NCBI RefSeq assembly: GCF_900107255.1 | Contig: NZ_FNPH01000004.1 | Span: forward strand, 496,001-560,000 | Direction of reading: 5' to 3' | DNA length: 64,000 nt | From: Micromonospora pattaloongensis | Lineage (GTDB): Bacteria > Actinomycetota > Actinomycetes > Mycobacteriales > Micromonosporaceae | Shown: in pieces, positions 1 through 64,000 of the stretch | Layout of the letters: each line of letters begins with the position of its first letter | How positions within the stretch are numbered: position 1 is the first letter of the stretch | Program-made: the position numbers and the translations under genes | Notes under the pieces: model-generated | What the model was told of the DNA's origin: nothing | The model's database searches: none | What the model saw: the letters and a program-made list of their open reading frames with translations, nothing else

Positions 1-30
1 CTCCTGGTAGTCCGCTCCCCCGGTTTCGCC

Positions 31-64
31 AACGGCCCGTCGACCCCCGTCGGCGGGCCGTTTT
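31..64. terminator. Intrinsic-type terminator hairpin
   Basis: A perfect 9-bp stem (AACGGCCCG at 31-39 pairing with CGGGCCGTT at 54-62) is followed by a short T run. It most likely ends a gene whose body lies left of the window. Confidence 0.7.
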
Positions 65-102
65 CGCGTGTCGAGTGCGCGGCGCCACACCCCGTAAGGC
101 AT

Positions 103-116
103 CCTAGGAGGCTAGG
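103..116. promoter_or_regulatory. Candidate GntR operator, inverted repeat CCTAG-N4-CTAGG
   Basis: A 5-bp inverted repeat with a 4-bp spacer lies 22 bp ahead of the GntR start. GntR-family regulators usually bind short palindromes at their own promoter, so autoregulation is the simplest reading. This is inference from position and symmetry only. Confidence 0.35.
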
Positions 117-137
117 TGTACGAGTGGAGGTGGAGGC

Positions 138-929
138 GTGACGATCAATCCGGGCGCCGCCGAGGTGCCGCACCGGCAGATCGCCGAGCAGCTGCGCGCG
201 CAGATCCGGCGCGGCGACTGGGCGCCGGGCGAGCGGCTGCCCTCGATCCCGGCGATCGCCGAGATGTTCGGGGTGGCGAAACAGACCGTCCAGCGCACCA
301 TCGACCAGCTCCGCGTCGAGGGGCTGTTGATCACCAAGCCGGGCTCCGGGACGTACGTCCGGGGCACCCGGCGGCGGCTCAACCGGCTCTCCCGCGGCCG
401 CTACGGCGGACACCGCGGCTACCACGCGGACCTCGCGGCGCGCTACCGGCAACACCTGGTCGAGGTCGGGCGCGCGCCCGCCCCGCCGGAGGTCGCCGAC
501 GCGTTCGGCGTCGCCGACGGCACCGAGCTCCTGGTACGCCGCCACATCGTGCGCACCGAGGACTCCCCCGTCGAGGTCGGCGCCTCGTGGTTCCGGGTCG
601 CCGACGCGGCCGGCACGTCGCTGGAGCGGATGGAGGCGTTCGGGCGTCCGCTGTACCAGGAGGCCGAGGAGGCGATCGGCCGGCCGTACGTCTCCGCCCG
701 CGACACGATCAGCGCCCGGCAGCCCAGCCGGGAAGAGGCCGAGCTGCTGCAGATCCGCCCCGACACCCCCGTGCTGCACCTGCTGCACGTGGCGTACGAC
801 GCCGCGCACAAGCCGCTCGAGGTCGCCCAGGCGACCTGGCCGGGCCCGGTGACCACGCTGACCGAGGAGTACCGGATCCCCGCGCCGCAGCCCGACCCGG
901 ACCCCGATCCGGGCCTGGTGCTCGGGTAA
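138..929 (+). CDS. GntR-family transcriptional regulator (HutC/UTRA type)
   Basis: 263 aa. The N-terminus (about residues 8-75) is a GntR winged helix with the typical LPS...VAKQTVQRTIDQL recognition region and the G-S-G-T-Y-V wing. The remainder (about 90-250) fits a UTRA effector-binding domain, as in HutC/KorSA regulators. The GTG start follows GGAGGTGGAGGC directly. No catabolic operon adjoins it: the next gene is convergent mshC, so its targets cannot be read from context. The C-terminus ends in a D-P repeat of no clear function. Family assignment is firm, ligand unknown. Confidence 0.9.
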   Translation: MTINPGAAEVPHRQIAEQLRAQIRRGDWAPGERLPSIPAIAEMFGVAKQTVQRTIDQLRVEGLLITKPGSGTYVRGTRRRLNRLSRGRYGGHRGYHADLAARYRQHLVEVGRAPAPPEVADAFGVADGTELLVRRHIVRTEDSPVEVGASWFRVADAAGTSLERMEAFGRPLYQEAEEAIGRPYVSARDTISARQPSREEAELLQIRPDTPVLHLLHVAYDAAHKPLEVAQATWPGPVTTLTEEYRIPAPQPDPDPDPGLVLG

Positions 930-949
930 CCGCCCAAGGCCGGTCGACG

Positions 950-969
950 CCGGCGCCCGCCGGCGCCGG
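950..969. terminator. Hairpin between convergent genes
   Basis: CCGGCGC (950-956) pairs with GCGCCGG (963-969) around a 6-nt loop in the 42-bp gap between the GntR gene and convergent mshC. There is no T run, as is common in high-GC actinobacteria. Probably a shared terminator. Confidence 0.45.
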
Positions 970-971
970 GG

Positions 972-2210
972 TCAGAGGCGGATGCCGAGCAGCGCGTCGA
1001 CGGTGTCGGCCAGCAGCGCGGGGGCCTCGCGGTCGTCGCCGGAGCCGGCCAGCGCCGCGTCCGCCCACGCGTCCACCACCGCCAACGCGCCCGGCGTGTC
1101 GAGGTCGTCGGCGAGCCGGGCGCGGACCGCGGCCAGCAGCCCGGCGCCGGACGGCCCGGCCGGGGCCGCCGCCGCCTCGCGCCAGCGCGCCAGCCGCTGC
1201 TGCGCGGTCTTGAGCACGTCGTCGGTCCACTGCCGGTCGCCCCGGTAGTGCTCGGCGACGAGCCCCAGCCGCAGCGCCATCGGGTCGACGCCGTCGCCGC
1301 GCAGCCGGGAGACGAAGACCAGGTTGCCCTTGGACTTCGACATCTTCTCGCCGTCCAGGCCGATCATCCCGGCGTGCACGTAGTGCTGGGCGAACGGGGC
1401 CTTGCCGGTCAGCCGCTCGGCGTGCGCCGCCGAGCACTCGTGATGCGGGAAGAGCAGGTCGTTGCCGCCGCCCTGCACGTCGATGGTGTCGCCGAGCAGG
1501 CCGAGCGCGATCACCGTGCACTCGATGTGCCAACCCGGTCGCCCGGGGCCGAGCCGGCCCCCCTCCCAGGCCGGCTCGCCGTCGCGCGCGCCGCGCCACA
1601 GCAGCGGGTCGAGCGGGTCGCGCTTGCCCGCCCGGTCGGGGTCGCCCCCGCGCTCGGCGAAAAAGGCGAGCATCTGGTCGCGGGAGAGGTTGGACTCGTA
1701 GCCGAAGGCCGGCGCGGCGGTGATGTCGAAGTAGACGTCGCCGGTGCCGTCGGAGAGCCGGTAGGCGGCGCCGTCGTCGAGCAGGGCACGGATCTTCTCG
1801 GCGATGGCGGGGATGGACTCCACGGCGCCGACGTAGTGCGCCGGCGGGATCATCCGCAGCGCCTCCATGTCCTCGCGGAACAGCGCGGTCTCCCGCATGC
1901 CGAGCACGACCCAGTCCTCGCCGTCGCGCGCGGCGCGCTCCAGCAGCGGGTCGTCGATGTCGGTCACGTTCTGCACGTACGTCACGGCGTGGCCGGCGTC
2001 GCGCCACATCCGCTGCACCAGATCAAAAGTGATCATGGTGGCGGCGTGTCCCAGGTGGGTCGCGTCGTACGGCGTGATGCCGCAGACGTACATCGTCGCC
2101 GTGTCGCTCGGTCGGGTCGGGTGGACGGCGCGCCGCGCCGAGTCGTACAACGCGAGCGGCTGCCCCGTGCCCGGCAGCCGCGGCACCTGATGCCCGGTCC
2201 AAGACTCCAT
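972..2210 (-). CDS. mshC: L-cysteine:1D-myo-inositol-2-amino-2-deoxy-alpha-D-glucopyranoside ligase
   Basis: 412 aa. MshC joins cysteine to GlcN-Ins in an ATP-dependent step of mycothiol synthesis, the main low-molecular-weight thiol of actinobacteria. It derives from cysteinyl-tRNA synthetase: the HIGH-type motif THLGHA is at 51-56, the KMSKS loop at 289-293, and the probable zinc ligands are C43, C231 and H256. The length matches MshC (about 410 aa), not CysS (about 460 aa, with an anticodon-binding domain). It is the last gene of a leftward run shared by many actinobacteria (phosphomutase, DUF3090, SCO1664, mshC). Its presence implies mycothiol rather than glutathione in this organism, relevant for the GST-fold enzyme at 41144-42160. 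Confidence 0.95.
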
Positions 2211-2303
2211 GATTGCCAGCCTAACCAGCGGCGGTCGGGCGGCGCGGCGCGGCCGTAGTGATCAACGCGACAGCGCCGCGGGTGGCGGCGCGCCGCCGAG
2301 CCG

Positions 2304-3119
2304 TCAGATGGGCGGCCAGGGCATGGCGGGCCAGTCCTCCGGGGGCAACGGGAACTGGTTGGTCGAGAGCAGCCGGCGCACCCGCGAGCCCACCTGGTGC
2401 ACCTCCGCGACGGTCAGGTGCTCGGCCAGCTCCGCCGCCAACGGCCCGTCCAGCGCGGCCGCCAGCCGGCGCAGCACCTCGACCGCCTCCTCCGGCAGCC
2501 GCCGCTCGGACCAGCCCCACAGCACCGTGCGCAGCTTGTCCTCGACGTGGAAGCTGACGCCGTGGTCGACGCCGTACACCCGGTCCTGCGGACCCATCAA
2601 CAGGTGGCCGCCCTTGCGGTCGGCGTTGTTGATCACCGCGTCGAACACCGCCATCCGGGCCAGCCGCGGATCGTCGGCGTGCGCCAGCGCGTACGCCCGG
2701 CCGTCGTCGCCGCGGGCGGCCGCGATCCGGAACCATCCGGCGGGCAGCTCGCGGGCGGGCACGAAGCCGACCAGCGGCTCCGCCTCCGCGGGCTCGTCGA
2801 TCCAGAGCTGGCAGGCGCCCGGCCCGAGCGGGCCGTCGCGCAGCACGGTGGGGGGCACCAGCCCCCAGCCGGTGGCCCGGGACACCAGGTACGCGGCGAC
2901 CTCGCGGCCGGCGAGCGTGCCGTCCGGAAAGTCCCAGAGCGGCCGCTCGCCGCGCACCGGCTTGTAGACGCAGCGCGCGGTCACCCCGTCGAGCGTCAGG
3001 AACGCGCGCAGCGTCGTGTTGGAGGCGTCGACGAGCCGCCCCTCCAACTCCACCTCGCCGCTTCGCAGCAGCCGCAGCGCGTCACTCTCGTCGAGCACAG
3101 GTTGCAGACCCGAGGTCAC
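2304..3119 (-). CDS. SCO1664-family protein (PI3/PI4-kinase-like fold)
   Basis: 271 aa. A conserved actinobacterial family of unknown function. Visible features: a region resembling a kinase N-lobe with CVYKPVRGERPLWDFP, and a catalytic-loop-like stretch AVFDAVINNADRKGGH followed by GVDHGVSFH, both reminiscent of phosphatidylinositol-kinase-like or HipA-like enzymes (the N-x-D-R-K-G-G-H motif). It lies between mshC and the DUF3090 gene on the same strand with small gaps, so co-transcription is likely. Kinase activity is inference from motif likeness; substrate unknown. Confidence 0.8.
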   Translation of the reverse strand: MTSGLQPVLDESDALRLLRSGEVELEGRLVDASNTTLRAFLTLDGVTARCVYKPVRGERPLWDFPDGTLAGREVAAYLVSRATGWGLVPPTVLRDGPLGPGACQLWIDEPAEAEPLVGFVPARELPAGWFRIAAARGDDGRAYALAHADDPRLARMAVFDAVINNADRKGGHLLMGPQDRVYGVDHGVSFHVEDKLRTVLWGWSERRLPEEAVEVLRRLAAALDGPLAAELAEHLTVAEVHQVGSRVRRLLSTNQFPLPPEDWPAMPWPPI

Positions 3120-3124
3120 GACGC

Positions 3125-3697
3125 TCAGCGGTGGTAGCCGTTGTGGCGGGGACAGAGGTGGCCGGCGGGGTCCAGCGGCTGGCCACAGAGCGGGCAGGGT
3201 GGGCGACCGGCCGCGACCACGCGCCGGGCGCGCTCGATGAACCCGCGCGCCGCCTCCGGGGAGATCCGCACGCGCAGCCGGTCGAGGTCGTCATCGGGCT
3301 CCTCGTCCGTCTCCTCGACCTTGTCGCCCTCGCTGAGCTCCACCGCCTCGGTCTCGCCCGTCGCGATCGCCTCGATCACGACGGTCGCGGTGTCGACGTC
3401 GAAGGCGAGCCCGAGCGTGCCGACCCGGAACTCCTCGTCGACCGGGGTGTCCAGCGGGTCGTTGTCGGACGGTGCGGCCACACCCTCGGGCAGCTGGACG
3501 CCGAAGCGGCGGTGCGCCTCGGCGAGCAACTCCTCGAGCTTCTCGGCCAGCAGCGACACCTGGACCTTCTCCAACGCCACGCTGACCAGCCGCCCGCCGC
3601 CGCGGGCCTGCAGAAAGAACGTCCGCTCGCCCGGCGGACCCACGGTCCCAGCGACGAACCGCTCCGGCGGTTCGAAGGCGTGCACCTGGTGGGTCAT
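3125..3697 (-). CDS. DUF3090 family protein with C-terminal zinc ribbon
   Basis: 190 aa. The start matches the family (MTHQVHAFEPPERFVAGTVG). An acidic middle region precedes a C-terminal zinc-ribbon-like element with C168, C171, C182 and H185. The gene begins 5 bp downstream of nothing but its own operon: it is followed after 5 bp by the SCO1664-type gene and preceded by the phosphomutase gene. Function is unknown in the literature I know. The fixed neighbourhood suggests it works with the SCO1664 kinase-like protein and the phosphomutase. Confidence 0.85.
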   Translation of the reverse strand: MTHQVHAFEPPERFVAGTVGPPGERTFFLQARGGGRLVSVALEKVQVSLLAEKLEELLAEAHRRFGVQLPEGVAAPSDNDPLDTPVDEEFRVGTLGLAFDVDTATVVIEAIATGETEAVELSEGDKVEETDEEPDDDLDRLRVRISPEAARGFIERARRVVAAGRPPCPLCGQPLDPAGHLCPRHNGYHR

Positions 3698-3783
3698 AAC
3701 CAGACCCTATCCGGCGGCGAACCCGGCCGCGCAACGCACCGACGGAGAATCGCCGGGGGTTGCCCGCCGCGGGACAATCCCCG

Positions 3784-4503
3784 CTATCGTGACGGCCCCT
3801 TGTCGCCCCCGCCACCGCCACCGCCGCCCACCGCGGCGTCCGAGTCGCCCGGCCGGGGCCGGCGGGAACGCCGGCGCTTGGGCGTGATGAGCCCGGCGAG
3901 GTCGCCGCCGGTGTCGTTGAGGCGCAGCAGGAACGGCCGGATCGGGGTGTAGCGGATCACCGTCACGGACGCGGGATCGGCCACGATCCGCTGAAAATGA
4001 TCCAGGTGTACGCCGAGCGCGTCCGCGACGATCGCCTTGATGATGTCGCCGTGGCTGCACGCCAGCCAGATCGCCTCCGGCCCGTGCTCGGCCTCGACCC
4101 GGGCGTCCCAGCGCCGCGCCGCGGCGACCGCGCGCGCCGACATCGCCGCCATCGACTCCCCGTCGGGGAAGACCGCCGCGCTGGGATGCTGCTGCACGAC
4201 CGGCCAGAGCGGGTCCTTGGCGAGCTTCTTGAGCGGCTGCCCCTCCCAGGCGCCGTAGGCGCACTCGATCAGCCCCTCCTCCACGGTCGGGGTCGCCTGC
4301 GGCAACGCCAGCTCCAGCGTCTGGCGGCAGCGCACCAGCGGGCTGGTCACCACGGCCGCCAGCGGCATCGCGCGCAGTCGCTCGCCGACCGCGGCGGCCT
4401 GGGCGCGTCCGGTGTCGTCGAGCTCGACCTGCTGGCGGCCGGCGAGGCCCCCGCCGGCGTTGGCGGCGGTACGGCCGTGTCGCAGAAGCAGGAGGGTCGC
4501 CAC
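3784..4503 (-). CDS. MSMEG_4193-type histidine phosphatase (putative phosphomutase)
   Basis: 239 aa. A histidine-phosphatase (phosphoglycerate mutase-like) enzyme with the R8-H9-G10 motif, where H9 would be phosphorylated, E80 in LIECAYGAWEG, and a second catalytic histidine H151 in LACSHGDII. The last 40 residues are a basic stretch followed by a glycine run, absent from the core fold and probably disordered. Part of the conserved leftward group with DUF3090, SCO1664 and mshC. Substrate unknown; the mutase name is inherited from the family. Confidence 0.85.
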   Translation of the reverse strand: MATLLLLRHGRTAANAGGGLAGRQQVELDDTGRAQAAAVGERLRAMPLAAVVTSPLVRCRQTLELALPQATPTVEEGLIECAYGAWEGQPLKKLAKDPLWPVVQQHPSAAVFPDGESMAAMSARAVAAARRWDARVEAEHGPEAIWLACSHGDIIKAIVADALGVHLDHFQRIVADPASVTVIRYTPIRPFLLRLNDTGGDLAGLITPKRRRSRRPRPGDSDAAVGGGGGGGGDKGPSR

Positions 4504-4594
4504 CCCGTCAGCCTACGGGTGCACCGGATCCCGACCGGGCCCGGCGCACCCGTGGCGCTCGGTCGTGCCGGCCCCGGCCCGGCGCACCGCGGTG

Positions 4595-5431
4595 CTACGT
4601 GGCGGAGATCGTGCCGGTCATCAGCAGCGCCATCACCAGGCTGCCCAGTGCCACCCGGTACAGCACGAACGCGTAAAGGCTGTGGTGGGCGACGTAGCGC
4701 AGCAGCCAGGCGATCGCCGCGTAGCCGACCCCGAACGCGATCACGGTCGCGACGACCATCTGCGGGCCGCTCGGCACCGAGGTGCCGTCCTCACCGGGCG
4801 CGAACACGTCCGGCAGGCTGAACACGCCCGACATCACCACCGCGGGGATGGCGAGCAGGAACGAGAACCGGGCCGCCGCCTCGCGCGTCAGGTTCAGCAG
4901 GAGTCCGGCGGTCAGGGTGCCGCCCGAGCGGGACACCCCGGGGATCAACGCCATCGCCTGGGCGAAGCCCATCACGACGCTGTCGCGCATGTTCAGCCGC
5001 GGCAGCGTCCGGGTCTGGCGCCCCCAGTACTCGGCGAAGGCCAGGATGAAGGCGAACACGATCAGCACGGTCGCGGTGATCCAGAGGTTGCGGGCCGCGC
5101 CGCGGATGGCGTCCTTGAACAGCAGCCCCAGGATGCCGATCGGGATCGAGCCGACGATGACGTACCAGCCCATCCGGTAGTCCGGGCTGCTGCGCACCGA
5201 CCGGTCCCAGATCCCGACGATCCAGGTCTTCGCGATCCGCCAGATGTCCTTCGCGAAGTAGAGCAGCACCGCGGCCTCGGTGCCGAGCTGGGTGACCGCG
5301 GTGAACGAGGCCCCGGCGTCGTGCTCGAAGAAGAGCGCGGACGTGATCCGCAGGTGCGCGGAGGAACTGACCGGCAGGAACTCGGTGAGCCCCTGCACGA
5401 TCCCGAGGACGATCGCCTCGATCCAGCCCAT
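4595..5431 (-). CDS. uppP: Undecaprenyl-diphosphatase (bacitracin-resistance type)
   Basis: 278 aa membrane protein. It dephosphorylates undecaprenyl diphosphate to recycle the lipid carrier of peptidoglycan and other surface polymers. The hallmark first loop ([16 protein letters not shown]) starts at residue 10 and the second motif PGVSRSGGT sits mid-protein; multiple hydrophobic helices follow. The ATG at 5431 is chosen because family members start M-x-W-x-E. A GTG at 5440 would overlap the preceding stop by 4 bp (GTGA) and add three residues, and is a real alternative. Translational coupling to the LLM gene is likely. Confidence 0.93.
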
Positions 5432-5436
5432 CTGGT

Positions 5437-6489
5437 TCACTCGCCGACCCCGGACAGCTCGAGCGCCTCGGCGACCGTGCGCAGGGTCTGCACGCCGCTG
5501 TCCACGTCGGCGGCGAAGAGCGTCACCGACAGGGTGGTGACGCCGGCGGCCGCGTACTCCCGCATCCGCTCCGCGATGCGCTCCTTCGGGCCGAGCAGCG
5601 AGGTGCGGTCGATGAACTCCATCGGCACCGCCGCCGCGGCGTCGCGCTGCCGCCCCGACAGGTAGAGCTCCTGCACCTCGCGCGCGGCGTCGCCGTAGCC
5701 CATCCGGGTGGCGAGCTGGTTGTAGAAGTTCTTCTCCCGGCTGCCCATCCCGCCGACGTAGAGCGCGGCGTACCAGCGGACCAGCTCGGCGCAGGACGCG
5801 ACGTCGTCGCCCACGACGACGGGGACGCTGGGCACGATGTCGAAGCCGGCCAGCTCCCTGCCCGCCCTGGCCCGCCCGGCCCGCACCGCGGCGAGGTGCT
5901 CCTCGGCGAATTCGGGGGCGAAGAAGATGGCCAGCCAGCCGTCCGCGATCTCCCCGGCCAGTTCGAGGTTCTTCGGGCCGACGGCGGCCAGGTAGATCGG
6001 GATGTGGTCGCGGTGCGGGTGGAAGCCGAGACGCAGCGCCTTGCCGGGGCCGTCGGGCAGCGGCAGCGTGTAGTGCGCGCCGTCGTACTCGACCTGCTTG
6101 CGCGCGATGGCCAGCTTGACGATGTCGACGTACTCGCGGGTGCGCGCCAGCGGCTTGCCGAAGCGGACCCCGTGCCAGCCCTCCGACACCTGCGGGCCGG
6201 AGACGCCGAGCCCAAGCCGGAACCGGCCGCCGGAGAGCGTGTCGATGGTCGCGGCGGTCATGGCCGTCGCGGCGGGCGTCCGGGCCGGGATCTGCATCAC
6301 CGCGGCGCCCAGGTCGATCCGGGACGTCTGGCCGGCCATCCAGGCCAGCATGCTCGGCGAGTCCGAGCCGTAGGCCTCGGCCGCCCACACCACCGAATAG
6401 CCGAGCCGGTCGGCCTCCTGCGCCAGGGCGAGATGCCCGGCCGGTGTGCTCCACGCCGTCTGATATCCGAGGCTGAGTCCGAGTCGCAC
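5437..6489 (-). CDS. LLM-class F420-dependent oxidoreductase
   Basis: 350 aa luciferase-like TIM-barrel protein ([12 protein letters not shown] at the N-terminus; [20 protein letters not shown] mid-protein). Members of this group use F420H2 for hydride transfer on often unknown substrates. The GTG at 6487-6489 is chosen because GGGGGAGGA lies 5 bp upstream and the family starts here; an in-frame ATG 72 bp further upstream has no such support. The first gene of the leftward run ending in mshC, its stop overlaps a possible uppP start. Confidence 0.85.
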
Positions 6490-6695
6490 TGATCCTCCCC
6501 CATCAAGGCGGCGACCGAGCCGGCCTGTCGCGCACAGCGGCTCCGGCGCCACGAGTCGCACCAGAGGTTACGCAATGGCTCGGATACGCCGGTTCACCGG
6601 TCGGGGAATCGGCGCCCGCATCGAGCGGGGAGATGATTCAACGCTTGACCGGTGCGAGGATATCGGCGACGCGATGTTCTGAATAAGGTTCAACC

Positions 6696-7667
6696 ATGCA
6701 ACAGCGACCGCTGGGCCGAAGCGGGCTGGCGGTTTCCCGGCTCGCGCTCGGCACCATGACGTGGGGTCGGGACACCGACGCGGACGACGCTGCCGCTCAG
6801 CTGAAGAGCTTCCTCGACGCCGGGGGCAACCTCATCGACACCGCCGACGTGTACGGCGACGGCGACGCCGAGGCGGTGATCGGGTCGCTGATCGGCACGC
6901 TCGTCCCCCGCGACGACCTGCTCATCGCGACCAAGGCCGGGCTGCGGCCGGGGCCGGGGCGACGCCGCGACGGCTCCCGCGGGCATCTGCTGCGCACCCT
7001 GGACGCCTCGCTGCGCCGGCTCGGGACCGATCACGTCGACCTGTTCCAGGTGCACGGCTGCGACCCGGACACCCCGCTGGAGGAGACGCTCGCCGCGCTC
7101 GACCACGCGGTGGCCAGCGGACGCGTGCGCTACGTCGGGATCTCGAACTTCTCCGGGTGGCAGACCGCCCGCGCGGCGACCTGGCAGGCGGCCTACCCGG
7201 GTCGGGCGCCCGTGGTCGCCACCCAGGTGGAGTACTCGCTGCTGGAGCGGGGCGTCGAACGCGAGGTGCTGCCGGCCTGCGCGGCGCTCGGGCTCGGCGT
7301 GCTGCCGTGGTCGCCGCTCGGACGCGGGGTGCTGACCGGCAAGTACCGGCACGGCCGGCCGGCGGACTCCCGCGCCGCCTCGCCACACTTCGAACCCTTC
7401 GTCGCCACCTATCTCGAGCCGCGCTGCTCGGCGATCGTCGAGGCGGTGGTCACCGCCGCCGGCGGGCTCGGCGTCGCGCCGCTGGAGGTGGCGCTGGCGT
7501 GGATCCGCGACCGGCCCGGCGTGGTCGCCCCGATCCTGGGGGCCCGGACCGTCGGGCAGCTGCAGGGCGCGCTGCAGGTGGAACGGATGACGCTGCCGGA
7601 AGAGATCGCGATCGCCCTCGACGACGTCTCCGCGGTGCCGGTCGGCTACCCGGAACGGGAAGGCTGA
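6696..7667 (+). CDS. Aldo/keto reductase
   Basis: 323 aa NADPH-dependent (beta/alpha)8 oxidoreductase. The catalytic tetrad is visible: D48 and Y53 in LIDTADVYG, K80 in LIATK, H120 in LFQVHG. The cofactor-binding part near the C-terminus (PILGARTVGQL) is also present. Close in form to AKR11/YajO-type enzymes. Transcribed away from the LLM gene; the 206-bp gap contains no clear operator. Substrate unknown. Confidence 0.9.
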   Translation: MQQRPLGRSGLAVSRLALGTMTWGRDTDADDAAAQLKSFLDAGGNLIDTADVYGDGDAEAVIGSLIGTLVPRDDLLIATKAGLRPGPGRRRDGSRGHLLRTLDASLRRLGTDHVDLFQVHGCDPDTPLEETLAALDHAVASGRVRYVGISNFSGWQTARAATWQAAYPGRAPVVATQVEYSLLERGVEREVLPACAALGLGVLPWSPLGRGVLTGKYRHGRPADSRAASPHFEPFVATYLEPRCSAIVEAVVTAAGGLGVAPLEVALAWIRDRPGVVAPILGARTVGQLQGALQVERMTLPEEIAIALDDVSAVPVGYPEREG

Positions 7668-7780
7668 CACGCCCGGTGCGACGCGAGGTACCCCACCCGC
7701 TGCCGTGACATACCTCAAATGCGGCCCCGGCTGCGCCGAGGGGTGGTGCCGGCGGCGCGGGCGCGGGCAGGATAGAGCGC

Positions 7781-7972
7781 ATGGACTACGAATACGCGCC
7801 GTTGCGGTTGCCGCCGAATGTCGATCGGGTGACCGCGGCGGCGCAACTGGCGATCCAGGCGGAGTTCTCCGGTTGGGAGTTGGCCCGGGTGCGGCTGTTC
7901 CGCGACGGGACGCGGCAGGTCATGCTGCGTCGCCGCGTCGCGGACCGGCCGCAACCGGGCCTCTCCTACTGA
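7781..7972 (+). CDS. DUF5703 family small protein
   Basis: 63 aa. It matches the short actinobacterial family DUF5703 (MDYEYAPLRLPPNVDRVTAA at the start; WELARVRLFRDGTRQVMLRR). The fold should be a small alpha/beta domain. It typically lies near the M20 peptidase found here at 8727. No function known. Confidence 0.75.
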   Translation: MDYEYAPLRLPPNVDRVTAAAQLAIQAEFSGWELARVRLFRDGTRQVMLRRRVADRPQPGLSY

Positions 7973-7985
7973 CGACCCGGGGCGG

Positions 7986-8648
7986 CTAGGCCGGCTCGAC
8001 GTCGGCATCCAGCGGCATGAACGGGTGCTCGTCGAGCCGGCCGACGAGACGGTCCCCCTCCGCCGGCCGGAACGGGCCGGCGCTGTCGTCCTCGTCGAAC
8101 GCCTCGAGGTCGAGCCGCTCGGCGACCTCGTGCACCGTCACCACCCCGTCGAGCGGCTCCAGCTCCGGGATGTCCAGGGCGCCCAGCGACCCGTCGCCCG
8201 CCTGCAGCAGCTCCAGCACCGCCTCGCCGACGGTCTCCACGGGCTCGCTCTCACCGTCGTCCGGCGTGCCCTCGCGGCGCGCCGCCTCCGCGATCCGGAT
8301 CAGCGCCGCCACGCTGGGCACCCGGTAGTCGCGCCGCTGCCGCACCGACACCACGTGCGGGTGCGGGTCGGCCGGCGCCGCCCCGTCGACGCCGCCGATG
8401 CCCACCCCGAACCGCTGGTCGGCCTCGTCGGGGTCGATGGACTCCACGTCCCACGGCGTCACCTCGCCGTACGCGTCGAGCAGCAGCTCGTCGTACTCGT
8501 ACGAGGCGTTGTTGAGCGCGACGTACGCCTGCCAGACGCCGTCGTCGTCGATCCGACCCTGCGCGCCCTTGACCGCGGCCAGGTGCGTCCGGGCGGCCTC
8601 GATCACCCGCTCCAGGGCGGCGTCGAGCTCCGCGTGCTGGTCGGTCAT
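7986..8648 (-). CDS. Conserved actinobacterial protein of unknown function
   Basis: 220 aa, acidic, no signal peptide or membrane segment. The N-terminal third is helical and rich in conserved aromatic residues (GVWQAYVALNNASYEYDELL); a middle part RRDYRVPSVAALIRIAEAAR and an acidic C-terminus follow. ATG preceded by GAAGGGA. Its start faces away from the convergent DUF5703 gene, whose 3' end lies 14 bp away. I do not recognise a named family. Confidence 0.65.
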   Translation of the reverse strand: MTDQHAELDAALERVIEAARTHLAAVKGAQGRIDDDGVWQAYVALNNASYEYDELLLDAYGEVTPWDVESIDPDEADQRFGVGIGGVDGAAPADPHPHVVSVRQRRDYRVPSVAALIRIAEAARREGTPDDGESEPVETVGEAVLELLQAGDGSLGALDIPELEPLDGVVTVHEVAERLDLEAFDEDDSAGPFRPAEGDRLVGRLDEHPFMPLDADVEPA

Positions 8649-8726
8649 GGTCTGGTTGTCCCTTCGCCGATGATGGTTGGTGCGACCCGCCCCGCGCCGG
8701 GGCGGGCTGTCCCGTCCCCGATCGGG

Positions 8727-10067
8727 TCAGCTGTTCCGGAGGAAGCGGTCGAGCACCCGCACGCCGAACTGTAGTCCGTCGACCGGTACCCGCTCGTCGA
8801 TGCCATGGAAGAGGCCGGAGAAATTCAGATCCGGCGGCAGCCGCAGCGGAGCGAAGCCGAAACAGCGGATACCGAGCCGGTTGAACGCCTTCGCGTCGGT
8901 GCCACCGGAGAGCATGTACGGCACCGCCCGCGCGCCCGGGTCCTCGGCACGCAACGCCGCCGCCATCGCGTCGACCAGCGGACCGTCGAAGTCGGTCTCC
9001 AGCGCCGGCTGCCGCTGGATGTGCTCGATCTCCAGGTCCGGGCCGATCACCGCGCGCAGCTGCTCCAGGAAGAGCTCCGAGTTGCCGGGCAGGGTGCGGC
9101 AGTCGATGGTGGCGGTGGCGCGGCCCGGGATGACGTTGTCCTTGTATCCGGCGTCCAGCCGCGTGGGGTTGGCGGTGTTGCGGATGGTGGCCCCGATGAT
9201 GTTCGCGATCGGTCCGAGTTTGGCGATCGCCGCCTCCGGGTCGTCGAGGTCGAGCTCGATGCCGAGCAGCTCGGAGACCTCTTCGAGGAAGGCCCGCACG
9301 GTCGGGGTGACGACCACCGGGAAGCGGTGCCGGCCCAGCCGCGCGACCGCCTCGCAGAGCGCGGTGACGGCGTTGTCGTCGTTCACCATCGAGCCGTGTC
9401 CGGGGCGGCCGCGGGCCTGCAGCCGCAGCCACTCGATGCCCTTCTCGGCCGTCTCGATCAGGTAGAGCCGCAGGTCGTTGTTGACGGTGTAGGAGAAGCC
9501 ACCGACCTCACCGATGGCCTCCGTGCAGCCCTCGAAGAGCTCCGGGTGCTCGGTGACCAGGAAGTGCGCGCCGTAGTCGCTGCCGGCCTCCTCGTCGGCC
9601 GTGAACGCGAGCACGATGTCGCGGGGCGGGCGCACGCCGCTGCGCTGCCAGTCGCGCACCACCGCGAGCGCCATGGCGTCGAAGTCCTTCATGTCGATCG
9701 CGCCGCGGCCCCACAGGTAGCCGTCGCGCAGCTCACCGGAGAACGGGTGCACCGACCACTCGGCGGGGTCGGCGGGGACGACGTCGAGGTGGCCGTGCAC
9801 CAGCAGGGCGCCGCGGGCGGGGTCGGTGCCGGGGATCCGGGCGACCAGGCTGGCCCGGCCCGGCGCCGCCTCGTGGATCTCGGCGGCGATGCCGACCTCG
9901 GCGAGCTTGTCGGCCACGTACTCCGCCGCCACCCGCTCCCCGGTGCTGGTGGCGTTGTCGCCGGTGTTGGTGGTGTCGATGCGGAGCAGGTCGCGGCAGA
10001 GCTCGACGACCTCGTCGGTCGGGGCCGGCTGCGGCGCCGGGGGGTGGCGGTCCATGCGGTTCTTCAT
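8727..10067 (-). CDS. M20/M25/M40-family metallo-hydrolase (peptidase)
   Basis: 446 aa cytosolic dizinc hydrolase of the ArgE/DapE/CPG2 group. Ligand motifs appear in order: LVHGHLDVVP (His, catalytic Asp), RGAIDMKD (bridging Asp), FTADEEAGSD (catalytic Glu and Glu ligand), and GLFHGIDERVP (C-terminal His). The lid/dimerisation domain sits between. Two starts, ATG 10067 and ATG 10055, are four codons apart and neither has a strong ribosome site; the first is used here. Likely a dipeptidase or N-acyl amino acid hydrolase. Substrate cannot be set from sequence. Confidence 0.88.
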   Translation of the reverse strand: MKNRMDRHPPAPQPAPTDEVVELCRDLLRIDTTNTGDNATSTGERVAAEYVADKLAEVGIAAEIHEAAPGRASLVARIPGTDPARGALLVHGHLDVVPADPAEWSVHPFSGELRDGYLWGRGAIDMKDFDAMALAVVRDWQRSGVRPPRDIVLAFTADEEAGSDYGAHFLVTEHPELFEGCTEAIGEVGGFSYTVNNDLRLYLIETAEKGIEWLRLQARGRPGHGSMVNDDNAVTALCEAVARLGRHRFPVVVTPTVRAFLEEVSELLGIELDLDDPEAAIAKLGPIANIIGATIRNTANPTRLDAGYKDNVIPGRATATIDCRTLPGNSELFLEQLRAVIGPDLEIEHIQRQPALETDFDGPLVDAMAAALRAEDPGARAVPYMLSGGTDAKAFNRLGIRCFGFAPLRLPPDLNFSGLFHGIDERVPVDGLQFGVRVLDRFLRNS

Positions 10068-10178
10068 ACCAGCCCACCCGGCGCCGCCCGGTGGCGGCCG
10101 CCGCACGCATCGACGTTTGCCGCGGTCGCGCGGCGGGTATCCGCGCGGACGTCCGCCGAGCGACCCCGAGGAGGGACC

Positions 10179-10811
10179 GTGTCCGTGCCCCTGCCCCCGC
10201 TGCCGTCGGTCTTCGTCCCCGACGATGCCGCGCACGACCCGGGTGGCCCCAACATCGTGGACCTGCTCGCGGAACAGCACCGGCAGCTGACGCTGCTGTG
10301 CGAGCGGCTCACCGACCCGGGCGTGGACCAGCAGCTCCGGCGCGAGACCGCCGACGTGCTGACCGCGACGCTGGCCCGGCACCTGTCGGGTGAGGAGCAG
10401 TACCTGTTCCCGGCGGTGCGCGCCGCGCTACCCGACGGCCGGGAGCTGGCGGACGCCGAGATCGCCGAGGACCGCGCGCTGCTGCGGACGCTGCGGGACC
10501 TGCAGCGCACCGCGCCGCCGGATCCGGAGTTCGACCGGCTGGCGGAGACGCTCGCCGGCCGGCTGCGCCGGCACGTGGAGGCGGCCGCGACGCGGCTGCT
10601 GCCGCGACTGCGGGCGTCGGCCACCCGGGAGGAGCTGGTGCGGCTCGGCAACCGCGTCGAGATCGCCGAGGAGGCGGCGCCGACCCGTCCCCACCCGGAC
10701 GCCCCCGCGACCCCGCCGTGGAACAAGGTGGTCGACCCGGCCCTCGGCGTGGTGGACAAGGTGCGGGACGTGGCGACCGGGCGGCGTACGTCGATCGCGG
10801 ATCTGCCGTGA
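10179..10811 (+). CDS. Hemerythrin HHE-domain protein
   Basis: 210 aa. Residues about 25-155 form a four-helix hemerythrin-like domain, with candidate iron ligands in LAEQHRQL, LARHLSGEEQYLFP and LRRHVEAAATRLLP. Such proteins bind non-haem diiron and sense or store oxygen, NO or iron. The C-terminal 50 residues are Pro-rich and end in a conserved-looking K-V-R-D-V-A-T-G-R tail. The GTG start is fixed by GAGGAGGGA 3 bp upstream. Followed by a terminator hairpin. Confidence 0.85.
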   Translation: MSVPLPPLPSVFVPDDAAHDPGGPNIVDLLAEQHRQLTLLCERLTDPGVDQQLRRETADVLTATLARHLSGEEQYLFPAVRAALPDGRELADAEIAEDRALLRTLRDLQRTAPPDPEFDRLAETLAGRLRRHVEAAATRLLPRLRASATREELVRLGNRVEIAEEAAPTRPHPDAPATPPWNKVVDPALGVVDKVRDVATGRRTSIADLP

Positions 10812-10815
10812 CCGC

Positions 10816-10849
10816 CGCGGATGCCCGGAGCCGCGGGCCGGGCATCGCG
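10816..10849 (+). terminator. Terminator after the hemerythrin gene
   Basis: GATGCCCGG (20-28 within 10820-10828) pairs with CCGGGCATC (10838-10846), extended by CGC/GCG across one bulged G. It begins 5 bp after the stop codon. Confidence 0.6.
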
Positions 10850-10951
10850 TGTCTGTGTTAACACCGAGAGTCAACGCATCGATGATCTTGCGGCGTCCGA
10901 CGTGCGGCTCGTTACTGAACGTGACCTACTGTGGGCAGGCCGTGAGAATTA

Positions 10952-10969
10952 GGTAACCGAACGGTTACC
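10952..10969. promoter_or_regulatory. 18-bp palindrome upstream of the LysR gene
   Basis: GGTAACCG-AA-CGGTTACC is a perfect inverted repeat with 8-bp arms, centred 86 bp before the LysR start. LysR-type regulators bind T-N11-A dyads near their own promoter; here the outer spacing is T-N12-A, so it may be the LysR site or that of another regulator. A second palindrome, GTGTTAACAC, lies at 10855-10864. Confidence 0.4.
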
Positions 10970-11046
10970 CAGTTCTTCACGGTTGGCGGATCTTTCACTG
11001 GCCGAAGGTCTTCCCGTCGATCCCAATCAGGTCCTACCGTCACGCT

Positions 11047-12054
11047 ATGAACCTGGAGCTGCGGCACCTGAAAGTGGTCGTCGCCATCGCGGAGACGGGC
11101 AGCGTGACGAAGGCTGCCTCGATGTTGGGCCTGGCGCAGCCGGCCCTCACCGCTCAGCTCCAGCGCATCGAGCGGACCCTGGGCGGACCGCTGTTCGAGC
11201 GCGACCGCCGGGGTGCGCGCCCGACCGCGCTGGGTGAGCTGGTGTTGGCCCGGGCGCGGGTGCTGCTGCCGGCCATGAAGGGCCTGCAGGACGAGGCGGC
11301 ACGGCTCGCCGGCACCGGCACGGTGATGGACCGGTTCCGGCTGGGCGGGGTCAACAGCCCCATCCTCGGCGGGCTCGTGCACCGGCTCGCCGCCGACCAC
11401 CCGCACGCGCAGATCAGCACGTACGCGTCCTGGTACGTCGACGAGCTCGCGCAGATGGTGCTCGGCGGACGGTTGGACTACGCGCTCTCCGGGGTCTGCG
11501 GCGACGCGGTGCCGTCGGCGGAGTTCGGCCTGTCGTGGCGGGCGGTGGCGGTGGACGCGGTCTTCGTGATGCTGCCCGAGGGGCACCCGCTGGCCGCGGG
11601 CGAAGAGGTCCACCTCGACGCCCTGGCCGAGGAGCAGTGGGTGGCCGCGCCCGGCGACGGCTGCTTCGCCGACTGCTTCGCCGCGGCCTGCGCGCGCGCC
11701 GGCTTCACCCCGCGCAAGATGTACGAGACCGACATCCGCGGCTGCATCGACCTGGTGGAGGCCGGCGAGGCGGTAGCGCTCTGCCAGGCCACCTTCCGGC
11801 CGATCTCCGGCCTGGTCACCCGGCCGCTGGCCGGCGCGCCGCTGCGCTGGCGGCTGCTGCTGGGGTGGCATCCCGAGACGCCCGCCGCCCGGTACGCCGA
11901 CCGGGTGTTCTCGCACGCCACCGCCGCGTACACCGACTCACTGGCCCGCAACCCGCAATACCTCCGCTGGCTGCGCCGCAACCCGACGTTCGGCGCCCAG
12001 CTCCCCACCGACCCCGGCGAGAGGAACGGCCCCTTCTTATCGGTCTCCGCATAG
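11047..12054 (+). CDS. LysR-family transcriptional regulator
   Basis: 335 aa. The N-terminal winged helix (about 1-60: LRHLKVVVAIAETGSVTKAA and the L-x-Q-P-A-L-T recognition helix) and a periplasmic-binding-type effector domain (about 90-300) are clear. The C-terminal 40 residues extend beyond the usual 300-aa length. No divergent metabolic gene is adjacent, so its target is open; the 18-bp palindrome upstream could be its own site. Confidence 0.9.
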   Translation: MNLELRHLKVVVAIAETGSVTKAASMLGLAQPALTAQLQRIERTLGGPLFERDRRGARPTALGELVLARARVLLPAMKGLQDEAARLAGTGTVMDRFRLGGVNSPILGGLVHRLAADHPHAQISTYASWYVDELAQMVLGGRLDYALSGVCGDAVPSAEFGLSWRAVAVDAVFVMLPEGHPLAAGEEVHLDALAEEQWVAAPGDGCFADCFAAACARAGFTPRKMYETDIRGCIDLVEAGEAVALCQATFRPISGLVTRPLAGAPLRWRLLLGWHPETPAARYADRVFSHATAAYTDSLARNPQYLRWLRRNPTFGAQLPTDPGERNGPFLSVSA

Positions 12055-12062
12055 GAAGGGGC
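12029..12062. terminator. Inverted repeat over the LysR stop codon
   Basis: GCCCCTTC (12029-12036) pairs with GAAGGGGC (12055-12062), spanning the TAG stop. The loop is 18 nt and there is no T run. It may be a terminator placed partly inside the coding sequence. Confidence 0.4.
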
Positions 12063-12109
12063 GCTCGCCAACGGGTGTCAACCAGTGTCGACGGGGTACG
12101 GGGTGCGGC

Positions 12110-12355
12110 ATGACGGACACCTCACCGCCCGACGGGGTCGACGACCGGGAGGCGGCGCGGCGGGCCGCCGCGGCGTACACCGCGGCCGCCCGCGAGATCG
12201 AGGCGTTCCTGCGCCGCGTGCCGCCGACGCCGACCGCCGCCGAGATCGTCGAGTTCTCGAATCTGATCGCGATCGAGGAGGCGCGGCGCGCCGACCGGGA
12301 GGCGGCGCTCGACGCGCTGGGGCTGACCATGCCCAGCCTCGACGCCGACGACTGA
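12110..12355 (+). CDS. Small helical protein of unknown function
   Basis: 81 aa, Ala/Arg/Glu-rich and predicted mostly helical (EAARRAAAAYTAAAREIEAF; EIVEFSNLIAIEEARRADRE). The start follows GGGGTGCGGC. Its last ten codons lie in the first copy of a 32-bp tandem duplication; the stop TGA (12353-12355) corresponds to TGG in the second copy, so the present 3' end may be recent. No family recognised. Confidence 0.5.
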   Translation: MTDTSPPDGVDDREAARRAAAAYTAAAREIEAFLRRVPPTPTAAEIVEFSNLIAIEEARRADREAALDALGLTMPSLDADD

Positions 12356-12395
12356 CGCGCCGGCCCAGCCTCGACGCCGACGACTGGCGCGCCGG
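12332..12395. repeat. 32-bp tandem duplication, two copies
   Basis: Copies at 12332-12363 and 12364-12395 are identical except for one base (A at 12355, G at 12387). The duplication covers the 3' end of the small ORF; because 32 is not a multiple of three, the copies are in different frames relative to the gene. Confidence 0.9.
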
Positions 12396-12407
12396 TGGCG
12401 CGACCCG

Positions 12408-12824
12408 CTACGTGCGGCGCCCGCCGCCGTCGCTGTGGTGCAGCGTCTCGCGGCCGCGCTCGGAGCGCAGGCTGTCCTTCGGCTCCTGCAGCGGGTCGTG
12501 CCCCAGATCGAGCAGCGCCCGCCGCCACCGGTCGTCGCTGGGGCCGTTCGGCGGTCGCCGCTCCAGCAACCGCTGGACGTCCTCGACGGTCTCGGACATC
12601 ACCGCGATGTCGTCGTCGGTGAGGTCGACCTTGCGCTTGCCGAGGATCGCCATGATCGCCCCGCCCCGGCTGTCGAGGTTCATCTTCGGATCGGTGAACG
12701 CCTCCTCCCGCGAGCCCTCGGTCATCAGCCACGCGCGCAGCTGCGCGGAGCTGACGTTGACGCACGCGTGGAAGTCCTCCCACAGCTGATCCACGTCGGC
12801 GTCGATGCGGTAGCGCCTGGCCAT
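12408..12824 (-). CDS. DUF3140 family protein
   Basis: 138 aa. It shows the hallmark DUF3140 region near the N-terminus (DQLWEDFHACVNVSSAQLRAWL) followed by a basic helix (MAILGKRKVDLTDDDIAVMSETV). Members are stand-alone small proteins with no known function, sometimes proposed to bind DNA. The C-terminal 35 residues are polar and variable. Downstream of and co-directional with the ClpC-type gene, with a 65-aa ORF between them. Confidence 0.75.
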   Translation of the reverse strand: MARRYRIDADVDQLWEDFHACVNVSSAQLRAWLMTEGSREEAFTDPKMNLDSRGGAIMAILGKRKVDLTDDDIAVMSETVEDVQRLLERRPPNGPSDDRWRRALLDLGHDPLQEPKDSLRSERGRETLHHSDGGGRRT

Positions 12825-12854
12825 CGCCGTCCCCCTCTCACACCCCGGCTGTCG

Positions 12855-13052
12855 TCACTCCGGCGGTTCCGGCCCGGCCGCCGGCTCCACGCCGTCGCGG
12901 CGCGTCACCCGGCCGACCGGCTCGCTGAGCACCTCCTCCGCGGGCGGCGGTGGCGGCAGCCGCTTGGCCTCGGGCTCCTTGCGACCCGGTCCCCGCAGCA
13001 GCACGTCGTCGGTCTTGCGGGACTTGTGCGAATTCTCCTCGGGCTGGTACAT
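12855..13052 (-). CDS. Small hydrophilic protein of unknown function
   Basis: 65 aa, highly charged with a Pro run (residues about 34-38), no membrane segment, probably disordered. The ATG at 13050-13052 is chosen because GAGAGGAGGGG precedes it by 4 bp; a longer reading frame upstream lacks such a site. It starts 13 bp after the ClpC-type stop codon, so it is probably read from the same message. Confidence 0.55.
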   Translation of the reverse strand: MYQPEENSHKSRKTDDVLLRGPGRKEPEAKRLPPPPPAEEVLSEPVGRVTRRDGVEPAAGPEPPE

Positions 13053-13065
13053 CGGGCCCCTCCTC

Positions 13066-15648
13066 TCATCGCCGGGCGGTCGCCTCCGCCGGCGTACGCC
13101 GCGGTGCGCCGCCATCGGAGACGCTGAACACGAGCTTGTCCTCGCGCGCGTCGATCCGCACGCACTGCCCCGCCGACAGCGCGCCCTCCAGCACCATCCT
13201 GGACAGCTCGTTGTCCACCTCCCGTTGGATGGTGCGGCGCATCGGTCGCGCCCCGAACTCCGGCTGGTGGCCGTGCTCGGCGATCCAGTCCTCGGCCGCG
13301 TCGGTGATCTCCACCGCGATGTCCTGCGAGTGCAGTCGCCGCCGCGTCTCCTCCAGCAGCAGCTCGGTGATCTGCCGCAGCTGGTCGCGCTCCAGTTGCC
13401 GGAAGATGATGACCTCGTCGATCCGGTTGATGAACTCCGGCCGGAAGAAGTCCTGCAGCCGCTTCATGAGCCGCTCGCGCTGCTCACGCGCCTCGGCGTC
13501 GGCGCCCTCCTTCTCGGCCTCCCCGCCCTCGCCGCCGAAGCCGAACGCCCGCCGCGGTCCCGCGGTGATGATCTCGGAGCCCACGTTGCTCGTCATGATC
13601 ATGACGGTGTTGGTGAAGTTCACGGTCCGGCCCTGGCTGTCGGTCAACCGGCCGTCGTCCAGCACCTGCAACAGGATGTTGAAGACGTCCGGGTGGGCCT
13701 TCTCGATCTCGTCGAGCAGCACCACGGCGTACGGCCGGCGGCGCACCGCCTCGGTCAGCTGCCCCGCCTCCTGGTAGCCGACGTAGCCCGGCGGCGCCCC
13801 GACGAGCCGGCTGACGGTGTGCCGCTCCTGGAACTCGCTCATGTCCAGCCGGATCATCCGGTCCTCGTCGCCGAAGAGCGCGGCCGCCAACGCGCGGGCG
13901 AGCTCGGTCTTGCCGACGCCGGTGGGTCCGAGGAACAGGAAGCTTCCGACCGGCCGGTTCGGGTCGCCCAGACCCGCGCGTGACCGCCGCACCGCCTCGG
14001 CGACCGCGTTCACCGCCTCGTCCTGGCCGACCACCCGCTCGTGCAGTTGCCGTTCCAGCCGCAGCAGCCGCTCCCGCTCCTCCTCGGTGAGCTGGCTGAC
14101 CGGAATCCCGGTCGCCCGCGCGACCACCTCGGCGATCTCCTGCATGTCGACCTTCGGGACCGCCGGCTGCGCGCCGTCCCCGCCGGACCGCGCCTGCTCT
14201 ATCCGGTCGCGCGTCTCGTTGATCCGGTCCCGCAGCGCCGACGCCCGCTCGTACTGCTCGTCGGCGACCGCCTGGTCCTTGTCCCGCTGCAACTGCTCCA
14301 GCTGCCGCTCCAGGTCCCGCACGTTCGCCGCCGGCGTACGGGTGCGCAGCCGCACCCGCGCCCCCGCCTGGTCGATCAGGTCGATGGCCTTGTCGGGCAG
14401 GAAACGGTCGGCGATGTACCGGTCGGCCAGCTGGGCCGCGGCCACCAGCGCCTGGTCGGTGAAACGCACCTGGTGATGCGCCTCGTAGCGGTCCCGCAGG
14501 CCGCGCAGGATCGACACCGTGTCGTCGACGGTGGGCTCGGGCACCAGCACCGGCTGGAACCGGCGGGCCAGCGCCGCGTCCTTCTCGATGCTCGTGCGGT
14601 ACTCGTCCAGCGTCGTGGCCCCGACGACGCGCAACTGCCCCCGCGCCAACGCGGGCTTGAGCATGTTGCTGGCGTCCATCGACCCCTCGCCGCCGCCCCC
14701 GCCGGCGCCGACCACGGTGTGCAGCTCGTCGATGAAGACGATGAGCTCGTCGCTGTGCGCGGCGATCTCGTCCATGACCTTCTTCAACCGCTCCTCGAAG
14801 TCGCCGCGGTAGCGGGTGCCGGCGACCAGCCCGGTGATGTCGAGCTGGACGACCCGCTTGTTCGCCAGCGTCTGCGGCACGTCGCCGTCGACGATGCGCT
14901 GGGCGAGCCCCTCCACGATGGCGGTCTTGCCGACGCCGGCCTCGCCGATGAGGACGGGATTGTTCTTGGTACGCCGGGAGAGGATCTCGACCGCCTGCTC
15001 GATCTCGTCGGCGCGGCCGATGACCGGGTCGATCGAGCCCTGCCGGGCGCACTCGGTCAGGTCCGTGCCGTACTGGTCGAGGGTGGGGGTGCCGTGGTCG
15101 GGCGCGGCCGCCGGAGCGCCGGCGCGCTCGGCGGTGGCCGAGCGCAGCGACTGCGGCTCCAGCCGACTCGCGGCCAGCATCCGGCCCGCGGCCGACTCCC
15201 GGTTCAGGGCGAGCGCCATCAGGATGTGCTCGGGCCCGATGTAGGTCGCGCCGGTGGCGCGGGAGAGCTGATGCGCGTCGAGCAGACCCCGCTTCGCGGC
15301 GGGGGTCAGCGTCATGTTCATCGGGATGTCGCCGCCGGGCACGCCGCCGCCACCACCGAGCTGGTCGAGCAGCGCGTCGGGGTCCGCCCCGGCCCGGCGG
15401 ACGAGCTCGCGCAGCGGTTGCCGTTGCAGCGCGGCCCAGAGAAGGTGATCTGTGTCGAGGTCGCTGGTGCCCGACCGCGCCGCCCGCCGGGCGGCGTCGA
15501 TGAGCAGCTCGCGGGCGTCCGCGCTCATCAGCCGGGTGATATCGACCCGGTGTACGGGCAGTCGCGGTTCGCCCCCGGCGAGGAACCGCGCCAACAGCTC
15601 TTCCCACGGGTCTCCGCCCCGGCCACCGCGTCCGAACGGTCCGGTCAT
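13066..15648 (-). CDS. ClpC-type AAA+ unfoldase (Clp ATP-binding subunit)
   Basis: 860 aa. Two AAA+ modules: Walker A GEAGVGKT at 235-242 with Walker B VFIDELHT, and a second Walker A GPTGVGKT near residue 585 with [10 protein letters not shown]. The N-terminal about 170 residues form an atypical Clp-N repeat domain with a glycine-rich insert (98-105). A short middle region (about 445-490) is coiled and UVR-like ([10 protein letters not shown]), typical of ClpC rather than of ClpB, whose M-domain is much longer. A glycine/glutamate-rich loop ([14 protein letters not shown]) sits where the ClpP-contact loop lies, so ClpP partnership is uncertain. A stress-type chaperone or protease subunit distinct from housekeeping ClpC1 is likely. 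Confidence 0.88.
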
Positions 15649-15771
15649 GCCCTACTCCCCGTCCTTCTCTGCTCCGCCCCACGGCTCCGGTCGCTACCGG
15701 AAAGTGATCGCATGTTCGCTGCCTACCCGACCCTCGCGCCGACAAACGTTCATCGGTGCGACGCTGGAGGG

Positions 15772-16194
15772 ATGCGACCCACCCCCTTGCTGATCGTCGA
15801 CGCGGCCAACGTGGTCGGCTCCCGCCCCGACGGGTGGTGGCGCGACCGGCCGGGGGCGACCCGGCGGCTGCGCGACGCCCTGGCCGGCGTCGCGACCGCG
15901 GGTCTGCCGCCACTGCCGGCGCCGCTGGACGTGGTGCTGGTGGTGGAGGGGGCCGCCCGCGGCGTGCCCGGCAGCGACGGGGTCCGGGTCGTGCCGGCGC
16001 CGCGCTCCGGCGACGACGCGATCGTCGCGCTGGTCGCCGCCGAGGCGCCGCGCCGACCCGTGGTGGTGGTCACCGCCGACCGGGAACTGCGCGGTCGGAT
16101 CGCCGCGCTCGGCGCCCAGCCGTGGGGGCCGCGCACGCTGGACGCCGTACGGGACGCGGCGGCGGACCGCTCCGCCGGCGAGCCGCCGGACTGA
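15772..16194 (+). CDS. NYN/PIN-like domain protein
   Basis: 140 aa. It begins with LLIVDAANVVGSRPDGWWRDR, in which D10 and N13 sit as in NYN/PIN nuclease-like folds, and has TADRELRGRIAAL toward the C-terminus, another conserved acidic site of these folds. Homologues are sometimes labelled NTP pyrophosphohydrolase without evidence. The ATG follows GGAGGG. Divergent from the ClpC-type gene (123-bp gap). RNase activity is inference. Confidence 0.65.
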   Translation: MRPTPLLIVDAANVVGSRPDGWWRDRPGATRRLRDALAGVATAGLPPLPAPLDVVLVVEGAARGVPGSDGVRVVPAPRSGDDAIVALVAAEAPRRPVVVVTADRELRGRIAALGAQPWGPRTLDAVRDAAADRSAGEPPD

Positions 16195-16217
16195 CACCCC
16201 GCGACGCACGCCCCGTG

Positions 16218-17507
16218 TCATTCCGGAGGGTCGTCGGCCGGGATCGCGACCGCCTCCCGCAGCAGCCGGCGGGCGAGCACGACGCGGTCACGGTCGTCGT
16301 CGAGCCCGGGCAGCTCGCCCACCCGGCGGACGTCGCCGGCCAGCAGCGCCCGTACCGCCGGGGCGCACCGCGCGGGAAAGCTGACGGTGCGGTCGAAGAT
16401 CTGCAGCGCCACGTGGTCGCCGTCCGGTACGAGCCGCCAGCGCAGTCCGGGGCGGGGCGCCAGCCGGGTGTCGGCGGTGACCGCGTCGAGCAGCGCGGCC
16501 TGGGCCAGCGGCCGGATCGGCGCGGGCCGCGTCGCCGGCCAGGCCCGCTGCCGCAGCCGGGCGGCCACGGCCGCGGGGGCCGCCTCGGCCAGCCAACTGC
16601 GCAGCGCGGCGAGCGTCGCCGTGAGTTCCGGGGCGATCCGGTCGGGGTCGGCCACGTCCAGCCCGAGCGGAAGCGTCGCACGCAGCCGCCGGTCCTCGGC
16701 GGCGAGGTCGAGCAGCGCCTCGACCAGGGCGTAGCGCGTCAGCGCCCGGACCCCCACGGTCAGGTGCAGGGAACTGCCGCGCTGCGCCCGGGCACTGTGC
16801 AGCCAGCCCCGCGGCAGGTAGAGCGCGTCGCCCGGCGCGAGCTCCACGTCCAGCGTCGACGGCCCCTCGGCCACCGCGGACACCTCGTCGGCGCGCCCAC
16901 CCCAGGGCTGCCGCTCCAGCGGATCGGGCAGGACCGGCTCATGCACCCGCCACCGTTTGTGGCCGTCGACCTGCAGCACGAAGACGTCATGGGTGTCGTA
17001 GTGGGTGGCGAAGCCCTGGTTGCCGGGGGGCGTCAGGTACGCGTTGACCTGGAGCGGCTGCCCCAACGTCCCGGCGAGCTCCCGGCTGAAGTCTATGAGC
17101 GCCGGCCACACCCGGTGCAGCCCCTGCAGCACGAGGGTGGCGCCGTCGGCGTACAGGCCGAGCACCCGCTCGTCGAGGACCTGGTCGGTGATCTCGGCGC
17201 CCGCGCCGCCGGCGCCGGCGTAGCGCGACTCGGGCAGCACCCGTCCGTCCCTGGCGACCCGCAGAAACGGCGTCCGCAGGCCACGACGGCTGAGCAGTTC
17301 GTCGGCGTCGGCCGGGCTGAACAGGTCGGTGAAGCCGTCCGGTCCGGCGAGTTCCGCCGCCGGCGACAACAGCGGCGCGCGCCCCCAGTAGCGGGCCGCG
17401 AAGGTGTCGGGGTCGGCGGCCACGCACCGGGCGAGGGCGGGGCGTCCACCGGGCGGCGGCGCGGCGGTGATCCGCTGGACCGGCTCAGCGACGGACCGCG
17501 CTGCCAT
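16218..17507 (-). CDS. JmjC/cupin-type 2-oxoglutarate oxygenase (ribosomal oxygenase-like)
   Basis: 429 aa. The cupin core carries an HxD iron motif (H169, D171 in THYDTHD) and the distal histidine H237 in LPRGWLH, as in bacterial ROX/YcfD-type protein hydroxylases. A C-terminal helical/winged-helix region (about 300-429) fits the dimerisation part of that family. Homologues hydroxylate ribosomal protein residues; that role here is inference. The ATG at 17507 overlaps the 3' end of the repeat gene by 23 bp; an internal GTG at codon 29 would better match short homologues and cannot be ruled out. Confidence 0.8.
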   Translation of the reverse strand: MAARSVAEPVQRITAAPPPGGRPALARCVAADPDTFAARYWGRAPLLSPAAELAGPDGFTDLFSPADADELLSRRGLRTPFLRVARDGRVLPESRYAGAGGAGAEITDQVLDERVLGLYADGATLVLQGLHRVWPALIDFSRELAGTLGQPLQVNAYLTPPGNQGFATHYDTHDVFVLQVDGHKRWRVHEPVLPDPLERQPWGGRADEVSAVAEGPSTLDVELAPGDALYLPRGWLHSARAQRGSSLHLTVGVRALTRYALVEALLDLAAEDRRLRATLPLGLDVADPDRIAPELTATLAALRSWLAEAAPAAVAARLRQRAWPATRPAPIRPLAQAALLDAVTADTRLAPRPGLRWRLVPDGDHVALQIFDRTVSFPARCAPAVRALLAGDVRRVGELPGLDDDRDRVVLARRLLREAVAIPADDPPE

Positions 17508-18153
17508 CGGCCCCGCCGTCCTGCTGACCCGGGGTGGCGCCGCCGTCGGCCGGGCCCTCGTTCGGGATCGCTCCCCGGTCCGCGCCGGCGTCGATGCCCC
17601 GTTCGGCGCCGCGGTCGCCACCGCGGTCGGTGACCTCCTCGATGCCGCGCAGGGCGCCGCGGTCGGCCCCGGTGTCCGCGCCCGCGTCGGCGCCGCGCTC
17701 GACACCCCGATCCGCGCCGACGTCCGCCCCCGCGTCGGCGCCGCGCTCGACACCCCGATCCGCGCCGACGTCCGCCCCCGCGTCGGCGCCGCGCTCGACA
17801 CCCCGGTCCGCGCCGACGTCCGCCCCCGCGTCGGCGCCGCGCTCGACACCCCGGTCCGCGCCACGGTCGACCGCCGCGTCGGCGGCGGGGCGGGCCGCGC
17901 CGTCGGCGCCGCCATCCCGACCGGCCGGGTTGACGCCACCGTCGGCGGGGCCCTCGGCCCGCCGTGCGCCGGCGCCGCCGTCCGCGCCGCCGTCCTGCTG
18001 CCCCGGCGTGGCGCCGCCGTCGGCGGGCCCCTCGTCCCGGGCGGCGCCGTCCGCGCCGCCGTCGCGCCCCGCCGGGTCCGCGCCACCGTCCGCCGGCCCC
18101 TCACCCGGACGGCCACCACCGGTCGTCCTGATGTCGTCGTCATCGAGTCGCAT
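17485..18153 (-). CDS. Gly/Ala/Asp-rich tandem-repeat protein
   Basis: 222 aa, with no recognisable family. The core is four near-perfect 16-residue units GADRGVERGADAGADV, itself built of G-x-[DE]-x tetrads; it is flanked by degenerate EGPADGG...AGRDGGADG blocks on both sides. No signal peptide, no membrane segment, strongly acidic, probably disordered or a regular solenoid-like chain. The ATG at 18153 is favoured by a G-rich site upstream; an ATG at 18165 is an alternative. Other frames over the repeat are also open, so coding status is not certain; the minus frame is supported by its start context and overlap with the oxygenase gene. Confidence 0.5.
   Translation of the reverse strand: MRLDDDDIRTTGGGRPGEGPADGGADPAGRDGGADGAARDEGPADGGATPGQQDGGADGGAGARRAEGPADGGVNPAGRDGGADGAARPAADAAVDRGADRGVERGADAGADVGADRGVERGADAGADVGADRGVERGADAGADVGADRGVERGADAGADTGADRGALRGIEEVTDRGGDRGAERGIDAGADRGAIPNEGPADGGATPGQQDGGADGSAVRR
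17662..17862. repeat. 48-bp tandem repeat array
   Basis: Three complete 48-bp units (17701-17748, 17749-17796, 17797-17844) differ by only one or two bases, with partial units at both ends. The unit is in frame (16 codons) in the minus-strand ORF. Such arrays often change copy number between strains. Confidence 0.9.
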
Positions 18154-18390
18154 CCGAGCCCCCATCCCCGGCCGGCGCAGCGCCGCGTCGCGACCGGCGC
18201 ATACCCGGTGCGCGGCGCCCTAACCGCCGCGATCGGCGGCGCGCCGCGTGTGGCCGCAGGCCCGCGCCCGCGCACGCCGGTGACGCCGTCCACGACGTCA
18301 GCGGTCCGACGAGTTACCGGAAACATGCCGGAAAACTGCCCCGCTGGATCACCCGTACGCCCGCGTGGGGCCGGTGGGGCGTGGCCGCGG

Positions 18391-19413
18391 TCAGCCGGTC
18401 ACGAGCGGAGCGGAGCTGTCCCGGACGACGAGGTCGGTCGAGAGCTCGATCCGGGGCGATTCGAGCGACTCGCCCTGCGCCAGCCGCAGCACCGTACGGG
18501 CCGCGAGCAGGCCCATCTCGGCCAGCGGCTGCCGCACGGTGGTCAGCGGCGGCGATGCCCAGCGCGCCTCGGGCAGGTCGTCGAAGCCGACCACGCTGAC
18601 GTCGTCCGGCACCCGCAGCCCCCGCCGCCGCACGGCCTCGTACACCCCGAACGCCATCTGGTCGCTGGAGGCGAAGATCGCCGTCGGCGGCTCGGGGAGA
18701 TCGAGCAGCGCGTGCGTCCCTTCGAAGCCCGACTCGTGGAAGAAGTCCCCCGGTCGGATGAGCTCGTCGGCGACCGGGAGGCCGGCCGCCTCCAACGCGG
18801 CGCGGTAACCGTCCAGCCGGGCTCGGCTGCACAGCATCTGCGGGGCGCCGGCGATGAAGCCGATCCGCCGGTGGCCGAGCGAGAGCAGGTGCTCGGTCGC
18901 GCGCAGCCCGCCGGCCCAGTTGGTCGCGCCGATGGTCGGGATGTCCACGCTCGGCACGCCGGCGGGGTCGACCAGCACCATCGGCACGTTGAGCCGACGC
19001 AGCTCGGAGTAGCCCGGTGGGGCCAGATCGCTGGCGACCAGGATGACGCCGTCGGTGGCCCGGGTGCGCAGGTTCTGCAGCCACTGCCGGGTGGAGGTGG
19101 AGCGGCGGTGGATGGCGGAGACGACCGTGCCCACCCCGGCGGCGTGCGCCACGTCCTCGACGCCGCGGATGATCTCCACTGCCCACGGGCTGTCGAGATC
19201 GTTGAAGACCAGATCGATCAGGCTCGCCCCGGCCCGCGCCCGCGTCACGCGACGCCGGTAGCCGTGCCGGCGCAGCAGCTCCTCCACGCGTTCACGCGTC
19301 TGCGGCGAGACGTCGCTGCGCCCGTTGAGCACGCGCGAGACGGTCGGCACCGAGACGCCGGCCTCCTGGGCGATGGCGGTGATGGTGATCCTGCGTCCTT
19401 CGTCGACCGTCAC
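18391..19413 (-). CDS. LacI-family transcriptional regulator, probable xylan-use repressor
   Basis: 340 aa. A LacI-type helix-turn-helix occupies about residues 9-58 (ITAIAQEAGVSVPTVSRVLNG), followed by a periplasmic-binding-protein-like sensor domain (SLIDLVFNDL...IGFIAGAPQM...AIFASSDQMAFG). The GTG at 19411-19413 is set by AAGGAG 7 bp upstream. It is read divergently from the GH10 xylanase, with two matching palindromes in the shared 242-bp gap, so repression of the xylanase and of itself is the likely role. In Streptomyces, BxlR-type LacI regulators bind CGAA-N-TTCG-like repeats. Confidence 0.88.
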   Translation of the reverse strand: MTVDEGRRITITAIAQEAGVSVPTVSRVLNGRSDVSPQTRERVEELLRRHGYRRRVTRARAGASLIDLVFNDLDSPWAVEIIRGVEDVAHAAGVGTVVSAIHRRSTSTRQWLQNLRTRATDGVILVASDLAPPGYSELRRLNVPMVLVDPAGVPSVDIPTIGATNWAGGLRATEHLLSLGHRRIGFIAGAPQMLCSRARLDGYRAALEAAGLPVADELIRPGDFFHESGFEGTHALLDLPEPPTAIFASSDQMAFGVYEAVRRRGLRVPDDVSVVGFDDLPEARWASPPLTTVRQPLAEMGLLAARTVLRLAQGESLESPRIELSTDLVVRDSSAPLVTG

Positions 19414-19448
19414 GGGCTGCTCCTTCGGTGAGGGCTCCAGGGTACGAC

Positions 19449-19461
19449 CGAAACACTTTCG
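19449..19461. promoter_or_regulatory. Operator-like palindrome 1 (CGAAA-N3-TTTCG)
   Basis: A 13-bp inverted repeat 36 bp upstream of the LacI start. Its arrangement (5-bp arms, 3-bp centre) matches the second site at 19562. Confidence 0.6.
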
Positions 19462-19518
19462 ATGACCGAACCGGCTCCCCGAACGCCGCCGGGCGTTGTT
19501 TGGCCCCGGCAACGGGGG

Positions 19519-19548
19519 TTGACTGCCCGCGCCGGCGAACCCTAGCGT
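19519..19548 (+). promoter_or_regulatory. Promoter of the xylanase gene
   Basis: TTGACT (19519-19524), 18-bp spacer, TAGCGT (19543-19548). The second palindrome begins 14 bp after the -10 box, so a bound repressor would block the start of transcription. Confidence 0.6.
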
Positions 19549-19561
19549 TTCCCACAAGTTA

Positions 19562-19574
19562 CGGAAGTGTTCCG
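19562..19574. promoter_or_regulatory. Operator-like palindrome 2 (CGGAA-N3-TTCCG)
   Basis: Same layout as the palindrome at 19449; together they give CGRAA-N3-TTYCG. It lies just downstream of the xylanase -10 box. Confidence 0.6.
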
Positions 19575-19655
19575 GAAGTTGACCCGGATGCCTCGCCGGC
19601 CGCGCTCCGGAGTGCTTCGACATCCCCCATCCCCTCGCACCCCGAGAGGTCCCGC

Positions 19656-20750
19656 ATGAAGCTGACCCGGGCCGTCGCGACCGCCGCGACGGCGACCGCC
19701 GTCCTCATCTCGCTGACCGCCGCGGCACCGCTCGCGGCCACCGCCGGCCCGGCCGCCGGGTCGGAGCCGGCGACCGGCCCGACGTTGCGGGCCCTGGCCG
19801 CCCGCGCCGACGTCCGCATCGGCACCGCGGTCAACATGGACGCGCTCGCCTCGGACACCCCCTACCGCGAGCACGTCGCGCGGGAGTTCAACACCGTCAC
19901 CGCCGAGAACGTCATGAAGTGGGAGGCGACCGAGCCGCAGCGCGGCGCGCACGACTGGGCCGCCGCCGACCAGCTGGTCGACTTCGCCCGCGCCAACCGG
20001 CAGCTCGTCCGCGGACACACGCTCGTGTGGCACAACCAGAACCCCAGCTGGGTGACGGAGGGCGACTTCAGCTCCGCGGAGCTGCGCCAGATCCTGAAGA
20101 AGCACATCCAGGACGAGGTGCGGCACTTCAAGGGGCGGATCTGGCACTGGGACGTCGCCAACGAGATCTTCACCGACGACGGCCAGTGGCGGAACACCAT
20201 CTGGCTGGAGAAGCTCGGGCCCGGGTACGTCGCCGACGCGCTGCGCTGGGCGCACCAGGCCGACCCGAAGGCACGCCTCTACCTCAACGACTACAACGTG
20301 GAGGGGATCAACGCCAAGAGCACCGCGTACTACAACCTGATCAAGCAGCTGCGCAGCGAGGGCGTGCCGGTGCACGGCTTCGGCATCCAGGGCCACCTCG
20401 GTGTGCAGTACGGCTTCCCCGGCCAGGTGCTGGAGAACCTGCAGCGCTTCGACGCGCTCGGCGTGGAGACCGCGTTCACCGAGGTGGACGTCCGGATGCC
20501 GATGCCGGCGGACGCGACCAAGCTGCAGGCGCAGGCGTTCGCCTACAGCGCGCTGCTGCAGGCGTGCCTGCTCGCCCGCAAGTGCGTGTCGTACACCGTC
20601 TGGGGCTTCACCGACAAGTACTCGTGGGTGCCGGACTGGTTCGAGGGCGAGGGCGCGGCGAACCTCCTCGACGAGAACTACGGGCCGAAGCCCGCGCACG
20701 CGGCGGTCTCCAGCACGCTCACTCTCGCCGGGAGCCGCGGCCGGCGGTGA
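19656..20750 (+). CDS. Secreted GH10 endo-1,4-beta-xylanase
   Basis: 364 aa. A signal peptide with a Lys/Arg start and hydrophobic core (about 1-32) is followed directly by a complete GH10 TIM barrel. The acid/base glutamate is E170 in WDVANE and the nucleophile E276 in TEVDVR; HTLVWHNQNPSW is also typical. No carbohydrate-binding module is attached. The enzyme cuts xylan outside the cell into oligosaccharides, which the neighbouring cytosolic GH43 would process further. The ATG is preceded by GAGAGG. The Cys pair near the C-terminus (CLLARKC) may form a disulfide. Confidence 0.95.
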   Translation: MKLTRAVATAATATAVLISLTAAAPLAATAGPAAGSEPATGPTLRALAARADVRIGTAVNMDALASDTPYREHVAREFNTVTAENVMKWEATEPQRGAHDWAAADQLVDFARANRQLVRGHTLVWHNQNPSWVTEGDFSSAELRQILKKHIQDEVRHFKGRIWHWDVANEIFTDDGQWRNTIWLEKLGPGYVADALRWAHQADPKARLYLNDYNVEGINAKSTAYYNLIKQLRSEGVPVHGFGIQGHLGVQYGFPGQVLENLQRFDALGVETAFTEVDVRMPMPADATKLQAQAFAYSALLQACLLARKCVSYTVWGFTDKYSWVPDWFEGEGAANLLDENYGPKPAHAAVSSTLTLAGSRGRR

Positions 20751-20817
20751 AGCCGCCGCACCGGCGATCCGGCGCGGCGGGGCGGCACGGGGTTCGGCAC
20801 CAGTGGGCGGACAGCGG

Positions 20818-20837
20818 GTACGTGCGCAACCACGTAC
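20818..20837. promoter_or_regulatory. Inverted repeat GTACGTG-N6-CACGTAC
   Basis: Perfect 7-bp arms in the 278-bp gap between the xylanase and the GH43 gene. A possible operator; no partner site seen. Confidence 0.35.
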
Positions 20838-20969
20838 GGTACCCAGAAAGACCCACCCGGTGACGAGATCGGGAGGCTGCGCCCGTCGGGGCGGAGCGGA
20901 TCGGTCGAGCCGCCGGCGCGCGCGTTGACTACGGTGTCAGCGAGCACTGATCCGCACCAGGCGACGGTC

Positions 20970-20999
20970 GGGTCGGCGTCCCCGCGGGGACGCCGACCC
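20970..20999. terminator. 30-bp perfect palindrome ahead of the GH43 gene
   Basis: GGGTCGGCGTCCCCG is followed immediately by its exact reverse complement (15-bp arms). In RNA this is a very stable hairpin ending 19 bp before the GH43 ribosome site. It could terminate xylanase transcripts, protect the upstream message, or limit read-through into GH43. No T run follows; a C-rich tract does. Confidence 0.6.
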
Positions 21000-21028
21000 G
21001 CCCCCCACCCGAGCCCCCGGAGGATCCG

Positions 21029-22546
21029 ATCAGTTCCACGAACGGCACCTTCAGCAACCCGATCATCAGTGGCTGCCACCCCGACCCGAGCGTCTGTCGC
21101 GTCGGCGAGGACTACTACCTGGCGTGCTCCAGCTTCGAGTACTTCCCCGGCGTGCCGATCTTCCACAGCCGGGACCTGGCGCACTGGCGCCAGATCGGCA
21201 ACGCGCTGGACCGGCCGACCCAGCTCCGGCTGCCGGAGACCATGCCCTCCTCCGGCGGCGTCTACGCCCCGACGCTGCGCCACCACGACGGCCGGTTCTG
21301 GCTGATCACGTCCAACGTCCCCCACCGCGGCACCCTGATCGTGACCGCGGACGACCCGGCCGGCCCGTGGTCGGAGCCGGTGCACCTGCCCGCCGTGCCC
21401 GGCATCGATCCGGATTTGGCCTGGGACGACGAGGGCAACTGCTGGTGCACCTACGCGGGGATCGCGCAGGTGCGCATCGATCCGGTGACCGGCCGCGCCC
21501 TGGAGGCGCCCCGGCGGCTCTGGTCCGGCACCGGCGGGCAGTACCCGGAGGCGCCGCACCTGTACCGGAACGACGACCTGTGGTACCTGCTGATCGCCGA
21601 GGGCGGTACGGAACAGGGCCACGCGGTCTCGGTCGCGCGCGGCCCCGCCCCCACCGGCCCCTTCGAGCCGTGCCCCAGCAATCCGATCCTCACCCACCGC
21701 GGCACGGACAACCCGATCCAGAACACCGGGCACGGCGACCTGGTGCAGGCGCACGACGGGTCCTGGTGGCTGGTGTTCCTGGGCGCGCGTCTGCGCGGCG
21801 GCACGCCGGGCTGGCACGTGCTGGGCCGGGAGACGTTTCTCGCGCCGGTCAGCTGGGTCGACGGCTGGCCGGTCGTGGGCGAGGTCGGGCTGGAGATGAA
21901 GGGACCCTCCCTGGCGCCGGCGCCCTGGCCCGACCCGCCGGTCCGCGACGACTTCAGCACGCCCACGCTGGCCCCGCAGTGGATCTCACTCCGCTCCCGG
22001 ACGCCCGACCGGGTCTCGCTGGCCGAACGCCCGGGTTGGCTGACGCTGCGCCCCGGCGCACGGTCGCTCGACGACCCGGGCGTCACCTTCGTCGGCCGCC
22101 GGCAGGGGCACCTCAACGCACGGGTGCGCGCCCGGATCGACGCCGCGCACGGCCGCGGCGGGCTCGCGGTGCGCCTGGACGAACAGCACCACTACGCCGT
22201 GGAGATCACCGGGCGGACGGCGACGGCGCGGGCCCGGATCGGGCCGTTGGCGCAGTCGCTGGGCGAGCGGGCGCTGCGCGGCGGTCCGGTCGTGTTGCGG
22301 ATCGAGATCCGCGCCTCGGCCGCCAGCCCGGACCACCCGCGGCAGGAGCCGGACGTCGTCAGCCTCGGGGTCGAGGAGGACGACGGGCGATTCGTGCCGC
22401 TGGCCGAACTCGACGGCAGATACCTGTCCACCGAGGTCGCGGGCGGCTTCACCGGCCGGGTGATCGGCATGTACGTCGGGGCCGGCACCGTGGAGGTCGA
22501 CTGGTACGACTACGTCGGCGACGACGACGCGCTGCCCGACTTCTGA
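21029..22546 (+). CDS. GH43 beta-xylosidase/arabinofuranosidase, apparent ATC start
   Basis: 505 aa if translated from ATC at 21029. The five-blade propeller triad is visible: base D19 in HPDPS, an aspartate in GIDPDLAWDD, and the acid glutamate in QYPEAPH; a C-terminal beta-sandwich (about 310-505) is typical of GH43 beta-xylosidases. No signal peptide, so cytosolic. The reading frame is open from 20951, yet holds no ATG, GTG or TTG before GTG 21152, which would delete the catalytic base. The ATC sits 5 bp after GGAGGA exactly where homologues begin M-S-[ST]-T-N-G-T-F. Either initiation at AUC, a point mutation that silences the gene, or a base-call error. Confidence 0.85.
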   Translation: MSSTNGTFSNPIISGCHPDPSVCRVGEDYYLACSSFEYFPGVPIFHSRDLAHWRQIGNALDRPTQLRLPETMPSSGGVYAPTLRHHDGRFWLITSNVPHRGTLIVTADDPAGPWSEPVHLPAVPGIDPDLAWDDEGNCWCTYAGIAQVRIDPVTGRALEAPRRLWSGTGGQYPEAPHLYRNDDLWYLLIAEGGTEQGHAVSVARGPAPTGPFEPCPSNPILTHRGTDNPIQNTGHGDLVQAHDGSWWLVFLGARLRGGTPGWHVLGRETFLAPVSWVDGWPVVGEVGLEMKGPSLAPAPWPDPPVRDDFSTPTLAPQWISLRSRTPDRVSLAERPGWLTLRPGARSLDDPGVTFVGRRQGHLNARVRARIDAAHGRGGLAVRLDEQHHYAVEITGRTATARARIGPLAQSLGERALRGGPVVLRIEIRASAASPDHPRQEPDVVSLGVEEDDGRFVPLAELDGRYLSTEVAGGFTGRVIGMYVGAGTVEVDWYDYVGDDDALPDF

Positions 22547-22630
22547 CCCCGCTCCCTGCGGCCGCGGCCGTTGTTCCACCCCACCTCGTGCGTTATGTAG
22601 ACCGACGGACATCGAGCGCCGCGAGGGGGG

Positions 22631-23230
22631 ATGCGGATGGTCGGCGGGCTGCTCTTCGTGTGCCACGCCAACCTGTGCCGATCCCCGATGGCGGAGTACA
22701 TCGCCCGAGCGATGCTGACCGACATGGCGCCGGCGGCCGACGCGCCCGTGGCGGTGTCGAGCGCCGGCACCCACGCCGTGCCCGGACAGCCGATGCACCC
22801 GCACGCCGCCGCGGTCGCCGCCCAGTGGTCGGGCGAGAGCCACACCTTCCGGAGCCGGCCGGTCACCGCCGCGGCGCTCGCGCGCGCCGGCGTCGTCCTC
22901 ACGGCGACGCGGGAGCAGCGCGGCGCGTGCGTCGCGCTGGCGCCGGGCGCGATCCGCCGTACCTTCACGCTGCGGCAGTTCTCCCGGCTGGTGACGGCGG
23001 CGACCGAGCGGGGGTGGCCGACGGCCGAGATCGACGCGGCGCCCGCGGAGCGGTTGGCGGCGCTGGTCTCGACCGCGGGTCGGGCCCGGGCGCTCGTCCA
23101 GCCGGCCCGGGCCGGCGAGGACGATCTGGCCGACCCGCTCGGGCAGCCGCTGGGCCAGTTCCGCCGGTGCGCCGGGGAGATCGAGCGGGCGCTGCGACCC
23201 GTCGTGGACGTCATCGCGAAGCCTTGCTGA
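22631..23230 (+). CDS. Low-molecular-weight protein-tyrosine phosphatase
   Basis: 199 aa. The P-loop C-x5-R-S is at 11-18 (CHANLCRS) and the general-acid region DDLADPLG lies near the C-terminus. In capsule and exopolysaccharide clusters such Wzb-type enzymes dephosphorylate the BY-kinase; here the kinase gene is the convergent neighbour and the two 3' ends overlap by 20 bp. GAGGGGGG precedes the ATG. Length is about 40 residues above the minimal LMW-PTP, mainly from an insert before the D-loop. Confidence 0.88.
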   Translation: MRMVGGLLFVCHANLCRSPMAEYIARAMLTDMAPAADAPVAVSSAGTHAVPGQPMHPHAAAVAAQWSGESHTFRSRPVTAAALARAGVVLTATREQRGACVALAPGAIRRTFTLRQFSRLVTAATERGWPTAEIDAAPAERLAALVSTAGRARALVQPARAGEDDLADPLGQPLGQFRRCAGEIERALRPVVDVIAKPC

Positions 23231-24680
23231 GCTTTCTCGCCCGCGTCCGCTTGGCGTCGTCCCCCCCGGTCTTCTGTGCCGGCGCCATCGCCTTGCCCGA
23301 CGTGCCCGGCACCCGCGGCCGCACCGGCGTCGCCGGCGCCACCCGGTACGCGGCGTACTGGTAGGCGTCCGCCTTCGGCAGCGCCGACATGTTCAGCACC
23401 GCGCCGAGAATCCGGGCCCCGGCCGCCCGTAGGGCGGTCGTGGCGGCCGCCACCTGCGACGCGGTGGTCTTGCCGCGCCGGGTGACGAGCAGCGCGCCAT
23501 CGCACTGCGCCGCGATCACCGCGCCGTCGGTGACCGAGGTCAGCGGGGCGGTGTCGACCACGACGATGTCCGCGTGCCCCTTGAGCGTCGTGAGCAGTTC
23601 GGCCATCGCCGCCGAACCGAGCAGCTCGCTGGGGTTGGGGGGCAGCGCCCCGCTGGGCAGCACGGAGAGCGGCACGTCCCCCCAGGGCTGCAGCACGTCC
23701 TCCACGGCGACCTCACCGATCAGGACGTCGGTCAACCCGACCCCGGCCTCCATCCCCATGTACTCCGCGACGTGCGGCCGCCGCAGGTCGGCGTCGACGA
23801 GCAGGACCCGCCAGCCGGCCTCGGCGAGCGCGATCGACAGGTTGCAGGCCATCGTCGACTTCCCCTCGGACTGCATCGCGCTGGTGACGGCGATGACCTG
23901 CACCGCCTCGCCGAGGTTGACGAACCGCAGGTTGGTCCGGAGCTTCCGGACGGCCTCGGCGCGCGGCGAGTGCGCGGCGTCGTCGACGATGAGCGGCTCG
24001 GTCCGGGCGGCGTTCTCGAACGGGACCCGGCCCAGCAGCGGGGTCTGGGCGGCCTCCCGCAGCCCGGCCTCGTCGCGGACGGTGGTGTCGGTGATGCCGC
24101 GCAGGGCGGCCAGCACGATGCCGGCGAGCAGGCCGAGCAGCCCGGCGAGGGGCAGGTCGCGGACCGGGCGCGGCGAGACGGGCTCAGGATCCAGCCGGGG
24201 CCCGTCGACCACCTCCACCCGCACGGGCGCCCGGTCGGTGCCCGTTGGCGTCTCGATCCGCTGCACCAGCTCCACGAAGCGGGTGGAGATCTCCCGGGCC
24301 AGATCCACGGAGCGCGCCTGGTCGCTGTCCACCACGGTCGCCTCCACCAGCACCGTGTCGGGCTGCACGCGCGCGGTGATCCGCGACCGCGCCTCCTGGG
24401 TCGTGAGACCGAAGTCGCGGCTGTCCACCACGGCGCGGGCGAGCCGGTCGCTGCGGAGCAGGTCCACGTAGGACTTCACGCGCTGCTGCAGGAAGAGTCC
24501 GCCCTGGTAGGCATCGCTCACCCCTTGGTTCGGGGTGGTGACGAAGAAGGTCACGGTGGTGGCGTATTTCGGGTCGGCGCGGATGGTCGCGAACCCGGCG
24601 ATCCCGAGCGCGAGCACGACCGTCATCAGGACAAGCCACCACCGTTGCCGAACCGCCAGGAGGCGATTGCGAAATTCCAT
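23211..24680 (-). CDS. Polysaccharide chain-length/BY-kinase fusion (Wzz-CpsD type)
   Basis: 489 aa inner-membrane protein. A Wzz-type domain with two membrane helices (about 14-33 and 176-193) is fused to a bacterial tyrosine kinase: Walker A QSEGKST, Walker A' LLVDADLRRP, Walker B VVVDTAPL. A short Tyr cluster (YQYAAY) precedes a basic C-terminal tail and is the likely autophosphorylation site. It would control polymer length and export together with the LMW phosphatase. GAGAGGA precedes the ATG. Confidence 0.9.
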   Translation of the reverse strand: MEFRNRLLAVRQRWWLVLMTVVLALGIAGFATIRADPKYATTVTFFVTTPNQGVSDAYQGGLFLQQRVKSYVDLLRSDRLARAVVDSRDFGLTTQEARSRITARVQPDTVLVEATVVDSDQARSVDLAREISTRFVELVQRIETPTGTDRAPVRVEVVDGPRLDPEPVSPRPVRDLPLAGLLGLLAGIVLAALRGITDTTVRDEAGLREAAQTPLLGRVPFENAARTEPLIVDDAAHSPRAEAVRKLRTNLRFVNLGEAVQVIAVTSAMQSEGKSTMACNLSIALAEAGWRVLLVDADLRRPHVAEYMGMEAGVGLTDVLIGEVAVEDVLQPWGDVPLSVLPSGALPPNPSELLGSAAMAELLTTLKGHADIVVVDTAPLTSVTDGAVIAAQCDGALLVTRRGKTTASQVAAATTALRAAGARILGAVLNMSALPKADAYQYAAYRVAPATPVRPRVPGTSGKAMAPAQKTGGDDAKRTRARKLSKASR

Positions 24681-24872
24681 CGGCTTTTATCCTCTCGTTC
24701 CTGCGATAACCGTCTATCTTGCCGAAACACTGTCGGCAGCCCCGCGGAATGCGACTATGAAACAACCAACCACTGTGCTTGCCGCCTAACTGAATGTAGT
24801 TGATTGACGGCCGTACCCGACCCCGATCCCTCAATACGGCCACCATCAGAAACAGGATCTTGAGGGCGACAT
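24681..24872. other. Divergent promoter region of the polysaccharide cluster
   Basis: A 192-bp, relatively AT-rich gap between the BY-kinase (-) and the membrane/M15-like fusion (+). It contains an inverted repeat GGCCGTA (24809-24815) / TACGGCC (24835-24841). No clear -35/-10 pair can be called on either strand. Confidence 0.45.
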
Positions 24873-26663
24873 ATGGAAGCGGCTACTCGTCCCGCAATGC
24901 GCGGGACAAATATCGGATCCCGAATGTGGCAGCCACGACGACTCCGCGCTTTGCTGTTGCTGTACGACGCGGCCGCCTGGTGCGCCGGATTCATATTCGC
25001 CGCGTGGATCGGAGATGAATTCGGGCTCCCATCCGCCGGGTTCGGCCCGACGCTCGGCGCCGCCGGCGTCGCGACCGCCGGCTACGCCCTCGTGGCGCGG
25101 CTCCGACCGGTGCCGGCCGGGCGGCTCACGATCGGCAGCCGGCTCGAGCTCGAGACGCTGACCACCACGGTCGCGCTCACCACGACGCTCCTGCTGGCGG
25201 GGTTGTCCCTGCTGGGTAACCGACCGCTGACGCCGGCCGCGCCGGTCATCGCCGGGGGCGTCGCGCTGGCGCTCATCCTCGCGGCGCGCGTCGGTTACCG
25301 GCTGCGGCGGCCGCCGACGGCCGGCGCGCCGTACCCCGACCACTGCGCCGCGGCGCGCGGGCGCATCCGGGCGCCCGCGCCGGACGGCCGCACCGACGCC
25401 GGCCGCGCCGACGCCGGCACCGACGCCGGGCGTCCCCGGCTCATCCGCGCCGCCGAGCTGCCACGGACCGCACTCACCGACACGTACCGGCCCGCCCCCA
25501 CGGTGGCGCCGCTCATCGCGCCGACCTCGGCACTGACGCGGCGGCTGCGCGACCGGATCGCGGCGCCGGACGCCGTGCTGCCGCGCCGCCGCGGACTGCC
25601 GATCGGCGACCCGCAGCCCGCGCCGCCGCCGGAACGGTCCCGGCGCGAGCGCCCCGCCGCTACCGTTCCGCCGGCCTCGCCGCGGCGGTCGCGGACCCCC
25701 ACCGGCGGGCGCAAGAATCCGGACGCGCGGCTGCCCGGCCAGGGCCGACGGCCCGACATCGCGACGCCCTGGGGCCGCAACGGTCGCACCGGCGTGACGC
25801 CCTTCGTGCCGAACCTGACCACGTACCGCACCGCGGTGGCCGAGCTGCTCGCACGGGTCGCCCCGCACTCGTTCACCGCGCACCGCGACCGGATCGAGAC
25901 GATCATCGTCGAGCGACTCGCCGAGCCGTCCCTGGCCGGGGTGCTCGCCGCGACCCCCGCCGGAGTCGCCGAGACGACCGGCGAGCTGCTGCGCGAACTC
26001 GACGCCCAGCACCGGACCCGGGGCGCGGCCCTCGACGTCGTCGCGCTGATCCGGATCTACCTGCTGTCGCGGATCGACGCGATGTGGTGGGGCGAGACGT
26101 GCCCGTACGTCACGGACGCCGACGTGCTGGGCTCGGACGAGCTCGTCGACCTCGATCCGCTGCGGCGGCGCAAGCTGCTGCGGTTCCGGTACCGGCGGCA
26201 GGCCCAGACGCTGCTGACCCGGGTCACCCGGGCCGCCGAGCGCCGGGTGTGGACCGCACGGGCGCCCCGCACCGCCGGGCTGCTCTTCACCCGGGCCCGG
26301 CCCGAGGCCGTGGCGCTGCTCAACCGGCTCTCCCGCGACTTCGCCCGGATCTGCCCGCCCGGCACCCCACCGCTCTGGGTCACCAGCCTCACCCGCAGCA
26401 TCGAACACCAGCACCGCTTGCGCGCGCTGGGGTACGCCGCGATGCTGCCCAGCTCGCACTGCGTCGGCTACGGCATGGACATCGAGATGTCGTGGTTCCG
26501 GCGGTTCGACGCGCACCGGGCGCTGGAGGTGGTGCTGCTGGAGCACCAGGGCCGGGGCGGAATCAACGTGATCGACGAAGGACAGGTGTGGCACGTGTGC
26601 GTCAGCCCCACCGCGGTGCCGGAGCTGCGCGCCGAGTTCGGGGCGCTCGGCGGTGACGTCTGA
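24873..26663 (+). CDS. Capsule-type 4-TM module fused to an M15/DUF5715-like domain
   Basis: 596 aa, apparently novel architecture. Residues about 25-142 hold four hydrophobic segments resembling the N-terminal membrane module of FlaA1/WbaP-type proteins (YDAAAWCAGFIFAAW; compare GDAAAWIGGFVVAVW in the protein at 33402). About 150-310 is a Pro/Arg-rich disordered linker. The C-terminal half is helical and ends in a VanY/M15-like zinc motif: S528-H529, D536 in GYGMDIE and H574 in VWHV, with LTRSIEHQHRL ahead, as in DUF5715. It lacks the sugar transferase or dehydratase that normally follows the membrane module. The stop overlaps the start of the next gene (TGATG). Function unknown; peptidoglycan editing or polymer attachment are possibilities. 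Confidence 0.6.
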   Translation: MEAATRPAMRGTNIGSRMWQPRRLRALLLLYDAAAWCAGFIFAAWIGDEFGLPSAGFGPTLGAAGVATAGYALVARLRPVPAGRLTIGSRLELETLTTTVALTTTLLLAGLSLLGNRPLTPAAPVIAGGVALALILAARVGYRLRRPPTAGAPYPDHCAAARGRIRAPAPDGRTDAGRADAGTDAGRPRLIRAAELPRTALTDTYRPAPTVAPLIAPTSALTRRLRDRIAAPDAVLPRRRGLPIGDPQPAPPPERSRRERPAATVPPASPRRSRTPTGGRKNPDARLPGQGRRPDIATPWGRNGRTGVTPFVPNLTTYRTAVAELLARVAPHSFTAHRDRIETIIVERLAEPSLAGVLAATPAGVAETTGELLRELDAQHRTRGAALDVVALIRIYLLSRIDAMWWGETCPYVTDADVLGSDELVDLDPLRRRKLLRFRYRRQAQTLLTRVTRAAERRVWTARAPRTAGLLFTRARPEAVALLNRLSRDFARICPPGTPPLWVTSLTRSIEHQHRLRALGYAAMLPSSHCVGYGMDIEMSWFRRFDAHRALEVVLLEHQGRGGINVIDEGQVWHVCVSPTAVPELRAEFGALGGDV

Positions 26664-28261
26664 TGTGCGGCATCGCCCTGGTCGTCGGCGCCCGCGCCGA
26701 CGCGGCGATCTTCGCCCGGATGCTGGCCCGGTTGGCGCCGCGCGGCGACGTGGAGGAGTCGGTGCTGGAGCACGGGCTGCTCGCCGGCACGCAGCGGCTG
26801 CGGATCGTGGACCGGGAGCGCGCGGTGCAGCCGTGGCTCTCCCCCGACGGTCGGTGGCTGCTCTGCTACAACGGCGAGGTCTTCAACCACGCCGAGCTCC
26901 GGGCCGACATGGTGGCCGTGGGGCGCCGGATGCGCAGCGTCAGCGACACCGAGATCGTGATGGAGGCGTTCCTGCGCTGGGGCATGGACGCGGTGAAGCG
27001 CCTGCGCGGGGAGTTCGCGTTCGCGATCGTGGAGCGCCCCACCGGCCGGGTATACCTCGCGCGCGACCCGCTCGGCGTCAAGCCGCTCTACTGGGCGTAC
27101 CGCGACGGCTGCCTGCACGTGGCCTCGGAGGTCAAGGCGCTGGTGCCGGTCGGCGCGCGCATCAACGAGGTGGGTCCCGGGCAGCACGGCTGGGCGGAAC
27201 CGGAGGCGGAGCCGCGGCTGACGCCCTACCTCGACCTGCTGCGCATCGGCGCCGACCAGACCCCGATCGACGATCCGGACGAAGCGGTGAAGCTGGTGCG
27301 CTCCACGCTGCACGACAGCATCCGGGTACGGGTCGACACCGACCTGACCGTCGGCGTGGTGCTCTCCGGCGGGCTGGACAGCTCGGTGACGCTGCTCCAC
27401 GTCCACCAGCTGCACCCGGAGTGCGTGGCGTTCACCGTCGGCACGCCCCAGAGCGAGGACCTGGCGTACGCGCGCCGGCTCACCGCCGACCTCGGGGTGC
27501 CGCACGAGGTGATCGAGCTGCGCCCCGGCGACATCGGCCTCGCCGAGATCCGCACCGCGATCCGGATGGCGGAGCTCACCGAGTACGGCGACATCATCAA
27601 CGCGGTCGTCTCGGTGCCGCTGTTCCGGCGCGTGCACGAGCTGGGCGTGAAGGTGGTGCTGACCGGCGACGGCTCGGACGAGCTGTTCGGCGGCTACCGG
27701 ATGTACGACGACGCCGGCGCGGACCGGGCGCGGAGGCTGTTCCTGCACAAGATCAGCAATCTGTGCCGGACGGAGCTGCAGCGCGTGGACCGGACCAGCA
27801 TGGGCCACGGCGTCGAGGCGCGGGTGCCGTTCCTGGACCCGGCCCTGGTCGAGCTGGCGATGCGGATGCCGCTGGCGTTGAAGGTGCGCGACGGGCAGGA
27901 GAAGTGGATCGTGCGGGAGGCCTTCGCCGACCTGCTGCCGGACTACATCCGGCAGCGGCCGAAGAGCCCGATGTCGTACTCCACGGGACTGCACGATCGC
28001 GCACGGCTGTACAAGCCGCTCTTCGCCCGGCTGCACCGGTCGTTCGGGTACGACCTGCTCGAACCGGTGCGCCGGGACTTCGACTCGGTGCTCACGGCGT
28101 GCGGCAACGACCTGGACAGCGCGATCGCGGAGAACAGGCGTCGCCAGGACTACACCCCGCTGGAACACGCACACGACCTGGTCGGGGCCGCGCGCTGGAA
28201 TCTCGTCGCCGGCCTGCGTCGGCTGACGGGGCGTCGCTCCCGCACCCACCCGGAACAGTGA
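26663..28261 (+). CDS. AsnB-type glutamine-dependent amidotransferase
   Basis: 532 aa, class II glutamine amidotransferase plus asparagine-synthetase domain. C2 is the glutaminase nucleophile (MCGIA), with the NGEVFN motif at 70-75 and the ATP PP-loop SGGLDS at 235-240. Slightly shorter than housekeeping AsnB (about 550-640 aa) and with an unusual early N-terminal domain. Coupled to the preceding gene by TGATG. In surface polysaccharide loci, AsnB homologues such as WbpS-type proteins are linked to amidation of uronic acid sugars; that role fits better than asparagine supply, but is inference. Confidence 0.85.
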   Translation: MCGIALVVGARADAAIFARMLARLAPRGDVEESVLEHGLLAGTQRLRIVDRERAVQPWLSPDGRWLLCYNGEVFNHAELRADMVAVGRRMRSVSDTEIVMEAFLRWGMDAVKRLRGEFAFAIVERPTGRVYLARDPLGVKPLYWAYRDGCLHVASEVKALVPVGARINEVGPGQHGWAEPEAEPRLTPYLDLLRIGADQTPIDDPDEAVKLVRSTLHDSIRVRVDTDLTVGVVLSGGLDSSVTLLHVHQLHPECVAFTVGTPQSEDLAYARRLTADLGVPHEVIELRPGDIGLAEIRTAIRMAELTEYGDIINAVVSVPLFRRVHELGVKVVLTGDGSDELFGGYRMYDDAGADRARRLFLHKISNLCRTELQRVDRTSMGHGVEARVPFLDPALVELAMRMPLALKVRDGQEKWIVREAFADLLPDYIRQRPKSPMSYSTGLHDRARLYKPLFARLHRSFGYDLLEPVRRDFDSVLTACGNDLDSAIAENRRRQDYTPLEHAHDLVGAARWNLVAGLRRLTGRRSRTHPEQ

Positions 28262-28532
28262 ATGCGAACGCCACATATGTGAAACCGACAGACGGCGACG
28301 CCCGACCACAATGCGGGTCGACCTGCTCCTTCACAGGGCCGATGTGCCCTGTCCATTCAGCGGAGAAAGGTGGGTTCGGCGACGCCGCCACGGAGCCCAC
28401 CTCTATGCTGCGAGAGGTTCATAAACAGTTATCTTCGCATCGCCCGCGGAAAGAACGCGGAATGCATTCCACGACGGGGCGACGATTCCGGCGATCGGGT
28501 GCGCTTTCGCATGTCCGCGTCAAGGGGTTGAC
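28262..28532. other. Intergenic region ahead of the WecA-like gene
   Basis: 271 bp without a credible ORF. It contains three perfect inverted repeats: CACATATGTG (28272-28281), ACAGGGC-N6-GCCCTGT (28333-28352) and GGAATGCATTCC (28459-28470). One may end the AsnB transcript, the others may bind regulators. No certain promoter. Confidence 0.5.
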
Positions 28533-29615
28533 ATGAAAATTCCCGACCCATTGAGTACGGAGATTGTCGCCGTGCTCGCCGCACTGGTGATTCCCGCGTT
28601 GCTCGTCGAGCCCGCGCGCCGACTCGCGCTGCGGCACGGTCTGGTCGAGCGCCCGGCCCGGCACCGGGTCTTCACCCAGAAGCGGTTCGTGCCCCGGCTG
28701 GGCGGCGTGGTCGTTGCCGCGGCCGCGCTGGCGCCGGCGGTGACCGTCACCGGCCGGCTCGACGTACGCCTGACGACGCTGTTGGCCGGCGCGGCCACGG
28801 TCAGCCTGCTCGGGCTGTTGCGCGATCTGCGGCGGATCCGTCTGCCGATCGGGGCGGCGACGCACGCGACGATGGCGTTCGCCGTCGCGGTCGGCGACGT
28901 GCGACTGCGGCTCATCGAGCCCAGCTGGCTCGACCTCGTGATCACCATGCTCTGGGTGGTCGGGATCGCCAACGCGTTCCGAGTGCTCGACAGCACCGAC
29001 GGGGTGCTGCCGACCGTGACGTGCGCGACCGCGGTGCCGCTCGCGGCGTCCGCGTTCGTGATCGACCAGACCGAACTGGCGCTGCTGCTGCTCTGCCTCG
29101 CCGCCGCGTGCGCCGGCTTCCTTCTGCACAACGCGCCGCCGGCCCGGATCACGATGGGTGACAGCGGCGCGCTCTGCGCCGGCTTCTTTCTCGCCGTCAG
29201 CGCCGCGATCGTCCACTCCGGACACGGTTCCTTCGTCGGGCTGCCGATCCTGATGCTGATCACCTCGGTGGTGGCGGTCGACGCCGTGGTGGTCGCGGTG
29301 GCCGGCCGCGACCGGGGCTGGGTCGAGGACGGCCCCGGCCGCCCCACCCGACTCGGCTTCGCCCTCGGGCCGAACCTGCTGCTGGTGCTGCTGGTGCTCA
29401 GCACGGCGGGCGGCGGGCTGCTGGCGGTCCTGGTCGCCGGCGGCGTGCTGCCCGCCGCGGGCACCGTGGCCGGCGCGCTGCTGGTCGGCACGACCCTGAT
29501 CGTCCTGTTGTTGCAGAAGCCGGCGCCGGCGCCGCCACCGCAGCTGCCGCGCATCGCCGAGCGCCACGTGGTGGCGCCCGCCCGCACGCTGGTCAAGGAA
29601 GGAGCGCAGCGGTGA
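28533..29615 (+). CDS. WecA/MraY-like polyprenyl-phosphate sugar-1-phosphate transferase, atypical
   Basis: 360 aa with about 10 membrane helices. The family features PRLGG (54-58), N146-x5-D152-x2-D155-G and M-G-D-S-G (207-211) are recognisable. Two usual elements are missing: the first Asp pair (D-D-x-x-D) is replaced by L-R96-D97-L, and the His-rich cytosolic loop of WecA enzymes is absent. So it may use a different sugar, have lost transfer activity, or act as a partner protein. Its stop overlaps the next start (GTGA), showing co-translation with the LCP gene. Confidence 0.75.
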   Translation: MKIPDPLSTEIVAVLAALVIPALLVEPARRLALRHGLVERPARHRVFTQKRFVPRLGGVVVAAAALAPAVTVTGRLDVRLTTLLAGAATVSLLGLLRDLRRIRLPIGAATHATMAFAVAVGDVRLRLIEPSWLDLVITMLWVVGIANAFRVLDSTDGVLPTVTCATAVPLAASAFVIDQTELALLLLCLAAACAGFLLHNAPPARITMGDSGALCAGFFLAVSAAIVHSGHGSFVGLPILMLITSVVAVDAVVVAVAGRDRGWVEDGPGRPTRLGFALGPNLLLVLLVLSTAGGGLLAVLVAGGVLPAAGTVAGALLVGTTLIVLLLQKPAPAPPPQLPRIAERHVVAPARTLVKEGAQR

Positions 29616-30724
29616 GCAGTCAGCACAGCGCCGCGGCGACGACCCGGAGCAACCGCGGTCGCGGCCACAGCACGGTGCGGGAACGGCGCGCTCTCGGCGC
29701 GATCTGGCGGGGGCTGCGTCGCGTCGGCCTGGTGGGACTCGTCGTCGTGATCAGCGCGAGCATCGGGACGGCGGCGACCGCGTACCTGGTCGGCGCGCGA
29801 CTGAACACCGGGATCGGCCGGATCGGCGGGGCCTTCGCCGGGATCGACCCCGGCAGCCGGCCGGCCACCGATCCGGCGGCCGCCAGGGGCGAGACGATCC
29901 TGGCGGTCGGCTCCGACCTGCGCTCGTCGGGACAGAGCACCGGCCTCGACGCCACCGACGACCGGTCCGGCCCGGCCGACCAGCGGACCGATGTGATCAT
30001 GCTGATCCGGCTCGATCGCCTGCACCGCTCGGCCAGCGTCGTCTCCATCCCGCGCGACTCGTGGGTCAACGTCCCCGACCACGGCATGATGAAGATCAAC
30101 GCTGCGTACCCGCTGGGCGGTCCGCCCCTGTTGGTGCGCACCGTGGAGGAGCTGACCCGGGTCCGGGTGGACCACTTCATGATCATCGACTTCGCGGGGT
30201 TCCGGGCGATCGTCGACGCGTTGGGCGGGATCGACGTCCAGGTCGCCGCCGGTGGGGAAACCGGGGATCCAGCGCTGCGCCCCGGCGCCAACCATCTCGA
30301 CGGCAACGCCGCGCTCGCGTACGTCCGGGAACGCTCCAGCCTGCCCGAGGGCGACCTCGACCGGATCCGGCGCCAGCAGAACCTGTTGCGCGCCGTCTTC
30401 ACCGGCATCGCCGGAACCGATCCGGCCCGCGACCCGATGCGCGTCTACCGACTGCTCGACGCGACGACCCGCGCGGTCACCGTGGACGACTCGTTCCGCC
30501 CCGAGCAGCTGCGCGAACTGGCGTTCGAGGCGGCGGGGCTGGGACCGCAACGTCTGTGGTTCCTCACCGCGCCGCTGGCCGGCACCGGCTGGGAGGACGG
30601 CCAGAGCGTCGTGCACCTGGACACCCCGCGCGGCGCGGCGCTGTGGCAGGCGCTGCGCACCGACGCCATGACCGACTATGTCGCCGCCCACCAGCAGGAC
30701 CTGCTGCCCACGGCGCCGCGCTGA
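29612..30724 (+). CDS. LCP-family (LytR-CpsA-Psr) cell-wall glycopolymer ligase
   Basis: 370 aa. A cytosolic basic N-terminus, one membrane helix (about 35-60) and an extracellular LCP domain: TDVIMLIRLD, VVSIPRDSWVNVP, KINAAYPLGG and YVRERSSLPEGDLDRIRRQQ carry the conserved Asp/Arg residues that hold the pyrophosphate. LCP enzymes move polymers from lipid carrier to peptidoglycan, or mycolyl-arabinogalactan-type anchors in actinobacteria. Overlap with the WecA-like gene supports a single assembly route: lipid-linked synthesis, then wall attachment. Confidence 0.9.
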   Translation: MSSQHSAAATTRSNRGRGHSTVRERRALGAIWRGLRRVGLVGLVVVISASIGTAATAYLVGARLNTGIGRIGGAFAGIDPGSRPATDPAAARGETILAVGSDLRSSGQSTGLDATDDRSGPADQRTDVIMLIRLDRLHRSASVVSIPRDSWVNVPDHGMMKINAAYPLGGPPLLVRTVEELTRVRVDHFMIIDFAGFRAIVDALGGIDVQVAAGGETGDPALRPGANHLDGNAALAYVRERSSLPEGDLDRIRRQQNLLRAVFTGIAGTDPARDPMRVYRLLDATTRAVTVDDSFRPEQLRELAFEAAGLGPQRLWFLTAPLAGTGWEDGQSVVHLDTPRGAALWQALRTDAMTDYVAAHQQDLLPTAPR

Positions 30725-30925
30725 CCACGCCACCGGCACGACGACCTGACCGCCTTCCCGACGTTCTGGAGCGCTTGACGTGAGCCCTGTCGACGACCGC
30801 CACCCCGCGCGCCCACCCCGGGCCGAGACCGCCGCTCCCGCGCCGCGCGGGCGCCCCCCGGCCGCGCACCGGCGCGCGGCGGCCACCGGTGGGACCCGAC
30901 CGGATCTCCGGTGGGAAGGGTCGAC

Positions 30926-32143
30926 GTGCGGATCGCGGTGATCGCGCGACCCGGGATGTGGATCGTCGGCCAGGCCGAGGAGCTGCGCCGACGCGGGCAC
31001 GAGGTGACCGTGGTGCTGACACCGGCCCCGGCGCTGGCCCCGACCGGGCTGGCCGAAGCGCTGCGGGCGCGGCGCTTCGAGGTGCGCGAGGCGCCGCTGC
31101 CGCCCCGGCTGCGCCCGACGCCGGCGACCCTGCGCGGGCTGCGGCGGCTGCGCCGACTGATCCGCGAACTACGCGCCGACGCCGTCTACTACCACCCGTA
31201 CGCGGCCGCGGTGGCCGCCCGACTCGGCACGCTCGGCCTGCCCGTGCGGCGCGTGCACCGGGTCACCGCGGAGGCGCCACACCTGGACTCCGGCCGGGCC
31301 CGCCGGCTGGAACGGCTGTTGTGGCGCCTGGACGACGTGACGATCTGCTGCACCGCGCATGTCTCGGAGCACTACCGCCGCCTCGGCTGCCCCGCCGAGC
31401 GCCGCCCCGTCGCGTACGCCGGCACCAACCTCGCGCGGTTCCGGCCCGCCTGGGCCCCCCGCGACCGGTACGCGGGCTCGCCGGCGCGCGCCGAGGCGCG
31501 GGCGAAGGCGCGCGCGGAGATCGGGGTCGACGAGCACTGTTTCCTCGCCGTCATGGTCGGCTTCGTCTATCCGCCCCGCCGCTCGCGTTACCGCGGACGC
31601 GACATCAAGGGCTACGACGTGCTGCTCGAGGCGTGGCGCACCTTCCACGCGGGCGCGCCGCGGTCGCATCTGGTGCTCGTCGGCGGCGGCGTCGGCGAGG
31701 CGGGCGAGACGCACCGCCAGGGGCTCATGGCGCGGTTCGGCATCACCGACGACCCCGGCGTCGGCGTCACCTGGGTCGACTCCACCCCGGACGTGCGGCC
31801 GTACTACCGCGCCGCCGACCTGAACGTCAGCCCGTGCCGCAACGCCGGGGGCAGCGCGGCGGTCCTCGAGGCGAGCGCGATGGCGCTGCCCAGCATCGTC
31901 AGCGACGCCGGTGGGCTGCCGGAGTCGCTGGACGAGGAGGCGGGCTGGGTGGTGCCGTGCGGCGATCCCGCGGCGCTGGCCGGGGCGCTCGAGGCGGCGT
32001 ACCGGGAGTTCGCGGGCGATCGACTGGCGGCCCGCGGCGACCACGCACGCCGCCGGGCGATCCGGCTGTTCGACGACCGGGTCGCCGCGATGCGGGTCGT
32101 GGACATCATCGAACGGACCGTGATCGGGGTGGCCCAGCGCTGA
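30926..32143 (+). CDS. Glycosyltransferase family 4 (GT-B)
   Basis: 405 aa. A two-Rossmann GT-B enzyme with the C-terminal nucleotide-sugar motif GGSAAVLEASAMALP...GGLPES, whose glutamate contacts the donor. An insertion PPRRSRYRGRDIKGYDVL precedes the second Rossmann strand. The GTG at 30926 is chosen for the GGAAGGG 5 bp upstream; a GTG at 30911 is in frame but poorly placed. It likely adds a sugar to the lipid-linked precursor. Confidence 0.87.
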   Translation: MRIAVIARPGMWIVGQAEELRRRGHEVTVVLTPAPALAPTGLAEALRARRFEVREAPLPPRLRPTPATLRGLRRLRRLIRELRADAVYYHPYAAAVAARLGTLGLPVRRVHRVTAEAPHLDSGRARRLERLLWRLDDVTICCTAHVSEHYRRLGCPAERRPVAYAGTNLARFRPAWAPRDRYAGSPARAEARAKARAEIGVDEHCFLAVMVGFVYPPRRSRYRGRDIKGYDVLLEAWRTFHAGAPRSHLVLVGGGVGEAGETHRQGLMARFGITDDPGVGVTWVDSTPDVRPYYRAADLNVSPCRNAGGSAAVLEASAMALPSIVSDAGGLPESLDEEAGWVVPCGDPAALAGALEAAYREFAGDRLAARGDHARRRAIRLFDDRVAAMRVVDIIERTVIGVAQR

Positions 32144-32171
32144 CCGCGGCGCGCCCGGCCGGACGGGCGCG

Positions 32172-33140
32172 TCAGGACACGGTGCGGGCGGCCCGCTGGC
32201 GCACCGCGGACGACTCCGCGCAGAACCACTCCACGGTGGCGCGCAGCCCGTCGGTGAGCGCCGTCTCGGTCAGCTTCGGGAAGAGCGTGTGCAGCAGCCG
32301 GGTGTCGGCGGTGGAGTGCCGGATGTCGCCGACCCGGGGCGCGGCCAGGTGCCGCTCGATCGGGCGGCCCAGGATCGACTCCAGCGCCCCCACCACGGTG
32401 TGCAGGTCGGTGCAGGTGCCGAAGGCCAGGTTCACCGGCTGCGGGTGGTGCACGCGACGACGCAGCGCGTCGAGCAGCACCGCGCACGCGTCGTCCACGT
32501 ACGTGAAGTCGCGGGTCTGGCGCCCGTCGCCGTGGAAGACCACGGGGTTGCCGTCGAGGGCGGCACGCACGAACCGCGGGATCGCCGCCGCGTACGGATG
32601 GTCGTCGCGCTGGCCCGGCCCGTAGATGTTGAAGAACCGGAACGCCAGGGTCGGCATCCCGTAGGACGCCTGGTAGGCCAGCGCGTACGCCTCGGTGGCG
32701 AGCTTGCTCGCCGCGTACGGGGTCAGCGGGCCGGCCCAGGTGAGCTCGGTCGAGGGCAGCGGCGGGTTCGCGCCGTAGACCGCGGAGGACGAGGCGACGA
32801 CCACGTGCCCGATCCCCTGTTCCCGGGCCGCCTCCAACACCCGCACCGTGCCGGTGGCGTTCACCGCGTGCGCGGTGAACGGGTCGCGGACCGAGTGCGG
32901 CACGCTGGCCACGGCGGCCAGGTGCAGCACGGCGTCCCGGCCGGTCATCGCGCGCCGCAGCGCGCCCTCGTCGAGGATCGACCCGACGACGAGGTCCACG
33001 TCGAGTCCGTCCAGATTCGACCGCAGCCCGGTGGAGAGGTCGTCGATGACGCGCACGTCGCTGAAGAACGGATTCGCCAGCGCGACGCGCGCCAGGTTCG
33101 CCCCGATGAATCCGGCCCCGCCGGTGATGAGAATCCGCAT
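32172..33140 (-). CDS. NAD-dependent sugar epimerase/dehydratase (GalE-like SDR)
   Basis: 322 aa extended SDR. The NAD site GGAGFIG is at 7-13, the catalytic Y142-x3-K146 (YAASK), and RFFNIYGPGQ and GDGRQTRDFTYVDD are hallmarks of UDP-hexose 4-epimerases. It would make a UDP-sugar precursor for the cluster. On the opposite strand from the GT4 gene (convergent). The ATG has only a distant AAGGA, so expression could be weak. Confidence 0.88.
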   Translation of the reverse strand: MRILITGGAGFIGANLARVALANPFFSDVRVIDDLSTGLRSNLDGLDVDLVVGSILDEGALRRAMTGRDAVLHLAAVASVPHSVRDPFTAHAVNATGTVRVLEAAREQGIGHVVVASSSAVYGANPPLPSTELTWAGPLTPYAASKLATEAYALAYQASYGMPTLAFRFFNIYGPGQRDDHPYAAAIPRFVRAALDGNPVVFHGDGRQTRDFTYVDDACAVLLDALRRRVHHPQPVNLAFGTCTDLHTVVGALESILGRPIERHLAAPRVGDIRHSTADTRLLHTLFPKLTETALTDGLRATVEWFCAESSAVRQRAARTVS

Positions 33141-33401
33141 GGTGTGTCGAATGTCCTTTGAGCGCTCATGACATGGCGAGCCGCGCGGCGCCATGGCGGG
33201 GTACGGCATGCCCGAAAACAGCGTCGGCCGGCATCTGAATCAACGACGCGGACATTCGTCCGGTCACGCCGGGAAATCGGCGCATGGAAAACGTGAAACA
33301 CAGGGCCCCATCGAATTCGCCGGGATAGGCATTGAGTACCTGACGACAGGGCCGCCGCGGCACGCCAAGGGCAGCCGAACACGCCGCACCAGGAGATATC
33401 G
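33141..33401. other. Divergent intergenic region
   Basis: 261 bp between the epimerase (-) and the CapD-like gene (+). The octamer ACAGGGCC occurs twice here and once at 28333, upstream of the WecA-like gene. No credible promoter or small ORF was found. Confidence 0.4.
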
Positions 33402-34412
33402 ATGCCGTTGATTTCATCTGCCGCGGCCAGCCGCGGCGATTCACGACCCAATGCTCGGCGACCTACGGCGGGGCTGCTGGTCGGTGACGCAGCGGCCTGG
33501 ATCGGCGGTTTCGTGGTCGCGGTCTGGACACGATTCGAATTCGATTTCACCGGAGCACACCTCGCGCGTGCCGTCGGAGTCGGACTGATCGCCGCGATCG
33601 TGCACGCCGCGCTCGACACGGCGCGTCGGCGCTGTCTCGGGCGTTACCCGTGCGGCAGTTTCGAGCAGCTGCGCGCGCTCGCCGGCACCACCGCCGTCGC
33701 CGGGGCGCTCGTGCTCGTCGCCGACCTGGCGGCGCGGCCCCGGCCGGTGCCCCCCGGGGCGCCCGCCGTCGGGGCCGCCCTGGCGTTCCTCGTGATGATC
33801 GCGCTCCGCGCGGCGTGCCGGCGCCGGCACGAGCGGTCGCTGCGCCCGGACGCCGCCACCGCCCGACCCGTGCTGCTGTTCGGGGTCGGTGCGGCCGGAC
33901 AGGGCGTGCTGCGCGCGATGGTCAGCGACCCGCGGGGCGGCTACCGCCCCGTCGGCCTGCTCGACGACGATCCGGCGACGCGGCGGCTGCGCCTGGAGGG
34001 CGTACGGGTGCTCGGCGGGCGGCGCGATGTTCCGGCCGCGATCGCGCGGACCGGCGCGGTCGGCGTGCTCTTCCCCGCCGCCCACGCCGACCCGGACCTG
34101 ATCCGCGAGGTCCGGGACGCGGCCCTCGGCGCCGGCGCGACGTTCGCGGTACTGCCCCCCGTGCGCGAGTTGGTCCGGGCCGGTGTCACCCGGGCCCGGG
34201 ACGCGGAGATCGCCGAGCTGCTCGGCAGCGAGCGCGAGGGGTCCGACGCCGACGGTGCGCCGGCGGGTGGCCGGGTGCCGGGCGACGGCCAGCAACGCGG
34301 GCTCCCGGACCGGATCCGGGTGGCGCCCGATCACCCCGGTCAGTCCCGCCGTGCCGCCGGCACCCCGCTCCGGCAACGCGCCGCGCCACGCCCGGCCGCC
34401 GACCCGCGCTGA
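33402..34412 (+). CDS. Truncated FlaA1/CapD-like protein (membrane and nucleotide-binding module only)
   Basis: 336 aa. Four N-terminal membrane helices (about 22-150) and a Rossmann-like CoA-binding-type domain (about 160-275: VLLFGVGAAGQGVLRAMVSD; GYRPVGLLDDDP) match the first half of FlaA1/CapD sugar dehydratases. The sequence stops resembling the family right after R-D-x-E-I-A-E-L-L-G, exactly where the catalytic dehydratase domain should begin; the last 60-odd residues are low-complexity Gly/Arg/Pro. Either a truncation or a natural stand-alone regulatory module. AGGAG precedes the ATG. Confidence 0.7.
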   Translation: MPLISSAAASRGDSRPNARRPTAGLLVGDAAAWIGGFVVAVWTRFEFDFTGAHLARAVGVGLIAAIVHAALDTARRRCLGRYPCGSFEQLRALAGTTAVAGALVLVADLAARPRPVPPGAPAVGAALAFLVMIALRAACRRRHERSLRPDAATARPVLLFGVGAAGQGVLRAMVSDPRGGYRPVGLLDDDPATRRLRLEGVRVLGGRRDVPAAIARTGAVGVLFPAAHADPDLIREVRDAALGAGATFAVLPPVRELVRAGVTRARDAEIAELLGSEREGSDADGAPAGGRVPGDGQQRGLPDRIRVAPDHPGQSRRAAGTPLRQRAAPRPAADPR

Positions 34413-34438
34413 GCGTCGGGCCCGTCCGACGACGGCGA

Positions 34439-35638
34439 TCACGCCGCGTCGCCGGTCATCTGGTCGATGTCGTGGTGCCACACGACCACTCCGAGCGCCG
34501 CGTACTTGGCGGCGTACATCGCCAGGTCGGCCCGGCCGAGCAGGCTGTCCGGCTGGGTGGCGTGCAGCGGGTGCACGGCGATGCCCATGCTGGCGCGCAG
34601 CCGCACCCGCTCCCCCGCCACCAGCAGCGGCTCCGTCAGGCGACGCTGCATCCGCTCGGCCACCTCGCGCGCGCCCGCGATGTCGCTGGCCGGCAGCAGC
34701 ACCGCGAACTCGTCGCCGCCGAGCCGCGCCACCGTGTCGGCGGCGCGCGCCTGGCCGCGTAGCCGGTCGGCGAGCTCCATCAGCACCCGATCGCCCGCCT
34801 GGTGGCCCAGCGTGTCGTTGACCTCCTTGAAGCCGTCGAGGTCGACGGCGATCAACGCCACCGGCGCGCCGCTGCGGTTGCCCGCCAGCAGCGCCTGATC
34901 GAGGCGGTCGTAGAGCATGGTCCGGTTGGGCAGCCCGGTCAGCGCGTCGTGCAGCGCGAGATGCCGGTTGGCCGCCGCCTGCCGCCGCAGCCGTTCGGTC
35001 ATCACCGCCACGCCGGCCAGCAGCCCGGCCAGCAGGATCAGCCCGCCGGCGAGGAACACGTACAGGCGGCGTACCTCCGCGTTCACCTTCCGTTCGATCG
35101 GCGCGTACGGCAGGTAGAGCTCGAACGCGCCGCGCGGCGCGGCGTCGCCGGCGAAGCGCACCGGGACGTAGACCTCGACCACCGCGCCGTAGTCGCGCTC
35201 GCTCGCCTGCTCGGCCTCCTCCAGCCGCGACAGCAGCTCCGAGTGGGTGTGGCCGGCCAGCGCGCGGGCCAGCCCCGGCGAGCGGTCGAAGCGGCGGCCG
35301 ACCAGGGCGGGGTCGTCGGAGTAGACGACCACACCGTCGGCGTTCCAGACCTTCACCCGGGCCACCTCGCCACCCAGGAACCCACTGTCCCGCACGGAGC
35401 GGTCCAGCCGCGCGTAGCGCCCGGGGTCGAGCCCCCGCGCGAAGTCGGCGGGCTCCAGGTGCGGTTGCAGGCCGAGCCGCGTCACCAGCTCGCCGATCCG
35501 CCGGCCGTCGTCGACCGCGCCATCGCGAACGATGTCCCGCAACTGCTGGCCGAGCACGATCCCGAGGCCGAACACAGGCAGCACGGCGATGAGCATCAGC
35601 CGCGCGAGGAAGCCCGCTCTGCCGCGTATCGCCGTCAC
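34439..35638 (-). CDS. Membrane diguanylate cyclase with periplasmic sensor
   Basis: 399 aa. One helix near the N-terminus (about 11-30), an extracellular Cache-like sensor (about 35-185), a second helix (192-213) and a GGDEF domain with intact active site GGDEF at 307-311. The product-inhibition I-site R298-x2-D301 is also present five residues upstream. It should make c-di-GMP in response to an external signal; its place next to the polysaccharide cluster suggests control of surface polymer, though no PilZ or other receptor is encoded nearby. Confidence 0.9.
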   Translation of the reverse strand: MTAIRGRAGFLARLMLIAVLPVFGLGIVLGQQLRDIVRDGAVDDGRRIGELVTRLGLQPHLEPADFARGLDPGRYARLDRSVRDSGFLGGEVARVKVWNADGVVVYSDDPALVGRRFDRSPGLARALAGHTHSELLSRLEEAEQASERDYGAVVEVYVPVRFAGDAAPRGAFELYLPYAPIERKVNAEVRRLYVFLAGGLILLAGLLAGVAVMTERLRRQAAANRHLALHDALTGLPNRTMLYDRLDQALLAGNRSGAPVALIAVDLDGFKEVNDTLGHQAGDRVLMELADRLRGQARAADTVARLGGDEFAVLLPASDIAGAREVAERMQRRLTEPLLVAGERVRLRASMGIAVHPLHATQPDSLLGRADLAMYAAKYAALGVVVWHHDIDQMTGDAA

Positions 35639-35934
35639 ACCGCCCCGATCGGCCGCGCGCCGCCGCGGCTGAGGAGACCGCCGTCAGTGATCGCGGTCAC
35701 GCGGACTGACGCGACGGCCCACCCCGGACGCGGAAACCGCGGTCGCGTCCGACCCCCGCGACGTGGTGGCCGCCGCCCCTTCCGTCCATCCGGCCGCCGC
35801 CGCGCGCCGTTGGCCGCCGCGAACCCACCGATCGACGCGCGTCGTCGCGCGCTGGGCGCAGCGCGGGTGCCGGGCCGGCGCGGGAACGGCCATGATCGAT
35901 GGGTCGGCGAGGAGAGCGTGAGCGGGGAGGCGAC
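35639..35934. other. Divergent intergenic region
   Basis: 296 bp, very GC-rich. It contains an inverted repeat GGACGCG (35726-35732) / CGCGTCC (35744-35750). No promoter, RNA or small ORF can be supported. Confidence 0.4.
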
Positions 35935-37194
35935 ATGGCAGAGATCGGAAGACGGGGCCGCCGGGCGTGGGCGCTCGCCGCCGCGGCGGCGTTGGTCGTC
36001 GCGCTCGGCGCGCCCGGCCCCGCGCGGGCGGCCGGGCCGGCCTGGCCCGGGCAGGTGACGCTGACGGAGTCGGCGCTGCAGGGCGTGCACGGCACCGCGC
36101 CGGACGCGACCGTGCGCAACGTGCTGACCGCGACCGTGGCCGGACACGACCTGCGGGTACGGCTGTCGAACCCGTTCGGCGCGACGCCGCTGGCGGTCCG
36201 CGCGGTCTCGGTCGGTCGGCAACGGGCCGCCGGTGATCCCGCGCTGTGGCCCGGCTCGGTGCGGGCGGCGACCTTCCGCGGCGCGCATCGGGTCACGATC
36301 GCTCCGGGCGGCAGTGTGTGGAGCGATCCGGTGCGCATCGCGGTCCGCGCCGGCGACGCGGTGGCGGTCAGCGTGTACGCCCCCGGCGCCCCGGTCAACG
36401 ACCACACCTTCCCGCCGCCGGAGACGAAGACCCCCGGCTCGTTCCTGTCCGGCGCGGGCGACGCCACCGGCGACGTGGGCGGGGCGGCGTACGGGGAGTT
36501 CCGGCCCGGCACGCTGTGGTGGGTGGACGCGATCGCGGCGGACTCCCTGGCGCGGGGCACCATCGTGGCGCTCGGCGACTCGATCACCGACGGGTACGGC
36601 GCGGTCGGCGGCGGCCCGCGGTGGACCGACGTGCTCGCCGAGCGGATCAACGCGCTTCCGCCGTGGCGTCAGCTCTCGGTCGCGAACGCCGGGATCAGCG
36701 GCAACACCGTCAGCGTCCAGCCCAACCCGTACGACCCGACCAACCAGTGCTGCGGGCCGCCCGCGCCGCTGCGGCTGGAGCGTGACGTGCTCTCGCTGCC
36801 CGGTGTGCGGTACGTGGTGCTGCTGGAGGGGACGAACGACATCGGCGGCGGCGCGTACGCCCCGCCGGCGCCCGCGGAGCAGGTGATCGGGGCGATGCGG
36901 CAGATCGCCGACCGGGTGCACGCGGCCGGCAAGAAGATCGTCGGTGCGACGATCCTGCCGATGTGCAACGCGGCGGGTAGCGCGAAGGAAGAGACCCGGC
37001 TCGCGGTCAACCGGTGGATCCGCACCTCGGGGACGTTCGACGCGGTCCTCGACTTCGACGCGGTGCTGCGCGACCCGGCGGACCCGACCGTCATGCGCGC
37101 GGCGTGGCGCGACGACTGCTACCACCCCAACGCCGCCGGCGACCGCGTCCTGGGCGACTCCATCCCGCTACGGGTCTTCGGCCTCACCCGCTGA
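35935..37194 (+). CDS. Secreted SGNH/GDSL hydrolase
   Basis: 419 aa. A signal peptide with twin arginines (RRGRRAW) and a hydrophobic core ends near residue 33 (ARA-AG). A beta-sandwich N-terminal domain (about 35-200) is followed by an SGNH esterase domain: S216 in GDSITDGYG, Gly in GISGNT, Asn in EGTND and the Asp/His pair in DDCYHPNAAG. Probably an extracellular esterase acting on polysaccharide or lipid esters. GGGGAGG precedes the ATG by 4 bp. Confidence 0.9.
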   Translation: MAEIGRRGRRAWALAAAAALVVALGAPGPARAAGPAWPGQVTLTESALQGVHGTAPDATVRNVLTATVAGHDLRVRLSNPFGATPLAVRAVSVGRQRAAGDPALWPGSVRAATFRGAHRVTIAPGGSVWSDPVRIAVRAGDAVAVSVYAPGAPVNDHTFPPPETKTPGSFLSGAGDATGDVGGAAYGEFRPGTLWWVDAIAADSLARGTIVALGDSITDGYGAVGGGPRWTDVLAERINALPPWRQLSVANAGISGNTVSVQPNPYDPTNQCCGPPAPLRLERDVLSLPGVRYVVLLEGTNDIGGGAYAPPAPAEQVIGAMRQIADRVHAAGKKIVGATILPMCNAAGSAKEETRLAVNRWIRTSGTFDAVLDFDAVLRDPADPTVMRAAWRDDCYHPNAAGDRVLGDSIPLRVFGLTR

Positions 37195-37201
37195 CCCTGC
37201 C

Positions 37202-37274
37202 TCGATCTTGCAGTTGTGGCCGTCCCATAGCGCCGTGAATTGGGGCATAAGGCAGGCCACAACTGCAAGATCGA
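37202..37274. repeat. Long inverted repeat, 20-bp perfect arms
   Basis: TCGATCTTGCAGTTGTGGCC (37202-37221) is the exact reverse complement of 37255-37274; the loop is 33 bp. It begins 8 bp after the SGNH stop codon. It can act as a bidirectional terminator for the two convergent genes, but the long arms and moderate GC relative to the surroundings also fit a REP/MITE-like element. Confidence 0.8.
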
Positions 37275-37305
37275 CGGGGTTGGGCTGCTGCGCGCGGACT
37301 GGGGG

Positions 37306-37506
37306 TCAGTCGGTTTCGGGTTGTTGGTAGGTCTGGGGGCCGTGGTACGGCTCGGCGAGCGCGTAGGCCCCGACCACCCGGTCGCCGTTGGTGCGCAGCG
37401 TCAGGATCGTGCCACCGTCGTCCACGTCCGCGGTGAAGTCGTCGGTGACCCGGCCGTCGACCACGACCTCGATCTTCCCGCGGACCTCGACCTTCTTCGC
37501 GGTCAT
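37306..37506 (-). CDS. Small protein of unknown function
   Basis: 66 aa, predicted beta-rich (KKVEVRGKIEVVVDGRVTDD; GGTILTLRTNGDRVVGAYAL). No signal or membrane segment. The start is well supported by GGAGGGG 6 bp upstream of the ATG at 37504-37506. No family recognised. Confidence 0.6.
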   Translation of the reverse strand: MTAKKVEVRGKIEVVVDGRVTDDFTADVDDGGTILTLRTNGDRVVGAYALAEPYHGPQTYQQPETD

Positions 37507-37731
37507 ACCAGTCCCCTCCGTCGTCGAACCTGCCCACCACGTGTACCCGTCTATTGCCCAACGCGTCAGCCGGTTTTCGGTTTCCGCGCGCGTCGTCCGA
37601 AATGTTCGTTTCGGCGGAAAACGCACCGACGACCAAGCGGACCATGAGGTGAGCGATCTCCGGCGCCTCACCGACGGCGGCCGGAGGATGAGCGGCGTGG
37701 CGGCCGTGACGATGACGCCCGACGCGATTGC

Positions 37732-37772
37732 GGGCTCTCCTCTACCCCGCCGACCCGGGTAGAGGAGAGCCC
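37732..37772 (-). terminator. Strong hairpin terminator of the DODA operon
   Basis: Arms of 16 bp (37732-37747 and 37757-37772) are perfectly complementary around a 9-nt loop, 20 bp beyond the stop of the leftward DODA gene. Confidence 0.8.
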
Positions 37773-37792
37773 TGTCGGTGCGGTCGCCCGAC

Positions 37793-38659
37793 TCAGGCGA
37801 CCTGGAACGAACGCTTCGACAGGCCCATGAAGTACCCCTCGATCGTCGTGGTGACGGGCCGGTCGGGCCGGTCGGCGGCGCCCAGGGTGACGAACAGCGG
37901 CGTGTAGTGCTCCACCGTCGGGTGCGCGTACGGCATCCCGGGCGCGGCGTGCGCGAAGTCGGCGAGCGTGTCGACGTCGCCGCGGGCGAGCGCGTCGGCG
38001 GCCCAGGCGTCGAAGTCACGGGACCAGGCGGGCGCCGGCGCGGCGCCGGAGACGTCCTCGCGGCGCAGGAACGGCAGGCCGTGCGTCATGAAGCCGGATC
38101 CGACGATCAACACGCCCTCGTCGCGCAGCGGCCGCAGCCGCCGCCCGAGGTCGAGCAGCGTGGTCGGGTCGTGCGTGGGCAGGCTCATCTGGAGCACGGG
38201 AACGTCCCCGGCGGGGTACATCACCTTCAGCGGCACCCAGGCGCCGTGGTCCAGCCCGCGCGCCCGGTGCTCGTAGACCGGCTCCGTGTCGGGCATCGCG
38301 GCGGCCACCCGCCGCGCCAACGCGGCGGCGTCCGGGGTGCGGTAGGTCATCTCGTAGTACCGGCGGGCGAAGCCGCCGAAGTCGTAGACCAGCGGCGTGC
38401 CCGCCGCGGTGCCGGAGAGGCTCAGCGGCGCGGACTCCCAGTGGGCGCTGACCACGAGGATGGCGGTCGGCTTGGGTAGGCGCCGGGCCCAGTCGAAGAG
38501 CTCGGTCATCCACCGGGTGTCCTCGAAGAGCGGCGGCGCGCCGTGGCTGAGGTAGAGCGCGGGCAGCGGCCCGTCGGCGGGGGACCAGACCCGCTGCGCG
38601 CGGGTGGCCGGCAACGCGGTCGCCAGGTGCCGGTCCAGCGGGTACACCGGCGGGGTCAT
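37793..38659 (-). CDS. LigB/DODA-type extradiol dioxygenase
   Basis: 288 aa class III ring-cleaving dioxygenase of the 4,5-DOPA-dioxygenase (YgiD) group. Candidate iron ligands: His in LYLSHGAPP, His in VVSAHWES and His in THDPTTLLD/MTHG regions. Zn or Fe(II) use is family knowledge. Its ATG overlaps the DUF2218 stop by 4 bp (ATGA), so the two are co-translated. Probable role: cleavage of catechol-type compounds as a detoxification step. Confidence 0.88.
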   Translation of the reverse strand: MTPPVYPLDRHLATALPATRAQRVWSPADGPLPALYLSHGAPPLFEDTRWMTELFDWARRLPKPTAILVVSAHWESAPLSLSGTAAGTPLVYDFGGFARRYYEMTYRTPDAAALARRVAAAMPDTEPVYEHRARGLDHGAWVPLKVMYPAGDVPVLQMSLPTHDPTTLLDLGRRLRPLRDEGVLIVGSGFMTHGLPFLRREDVSGAAPAPAWSRDFDAWAADALARGDVDTLADFAHAAPGMPYAHPTVEHYTPLFVTLGAADRPDRPVTTTIEGYFMGLSKRSFQVA

Positions 38660-38976
38660 CGCGGGTCCTCGGCGTCCGCGTCCACGCCGACCGGGCGCCA
38701 GGTGACGGTGAGCTGCTCGTGGGCGGCGAACCGGATCAGATGCCGGGCGACGACGTCCTCGGCGGCCGCGAGGCCGGCGGCGTCGGTCGCGTCGGCGAGC
38801 AGGATCAGGGCGCCGTCCGTGGGGGTGAGGGTGACGCGGCCACCCGTGGGAAACCGGAGCGTGCCCGTTCCGTCGGTCGCGAGCTCGGCCGGGATCTTGC
38901 GCCCCATGTGGCTGACCAGTTGCTTGATGTACCGCTCGGGACGGTCGGTCCGGACGGTTGCGGTGGTGGTGGGCAT
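38656..38976 (-). CDS. DUF2218 domain protein
   Basis: 106 aa. It matches DUF2218 (PERYIKQLVSHMGRKIPAE; beta-rich half; DVVARHLIRFAAHEQLTVTW at the end). Members are small proteins often found beside siderophore, catechol or dioxygenase genes; biochemical role unknown. GAGGAGA precedes the ATG at 38976. It is the first gene of the operon whose promoter carries two TTGA-N4-TCAA sites. Confidence 0.85.
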   Translation of the reverse strand: MPTTTATVRTDRPERYIKQLVSHMGRKIPAELATDGTGTLRFPTGGRVTLTPTDGALILLADATDAAGLAAAEDVVARHLIRFAAHEQLTVTWRPVGVDADAEDPR

Positions 38977-38997
38977 CGCGTCTCCTCGGAGTAGCGC

Positions 38998-39009
38998 TTG
39001 AGGTGTCAA
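38998..39009. promoter_or_regulatory. Operator 1, TTGA-N4-TCAA
   Basis: TTGAGGTGTCAA, within the longer palindrome GCTTGA-N4-TCAAGC (38996-39011). It lies downstream of the -10 box of the DUF2218-DODA promoter. Confidence 0.6.
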
Positions 39010-39020
39010 GCACTGCCCCC

Positions 39021-39048
39021 ACCATACTCCGGTTTATTGAGCATTCAA
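39021..39048 (-). promoter_or_regulatory. Promoter of the DUF2218-DODA operon
   Basis: On the minus strand: TTGAAT (39048-39043), 16-bp spacer, TATGGT (39026-39021). The -35 box is part of operator 2, and operator 1 follows the -10 box, a layout typical of repression. Confidence 0.6.
39037..39048. promoter_or_regulatory. Operator 2, TTGA-N4-TCAA
   Basis: TTGAGCATTCAA, same form as operator 1; the centres are 39 bp apart. It overlaps the -35 box. No MarR- or TetR-type regulator is encoded next to it, so the binder must be elsewhere. Confidence 0.6.
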
Positions 39049-39108
39049 CGAGTTGCCGGACGATGCCCTGCGCGACGTCGGCCGCCGGGTCCTCGCCCCG
39101 CTCCGCCG

Positions 39109-39639
39109 TCACCGACCGGAGGAGGCGTCGCCAAGGGGGCTGACGGTTCGCGTCGTGCCGTCGTAGCTGCGCGCCGCGACCAACGCGCCGACGACGGGCA
39201 TCGCCCCCGCGAGGACGGCGCGGGCGTCCGGTGCGCGGTCGGCCGGCAGCCGCAGCGCCAGACTGAGGTGCGGCGTCCAGCCGCCGGGGGCGTACCGGGG
39301 GTCGCGCCGCGGCACGCCCTCGAGGACCCGCCAGACCTCGGCATGCGCGGCGCGCAGCGCCGCGTCCGGGTGCAGCAGCCAGACCAGCGAGCCGCGGTGA
39401 CCGAAGTGGTGCAGCCCGCACAGGCGTACGTCGAGCGGCAGCGCCGCGGCGACAGCCGCGTCGAGCCGCCGGCGCACCACCGGCGTGAACCGGTCGGCGG
39501 CCGCGACGGTGACGTGCGGCCGGTTGGTGGCGTGCGGGTGGCCGGCGAGGCTGGGCAGACCGGCGGCGGCCAGCCGTTCCCAGGCCGCCCGCACCGCCGC
39601 CTCCAGCTCCGCCGCACCGAGCAACTCGACCGTCTGCAC
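39109..39639 (-). CDS. 2'-5' RNA ligase / 2H phosphoesterase family protein
   Basis: 176 aa. Two H-x-[TS] motifs, RPHVTVA near residue 42 and TPHLSLAL near residue 130, mark the 2H phosphoesterase fold (LigT/ThpR-like). The enzyme would act on 2',3'-cyclic or 2'-5' nucleotide bonds. Stands 5 bp after the LLM-hemerythrin gene on the same strand, so it is probably co-transcribed with it. Confidence 0.85.
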   Translation of the reverse strand: MQTVELLGAAELEAAVRAAWERLAAAGLPSLAGHPHATNRPHVTVAAADRFTPVVRRRLDAAVAAALPLDVRLCGLHHFGHRGSLVWLLHPDAALRAAHAEVWRVLEGVPRRDPRYAPGGWTPHLSLALRLPADRAPDARAVLAGAMPVVGALVAARSYDGTTRTVSPLGDASSGR

Positions 39640-39644
39640 GACAG

Positions 39645-41147
39645 CTACACCACGATGCCGAGCCGGGCGATCGGCTCCAGCAGCTCCTCCTCCTCGTAGT
39701 CGAGGTGCGACAGCAGCATCTCCGACAGCCGGTCGAACTCCGCGCGCACCGCCGTCAGCCGGTCCGGGTCGTCGATCATCGCGACGAGCGCCTCGTCGAG
39801 GCGGGTCAGCACGGCGGCGATCACCTCGTGCTCCTCCCCAAGCCGGTCCAGCACCGGTCCGAGCTCCGGGTCGCCGTCACGCAGGTCGGGGAACATCCGC
39901 TGATCCTCGATCGTGTGGTGCACCGTCACGACGCGGCAGTAGGCGGCGCAGAACGCCCCGAGCGACCAGTAGTTCTGCCGCATCGACATCCGGTTGATCA
40001 GCGACCGCGCCGCGGCCGGGTCGCTGTGCCCGCTGGCGACCTGCTCGATCACCCCGCCGAGCTGCTCCAGCTCGGAGCGGAGGTTGTTGTGGAAGTAGAC
40101 CAGGGCGTCCGCGCCGGACTGTCCGGTCTCGGTCCGCCGCGCCGCGGGACGCTTCGGCGCGCGCGGCCGGCTCGCCTCGTCGAGGTCGATCGCGTGTCCC
40201 GTGGTGCGCTCGGAGGGCGCCAGGTCGGCCTGCTCCGCGCGCTGCGGCACGGCCGTCCCGCGCGCGGCCGCGACGTTCTCCCGTACGCCGGGCGCCACCT
40301 CCTCGGCGAAGCGCCGCAGATCCGACTCGCCGGCCTGGCCCGGCGCGAGGATGAACCCGCTGATGCCCTGGGACAGCGCCAGCTCCGTCAGCTGCTCGAT
40401 CCAGAGCTTCGGCGCGCCCTGCAGGAAGCCGCCCCCGCGGCTGGTGAAGCTGCCGGCGACGTTGTACCAGCGGCGGATCTCTCCCGGGTGCCGCCCGGCC
40501 GCCGACGCGGCCCGATCCATGATCTTGGCGAGCTCGCGGATCTGCTCCGGGGAGGCGTACATCGAGCTCGGGATCCAGCCGTCCGCCAGCCGGCCGGTCA
40601 GCCCCAGCAGCCGCGGCTTGTACGCGCCGATCCAGATGCCGATCGGATGCGCCGGCGGCGGCCCCGGCTCGGCGCCGTCGACCCAGTGATAGCGCCCGCG
40701 CAGCCGCACCGGCCCGCCGCCCGGGTTCCACAGCGCCCGCATCACCGCGATCGCCTCTTCGAGCGCGTCGATCGACTCGCCCGGCGTGCGCTCCGGTCCG
40801 CCCATCGCCGCGATCCCCTTCGGGAAAGCGCCGACCCCGAGCCCCATCTCGACCCGCCCGTCGCTGAGCACGTCGAGCGTGGCCGCGCTGCGGGCCAGCA
40901 CCGCCGGCTGGCGCAGCGGCACGCTGATCACGTCGGGGAAGAGCGTCAGGCGCCGCGTCTGGGCGGCCAGCGACGACAGGAACGTCCAGGTGTCGAAGAA
41001 GCCCGCCTGGTACGGGTGGTCCTGCACGCCGAGGATGTCCAGCCCGACCGTGTCGGCGGTGCGGGCGAGCGAGACCGTCCGGTGGGGGTTGCCCGCGTCG
41101 GGGGTGACGAACGCCCCGAACCGCAGCGGGTGGCCGTAGTCGGTCAT
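39645..41147 (-). CDS. F420-type LLM oxidoreductase fused to a hemerythrin domain
   Basis: 500 aa. Residues about 1-300 form a luciferase-like (F420-dependent) TIM barrel (GLDILGVQDHPYQ; DGRVEMGLGVGAFPKG). A charged linker (about 305-350) leads to a C-terminal hemerythrin HHE domain with histidines in YFHNNLRSE, TVHHTIEDQRMFP, EEHEVI and LSHLDYEEEEL. This couples a hydride-transfer module to a diiron, O2- or NO-reactive one. The start overlaps the stop of the GST gene (ATGA). Confidence 0.87.
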   Translation of the reverse strand: MTDYGHPLRFGAFVTPDAGNPHRTVSLARTADTVGLDILGVQDHPYQAGFFDTWTFLSSLAAQTRRLTLFPDVISVPLRQPAVLARSAATLDVLSDGRVEMGLGVGAFPKGIAAMGGPERTPGESIDALEEAIAVMRALWNPGGGPVRLRGRYHWVDGAEPGPPPAHPIGIWIGAYKPRLLGLTGRLADGWIPSSMYASPEQIRELAKIMDRAASAAGRHPGEIRRWYNVAGSFTSRGGGFLQGAPKLWIEQLTELALSQGISGFILAPGQAGESDLRRFAEEVAPGVRENVAAARGTAVPQRAEQADLAPSERTTGHAIDLDEASRPRAPKRPAARRTETGQSGADALVYFHNNLRSELEQLGGVIEQVASGHSDPAAARSLINRMSMRQNYWSLGAFCAAYCRVVTVHHTIEDQRMFPDLRDGDPELGPVLDRLGEEHEVIAAVLTRLDEALVAMIDDPDRLTAVRAEFDRLSEMLLSHLDYEEEELLEPIARLGIVV

Positions 41148-42160
41148 GCGGCGGTGCTCCCGGCGACCTCGAGCGGGGTGACGGTCTCGTCAGCCGGCGG
41201 CGGCCCCGGCGGGGTGCCGTCGCCGAACGGGCGGCCGCCGAGCGTCTCCCGGCCGTGCGGGGTGAGCCACTGGCGCAGATCCGGGCCGACCGCCACGATG
41301 CCGGTTGGGTTGATGGTGCGGTGCACCTGGTAGTAGTGCCGCTTGATGTGGTCGAAGTCCACGGTGTCCCCGAAGCCGGGCGTCTGGTAAAGATCCCGGG
41401 CGTACGCCCAGAGCGCCGGCATCTCGGCCAGCTTGCGGATGTTGCACTTGAAGTGCCCGTGATAGACGGCGTCGAAGCGCACCAGCGTGGTGAAGAGCCG
41501 GATATCGGCCTCGGTGATCGTGTCCCCGACCAGGTAGCGCTGGCGCTGCAGCCGCCGTTCCAGCTCGTCGAGGCGCGCGAACAGCGGGTAGACCGCCTTC
41601 TCGTACGCCGGCTGCGACTCGGCGAACCCGGCCCGGTAGACGCCGTTGTTCACGTCCCGGAACACGTCTTCGTTGATCGCGTCGATCTCGGCGCGCAGGT
41701 GCTCGGGGTAGAGGTCGGGGGCGCCGGGACGGTGCAGCGCCGTCCACTCCGTCTCCAGGTTCAGCGTGATCTCCGGGTAGTCGTTGGTCACGAGCTTGCC
41801 GCTCGGCACGTCCACGATCACCGGCACGCTGACCCCGCCGTCGTAGTCCGGGTCCCGCGCCAGGTACGCCTCGGAGAGGAAGCGGATGCCGAGCACGGGA
41901 TCGCGGTCGTCGGGGTCGAGGGTGAAGCGCCAGCTCCGCTCGTCCTGGATCGGGTCGGTGACCGCGAGCGAGAGCGCGGACTCCAGCCCCAGCAGCCGGC
42001 GTACGACCAGCGCGCGACTCGCCCAGGGGCAGGCGAGGCTGACGACCAGGCGGTAGCGGCCGGGCTCGACCGGCCAGCCCGACGAGCCGTCGGCGGTGAT
42101 CCGGTCGGTGAAGGCGTTCGGTGAGCGGACGTACTCGTCGCTCTTCTCGGTGTCGGTCAT
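41144..42160 (-). CDS. Glutathione S-transferase-fold reductase (Xi class, Ecm4/YqjG type)
   Basis: 338 aa. The C44-P-W motif (ACPWASRAL) and the C-terminal helical domain (YLVGDTITEADIRLFTTLVRFD) identify the glutathionyl-hydroquinone reductase family, which removes thiol adducts from quinones through the cysteine. Since mshC shows a mycothiol-based organism, the natural thiol is probably mycothiol. First gene of an operon with the LLM-hemerythrin and 2H genes, the former overlapping by 4 bp. GAGGAG precedes the ATG at 42160. Confidence 0.9.
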   Translation of the reverse strand: MTDTEKSDEYVRSPNAFTDRITADGSSGWPVEPGRYRLVVSLACPWASRALVVRRLLGLESALSLAVTDPIQDERSWRFTLDPDDRDPVLGIRFLSEAYLARDPDYDGGVSVPVIVDVPSGKLVTNDYPEITLNLETEWTALHRPGAPDLYPEHLRAEIDAINEDVFRDVNNGVYRAGFAESQPAYEKAVYPLFARLDELERRLQRQRYLVGDTITEADIRLFTTLVRFDAVYHGHFKCNIRKLAEMPALWAYARDLYQTPGFGDTVDFDHIKRHYYQVHRTINPTGIVAVGPDLRQWLTPHGRETLGGRPFGDGTPPGPPPADETVTPLEVAGSTAA

Positions 42161-42378
42161 CTGCGCGCGCTCCTCGCAACTCGTCGCGGCCCGGTGCTTC
42201 CCCACCGATCTTGCCCGAGGACCCGGACGTTCACGCCCGGGCGGCACACTGACCGCGGCATGTCGCGGTGTGCCAGCTTCGGCGCCGCCCGGAACGCCCG
42301 CCGGCGCTCACGGCGTCGAAACGGGTGATCCCAGTGGAAATTGAAGCACCGGGAACTGAGGAAGCACCGGGAGTAGCC

Positions 42379-42948
42379 ATGTCAGACCGCCGTAGTTCCG
42401 CCGGCGGGGTCGCGATGCTGTTGCTCGCCGCCGTCCTCGCCACCACCGGGTGCGGGGGCGGCGCCACCGTGGGCGGCGGGTCGGACCCCGATGCGTCCCC
42501 CGAGGAGCGTGTGACCGTGAACCCCTCCACCGCCACCACCATCGAGTGCGGGCAGCCGTTCCGACCGCCGGTCGACGTCGCGCTGACCATGACCGTCCAG
42601 TTCCCCACCGCCGTGTCGGCCGGCGTCGACAGCGTCGGCGGCACGGTCGAGGTCACGAGCCGCGAGGCGGTGCGGGGCGTCGGAACCCCGCGGGCCGGCG
42701 GATTCCTGGTCCGCGACGGTCGCGTCGTGACCGTTCCGCCGGCACAGGACGCGGCCGGGGTGCGGTGGGAGCTCGCCCCGGGTGAGCCGCTGCGGCTGCC
42801 CGGCGACGTTTCGCTGGTGTCGTGCGCGGCCGGCGGCAACACGGTCGGACCGGGCACGTACGAGCTGTACAGCCGGGTGGTGTTCACCCCCGACGGCGGG
42901 TCCACCGTGGAGTCGTTCGGCGGGCCGTGGCCGATCGAGGTGCGCTGA
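42379..42948 (+). CDS. Probable secreted lipoprotein of unknown function
   Basis: 189 aa. A hydrophobic signal (about 11-25) ends in a lipobox-like T-T-G-C, followed by a Gly/Ser-rich spacer; the rest is beta-rich with one Cys pair (C near 57 and C near 153). The ATG at 42379 is chosen for GGGAG 6 bp before it; the frame is open further upstream. A 12-bp direct repeat (GAAGCACCGGGA) lies at 42343 and 42361 in the leader. No family recognised. Confidence 0.65.
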   Translation: MSDRRSSAGGVAMLLLAAVLATTGCGGGATVGGGSDPDASPEERVTVNPSTATTIECGQPFRPPVDVALTMTVQFPTAVSAGVDSVGGTVEVTSREAVRGVGTPRAGGFLVRDGRVVTVPPAQDAAGVRWELAPGEPLRLPGDVSLVSCAAGGNTVGPGTYELYSRVVFTPDGGSTVESFGGPWPIEVR

Positions 42949-42956
42949 GACGCCGA

Positions 42957-42989
42957 CGGCCGGCGACCGCGGGGCACGGTCGCCGGCCG
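42957..42989. terminator. Bidirectional terminator hairpin
   Basis: CGGCCGGCGACCG (42957-42969) pairs perfectly with CGGTCGCCGGCCG (42977-42989); 7-nt loop, followed by CTCTTCC. It separates the lipoprotein gene from the convergent protease gene. Confidence 0.8.
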
Positions 42990-43009
42990 CTCTTCCGCGG
43001 ACGGTTCGG

Positions 43010-44050
43010 TCAGCCGGTCACGATGCTGACGCCGAGGTTCGCGGAGATGACGGTCCACGGCTGGGCGTAGCCGGTGACGCCGTTGGTGGCGATGACGTTG
43101 CCGCGGATCCAGGCCCCGGAGGCGTCCTTGGCGTAGAAGGAGCCGCCCGAGTCACCGGGCTGGATCATGGTCCCGCCCGTGAACGCGATCACCGGCGACT
43201 TGCAGCCGGTCGCCGTACACACCTGCGCGGTGATGCTGTTGGCGGTGTGCCCGCAGTTCTCGCCGGTGGTCCGGCCGCTGTGGCAGTAGTCGGTGTAGCC
43301 GACGTATGCGGTGCCGGCGGCGACCACCGGGATGCTGCTGGTGCTGGTCACGCCGCCGGTGAAGACGCGGCCCGAGTACGACCGGCCACCGATCAGCTCG
43401 AAGTCCATCGCGTCCCCGGTGACGCTGGCCAGCCGCCGGTCGGAGACCGTGCCGTAGTTGTTCGCGCCGGACTCGGTGGACACGCTGGTGCCGTTGGCCC
43501 AGCAGTGGCCCGCGGTGACCGAGAACCGGGTGCCGGCGGCGTTCTGCACGGCGTAGCCGGAGGAGCAGATCGCGCCGCCGGCCGTGATGCCGCCGCCACC
43601 GTAGTACGGCTGGATGTCGTCCCGCCGGTGCCACGCGTCGGTCGCGCTGGCGCGCCGCACCTGAACCCCGGTCGCGGCCTGCCGCTGCGCCGTGGCCGCC
43701 CCGGACAGGTCGGTCAACGCGGAGACGACGCCCGCCGGCGCGTCGGTCTCCAGGACGATGTTCCCGGTCGCCGGGTCCAGGTAGCTGCCGAACGTGTACC
43801 TGGTGCCGTTCGTCGCGACGTAGCGCGCGACCCGCGTCTGGATCGTCGCCAGCGCCGCGGTGGCGGCCGACGAGGCGGCCCGCACGCCCGCCGCCCGGTC
43901 CGGGGCGCGGCTCTCGTCGACCTTAGCGGCCGCGCGCGCAGGCTCCTTGTCCTTGCCCGGCGCCGCCTGCGCCGGCAGAGCCCCGAGAACCGTCAGCGCG
44001 GCGGTCGTGGCGACGACCGCGCCGACGAACGTCCTTTTCGTCTTGAGCAT
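43010..44050 (-). CDS. Secreted trypsin-like serine protease (S1, alpha-lytic/streptogrisin type)
   Basis: 346 aa. Signal peptide (about 1-29, cleaving at AQA-A), a propeptide of about 110 residues, then the catalytic domain with H182 (TAGHC), D216 (AMDFEL) and S301 (GDSGGS). Cysteines C162/C183, C256/C266 and C278/C283 are spaced for disulfides. An extracellular protease probably made as a proenzyme. GGAAGGGA lies 5 bp ahead of the ATG at 44050. Confidence 0.92.
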   Translation of the reverse strand: MLKTKRTFVGAVVATTAALTVLGALPAQAAPGKDKEPARAAAKVDESRAPDRAAGVRAASSAATAALATIQTRVARYVATNGTRYTFGSYLDPATGNIVLETDAPAGVVSALTDLSGAATAQRQAATGVQVRRASATDAWHRRDDIQPYYGGGGITAGGAICSSGYAVQNAAGTRFSVTAGHCWANGTSVSTESGANNYGTVSDRRLASVTGDAMDFELIGGRSYSGRVFTGGVTSTSSIPVVAAGTAYVGYTDYCHSGRTTGENCGHTANSITAQVCTATGCKSPVIAFTGGTMIQPGDSGGSFYAKDASGAWIRGNVIATNGVTGYAQPWTVISANLGVSIVTG

Positions 44051-44516
44051 GTCGATCCCTTCCGTACGACTCCACGGCACGATGCCGCGGCCTCAGCACA
44101 TGAGAAATCGACGGGGAGAAAAGGCATAGACTGTTGTCCGCGTTGCGACATGACGCGCCGGAAGAATGTCACTCGGTGTGCCATGATTTGTGGGCGCTCC
44201 CAGGGATTTCCGCAACAGTCGGCCCAGACCTTCGAAATCGCGCCCAGCGTGACGAGGCGCAGGTATCAGACATCCGTTCGCGATCCGCCGCGCGCCGGAC
44301 CCGGAGTTTCGCATGTGTCCGACGTTTTCGTCCCGCCACCACATGCGACGGAGCCGCCGCCCGGGGGCGAGTATTTTTCGCTCATGACAGCGTCGTGACA
44401 AATTGCAGATAGATTGCTCCGGCTGCTCACCACGAATAGCCGGTGTTTGTCCGGATAACCGGCAGCGTATCGTCGATCCGCACGACATGCACGGTGCGGA
44501 TGTCCCCGGTCATTCG
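44051..44516. other. 466-bp intergenic region upstream of the protease gene
   Basis: No credible ORF. Read leftward it is the protease leader; at 44112-44125 it carries the 14-mer CGGGGAGAAAAGGC, which recurs at the same relative place in the leader of the second C39 peptidase gene (50151-50164). A TATGCC box just upstream of that motif could be a -10 box without a good -35. The right end holds CCGGCT/AGCCGG inverted repeats near 44420-44445. No riboswitch could be matched. Confidence 0.4.
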
Positions 44517-45575
44517 CTACCGGAGCCGCCCCAGCAGCGCCTCGACGACCCGCTCGGTGTCGGCGGAGCCGCCGAGGTCGCGGGTCCGGGTGGTCGGCTC
44601 GCGCAGGCAGGCCTCGACCGCGGCGGTCACGTCGGCGGCGGCCCGCGGGTGCCCGAGGTGGTCGAGCATCATCGCGGCCGACCAGACCGCGCCGAGCGGG
44701 TTGGCCACGCCCCGGCCGGCGATGTCCGGCGCGGAGCCGTGCACCGGCTCGAACATCGACGGGTACGTTCGGGTGGGGTCGATGTTGCCCGACGGCGCGA
44801 TGCCGATGCTGCCGGCCACCGCGGCGGCCAGGTCACTGAGGATGTCGCCGAAGAGGTTGGACGCGACGATGACGTCGAACCGGCCGGGCTGCAGCACCAG
44901 TTTGGCGGCGAGCGCGTCGATGTGCTCGGCGTCCCAGCGCACGTCGGGGTGCGCGGCGGCGCGCTCGGCGACGACCTCGTCCCAGAACGGCATGGTGTGC
45001 ACGATCCCGTTGGACTTGGTGGCGGAGGTGACGTACGCGCGGCGGGTGCGGGCGAGTGCGAAGGCGTAGTCGGCGATCCGGCTCACCCCGGCCCGGGTGA
45101 AGACCGCCTCCTGCACCGCCACCTCGTCGGGCTGGCCGCGGTTGAGCCGCCCGCCGATTTCGCTGTACTCGCCCTCGACGTTCTCGCGCACCACCACGAA
45201 GTCGACGGCGCCGGGCTCCGCGCCCCGCACCGGGCTGGGCACGCCCTCGAAGACCCGGATCGGCCGCAGGTTGACGTACTCCCGGAAGGTCCGGCGGATC
45301 GGGATCAGCAGCCCCCAGAGCGAGACGTGGTCGGGCACGCCGGGCCAGCCGACCGCGCCGAGCAGGATCACGTCGCTGTCGCGGAGCCGGTCGAGGCCGT
45401 CGGCCGGCATCATCGCGCCCTCGCGCGCGTAGCGCTGGCACGACCAGTCGTACTCGTCGTACCGGAAGGCCAGGCCGTGCCGCGCGGCGACGGCGTCGAG
45501 CACGCGGCGCGCGGCGGCGGTGACCTCGACGCCGATGCCGTCGCCGGGAATCACCGCGATGCGCTGGGCGGTCAT
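44517..45575 (-). CDS. Tartrate/D-malate dehydrogenase (isocitrate dehydrogenase superfamily)
   Basis: 352 aa. The sequence shows the decarboxylating beta-hydroxyacid dehydrogenase fold (VIPGDGIGVEV; ENVEGEYSEIGG; ASNLFGDILSDLAAAVAGSIG) with the tartrate-dehydrogenase-type segment YDWSCQRYAREGAMMP. It would oxidise D-malate or tartrate using NAD. The ATG overlaps the transporter stop by one base (TGATG), so both are co-translated: uptake, then oxidation. Confidence 0.88.
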   Translation of the reverse strand: MTAQRIAVIPGDGIGVEVTAAARRVLDAVAARHGLAFRYDEYDWSCQRYAREGAMMPADGLDRLRDSDVILLGAVGWPGVPDHVSLWGLLIPIRRTFREYVNLRPIRVFEGVPSPVRGAEPGAVDFVVVRENVEGEYSEIGGRLNRGQPDEVAVQEAVFTRAGVSRIADYAFALARTRRAYVTSATKSNGIVHTMPFWDEVVAERAAAHPDVRWDAEHIDALAAKLVLQPGRFDVIVASNLFGDILSDLAAAVAGSIGIAPSGNIDPTRTYPSMFEPVHGSAPDIAGRGVANPLGAVWSAAMMLDHLGHPRAAADVTAAVEACLREPTTRTRDLGGSADTERVVEALLGRLR

Positions 45576-47191
45576 CAGCGCCCGAGTCCGACCGCCGCGA
45601 TCATGAGCGGCAGGAGCAGCAGGATGAGGATCGCGCCCAGGACGTCGAAGGAGACGCCGGACCGGATCATCTTGGTGATCGGCACCACCCCCGAACCGTA
45701 TACGACCGCGTTCTGCGGGGTGGAGACCGGCAGCATGAAGCCGAACGAGGCCGCGAACGTGGCGGCCAGCGCCGGCACCAGCGGATCGACCCCGGCCGCG
45801 GCCGCGATCGGGATGATGATCGGTACGACCACCGACGCCGACGCCGTGTTGCTGGTGGTCTCGGAGACGAGGATCGCGAGCAGCACCGCGAAGGCGGTGA
45901 TGGCGAAGACGCTGGTCAGCCCGAGCACGTTCGCGCTGCCGGTGCCGATGGTTTCGGCGAGCCCGCTGCGCTGCAGCAGCGCGCCGAAGATCACGCCGGT
46001 GCCGAAGAGGACGACGGTGCCCCAGTCGATGCGGGCGGCGTCGCTCCAGCGCAGGGTGTACTCGCGGGTGCGCCAGTCGGTGGGCAGCAGGAAGAGCAGG
46101 GCGGCGCCGAGCACCGCGACGGTCCCCTCGTTGAGCCGTCCGCTGACGGTGTCGTAGATGGCCGAGTCGCTGCCGGCGACCAGCGCCACGATGCCCGGGG
46201 TGATCCACAGGGTCACGGTGACGAAGAACGCGATGAGGGTGTTCTTCTCCGCGCGCGACAGCGGACCGAGCCGGGCCCGCTCGGCGGCGACGTACTCGGC
46301 GACCCCGTCGATGCGCCGGATCTCGGGCTTGTTGAGCAGCAGCAGGATCGCGGCGAGGACGATGAACATCAGCAGGCAGACCGGGAAGGCGGTGGCCATC
46401 CATTCGGCGAACGAGATCCGCCGCCCGGTGGCCTCCTCGATCAGCGCGCGGCCGATCAGGTTGGGTGGCGTCCCGACGGGGGTGAGCAGTCCGCCGACGC
46501 TGGCGCCGTACGCCAGCATCAGCATCAGCGCCACCCCGACGCGCAGCCGGGTCGGGTCGAAATCGGCTGCGGCGATCCCCCGGTCCTGCATGAGCTTGGC
46601 GATGACCGCGAGGATGCCCAGCGCGGTCGGCAGCAGCATCGCCACGGTCGCGGTGTTGGAGACGAACGCCGACAGCGCGCAGGTGATGACGCCGAAGGCG
46701 ACGATGACGCGGCCGGTGGTGCGGCCGACGCCGGGCAACGACAGGATGCGGAACGCGAACCGCCGGGCGACTCCGTGCTTGAGCATCGCCTGGGCGAGGA
46801 TGAACGCGCCGATGAAGGTGAAGACCGTCGAGGAGCCGAAGGGTTCGAGGACGTCGGCGGCGGGCGCCACGCCGAGCACGACGATCACCCCGACGCCGAT
46901 CAGCCCGCCGATCGGGATCGGCACCGGCTCGGTGACCCACAGGACGATCACGCCGAGCAGCACCCCGGCGAGGGTCTGCTGGCTGGGCCGCATGTCCAGC
47001 GGCAGGGCCAGGAAGACGATGGTGACCAGCGGCGCCAGCCAGAGGCCGATGGTCCGCCGGGAACGCTCGAAGCGTTCCTCCGTCGGGGAGAGCCGCTGCT
47101 CCCCCAGGCTGCGGTACGTGCCGCCGCCGAGCAGCGCCTCGTCGACGTCGGTCGGGCGGGCGGGGTGGGACGGGGTGTCGGTGGAGACCAT
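45575..47191 (-). CDS. SLC13/DASS-family dicarboxylate permease
   Basis: 538 aa, about 11-12 membrane helices. Two S-N-T signature motifs of the INDY family are visible (FVSNTATVAM and TTSNTASASV), which bind sodium and the carboxylate. The N-terminal 45 residues are cytosolic and polar. Coupled to the tartrate/malate dehydrogenase, it most likely imports tartrate, malate or a similar diacid. AAGGAG precedes the ATG. Confidence 0.92.
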   Translation of the reverse strand: MVSTDTPSHPARPTDVDEALLGGGTYRSLGEQRLSPTEERFERSRRTIGLWLAPLVTIVFLALPLDMRPSQQTLAGVLLGVIVLWVTEPVPIPIGGLIGVGVIVVLGVAPAADVLEPFGSSTVFTFIGAFILAQAMLKHGVARRFAFRILSLPGVGRTTGRVIVAFGVITCALSAFVSNTATVAMLLPTALGILAVIAKLMQDRGIAAADFDPTRLRVGVALMLMLAYGASVGGLLTPVGTPPNLIGRALIEEATGRRISFAEWMATAFPVCLLMFIVLAAILLLLNKPEIRRIDGVAEYVAAERARLGPLSRAEKNTLIAFFVTVTLWITPGIVALVAGSDSAIYDTVSGRLNEGTVAVLGAALLFLLPTDWRTREYTLRWSDAARIDWGTVVLFGTGVIFGALLQRSGLAETIGTGSANVLGLTSVFAITAFAVLLAILVSETTSNTASASVVVPIIIPIAAAAGVDPLVPALAATFAASFGFMLPVSTPQNAVVYGSGVVPITKMIRSGVSFDVLGAILILLLLPLMIAAVGLGR

Positions 47192-47452
47192 TGCCCTACT
47201 CCTTGCGGGTCGCCGCGGGTGGACGGGGAACCAGCCGGAACGCTGTGGCGTGGGTCACATTCAGATGGGCATCGATCGTAACGGTTGGCGGCGTCGATGG
47301 GGGGATCACGGGGGTCCGCTGTACTGACGCGGGTCACGCCGCACCGGAGATGGCACGCCCGAATCGATGCGCTTCAACATGGAACGTCGTTAGACAACTC
47401 GTCCCGCCATCAACCCGTCGTGTCCGCCCAAAGCCCCCACGGTGAGCCGTCC
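47192..47452. other. Divergent intergenic region
   Basis: 261 bp between the permease (-) and the pentapeptide protein (+). A TACGAT box on the minus strand (47275-47280) is a possible -10 box. No operator or small ORF is convincing. Confidence 0.35.
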
Positions 47453-48130
47453 ATGCAGACCAGGAAGATCGGCGAAGTACAGATCCTGACTCCCCACTTC
47501 ACGCCGGGGGTCCTCGTCCCGGTCACGCGGGCGCCGGCCGACGATCTGACCGAGGCGTACATCGCCGACCAGGCGTGGCCGCGCGCCCACTTCGTCGATT
47601 TCAGCCTGAGCCGAAGTCAGGTCGAGCGCGTCGACCTCGCCGAGACGCACTGGCGCGGCGTCGCGCTGTACGGCTGCCGGCTGGAGCGGGTCAACCTGAC
47701 CGGCGCCACGCTGACCGGGGTGACGATGGAGCGGTGCCATCTGGTCGACTGTCAACTGACCGCCGTGCAACTCGCCGGCACCGCGCTGAAGAACGTCATC
47801 CTCGAGGACTGCCGCCTGGATCACGCGACCGTGCTGCACGCCCGGATCACCGGGCCGACCGCGCTCACCCAGTGCGACCTCAGCTATTCGCTGCTGATCC
47901 AGAGCCGACTCACCGGACTGGTCGCCCGGTCGTGCCGGCTGACCGGCCTGGAGCTCGACGACTGCGACATCACCGGCGCCGACCTGCGCGGCAACGATCT
48001 GCGGCCCGTCGCGCGGGGGCTGCTCAGCCTGCGCGGCGCCGTCGTCGAGCAGTCGCAGATCGGCGATCTCGCCGCGCTCGCCGTCCGGGAGCTGCAACTC
48101 CGGGTGCGGGCGGACGCGGACAGCCCGTGA
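47453..48130 (+). CDS. Pentapeptide-repeat protein
   Basis: 225 aa. From about residue 45 to 190 the chain follows A/C-[DN]-[LF]-x-x periodicity (VDLAETHWRGVALYGCRLERVNLTGATLTG), which folds as a right-handed quadrilateral beta helix. Several turns carry Cys or Thr at the first position instead of Ala. Members include DNA mimics such as MfpA that protect gyrase, but most have no known role. The ATG at 47453 has only a weak ribosome site. Confidence 0.82.
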   Translation: MQTRKIGEVQILTPHFTPGVLVPVTRAPADDLTEAYIADQAWPRAHFVDFSLSRSQVERVDLAETHWRGVALYGCRLERVNLTGATLTGVTMERCHLVDCQLTAVQLAGTALKNVILEDCRLDHATVLHARITGPTALTQCDLSYSLLIQSRLTGLVARSCRLTGLELDDCDITGADLRGNDLRPVARGLLSLRGAVVEQSQIGDLAALAVRELQLRVRADADSP

Positions 48131-48141
48131 CGCGGATACGA

Positions 48142-48174
48142 CGAAGGGCCAGCTCGAGGTGAGCTGGCCCTTCG
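48142..48174. terminator. Strong bidirectional terminator
   Basis: CGAAGGGCCAGCTC (48142-48155) pairs perfectly with 48161-48174 around a 5-nt loop, between the pentapeptide gene and the convergent C39 gene. Confidence 0.85.
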
Positions 48175-48222
48175 CGGATCGATCCGGTGTCACCGATCGC
48201 CCGTGGGCTCCGGAGTCGGCAC

Positions 48223-48942
48223 TCAGGCCGAGTAACCCCGGGTGGCCATCCAGTTGGCCAGGTCGATCGTGGTCATCTTGTAGTGCACGGCGCCCTGCGG
48301 GTTCGCCGGGTCGGCGATCTCCACCGTCCGGCCCTGGTCGCTGTAGCCGACCACGGTCAGGTAGTGGCCGCCGGGGAAGGAATGGGCGACACCGTCGGTG
48401 TCGTACGCGGTGCCGGCGATGTTCGCCACCACCGGGCGCCCGTCGCTCAGCGCGCGGACGATGTCGGCCTGGAGCTGGTCCATCTTGGCCGGCGTCACGG
48501 CCTCGCCCATCGACGTGGTCTTGTACGCCTCCCCACCGCGCACCTGGTTCAGCACCTTGGTGATCTCCACCGCGGAGTTGGTGCCGGCCTCGGTGGTGCC
48601 GAGCTTCGCGGCGATCTCGTCCTGGCTCAGATCGTGACCGCTCGCGCTCAGCGCGATCCGGGTCGCGGCCGGGCCGCAGTAGTAGAAGTTCGGCTGCAGC
48701 TGGTAGTCATGCTTGACGTCGGCGTTCGCCGGCTTCGACGCGATGTCGTCCAGCGGCTTGGTCGCCGGGGCCTGCGCCGCGGCCTGGGCCACGACCTGCG
48801 TGGTCGGCGCGTTCTGCGCGGCGGTGGCGGTCACGGCCGGGCCGGCGAAGGCGCCACCGACGAGCGCGAGACCCGCGATACCGAGCACAGCCTTACGGTG
48901 AGAAGTCTGGAAAATACGCGAAAGCTTCAGGGTCGTGTTCAC
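48223..48942 (-). CDS. Secreted C39-type cysteine peptidase, copy 1
   Basis: 239 aa. A signal peptide (about 1-42) and an Ala/Thr-rich spacer lead to a papain-like C39-type domain: catalytic C89 in YYCGPAA, H193 in GGHYLTV and D211 in DPAN. No ABC transporter is fused, so it is not a bacteriocin exporter; it is a free secreted peptidase. The GTG start is set by AAAGG 8 bp upstream. A paralogue lies immediately upstream at 49347. Two SigR-like promoters sit 150-240 bp ahead. Confidence 0.85.
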   Translation of the reverse strand: MNTTLKLSRIFQTSHRKAVLGIAGLALVGGAFAGPAVTATAAQNAPTTQVVAQAAAQAPATKPLDDIASKPANADVKHDYQLQPNFYYCGPAATRIALSASGHDLSQDEIAAKLGTTEAGTNSAVEITKVLNQVRGGEAYKTTSMGEAVTPAKMDQLQADIVRALSDGRPVVANIAGTAYDTDGVAHSFPGGHYLTVVGYSDQGRTVEIADPANPQGAVHYKMTTIDLANWMATRGYSA

Positions 48943-49097
48943 GAGGGGTGCCTTTCTGATAAGGGGAACACGGTAAGAAACCGCCGTGCGCCTCAAGACA
49001 TAGAGCGCCCCGGAATGAATACGGCCGGGGGGTTGAAGCCGCGGTAGAAGACGCTCGCGGCCCAAGCCCGAATGTTTGCCGTTCAGGCTTGCAGGAG

Positions 49098-49127
49098 ATA
49101 TAACAAGTGCGGTCCGTCCGGCATTCC
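49098..49127 (-). promoter_or_regulatory. SigR-like promoter A (GGAAT-N18-GTT)
   Basis: On the minus strand GGAAT (49127-49123), 18 bp, GTTATAT (49104-49098). About 160 bp ahead of the first C39 start. The SigR consensus of Streptomyces is GGAAT-N18-GTT. Confidence 0.65.
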
Positions 49128-49179
49128 GATCGGGGCCCGCGGGGTGAGCTGAAACGTTTACCACTCAGGCTCACGGGAG

Positions 49180-49209
49180 ATATAACGGCCCGGCGCCGGC
49201 GCACATTCC
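49180..49209 (-). promoter_or_regulatory. SigR-like promoter B (GGAAT-N18-GTT)
   Basis: GGAAT (49209-49205), 18 bp, GTTATAT (49186-49180), 82 bp upstream of promoter A and alike for about 20 bp beyond the -10 element, so the two probably arose by duplication. Confidence 0.65.
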
Positions 49210-49346
49210 GGCCGATGGCCGGGCCGTCTGTTCTTCGCTTGGGGAATTCCGGCGCACACGCGCCGAGACGGGCCGGACGGGCACGGACACGCCGAAACGG
49301 ATGTTCGACGCGCCCGCGCCGTCACCGGCGCTCACCGGACGCCGAC

Positions 49347-50078
49347 TCACGCGGCGTAGCCGCGGGTGGCGATCCAGTTCGCCAGGGTGTCGGTCGTCAT
49401 CTTGTAGGTGACGGCGCCGGCCGGGTTCGCCGGATCGGCGATCTCGACGGTGTTGCCCTTGTCGCTGTAGCCCACGACGGTCAGGTAGTGGCCGCCCTCG
49501 AACGAGTGGCTACCGCCCTCGATGTCCGTCGCGGTGCCCGCGATGTTCGCGACGACCGCGCGGCCACCGTCGACCGCACGCACGACGTCGGCCTTCAGCT
49601 TGTCGACCTCGGCCGGCTTCGCCGTCGGACCCGGGATCGTCGTCATCTTGTACGTGTCGCCACCGAGGACGCCGTTCAGCACCCGGGTGATGTCCTCAGC
49701 CGAGTTGGTGCCGTCGGTGGTGGTGCCGAGCTTCGCCGCGATCGCGTCCATGTCCATGGCGTGACCGTCGGCGCTCAGCGCGATCCGGGTCGCGGCCGGG
49801 CCGCAGTAGTAGTAGTTGGGCTGTAGCTGGTGGTCGTGCGGCAGCGCCTTCGCCGGCGCGGCGTTGACCGCGAGCTCCGGCTTGGCCTCGGGGGCCTTCG
49901 GCGCCGCGACCGCGGCCTGCGTCGCCACGTGCGTGCCGGCCGGCGCGGCGTGCGCGGCCGAGACCGCGGGGCCGGCGACCGCGCCGCCCGCGAGCGCGAG
50001 ACCGGCGGCGGCCAGGACAGCCTTACGAGCAGAACTGTGAGCGATGGCGGGCAGCCATCGACCGAAAATCGTATTCAC
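49347..50078 (-). CDS. Secreted C39-type cysteine peptidase, copy 2
   Basis: 243 aa, clear paralogue of the protein at 48223 (shared QLQPN-x-YYCGPAATRIALSA and GGHYLTVVGYS). Signal peptide about 1-44; catalytic C92, H197 and D215. GTG start with GGAAGGG upstream. Both copies have all catalytic residues. Substrate unknown. Confidence 0.85.
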   Translation of the reverse strand: MNTIFGRWLPAIAHSSARKAVLAAAGLALAGGAVAGPAVSAAHAAPAGTHVATQAAVAAPKAPEAKPELAVNAAPAKALPHDHQLQPNYYYCGPAATRIALSADGHAMDMDAIAAKLGTTTDGTNSAEDITRVLNGVLGGDTYKMTTIPGPTAKPAEVDKLKADVVRAVDGGRAVVANIAGTATDIEGGSHSFEGGHYLTVVGYSDKGNTVEIADPANPAGAVTYKMTTDTLANWIATRGYAA

Positions 50079-50157
50079 GATGGAAACCCTTCCGTTTCGA
50101 GGAAAATCCGCGCGCGAGTCGCGCTGCGGGAAGACGCACCCGGAAAACGCCGGGGAG

Positions 50158-50181
50158 AAAAGGCGCCGCGATACCGCGGCG
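50158..50181 (-). promoter_or_regulatory. Terminator-like hairpin in the leader of C39 copy 2
   Basis: On the minus strand CGCCGCG (50181-50175), 4-nt loop, CGCGGCG (50170-50164), then CCTTTT. A compact stem with a T run, about 80 bp before the GTG and 50 bp after the promoter. Its place suggests attenuation or message protection. Confidence 0.5.
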
Positions 50182-50225
50182 AAGAAGAATGGCGCTCGAG
50201 CATCGGTTGCTCAGGCGTACAGAGA

Positions 50226-50255
50226 ATGTAACCGAGCCGGGGCGCGAGACATTCC
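50226..50255 (-). promoter_or_regulatory. SigR-like promoter C (GGAAT-N18-GTT)
   Basis: GGAAT (50255-50251), 18 bp, GTTACAT (50232-50226), about 150 bp ahead of the second C39 start. Like promoters A and B it is followed after about ten bases by GCCTGA. Confidence 0.65.
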
Positions 50256-50472
50256 AAAAAAGGGGGCGGCCAGCGGTTGTGCGCGCTAAGCTGCGGGCCG
50301 CGAGCGGGCGGACGCGGCAAACCGGACAGCCGGCACCATCAGGAACCGACATTCCGGACCAGGCACTCCCCGAACCGGATCCACCCCTGGGAACAGCTCA
50401 ACCCGCGCGAGGGGGCGCAGCCCGGACGTCGGGTCGCACGGCGGCCGGATCGCGGGACGCGCCCCCGCGGCG
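50256..50472. other. Intergenic region between GNAT gene and C39 promoter
   Basis: About 220 bp, no ORF of note. It contains GGGGGCGC (50411-50418) / GCGCCCCC (50459-50466) with an inner CCCG/CGGG hairpin, a possible terminator of the GNAT gene. Confidence 0.4.
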
Positions 50473-51078
50473 TCAGACGGCGCGCGGATCGCGCCACATG
50501 GGCCACAGCGGCGGCCCGTCGAACGGCAGGTGGAACGGCGCCGCGGAGCGGTAGCCGTGCCGCAGGTAGAGCCGGCGGTTGTCGCCGTTACTGGCCTCGA
50601 GGTAGGCGGGAATGCCGGCCCGGTCCAGCGCGGCGTGCTGGTGGCGCAGCAACGCCGCGCCCACCCCGCGGTTCTGCCGCGGCGGCGCGACCGCGAGGTA
50701 CGCCAGATAGTGATGCGGGACGGTCGGATGGTGGTCGGCGAACGCGGCCGCCAGCGCGGCGAACCGGTCCGCGAACGGGGCACACGCCCCGGGTAGCCGC
50801 TCCGGGCGCTCGGCGGATTCCGCGGGCGGCCGCATCCGCAGCTGCCACAGCGCGACCGCGCTCTGGTCGGTGGCGAGGTGCACGTAGCCGCCGCGCAGCG
50901 CGCGCTCCACCTCCTGCCGGAAGAACGCGAGGTAGGCGTCGCGGCGTCGACGCGGGTCCGGCACCAGCCAGTCGGCGACCGGCCCGGTCAGGAACGCCTC
51001 GGCGAGCAGCGCGGTGATCACGTCGGTGTCGGCGGTCGTGCCGGTGCGGATCGCGACCGCCGGTCGGGTTCGGGTCAT
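50473..51078 (-). CDS. GNAT-family N-acetyltransferase
   Basis: 201 aa. The acetyl-CoA motif A is visible as LAVAPPRQNRGVGAALL, and YLEASNGDNRRLYLRHGY is the usual motif B. Substrate unknown. Starts just after the APC permease gene on the same strand with a 22-bp gap, so the two may share a message. Confidence 0.88.
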   Translation of the reverse strand: MTRTRPAVAIRTGTTADTDVITALLAEAFLTGPVADWLVPDPRRRRDAYLAFFRQEVERALRGGYVHLATDQSAVALWQLRMRPPAESAERPERLPGACAPFADRFAALAAAFADHHPTVPHHYLAYLAVAPPRQNRGVGAALLRHQHAALDRAGIPAYLEASNGDNRRLYLRHGYRSAAPFHLPFDGPPLWPMWRDPRAV

Positions 51079-51100
51079 CGGGGGCCTCCCTCGGGTCGGC

Positions 51101-52624
51101 TCAGACGCGGGCGTGGCTGGCGGGTCGGGCGGCGGCGGGCACGGTGGGCGGCGGCGGCACGGTGGCGCTGGCCGCGCCCCACCCGATCGCGGCGTAGACC
51201 CGTGGCCGGGCGGCGCGCAGCAGCAGTGCCCAGCCGAGACCGAGCAGCGCGGCGACGCCGTAGCTGGCCGGGAAGAGCCACCGCAACGGCGAGGTCGGCG
51301 CGACGCCGAGCAGGACGGCGAACTCTCGGATGGTCACCACCAGCACGGTGACCAGGGCGAGCGTCGCGAGCGCCGGCGCCAGCGCGCGCCGCCACGCGGG
51401 CTCCTCGTGCGGATCCCGCGCGAAGAAACCCACGACCGCCGCGGAGGTGCCGGCCATCAGGATCAGCACGCCGAGCCCGCCGGTCACGGTGACCCAGAAG
51501 AACAGGTGCAGGATCGGGTCGAGGCCCGCCACGGCGTACCCCAGGAGCACCCCCAGCGCGAGCAGGCTCTGGGTGAGGGAGCCGAACAGCGGCGCCCCGG
51601 TGCGGGGGTTCGTCCGGCCGAGCGCGGCCGGCACGACCCGCTCCCGGCCGAGCGCGAACAGGTAACGGGCGACGGTGTTGTGGAACGCCAGCAGCGCGGC
51701 GAACAGGCTGGTGATGAAGAGCAGGTGCCCCACGTCGACGAGCGTCGGCCCGACGTGCGGCGCGACGAGGGTGAACATCAGCTCGGTGCCGTCGGCCCGG
51801 GCGGCCTCGACGATCCGGTCCGGGCCGGTCGCCACCGACATCGCCCAGGACGACAGCGCGTACAGCAGACCGGTGACGGCCACCGCGATGTACGTGGCGC
51901 GGGCGATCGTGCGCTTGGGGTCCTTAGTCTCCTCCGAGAACACGACGGTGGCCTCGAAGCCGACGAACCCGGTTATCGCGGTGACCAGCGCCGCGCCGAT
52001 GCCGGCGGCGAAGATGTGCGCGGGCGCGAGGGTGGCGAAGTCGACCACCCGGCCGGCCGGATGGGCCACCATGACCAGGTCGAAGACGACCGCCACCGCG
52101 ATCTCCAGGATCAGCATGACCGCCAGCACCCGCCCGTTGAGGTCGACCCGCAGCACGCCGAGCGTGCCGACCACGGCCCAGCCGAGCAGCGCGCACGCCC
52201 ACCAGGGCACGGCCCAGCCGAGTCGCCCGGCGAGGTAGTCGGCGAGCACCGCGCCGAACCCGCCGTACAGGCCGATCTGCATGGCGTTGTAGGCGAGCAG
52301 GGCCACGAACGCGGCGCTCACCCCGGCCGGCCGGCCCAACCCGTGGCTGACGTACGTGTAGAAGGCGCCTGCGTTGACGACGTGCCGGGACATCGCGACG
52401 TAGCCGACCGCGAACAGGGCCAGGATGACCGCGACGGCCAGGTAGGACACGGGGATGCCGACGATGCCGGTCACCGCGTACCCGGTGGTGGCGCCGCCGG
52501 CGACGACGGTGAGCGGCGCCGCCGCCGCCATCACGAAGAACACCACGCTGGGGATGCCCAGCCGGTTGCTCGCCAGCACCGCGGAGACGGCGCCGGCACG
52601 GGGATTCGGGGCAGGGGCGGACAT
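51101..52624 (-). CDS. APC-family amino-acid permease
   Basis: 507 aa, about 12-14 membrane helices. The N-terminal motif (GIPSVVFFVMAAAAPLTVVAGG), the unwound helix region and SEETKDPKRTIARATY are typical of APC-superfamily (YhjE/YveA-like) amino-acid or amine importers. GGAGG lies 8 bp ahead of the ATG at 52624. Downstream GNAT enzyme could modify the transported amine; that is inference. Confidence 0.9.
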   Translation of the reverse strand: MSAPAPNPRAGAVSAVLASNRLGIPSVVFFVMAAAAPLTVVAGGATTGYAVTGIVGIPVSYLAVAVILALFAVGYVAMSRHVVNAGAFYTYVSHGLGRPAGVSAAFVALLAYNAMQIGLYGGFGAVLADYLAGRLGWAVPWWACALLGWAVVGTLGVLRVDLNGRVLAVMLILEIAVAVVFDLVMVAHPAGRVVDFATLAPAHIFAAGIGAALVTAITGFVGFEATVVFSEETKDPKRTIARATYIAVAVTGLLYALSSWAMSVATGPDRIVEAARADGTELMFTLVAPHVGPTLVDVGHLLFITSLFAALLAFHNTVARYLFALGRERVVPAALGRTNPRTGAPLFGSLTQSLLALGVLLGYAVAGLDPILHLFFWVTVTGGLGVLILMAGTSAAVVGFFARDPHEEPAWRRALAPALATLALVTVLVVTIREFAVLLGVAPTSPLRWLFPASYGVAALLGLGWALLLRAARPRVYAAIGWGAASATVPPPPTVPAAARPASHARV

Positions 52625-52662
52625 GGCTGCGCCTCCAGGGGGGTGAGGGGACGAGGGGGGAA

Positions 52663-53289
52663 TCAGGTCCGGCTGCTGAGCACGCCGCCGCCGATGGCGA
52701 CGCCGGTCTGCACCAGCAGCTCGCGCAGTGGGGGCCACGCGGCGTCGGTGAGCTCGTGCAGGTAGTCGCGCGCCGCGCGGGGCGCCCCCGCCAGCACGTG
52801 TGCGTCCAGGCCGGTCTGCACGACCAGGCCGGCGAGCGCGACCTCCTCGGGGGTCAGCTCCTCGGCACGTTTGATCTTTGTGGCGAGTTTGATCCAGCAC
52901 CAGGCCGCGACGTTCATGTCGGCCGGCACGTAGACGGTCGCGGTGCGCCACATCCGGCGCGACTCCTCGCGGCGGACCAGTCCCTGTCGCCACAGCCGTT
53001 GGCCGACCCGCTCGCCGGCGTCGTGCGACAGGAAGTCGAGCCAGATCCGCACCCCGGTGTGCTCGGCTTCGGTGACGAGGTGGTCGAGCACGGTGTGGGC
53101 GAGCGGATCGGGCGGCGGGGTGCGGTCGACGACGGCCAGCCGGCCGCGGTCGATCAGGATCCGGCGCGCGTAGAGCAGCTCGGCGAGCAGGCCGGCGGCC
53201 AGGCCGTAGGCCATCGCCCGGGCGTGCAGCCGGGGCCGGCCGGTCACGTCGTGGTGAGCGGCGAGGTAGAACCTGTCAGCCAGGCGCAC
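52663..53289 (-). CDS. GPP34 (GOLPH3-like) domain protein
   Basis: 208 aa. It fits the bacterial GPP34/Vps74-like family (VRLADRFYLAAHHD at the start, helical core, WPPLRELLVQTGVAIGGG at the end). In eukaryotes this fold binds phosphatidylinositol-4-phosphate; actinobacteria carry many copies with no settled role. The GTG at 53289 is used because of GGGAGG and homologous starts; an ATG at 53325 is possible. Confidence 0.8.
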   Translation of the reverse strand: MRLADRFYLAAHHDVTGRPRLHARAMAYGLAAGLLAELLYARRILIDRGRLAVVDRTPPPDPLAHTVLDHLVTEAEHTGVRIWLDFLSHDAGERVGQRLWRQGLVRREESRRMWRTATVYVPADMNVAAWCWIKLATKIKRAEELTPEEVALAGLVVQTGLDAHVLAGAPRAARDYLHELTDAAWPPLRELLVQTGVAIGGGVLSSRT

Positions 53290-53374
53290 GGGCGGGCCTC
53301 CCGGCCGCGGATGGCATGACGACATGTCGCGTCTCCAACGGCGGATCGGGCCGCGGCCGCCGATGCCCCCGACG

Positions 53375-53412
53375 CCCGCGTACGGTCAACAACGTCGCTG
53401 ACCGTACGCGGG
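53375..53412 (-). terminator. Terminator after the glycoside hydrolase gene
   Basis: Arms of 14 bp (53375-53388 and 53399-53412) are complementary around a 10-nt loop. It lies 87 bp after the stop of the leftward hydrolase and ahead of the GPP34 gene. Confidence 0.7.
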
Positions 53413-53498
53413 GAATCACGCTATTGCTGTGACGAGACGGTTACAGGTTTCGATACGCAGCCGGCCGTCCACCGTGGAGCGCCGGCGTCGGCGCGCGC

Positions 53499-55757
53499 TC
53501 AGCGCAGCCGATCCTGCGTCCGCACCACGGACAGCGAGTACGGCGGCAGCGTGATCGTCGCGTCGCGCCCCGGCGCCACCACCGACCTCGCCGGCGGATC
53601 GTTGCGCCCGGGGCGGCCCCCGTTGCGCTTCTCCGGGATCCACCGCCACTGCTCCCCCGAGTACTGGAAGAGGTCGAGGGCGCCGGGCAGCGGCTCCCGG
53701 GCGCCGTCCCCGGTCCGCATCAGCCGGACGGTCACGGGCTTCTTCGGGTCCTTGTTGAACAGCATCACCGACAGCCGGCCGTCCGGGCGACGCACCGGAT
53801 AGGCGGTCACCTGCGGATGCCCCCCGGCGGTGCGCAGATCGCTGGTGGCGGCGAAGACGGTGTGCTCGCCGGTGCCGGGCTGCGCCCACTGCGCGTTGAC
53901 CAGCTGAGCCGCGTGGAACGTGACGATCGGCCGGATCTTGAATTCGTCGTAGAACTGGAAGAGCATCAGGTTCCCCCACGTGTCGCAGGGCTTCCCCTCC
54001 TTCTCCTGGAAGACCCAGTTCGGCTCCAGTCCGTAGAAGTAGCTGGTCTCGCCGCCGAGCGCGAGGAACTGCACGGCCGTCTCCGCGTTCACGATCGCGC
54101 CCGGCAGCTCCAACTCCACCTGCCCGGCGAACGACGAGTAGCCGTACTCCGTGATCACCTTCGGCACCTCGGGCGGCAGGCCGGCCGCCTCCTGCCGACG
54201 CATGAGCGCGGCCAGCAGCGCGGGATGCTGCGCGACGGGCCGGGCCGGGTCGGCGCAGACGTCGTCGAACGGATACCACTCGAAGGAGAAGAAGTCGAAC
54301 TCCGCCATCGCGTCGCGGGCGCGCAGATACGCCACGAAGCGCCCGGTCCACGACCGACTCGACGCGCCGGCCTCCGGCCAGGCGAACCAGTCCGGCAGCA
54401 CCGTCTGGTAGCCCGGCCCGCCGAACTCCACGTCCGGGTCGACTTTCTTCATCGCCCGCGCCATCTGCAGATACAGCGCGGCGTAATCCTCCGGCTGCGC
54501 CAACTGTCCGTCCGGCTCCTCGCCGATCTCGATCCGCTGGACCGGGAAATCCTGGTCGCGCAGGTACCGCAGCAGCGCCGCGGCGTCCTCCGGCGTCCCG
54601 TACAGCGCCGGCACCGGCACCATCATCGGCTGCCCCGCGGTCAGACCGCTGGCGTACGTGCGGGCGAAGCTGGCGTGCTCGTAGTCCGTGTCCACGTCCA
54701 CCGCGCGGTGCCACGGGTCCGTCGACGACGTGTACATGGTCGTCTGGCCCTGCGACGGCTTGTGGGTGATGTGGTCGACGAAGCCGCGGCCCCCCTCGTA
54801 GCCGATCGACAGCTCCCGCACGGCGTACCCGAGGCGGTCCCGGACGTCGGTCGAGCCGGCCGGCGCGGTGTCCGAGTCGGCCGTCATCAACACCCGGACG
54901 AACTGCGCCTTGAGCGGGGTCTGCGCCACCCGGACGGTCTGGGTGCCGCCCTGCCCGGCGTGCCGACCCGCCGGAAAGTCCTTCCAGCCCACCTTGCCCG
55001 GTTCGGCGGGATGCAGGGCGTCGGAGCCGGTCCAGTACTGGACCCGGAACCGCGTCGCGTAGGGCGTCCCCCACCGGATTGTGACCTGGTCGATCGGCAG
55101 GGCCTCGGGGAACGCCGCCAGCATCCACTGCGGATGGCGGGCGTCCGGCTCGCCGGTGAAGTGCGAGTCGAGGTAGGGGTTGCTCTTCCAGAAGGTCCGG
55201 GGGTCACCGTCGGCGAGACGCGAGTAACCGTCGTTGTTGGCCTGGTCGATGGTGTTGCCGCGACGCGGCAGGTGGTATCCGTACGAGACGCCGGGGTCGT
55301 GGTCCATCGTGGTGTCCGAGGTCCAGTAGCCCTGCCGCCGGGCGCTGTCGCTCCAGCGGCCCTGCGGGTTCCAGTGCCAGGCCTTCACGCCGAGCTCGGT
55401 GCGCAACCGGTAGCTGAGCGAGCCGAAACCGGCCGACCGCATCGCGGCGAGGTTCTCCGGGGTCCAGACCTCGTTGATCTCGCCGCCCTCGAGCCCGTCG
55501 ACCCCCGCGCCCAGCGCCGGGCTGCCGTTGAAGGTGTTGACCGGCCGGTCCAGCGCCAGCTCGACCGTCCCGTCCGGCGGCAGTCGCGGATCGGCCGGGG
55601 AGGGCGTGCCCACGTACGCGGCGGCGACCAGGACGACCCCGGCCGTCCCGGCGAGCGCCCCGACCAGGACCGGCGTCCGCCGCCATGCCGACAACCGCCG
55701 TCGCACCGTCCGCGGGCGCGTCGACCGCCCCGGGCCGGACGTCTCTTCTTCCCACAC
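53499..55757 (-). CDS. Membrane-anchored clan-A glycoside hydrolase with discoidin-like insert
   Basis: 752 aa. A basic N-terminus and one helix (about 29-49) make it a type II membrane or secreted protein. Residues about 170-320 look like an F5/8 type C (discoidin) domain. The flanking parts form a TIM barrel: the acid/base is probably E414 in IGEEPD (a variant of N-E-P) and the nucleophile E537 in VITEYGY; a C-terminal beta domain follows (about 640-752). Closest in feel to GH39/GH79-like enzymes, not certain. The GTG at 55757 is a weakly supported start; the frame extends upstream to 55910. Confidence 0.65.
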   Translation of the reverse strand: MWEEETSGPGRSTRPRTVRRRLSAWRRTPVLVGALAGTAGVVLVAAAYVGTPSPADPRLPPDGTVELALDRPVNTFNGSPALGAGVDGLEGGEINEVWTPENLAAMRSAGFGSLSYRLRTELGVKAWHWNPQGRWSDSARRQGYWTSDTTMDHDPGVSYGYHLPRRGNTIDQANNDGYSRLADGDPRTFWKSNPYLDSHFTGEPDARHPQWMLAAFPEALPIDQVTIRWGTPYATRFRVQYWTGSDALHPAEPGKVGWKDFPAGRHAGQGGTQTVRVAQTPLKAQFVRVLMTADSDTAPAGSTDVRDRLGYAVRELSIGYEGGRGFVDHITHKPSQGQTTMYTSSTDPWHRAVDVDTDYEHASFARTYASGLTAGQPMMVPVPALYGTPEDAAALLRYLRDQDFPVQRIEIGEEPDGQLAQPEDYAALYLQMARAMKKVDPDVEFGGPGYQTVLPDWFAWPEAGASSRSWTGRFVAYLRARDAMAEFDFFSFEWYPFDDVCADPARPVAQHPALLAALMRRQEAAGLPPEVPKVITEYGYSSFAGQVELELPGAIVNAETAVQFLALGGETSYFYGLEPNWVFQEKEGKPCDTWGNLMLFQFYDEFKIRPIVTFHAAQLVNAQWAQPGTGEHTVFAATSDLRTAGGHPQVTAYPVRRPDGRLSVMLFNKDPKKPVTVRLMRTGDGAREPLPGALDLFQYSGEQWRWIPEKRNGGRPGRNDPPARSVVAPGRDATITLPPYSLSVVRTQDRLR

Positions 55758-55981
55758 GGAGATTCCCCATTCAACGTTGTGAGTTCGGCGAAGCTCTTTG
55801 TCGGCCGAGCACCGCCTCCGGCGGCGACCGCGAGTCGTGGCGGTCCGCCGCCGGTGCGCATCGACGTACATCGGGTCAACGAATCGACCGCGGTCGTGCG
55901 GCGTGGCCATTTCGGTCAGACGAGACGGCCCGAACGGGTGAATGGGAGGGCCGGGCGCGGCAACGGCCCGGTAACGCAGAA
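55758..55981. other. Intergenic region upstream of the glycoside hydrolase
   Basis: About 220 bp, partly open in the hydrolase frame. No promoter could be assigned. The right end is followed by the strong terminator at 55982-56033. Confidence 0.35.
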
Positions 55982-56033
55982 CCCCGTCGATCGGGGACTG
56001 CCATCCGTGGATGGAGGTCCCCGATCGACGGGG
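55982..56033 (-). terminator. Strong terminator of the ABC operon
   Basis: Outer arms of 17 bp (55982-55998 and 56017-56033) are perfect, and inside them CCATCC (56001-56006) pairs with GGATGG (56009-56014). It follows the ATPase stop by 16 bp, closing the leftward operon. Confidence 0.88.
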
Positions 56034-56049
56034 CGAGGGGCCGACGCGG

Positions 56050-56826
56050 TTACGCGCCGGTGATCATCGAGACGATCTCGTTGCGGGTGGTCGCGGCGAT
56101 GTCGCGGGTCCCGATGTGCCTGCCGCGGCGCAGCACCGTCACCCGGTCGGCGATCCGGAACACCTGGTCGAGGTTGTGACTCACCACCAGCACTGCCGCG
56201 CCGCGTTCGCGCAGGCGCATGATCAGCTCCTCGACCTTCGCGGTCTCGGCGACCCCGAGCGCCGCGGTCGGCTCGTCCATCAACACCAGGCTGCTCGCCC
56301 AGTGCGTGGCCCGGCAGATCGCGACCGCCTGCCGCTGACCGCCGGAGAGTTCCCGGATCGTCGCCTTGGCGCTCGGGATCCGCACGTCGAGCCGGTCCAC
56401 CAGCTCCTGGGTCTCGCGGGCCATGCGCCGCCGGTCGAGCAGCCGCAGCGGGCCCCGCGTCAGCTCCCGGCCGAGGAACATGTTCATGTAGACCGGCTGC
56501 GAGTCGACCAGCGCGAGGTCCTGGTAGACCACCTCGACGCCCTGCCGCCGCGCGTCGGACGCGTCCCGGAACGACACGGGCCTGCCGTGCATCCGCAGCT
56601 CGCCCTCGCTCGGCTGGTAGACACCAGAAATGATCTTAACCAGGGTGGACTTGCCGGCCCCGTTGTCGCCGACCAGCGCCACAATCTCCCCGGCGCGCAG
56701 CTCCAGGTCGAACCGCTCGATCGCGACCACCCCGCCGAACTGCTTACGGATGTTGCTCAGCTGCAGCGGCACGCCGCCGGCTCCCGGCCCGGCCCCCGGG
56801 ACGGACTCCTCGATCACCGTGCTCAC
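56050..56826 (-). CDS. Sugar-type ABC transporter ATPase (single domain, FrcA-like)
   Basis: 258 aa. One nucleotide-binding domain: Walker A GDNGAGKST at 53-61, signature LSGGQRQ, Walker B LVLMDEPTAAL, and the H-loop in VVSHNL. Ribose-type systems normally use a 500-aa double ATPase, so this resembles FrcA (fructose) systems. The GTG at 56826 overlaps the stop of the PLP gene by 4 bp (GTGA). Powers uptake with the permease at 58073 and binding protein at 61135. Confidence 0.9.
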   Translation of the reverse strand: MSTVIEESVPGAGPGAGGVPLQLSNIRKQFGGVVAIERFDLELRAGEIVALVGDNGAGKSTLVKIISGVYQPSEGELRMHGRPVSFRDASDARRQGVEVVYQDLALVDSQPVYMNMFLGRELTRGPLRLLDRRRMARETQELVDRLDVRIPSAKATIRELSGGQRQAVAICRATHWASSLVLMDEPTAALGVAETAKVEELIMRLRERGAAVLVVSHNLDQVFRIADRVTVLRRGRHIGTRDIAATTRNEIVSMITGA

Positions 56827-58058
56827 GATGCCCTCCCTGCGATGACGGTGGGGTTGATGTCGGCCGGGCCGATCGGGTCGGAGCCGTCGGCGGCGTAGAC
56901 CCCGGCGACGGCGGGCGTGCCGGCGCGCACACCGGTGATGCCGGCGGTCAGCGCCCGGGTCACGAAGGCCTGCGGCCGGAACCCGAAGATGACGGTGTCG
57001 CCGGGCGCGACGGTCGGCGCCTCGCGCACGTCGGCCATCGCGTAGTAGTCGATCGCCTCCGGCGCCGGCATCTCCACGTCGACCAGGTACGCGTCGTCGA
57101 TCGTGCCGCCCTGCGGCACGATCAGCGCCCGCGTCGCGCCCAGCCCGAGCACCGGGTCGACGTAGAGGCCGCCGCCGAAGACGTACGCGTGGTCGCCGTA
57201 GCGGTGCGAGACCTCGCTGACGTAGAGGACCGCGGGCTCCTCGACCAGGTCCTCCACCGCGTGCCACGGCGTGGTGCCCGTCAGCCCGTGGCCGGGCTCG
57301 ACCTGCGTGGCGCCCGCCTCGGCGAGCATCGCCAGCATCGCCGCGGAGGTGGTTCCCGGCGCGTTGACCTCAATGTCGTCGCGGCCGGCGGCGCGCAGCC
57401 GCTCGACGGCCGCGCGCAGCGTGCCCAGGTTGGGCGTCGGCACGACCTTCCCCGCCTCGGCGTCGAACAGCTGCGCCGGGAAGGTGGTGATGCCCGCGAA
57501 GTGCGCGCCGTCGAGCGCATCCAGCCGGTCGGCGACCGCGACGACGTCGGAGGCGGCGAAGCCACCCTCGTGCCCGCGGTAGAAGCGGTCGCCGGCGGCG
57601 ACGATGCGGGCGAGCAGCGCCTGGTCGCGGCCGAGCGCGGCGCTGGCCGCGGCCGCCTCGCGCGCCTTGGTGTCGTTGAAGACCGTCCAGAACCGCGGGT
57701 TCAGCGCGGCCGCGGTCGCCGCCTCGTGCCGCGGGATCTGGACGAGGTGGCCGAGGTGGCCGATGCCGAGCCCGCCGCGGGCGTCGGCGAGCGCGCACTG
57801 CAGGTCGACGCCGACGGCCTCGGTGATGCCCGCCGCGGCGATGGTGCGGCAGAAGTCCGGGTTGCGCCCCACCTGCTTGGTCATCGCGAAGGCGGCCAGG
57901 CCGAGCCGGTCGGCCTCACGCCGGATCGCGGCGGCGTTGGCCGCCACCGTGTCCAGATCCAGCGCGTACGTGTTCGCGGGCAGCGCCCCGGTGTGGTGCA
58001 GTTCGGCGGCGGCCCGCAGGAAGCGGGGGTTACGGCGCCGCAGCAGCTCCAGAAACAT
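56823..58058 (-). CDS. YhfX-like PLP-dependent protein (alanine-racemase fold)
   Basis: 411 aa. The N-terminal PLP barrel has the lysine motif AFAMTKQVGRNPDF, and the C-terminal beta domain (TVAPGDTVIFGFRPQAFVTRA) fits the YhfX/alanine racemase-like group. In E. coli, yhfX lies in an operon with php, the phosphotriesterase homologue, which is also present here. Substrate unknown. GGAGG precedes the ATG at 58058. Confidence 0.82.
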   Translation of the reverse strand: MFLELLRRRNPRFLRAAAELHHTGALPANTYALDLDTVAANAAAIRREADRLGLAAFAMTKQVGRNPDFCRTIAAAGITEAVGVDLQCALADARGGLGIGHLGHLVQIPRHEAATAAALNPRFWTVFNDTKAREAAAASAALGRDQALLARIVAAGDRFYRGHEGGFAASDVVAVADRLDALDGAHFAGITTFPAQLFDAEAGKVVPTPNLGTLRAAVERLRAAGRDDIEVNAPGTTSAAMLAMLAEAGATQVEPGHGLTGTTPWHAVEDLVEEPAVLYVSEVSHRYGDHAYVFGGGLYVDPVLGLGATRALIVPQGGTIDDAYLVDVEMPAPEAIDYYAMADVREAPTVAPGDTVIFGFRPQAFVTRALTAGITGVRAGTPAVAGVYAADGSDPIGPADINPTVIAGRAS

Positions 58059-58072
58059 GACTGGCCTCCAGG

Positions 58073-59053
58073 TCAGCTGCGCTTCTCGCGCAGCGAGAGC
58101 GACACGGCGATGAGGATGATGGCGCCACGGGCCATCATCTGCTGCGAGACGGAGAGCCCGGCGAGGATGAGGCCGTTGTTGAGCATGCCCATCAGCAGGC
58201 TGCCCAGCAGCGCGCCGACGATCGAGCCCTTGCCGCCGAAGAGGCTGGTCCCGCCGACGATCACCGCGGCGATCACCGTCATCAGATCGGCCTCGCCCAG
58301 CGTGTAGCGGGCGCCCTGCAGGCGGCCGGCGTAGAGCAGGCCGGCCAGCGCGGCGCACATCGCGCTCCCCATCAACACCATGATCTTGACGCGCGCCACC
58401 TTGATGCCGCTGACCCGGGCCGCGCCGATGTTGTCGCCGACCGCGAGGGTGTGAGCGCCGTAGCGGGTCTGCCGCAGCACCACGTAGCCGACGACGACCG
58501 CCGCGATCGACCAGACCACCAGCCCCGGGATGCCGAAGACGTCGCCCTGCCCGAACAGCGACAGGAAGGCGTCGTTGGCGACCGGCACCGACTGCAGCCC
58601 GGTCACCTCGCGCGCCAGGCCGGCGACCGCGCCCATCGTCGCGAGCGTGACCAGGAAGGACGGCAACCTGACCAGCGTGACGAACAGGCCGTTGACCAGA
58701 CCGACGAGCGCGCCGGCACCGAGGCCGGCGGCCGCGCCGTACAGCATGTTGTCGGTGGCCCGCAGCGTGACCGCGGCGATCAGCGCGGAGAGCGCCACCA
58801 CCGAGCCGATCGACAGGTCGATCTCGCCGGCGGAGAGCACGAAGACCAGTCCGACCGCCATGACCGTGATCGGCGCCGTCTGAATGACGATGTTGGTGAG
58901 GTTCGTCGTCGTCAGGAAGCCGTTGGCGCCCTGGGTCACGGCGAAGAAGAGGAACACGACGACGAATCCGATGTAGACGACGTACTCGCGCCAGTTGAAT
59001 CCGCGCAGGCGAGGTCCGCTCCTCGCCTTCAGCGCGGCGTCGGCCTGGGTCAT
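58073..59053 (-). CDS. Sugar-type ABC transporter permease (RbsC/FrcC family)
   Basis: 326 aa, about 10 membrane helices. The conserved AGEIDLSIGSVVAL and GGTSLFGGKGS segments of the BPD_transp_2 family are clear. Start overlaps the ROK kinase stop (ATGA). It forms the channel for the operon's transporter. Confidence 0.93.
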   Translation of the reverse strand: MTQADAALKARSGPRLRGFNWREYVVYIGFVVVFLFFAVTQGANGFLTTTNLTNIVIQTAPITVMAVGLVFVLSAGEIDLSIGSVVALSALIAAVTLRATDNMLYGAAAGLGAGALVGLVNGLFVTLVRLPSFLVTLATMGAVAGLAREVTGLQSVPVANDAFLSLFGQGDVFGIPGLVVWSIAAVVVGYVVLRQTRYGAHTLAVGDNIGAARVSGIKVARVKIMVLMGSAMCAALAGLLYAGRLQGARYTLGEADLMTVIAAVIVGGTSLFGGKGSIVGALLGSLLMGMLNNGLILAGLSVSQQMMARGAIILIAVSLSLREKRS

Positions 59054-60060
59054 CTGTGGTCCCTTCGCTGGTTGAGAGAACTGATCCGGTCGCCGTGCCG
59101 GTGGGCCAGCGCCCGCGGCCGCCCGGTGGAGATCGCCGCGCGCCGGGCCGCCGCGACGGCGCCGATCAACCCGGCACGGTGGCCGAGCTGACTGGTCTTG
59201 ACGATCGGGCCGCCGGTGCGCAGCGCGGCGACCCAGCGGCGTACCGGCTCGAGCAGCTCGGCACGGGACCCGATGCCGCCACCGAGGACGACCGCCTCGG
59301 GGTCGAGCACCGCGGCGACGGAGACGACGGCCAGCGCGATGTAGCGGGCCTCGTCGTCCAGCGCCGCCCGGGCCCGCGCGTCACCGGCCGCGGCGCGGTC
59401 GAAGACGTCCGGCACGGTCGTCTCCTCGCCGCTCGCCGCCGCGTACCGGGCCGCGAGCGACGCGCCGGCGACCGCCTCCTCGAGCGCGCCCCGCGCCTGG
59501 TTGGCGGGGTCGAACGGGTCGGTGCCGATCGGCAGGTAGCAGATCTCGCCGGCGGCGCCGGTGGCGCCCCGGATCAGCTGGCCGTCGGCGACGATGCCCA
59601 TGCCGATGCCGGTGCCGACCGCGACGAAGACGAAATCACGGTGGTTGCGGCCGCCGCCGACCCACTGCTCGCCGAAGGCCGCCATGTTCACGTCGTTGTC
59701 GAGCACCACCGCGTGCCCGAGCCGCCGGACCAGATCGTCGTGCACGTCGACGTCGGCGAAGCCGGCGACGTTCGGGGCCAGCTCCACGGCGCCGGTGGTC
59801 GGGTTGTGCGCGCCGGGGATGCCGACGGCGGTGGTCCGCACGTCGCTCCAGGCGACGCCGGCAGCGTGGGCCAGCTCCCGTACCAGGGTGGCGATCTGCG
59901 CGGTGACCGCCGCGCCGCCACGCGGATCCGTGCCGACCGCCTCCTCGACCAGGATCCGTCCGGTGAGGTCCGCGAGCGCCGCCCGCACCTTCGTGCCCCC
60001 GAGATCGACCCCGGCGACGTAGCCGGGGTCGACCAGCGGCGGCAGTTCCGGGGCCGCCAT
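59050..60060 (-). CDS. ROK-family sugar kinase
   Basis: 336 aa without a helix-turn-helix, so an enzyme rather than a regulator. The ATP motif GVDLGGTKVR and the catalytic aspartate in VLDNDVNMAAFGE are present. The CxCGxxGC zinc motif common in ROK kinases is missing (GEICYLPIGTDPFDPANQ in its place). It probably phosphorylates the sugar brought in by the ABC system. Start overlaps the phosphotriesterase-like stop by one base (TGATG). Confidence 0.9.
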   Translation of the reverse strand: MAAPELPPLVDPGYVAGVDLGGTKVRAALADLTGRILVEEAVGTDPRGGAAVTAQIATLVRELAHAAGVAWSDVRTTAVGIPGAHNPTTGAVELAPNVAGFADVDVHDDLVRRLGHAVVLDNDVNMAAFGEQWVGGGRNHRDFVFVAVGTGIGMGIVADGQLIRGATGAAGEICYLPIGTDPFDPANQARGALEEAVAGASLAARYAAASGEETTVPDVFDRAAAGDARARAALDDEARYIALAVVSVAAVLDPEAVVLGGGIGSRAELLEPVRRWVAALRTGGPIVKTSQLGHRAGLIGAVAAARRAAISTGRPRALAHRHGDRISSLNQRRDHR

Positions 60061-61052
60061 CAGCCAATCGTCAGGAGACGGGCTGGGTTGCGCACCAGCA
60101 TCTGGTCGAGCTCCTCGTCCGAAACCCCCAGCTTCGCCAGGTCGGCCACGAACTCCTTGCCCAGGTACGAGTAGCCGAGCTGGCCGTGCGTGCGCGGGTT
60201 GAGGTAGGCCTCCGCGCCCGTCATGTCCATCGACAGCAGGATCCGGTCGGCGAACCCGTCCCGGACCAGTCCGGCGAGGTTCGCCAGGCGCGCCCGGTCC
60301 GGACGGTAGTACGCCCGCTTGCCGAACTCGCCCTCCGGCGGGTCCGCCGGCAGCGGCGCGAGCACGAAGTCCCAGAACTGCTTGCCGATGGTGTCGAAGG
60401 CGATGTTGACGCCGGTGGCGAGCACGGCGCGCAGGTAGGCCGGGTCGGGGTGGATGTCCATGTGCCCGATGACGACCCGGGACAGGTCGGCCTTCTCCTC
60501 GCGCAGCAGCTCGACCTGCTCCAGCGCCATCGTCCCGTGCGTGGTGTGCGTGTTGATCGCCAGCCCGGTGGCCACGTGCGCCCGGGCGGCGGCGCGCAGG
60601 CACTTCTCCTCGTGCGGGGTGATCTCGTTGAGGCCGGTGGCCTGCTCGCCGAAGATGCCGACCTTGATGCCGGTGTCCCCCACGCCGTGGGTCGCGTCCG
60701 TGACGAACCGGTCCCGCATCTCGTCGAGGCTGGCCTCGAGCGCCCACTTCGGCGAGTACGGCTCCAGGTAGATCGACGAGCCCGCGACGACGTGCAGGCC
60801 GGTGCGTTCCGACACCTCGCGCAGCAGCGTGACGTCGTGCCCGACCACCTCGTACGGGGACAGGTCGACGATGGTGCCGAAGCCCAGCTCGGCAAGGCCC
60901 TGCACCGCCTTGACGGCCAGGTCGGCGCGGTCGTCGGCGACGCCGCCGGACAGCCACGGCCCGGGCACGAGCGAGCCGAGGTGCTCGTGCGGCAGCACCC
61001 GGCCGAGCTCCTCGGGGGCCACCGGCCCGCGGACTGTCTGGACGTACCCCAT
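60060..61052 (-). CDS. Phosphotriesterase-homology protein (Php-like amidohydrolase)
   Basis: 330 aa TIM-barrel metal hydrolase. All expected ligands are visible: H-x-H in LPHEHLG, carboxylated lysine in GIKVGIFGE, His in NTHTTHG, His in IGHMDIHPD and Asp in LSMDMTG. Members act as lactonases or phosphate-ester hydrolases; inside a sugar operon a lactone or phospho-sugar is more likely than an organophosphate. AAGGAG precedes the ATG at 61052. Confidence 0.88.
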   Translation of the reverse strand: MGYVQTVRGPVAPEELGRVLPHEHLGSLVPGPWLSGGVADDRADLAVKAVQGLAELGFGTIVDLSPYEVVGHDVTLLREVSERTGLHVVAGSSIYLEPYSPKWALEASLDEMRDRFVTDATHGVGDTGIKVGIFGEQATGLNEITPHEEKCLRAAARAHVATGLAINTHTTHGTMALEQVELLREEKADLSRVVIGHMDIHPDPAYLRAVLATGVNIAFDTIGKQFWDFVLAPLPADPPEGEFGKRAYYRPDRARLANLAGLVRDGFADRILLSMDMTGAEAYLNPRTHGQLGYSYLGKEFVADLAKLGVSDEELDQMLVRNPARLLTIG

Positions 61053-61089
61053 GATCTTTTCTCCTTGCGCGGGGTGGAGGGGGTGGGCG

Positions 61090-61125
61090 CGCGGAAGGGC
61101 CGTACGCGGTGACGGCCCTTCCGCG
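61090..61125 (-). terminator. Intercistronic hairpin after the binding-protein gene
   Basis: Arms of 14 bp (61090-61103 and 61112-61125) with an 8-nt loop lie 10 bp beyond the binding-protein stop. In ABC operons such stems act as partial terminators or RNA stabilisers that raise binding-protein level relative to downstream genes. Confidence 0.7.
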
Positions 61126-61134
61126 CGGCCGGTG

Positions 61135-62259
61135 CTACTTCTTGAGGACCTCGGCGGGGGCGTCCGTGCCGAAGTCGTCACGCCACGCCTCGGCGATGTT
61201 GTCCTTGGTGGCCGCCATCGGCTCGGTGACGGTCAGCGCCGGGGCCTTCTTGCCGAGCAGGCCGTAGGCCGCGACGATGCCGAGGTTCTGGCCGACCCGG
61301 GTGGAGCCGTTCGCGACGATGCCGACGACGTTGCCGTCGGAGACCATGTCGGCGGCCAGGTTGGCCTCCAGGTCGTTGGTCACGATCTTCAGGTCGTTGC
61401 GGCCGTTCTGCCGGGCCGCGGCGAGCACGCCCTCGGCCGCGGTCGCCCACGCCACGTAGACGCCCTTCAGCTCCGGGTTCCGGGTGATCATCGCGTTGGC
61501 GATGTCCTCGGTACGGGCCGGGTCCGAGAAGCCGGCCTCCTCGACGATCTCGATGTCCGGGTAGAGGTAGCCCAGCCAGTCCTTGAACGCCTTGTCGCGC
61601 TGGTTGGTGAACCAGAAGTCGGCATCGTGGTAGAGGTAGCCGACCTTGCCCTTGCCCCCGAGCGCCTTGCCGATGAGCTCGGCGTTGGCCTTACCGAACG
61701 CGGTCAGGTCGACGGTCACGATGCCGACGATCTCCTTACCCGCGGTGAAGCCCTTCGGCGGCGTGGTCATCACGACCACCTTCACGCCCTGGTCGACGGC
61801 GGGCTTGAAGGCCGCGGCCGCGGCGGTCGGGTCGACCGCGATCGTCACGATCGCGTCCGGCTTGAGCGCCAGCACGGTCTGAACGTTGTTGGCCTGCTTG
61901 GCGGCGTCGAACTCGGCGCTCGTGCTCGCCACGACCTTGATGCCGAGCTTGTCGAACTCCGCGCGCACCCCGGACTCGACGGCCTTGGTCAGCGCCGAGC
62001 TCTCGTGCCACACGAACGCGGCGGTGTAGTTGCCGGCCTTGACCTTCGCCTCGTCCTCCGGCGTCAGCTTCAGCTGGTCGGCGGCGGTCGGGGTCTCCCC
62101 GTTGGGGCCGGTGAACGAACGGCTCGGTTCGGTCCGGGCCGCGTTGGACCCGCTCCCCCCGCCGTTGCTGTCGGATTTTCCGCTCCCGCACGCGCCGGCC
62201 AGGAGCACCAGGGCAGAGAGGCCGGCAACCGCCGCCACTCGCCTACGGCTGATCTTCAT
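61135..62259 (-). CDS. Sugar ABC transporter substrate-binding lipoprotein
   Basis: 374 aa. Signal peptide with lipobox LAGAC (C at residue 24), Gly/Ser-rich linker, then a type I periplasmic-binding domain (FDAAKQANNVQTVLALKPDAIV; GVKVVVMTTPPKG). The pentose/hexose-binding family (RbsB/peripla_BP_4). First gene of the operon, transcribed from the promoter at 62413-62440. AAGGGAAC precedes the ATG. Confidence 0.92.
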   Translation of the reverse strand: MKISRRRVAAVAGLSALVLLAGACGSGKSDSNGGGSGSNAARTEPSRSFTGPNGETPTAADQLKLTPEDEAKVKAGNYTAAFVWHESSALTKAVESGVRAEFDKLGIKVVASTSAEFDAAKQANNVQTVLALKPDAIVTIAVDPTAAAAAFKPAVDQGVKVVVMTTPPKGFTAGKEIVGIVTVDLTAFGKANAELIGKALGGKGKVGYLYHDADFWFTNQRDKAFKDWLGYLYPDIEIVEEAGFSDPARTEDIANAMITRNPELKGVYVAWATAAEGVLAAARQNGRNDLKIVTNDLEANLAADMVSDGNVVGIVANGSTRVGQNLGIVAAYGLLGKKAPALTVTEPMAATKDNIAEAWRDDFGTDAPAEVLKK

Positions 62260-62412
62260 CGATCGTTCCCTTTCGAACCTGTAGCTCCCGAGGCCGGCGC
62301 CGCCGCCCGGCCGCCGGCACGGGCCCCGCGTCGCGGGGATCCGTATCCGCCGAACCGTCGGGCAGAGCCGCTGGTCGAGCCTGGTGAGCAACCAATTTCG
62401 CTCAGGCTGAGA

Positions 62413-62440
62413 GTATTAGGCGCGGTCACAGGAGCGTCAA
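62413..62440 (-). promoter_or_regulatory. Promoter of the ABC/php/yhfX operon
   Basis: On the minus strand TTGACG (62440-62435), 16-bp spacer, TAATAC (62418-62413). A short palindrome CTCAG-G-CTGAG (62401-62411) sits at the expected start site and could be the ROK operator. The leader to the ATG is about 145 bp and contains CCCCGCG-T-CGCGGGG (62324-62338). Confidence 0.65.
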
Positions 62441-62530
62441 GGGCCGCAACGGTCGAGTCTCGGGGCGTCTCGGCACGCTGGAAGCGTACATATCGAGTCC
62501 TATCCGGCCAACTCACCCTACGTGCCTGCG

Positions 62531-62560
62531 TTGACCATGCACACCCGGCACCCCTAGCAT
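62531..62560 (+). promoter_or_regulatory. Promoter of the ROK regulator
   Basis: TTGACC (62531-62536), 18-bp spacer, TAGCAT (62555-62560), giving a leader of about 60 bp. Confidence 0.55.
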
Positions 62561-62625
62561 TTCGCGTTGAAAAGAAGGCGTGCACTGACCGAGGTACGCC
62601 GCAGGCCCCGGCGGAGGTGGGACAG

Positions 62626-63834
62626 GTGGAATCCCAGGCGCCCCGACGCGCCAACCGGTCGGCCGTCCTGGCCCACGTGCTGGCCCACGGTCCCGTCACC
62701 CGCGCCGTCATCGGACTCCAGACCGGGCTCTCCCCCGCCACCGTCTCCCGGATCGTGGAGCAGCTCCTCGACGAAGGGCTGCTGACCGAGACCGACGCGG
62801 CCGCGACCCCCGCGCGCGGGCGTCCCGCCACCCCGGTCACGGTCGCGGCCGAACGCGCCGTGGTCTGCGGCGTCGACGTCGGCGGCTCGAACGTCCGCGT
62901 CGTGGTCGCCGACCTGGCCGCCACGCCGCTGGCCACCCGGACCGTGCCCACCCCCGGCCACGTCGACGCCGCGCAGCTGGCGCACTGGCTCGCCGATCTG
63001 ATCACCGACACCGTCGGCGACCACTCGACCCGACTGGACTGCGTGGCGCTCGGCCTGCCCGGCGCGGTTCGCCAGGACGACCGCACCGTCTCCAACGCCC
63101 CCAACCTGCGCCAGGTGGAGGACCCGCGGTTCCTGCGACTGCTGGAGGAACGGCTCGACGGCCGCGTCGAGGTTGACAACGACTCCAACTACGCGCTCCT
63201 CGGCGAGCTGCGCTTCGGCGCCGCCCGCGACGCCGAGACCGCCGTGATGTTCACCGTCGGCGCCGGGCTCGGCGCCGGGGTCGCCCTGGAACGACGACTC
63301 TTCCGCGGCCGCAGCGGCCTGGTCGGCGAGTTCGGGCATCTACCGGCCGGTCCGCTCGGCTCCGCCCTCGAACAGCTCATCAGCGGCCCCGGCATCCTCA
63401 GCCGCAGCCGGGAACTCGGACTGCACTTCGACAACCCCGCCGACGTGTTCCGCTCCACCGACCCCCGGCTGGTCGCCGTCCGACAACACGTCGAGCAGGC
63501 GCTGCTCATCGTGCTCACCGCCGCCGTGGTCGCGTACGAGCCCGAGGTGATCGTGCTCGGCGGCGGCATCTCGCACGCGTTGGAACCCGAACGCCTCGGC
63601 GCGCGGCTGCGCGACATCCTGCCCGCCGCGCCCGGCGTCCAGAGCGCCGAACTCGGCGACCTCTCCGGCGCGCTCGGCGCCGTGGTGGCCGCGCTGCACA
63701 CCGCGTACGGGCGGCTCGGCCTCGCCGATTCCGATCTCGCGCACGTGCCGCACCGGGACGCGCTGGCCGGTGTGGACCTGCAGAAGATGTCCACACCGGA
63801 CATTCCACGACCGGCGCCCCTTGCGCTGACCTGA
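62626..63834 (+). CDS. ROK-family transcriptional regulator
   Basis: 402 aa. A MarR-like winged helix (about 8-65: VLAHVLAHGPVTRAVIGLQTGLSPATVSRIV) is fused to a ROK sugar-kinase fold (GVDVGGSNVRVVVADL; VDNDSNYALLGE). The CxCGxxGC zinc motif is absent, as in the operon's ROK kinase. It faces the sugar operon and is probably its sugar-responsive repressor. The GTG at 62626 is supported by GGAGGTGG. Confidence 0.88.
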   Translation: MESQAPRRANRSAVLAHVLAHGPVTRAVIGLQTGLSPATVSRIVEQLLDEGLLTETDAAATPARGRPATPVTVAAERAVVCGVDVGGSNVRVVVADLAATPLATRTVPTPGHVDAAQLAHWLADLITDTVGDHSTRLDCVALGLPGAVRQDDRTVSNAPNLRQVEDPRFLRLLEERLDGRVEVDNDSNYALLGELRFGAARDAETAVMFTVGAGLGAGVALERRLFRGRSGLVGEFGHLPAGPLGSALEQLISGPGILSRSRELGLHFDNPADVFRSTDPRLVAVRQHVEQALLIVLTAAVVAYEPEVIVLGGGISHALEPERLGARLRDILPAAPGVQSAELGDLSGALGAVVAALHTAYGRLGLADSDLAHVPHRDALAGVDLQKMSTPDIPRPAPLALT

Positions 63835-63895
63835 CGGCCGGAGCGGCTGCCGCTGGCGGCACGCAGCGTCGCGTCGACGGCCGGCGGATATGCCG

Positions 63896-63927
63896 GTGGG
63901 CGCCTTCCCGGTTGGGAAGGCGCCCAC
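63896..63927. terminator. Terminator hairpin
   Basis: GTGGGCGCCTTCCC (63896-63909) pairs exactly with 63914-63927 around GGTT. It can serve both the ROK regulator and the gene entering from the right. Confidence 0.8.
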
Positions 63928-63962
63928 GTGGCGTGTGTTGTCTGTGCTGTTGTTGAGCGGTG

Positions 63963-64000
63963 TCAGTGCTGGGCGGCCAGGCCGGCGTACGGGCCGACAC
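63963..64000 (-). CDS. C-terminal end of a leftward gene (partial)
   Basis: One minus-strand frame reads VGPYAGLAAQH and then TGA at 63963-63965, followed by the terminator at 63896-63927. The short residue string looks like a normal protein C-terminus. Too little is visible to name it. Confidence 0.35.
   Translation of the reverse strand, partial: VGPYAGLAAQH

Follow-up and report, generated by a model that had tools for sequence, protein, structure and literature searches.

The three GGAAT-GTT sites that precede two tandem C39-type peptidase genes in Micromonospora pattaloongensis are, judging from their sequence, conserved promoters, and they probably serve an ECF sigma factor from the SigR/sigma-H class, with SigR the most likely one. 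Motif comparisons place this promoter-peptidase link within a larger promoter set, wider than an earlier note on the same DNA had proposed. In the 64,000-nucleotide stretch analysed here (the window), all three occupy the minus strand, a detail absent from that note: promoter 1 (50230..50255) upstream of peptidase A, and promoters 2 (49184..49209, distal) and 3 (49102..49127, proximal) upstream of peptidase B. Each reads GGAATG-N17-GTT, that is, exactly 18 bases from GGAAT to GTT, as the note had described. The GTT is followed by ACAT in promoter 1 (which is conserved in homologues) and by ATAT in the other two, within a shared tract AYATYTC, then GCCTGA. The two-plus-one distribution of the sites between the genes also stands, but its order is reversed in transcription: peptidase A, which comes first, has the single copy. 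The window holds no other GGAAT-GTT match at a spacer of 17-19; chance would give 0.29 sites over its length (maximum of 2 in 100 shuffles), and when the two upstream regions, where 3 are observed, were dinucleotide-shuffled 4000 times, at least three sites arose in 0 cases. A simple tandem repeat was considered and rejected: Tandem Repeats Finder detects no array at the sites, and the 18-base spacer sequence differs between the three copies, which fits promoters rather than a copied repeat.

The genes themselves encode paralogous proteins about 62-65% identical, peptidase A (49347..50078, minus strand, 243 amino acids) and peptidase B (48223..48942, minus strand, 239 amino acids, GTG start). 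Both match Peptidase_C39_2 (PF13529), with Pfam scores of 79 and 64.3 bits for a cut-off of 24, and both N-termini, judged by eye, resemble signal peptides, that of peptidase A being a likely one. The catalytic Cys-His-Asp and the oxyanion Gln (Q86, C92, H197 and D215 in peptidase A) are invariant in homologues (15 and 13 sequences). The predicted structure, with pLDDT >85 over most of the domain, resembles the C39-like peptidase 3erv, the peptidase domains of PCAT1/ComA and the pseudomurein endoisopeptidase PeiR; a cell-wall substrate is plausible. The Pfam match, the invariant Q, C, H and D and the fold are thus those of the papain-like C39/C39_2 family; unlike classical C39 bacteriocin-processing peptidases, however, these proteins are stand-alone and apparently secreted, with no fused ABC exporter.

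The link between promoter and peptidase, as claimed in the note, is conserved across the Micromonosporaceae. Relatives of the C39 genes occur throughout the family (Micromonospora, Salinispora, Plantactinospora, Phytohabitans, Dactylosporangium, Rugosimonospora and Planosporangium), and a site lies no more than about 1 kb upstream in 54 of the 72 homologues scored, compared with 9 matches in 813 kb of background strand (0.011 per kb per strand). In the regions upstream of 87 C39 homologues we counted 118 sites with spacer 18, usually in tandem and stacked up to five deep, and at most three at any other spacing; the reverse strand of the same 87 regions gave at most 3. The -10 element is extended to GTTRYA in 103 of these 118 sites, compared with 3 of 53 background matches. 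Two C39 paralogues of M. pattaloongensis with different N-termini (contig positions C25:20018 and C9:445451) lack the promoter, which therefore marks a subfamily, and six genomes from other families have one strict match or none. We found no published description of this promoter-peptidase link in the part of the literature that our search covered.

A genome search for the motif, which the note had called for, returned 24 strict GGAAT-N18-GTTRYA matches in M. pattaloongensis and 0 in the reversed control. All 24 lie at C39 genes, at arrays of a GH184 type (with the gene itself on contig C4 only) or at rRNA leaders. In complete genomes of relatives, nearly all strict matches that we followed up precede either C39 genes or a multicopy secreted family of about 200 amino acids, whose signal peptide is of the same type. 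One chromosome carries 12 near-identical, scattered copies of this gene with an identical promoter (G009, L098-L105). Against the PDB, its products match the solved GH184 catalytic domains 8b2h (E 2.2e-15) and 8b2e (E 9.1e-13). They keep an ES-containing helix and a DHDS(L/I)GxFQQR segment, and the ES pair aligns in the helix of the essential Glu41 of KsGH184, a correspondence at the level of the helix. Compared with described GH184 muramidases (PMC10394673), the present proteins are bacterial, short and multicopy, with no SH3-like domain in the copies read. A spacer-18 site stands upstream of all 33 copies scored, most of which were fetched by the motif; two found independently (L181 and L234) carry it too. 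The 33 copies have 50 sites in total, 46 of them with GTTRYA.

In M. pattaloongensis, the C4 array leads into a GH184-like gene truncated by the contig end. Contigs C12, C15 and C26 (L009, L011, L012) finish in one and the same array sequence, identical over at least about 75 bases, and the gene that would follow is off the assembly; these arrays probably belong to the GH184-like family, since they have the unit GTTGTAYATGGTCCC in common. Our first suspicion that such contig ends were transposons was abandoned: they are rRNA leaders and a multicopy muramidase-type locus (C4).

Five contigs (C8, C13, C21, C24 and C28) terminate in a pre-16S leader, recognized by its match to the leader that precedes 16S in relatives; C21 stops slightly earlier and has the leader-proximal sequence of C24, and the 16S itself is absent from the draft assembly. 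Each leader carries four to six stacked GGAAT-N18-GTT sites (C8:213387-213733, C13:424-690, C21:21094-21510, C24:1232285-1232754 and C28:9986-10308). The 22 spacer-18 sites all point toward the operon, and 11 of them have GTTRYA; the opposite strand has 0, and hardly any sites occur at other spacings. Between the array units, palindromes of the form TCCGC-TTCG-GCGGA lie just upstream of many GGAAT boxes (for example in C21:21300-21500) and could be transcript hairpins or operators. The rRNA arrays are a feature of this genome only and not a family trait: within the approximately 1.5 kb readable upstream of 16S, we saw no array, and three isolated hits, at 26 full-length loci representing 12 other genera, plus three loci of a thirteenth. 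Our literature search for ECF sigma factors with rRNA promoters returned nothing on point.

The note had remarked on the cysteine in the peptidase active site. Muramidases need no cysteine, and the idea that this residue accounts for the regulation is weakened because the same promoters drive these cysteine-independent enzymes and rRNA operons. The note's assignment of the promoter class, in contrast, fits the published motif: the window sites have GGAAT and GTT 18 bases apart, where the SigR consensus is GGAAT-N18-19-GTT (PMC9205884), and in C. glutamicum GGAAT is the mark of exclusively sigma-H promoters, such as GGAATG-N17-GTT at mca (PMC10012870).

Is the sigma factor reading these sites SigR itself? 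What the genome encodes makes this the probable answer. M. pattaloongensis has its own SigR (C24:230612-231166; 354 bits for TIGR02947 SigH_actino, cut-off 252), and each of the 21 genomes tested encodes exactly one. An rsrA-like ORF (HxxxCxxC) lies downstream of sigR in these 21 genomes; M. pattaloongensis has the SigR/RsrA pair, and the promoter of this pair shows the elements of the window sites. In 20 of the 21, the DNA upstream of sigR has GGAAT-N18/19-GTT, usually followed by RYA: GTTRYA occurs at 12 of 20 sigR promoters, compared with the 3 of 53 in the background, and is thus common to the arrays and to sigR. The gene for ribosomal protein L31, rpmE, is a SigR target in Streptomyces, and in M. 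pattaloongensis it has GGAATG-N17-GTTATCC upstream (C27:76901-76926). Likewise, GGAAT-N19-GTT lies upstream of trxB and an N18 motif upstream of a group-2 sigma factor gene; hrdD and trxB are SigR targets in Streptomyces (PMC9205884). Finally, C. glutamicum sigma-H reads GGAAT via Met170, where sigma-E has Arg and needs GGAAC (PMC10012870). Among the readable ECF recognition helices of M. pattaloongensis, SigR alone carries Met at the equivalent position (GTVMSR), where the others have K, R or N; this comparison draws on homology models from another genus and on our own reading of the helix position.

A different ECF sigma with SigR-like -35 and -10 preferences, dedicated to envelope enzymes, is a less probable but real alternative, reminiscent of the sigma-E/sigma-H overlap in corynebacteria. 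It would suit the targets, which are secreted cell-wall-type enzymes with no thiol genes among them, as well as the spacing: the C39 arrays are strictly N18 (118:3), whereas 12 of 20 sigR promoters are N19 (Fisher p 6e-10), like the trxB site of M. pattaloongensis, which leaves room for a sister sigma. There is also a precedent in Streptomyces, where many SigR promoters stay active in a sigR mutant, implying that related ECF sigmas use them (PMC6767563). However, among 29 other sigma loci examined, GGAAT-N18-GTT was present upstream only at the group-2 sigma, so that no autoregulated candidate was seen, and the Met is absent from every other readable ECF recognition helix. The C. glutamicum sigma-E (cell-surface stress) regulon offers a close parallel, with an ECF-driven envelope response and nearly the same promoter, but sigma-E-type factors want GGAAC (PMC10012870), and the fifth -35 base is T in all three window sites as in every other site.

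It is rather unlikely that several sigmas, SigR together with the housekeeping factor or other ECFs, use these promoters for a high constitutive level with a minor stress response. Tandem promoters usually raise output, which would suit such a use, and by eye the rRNA leaders of M. pattaloongensis also have a TTGACA/TAACGT-type sequence resembling -35 and -10 elements nearer the gene; against this, the C39 arrays have no conserved element of the sigma-70 type. A copied repeat, or chance composition, is a highly improbable origin for the sites: tandem arrays do exist, and the GH184-like copies of one genome are nearly identical even in their upstream DNA, but GGAAT, the 18-base spacing and GTTRYA are kept where spacers and flanks have diverged, orientation always matches the gene, and shuffles, spacer scans and reverse-strand controls rule out a chance origin.

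The note had also pointed to a GCCTGA kept about ten bases past each GTT. The hexamer is indeed kept, but at about 12-14 bases, and in each window copy it forms the 5' arm of a hairpin early in the predicted transcript, on the minus strand. The hairpins are CGC.CTGAGCA / TGCTCG.GCG after promoter 1 (50193..50217, z -2.3), GTGAGC / GCTCAC after promoter 2 (49144..49174, z -2.5) and CAAGCCTGAA / TTCGGGCTTG after promoter 3 (49063..49091, z -4.1). The letters of the stems vary between copies while the pairing is kept (AAGCC/GGCTT, GTGAGC/GCTCAC, GAGCA/TGCTC). Among nine leaders, picked for looking alike, three stem pairs have changes on both sides, which is supportive at most. Compared with shuffled sequences, 85 non-redundant sites fold more strongly at offsets of 0 to +10 from the GTT (mean z about -0.8 to -0.9), while z is between +0.2 and -0.5 at most offsets in the range -60 to +50 and dips a second time at +60 (-0.83). 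No Rfam match to a known riboswitch or leader RNA was found within 40000-56000 of the window. The 5' leader of peptidase A contains, in addition, an attenuator-like element (50165-50180, minus strand), a GCCGCG-gtat-CGCGGC hairpin followed by GCCTTTT.

With SigR as the sigma factor, regulation could proceed as follows. The RsrA-like zinc anti-sigma factor encoded beside sigR would hold the single SigR inactive and release it upon thiol oxidation. Alternatively, the trigger may be an excess of SigR caused by translation-inhibiting antibiotics, under which S. coelicolor makes SigR in excess (PMC4921905). RNA polymerase would then initiate some 140-240 bases ahead of each peptidase gene, from a single promoter or two stacked ones, giving transcripts with a hairpin at or near the 5' end and, as output, secreted papain-like C39-type peptidases. 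The same promoters would serve GH184-like muramidases family-wide and, in this genome, the five rRNA-operon leaders found; the regulon would thus amount to cell-wall remodelling, coupled here to ribosome synthesis. Thiol-stress control of the peptidase genes is a reasonable inference from this arrangement.

SigR/sigma-H regulons have known roles in thiol repair, proteolysis and ribosome modulation, and rRNA is usually viewed as the work of the housekeeping sigma. Our literature search for SigR together with Micromonospora returned nothing on point. The present set shares with the SigR/RsrA regulon of Streptomyces coelicolor and the SigH regulons of Corynebacterium and Mycobacterium the GGAAT -35, the GTT -10 and a spacer of 18-19, an apparently autoregulated sigR beside rsrA and, in this genome, matching trxB and rpmE promoters. 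It differs in its targets (C39-type secreted peptidases, muramidases of the GH184-like family and, in this genome, rRNA operons) and in having promoters stacked two to six deep at spacer 18 only; among published SigR/SigH regulons, neither such targets nor such stacks are known to us. We tentatively suggest, as a possibility that falls somewhat short of probable, that in this Micromonosporaceae lineage an ECF sigma of the thiol-stress type directly drives all rRNA operons from four to six stacked promoters together with a family-wide regulon of secreted cell-wall enzymes, coupling stress directly to ribosome production, and that the promoter unit multiplies and moves between unrelated genes. 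If true, rRNA operons under stacked ECF-type promoters would depart from the housekeeping-sigma view, and the conserved peptidase/muramidase branch would connect the cell wall of a large family of antibiotic producers with redox or antibiotic stress. A stress switch may thus drive cell-wall enzymes in these bacteria and, in M. pattaloongensis, even ribosome synthesis.
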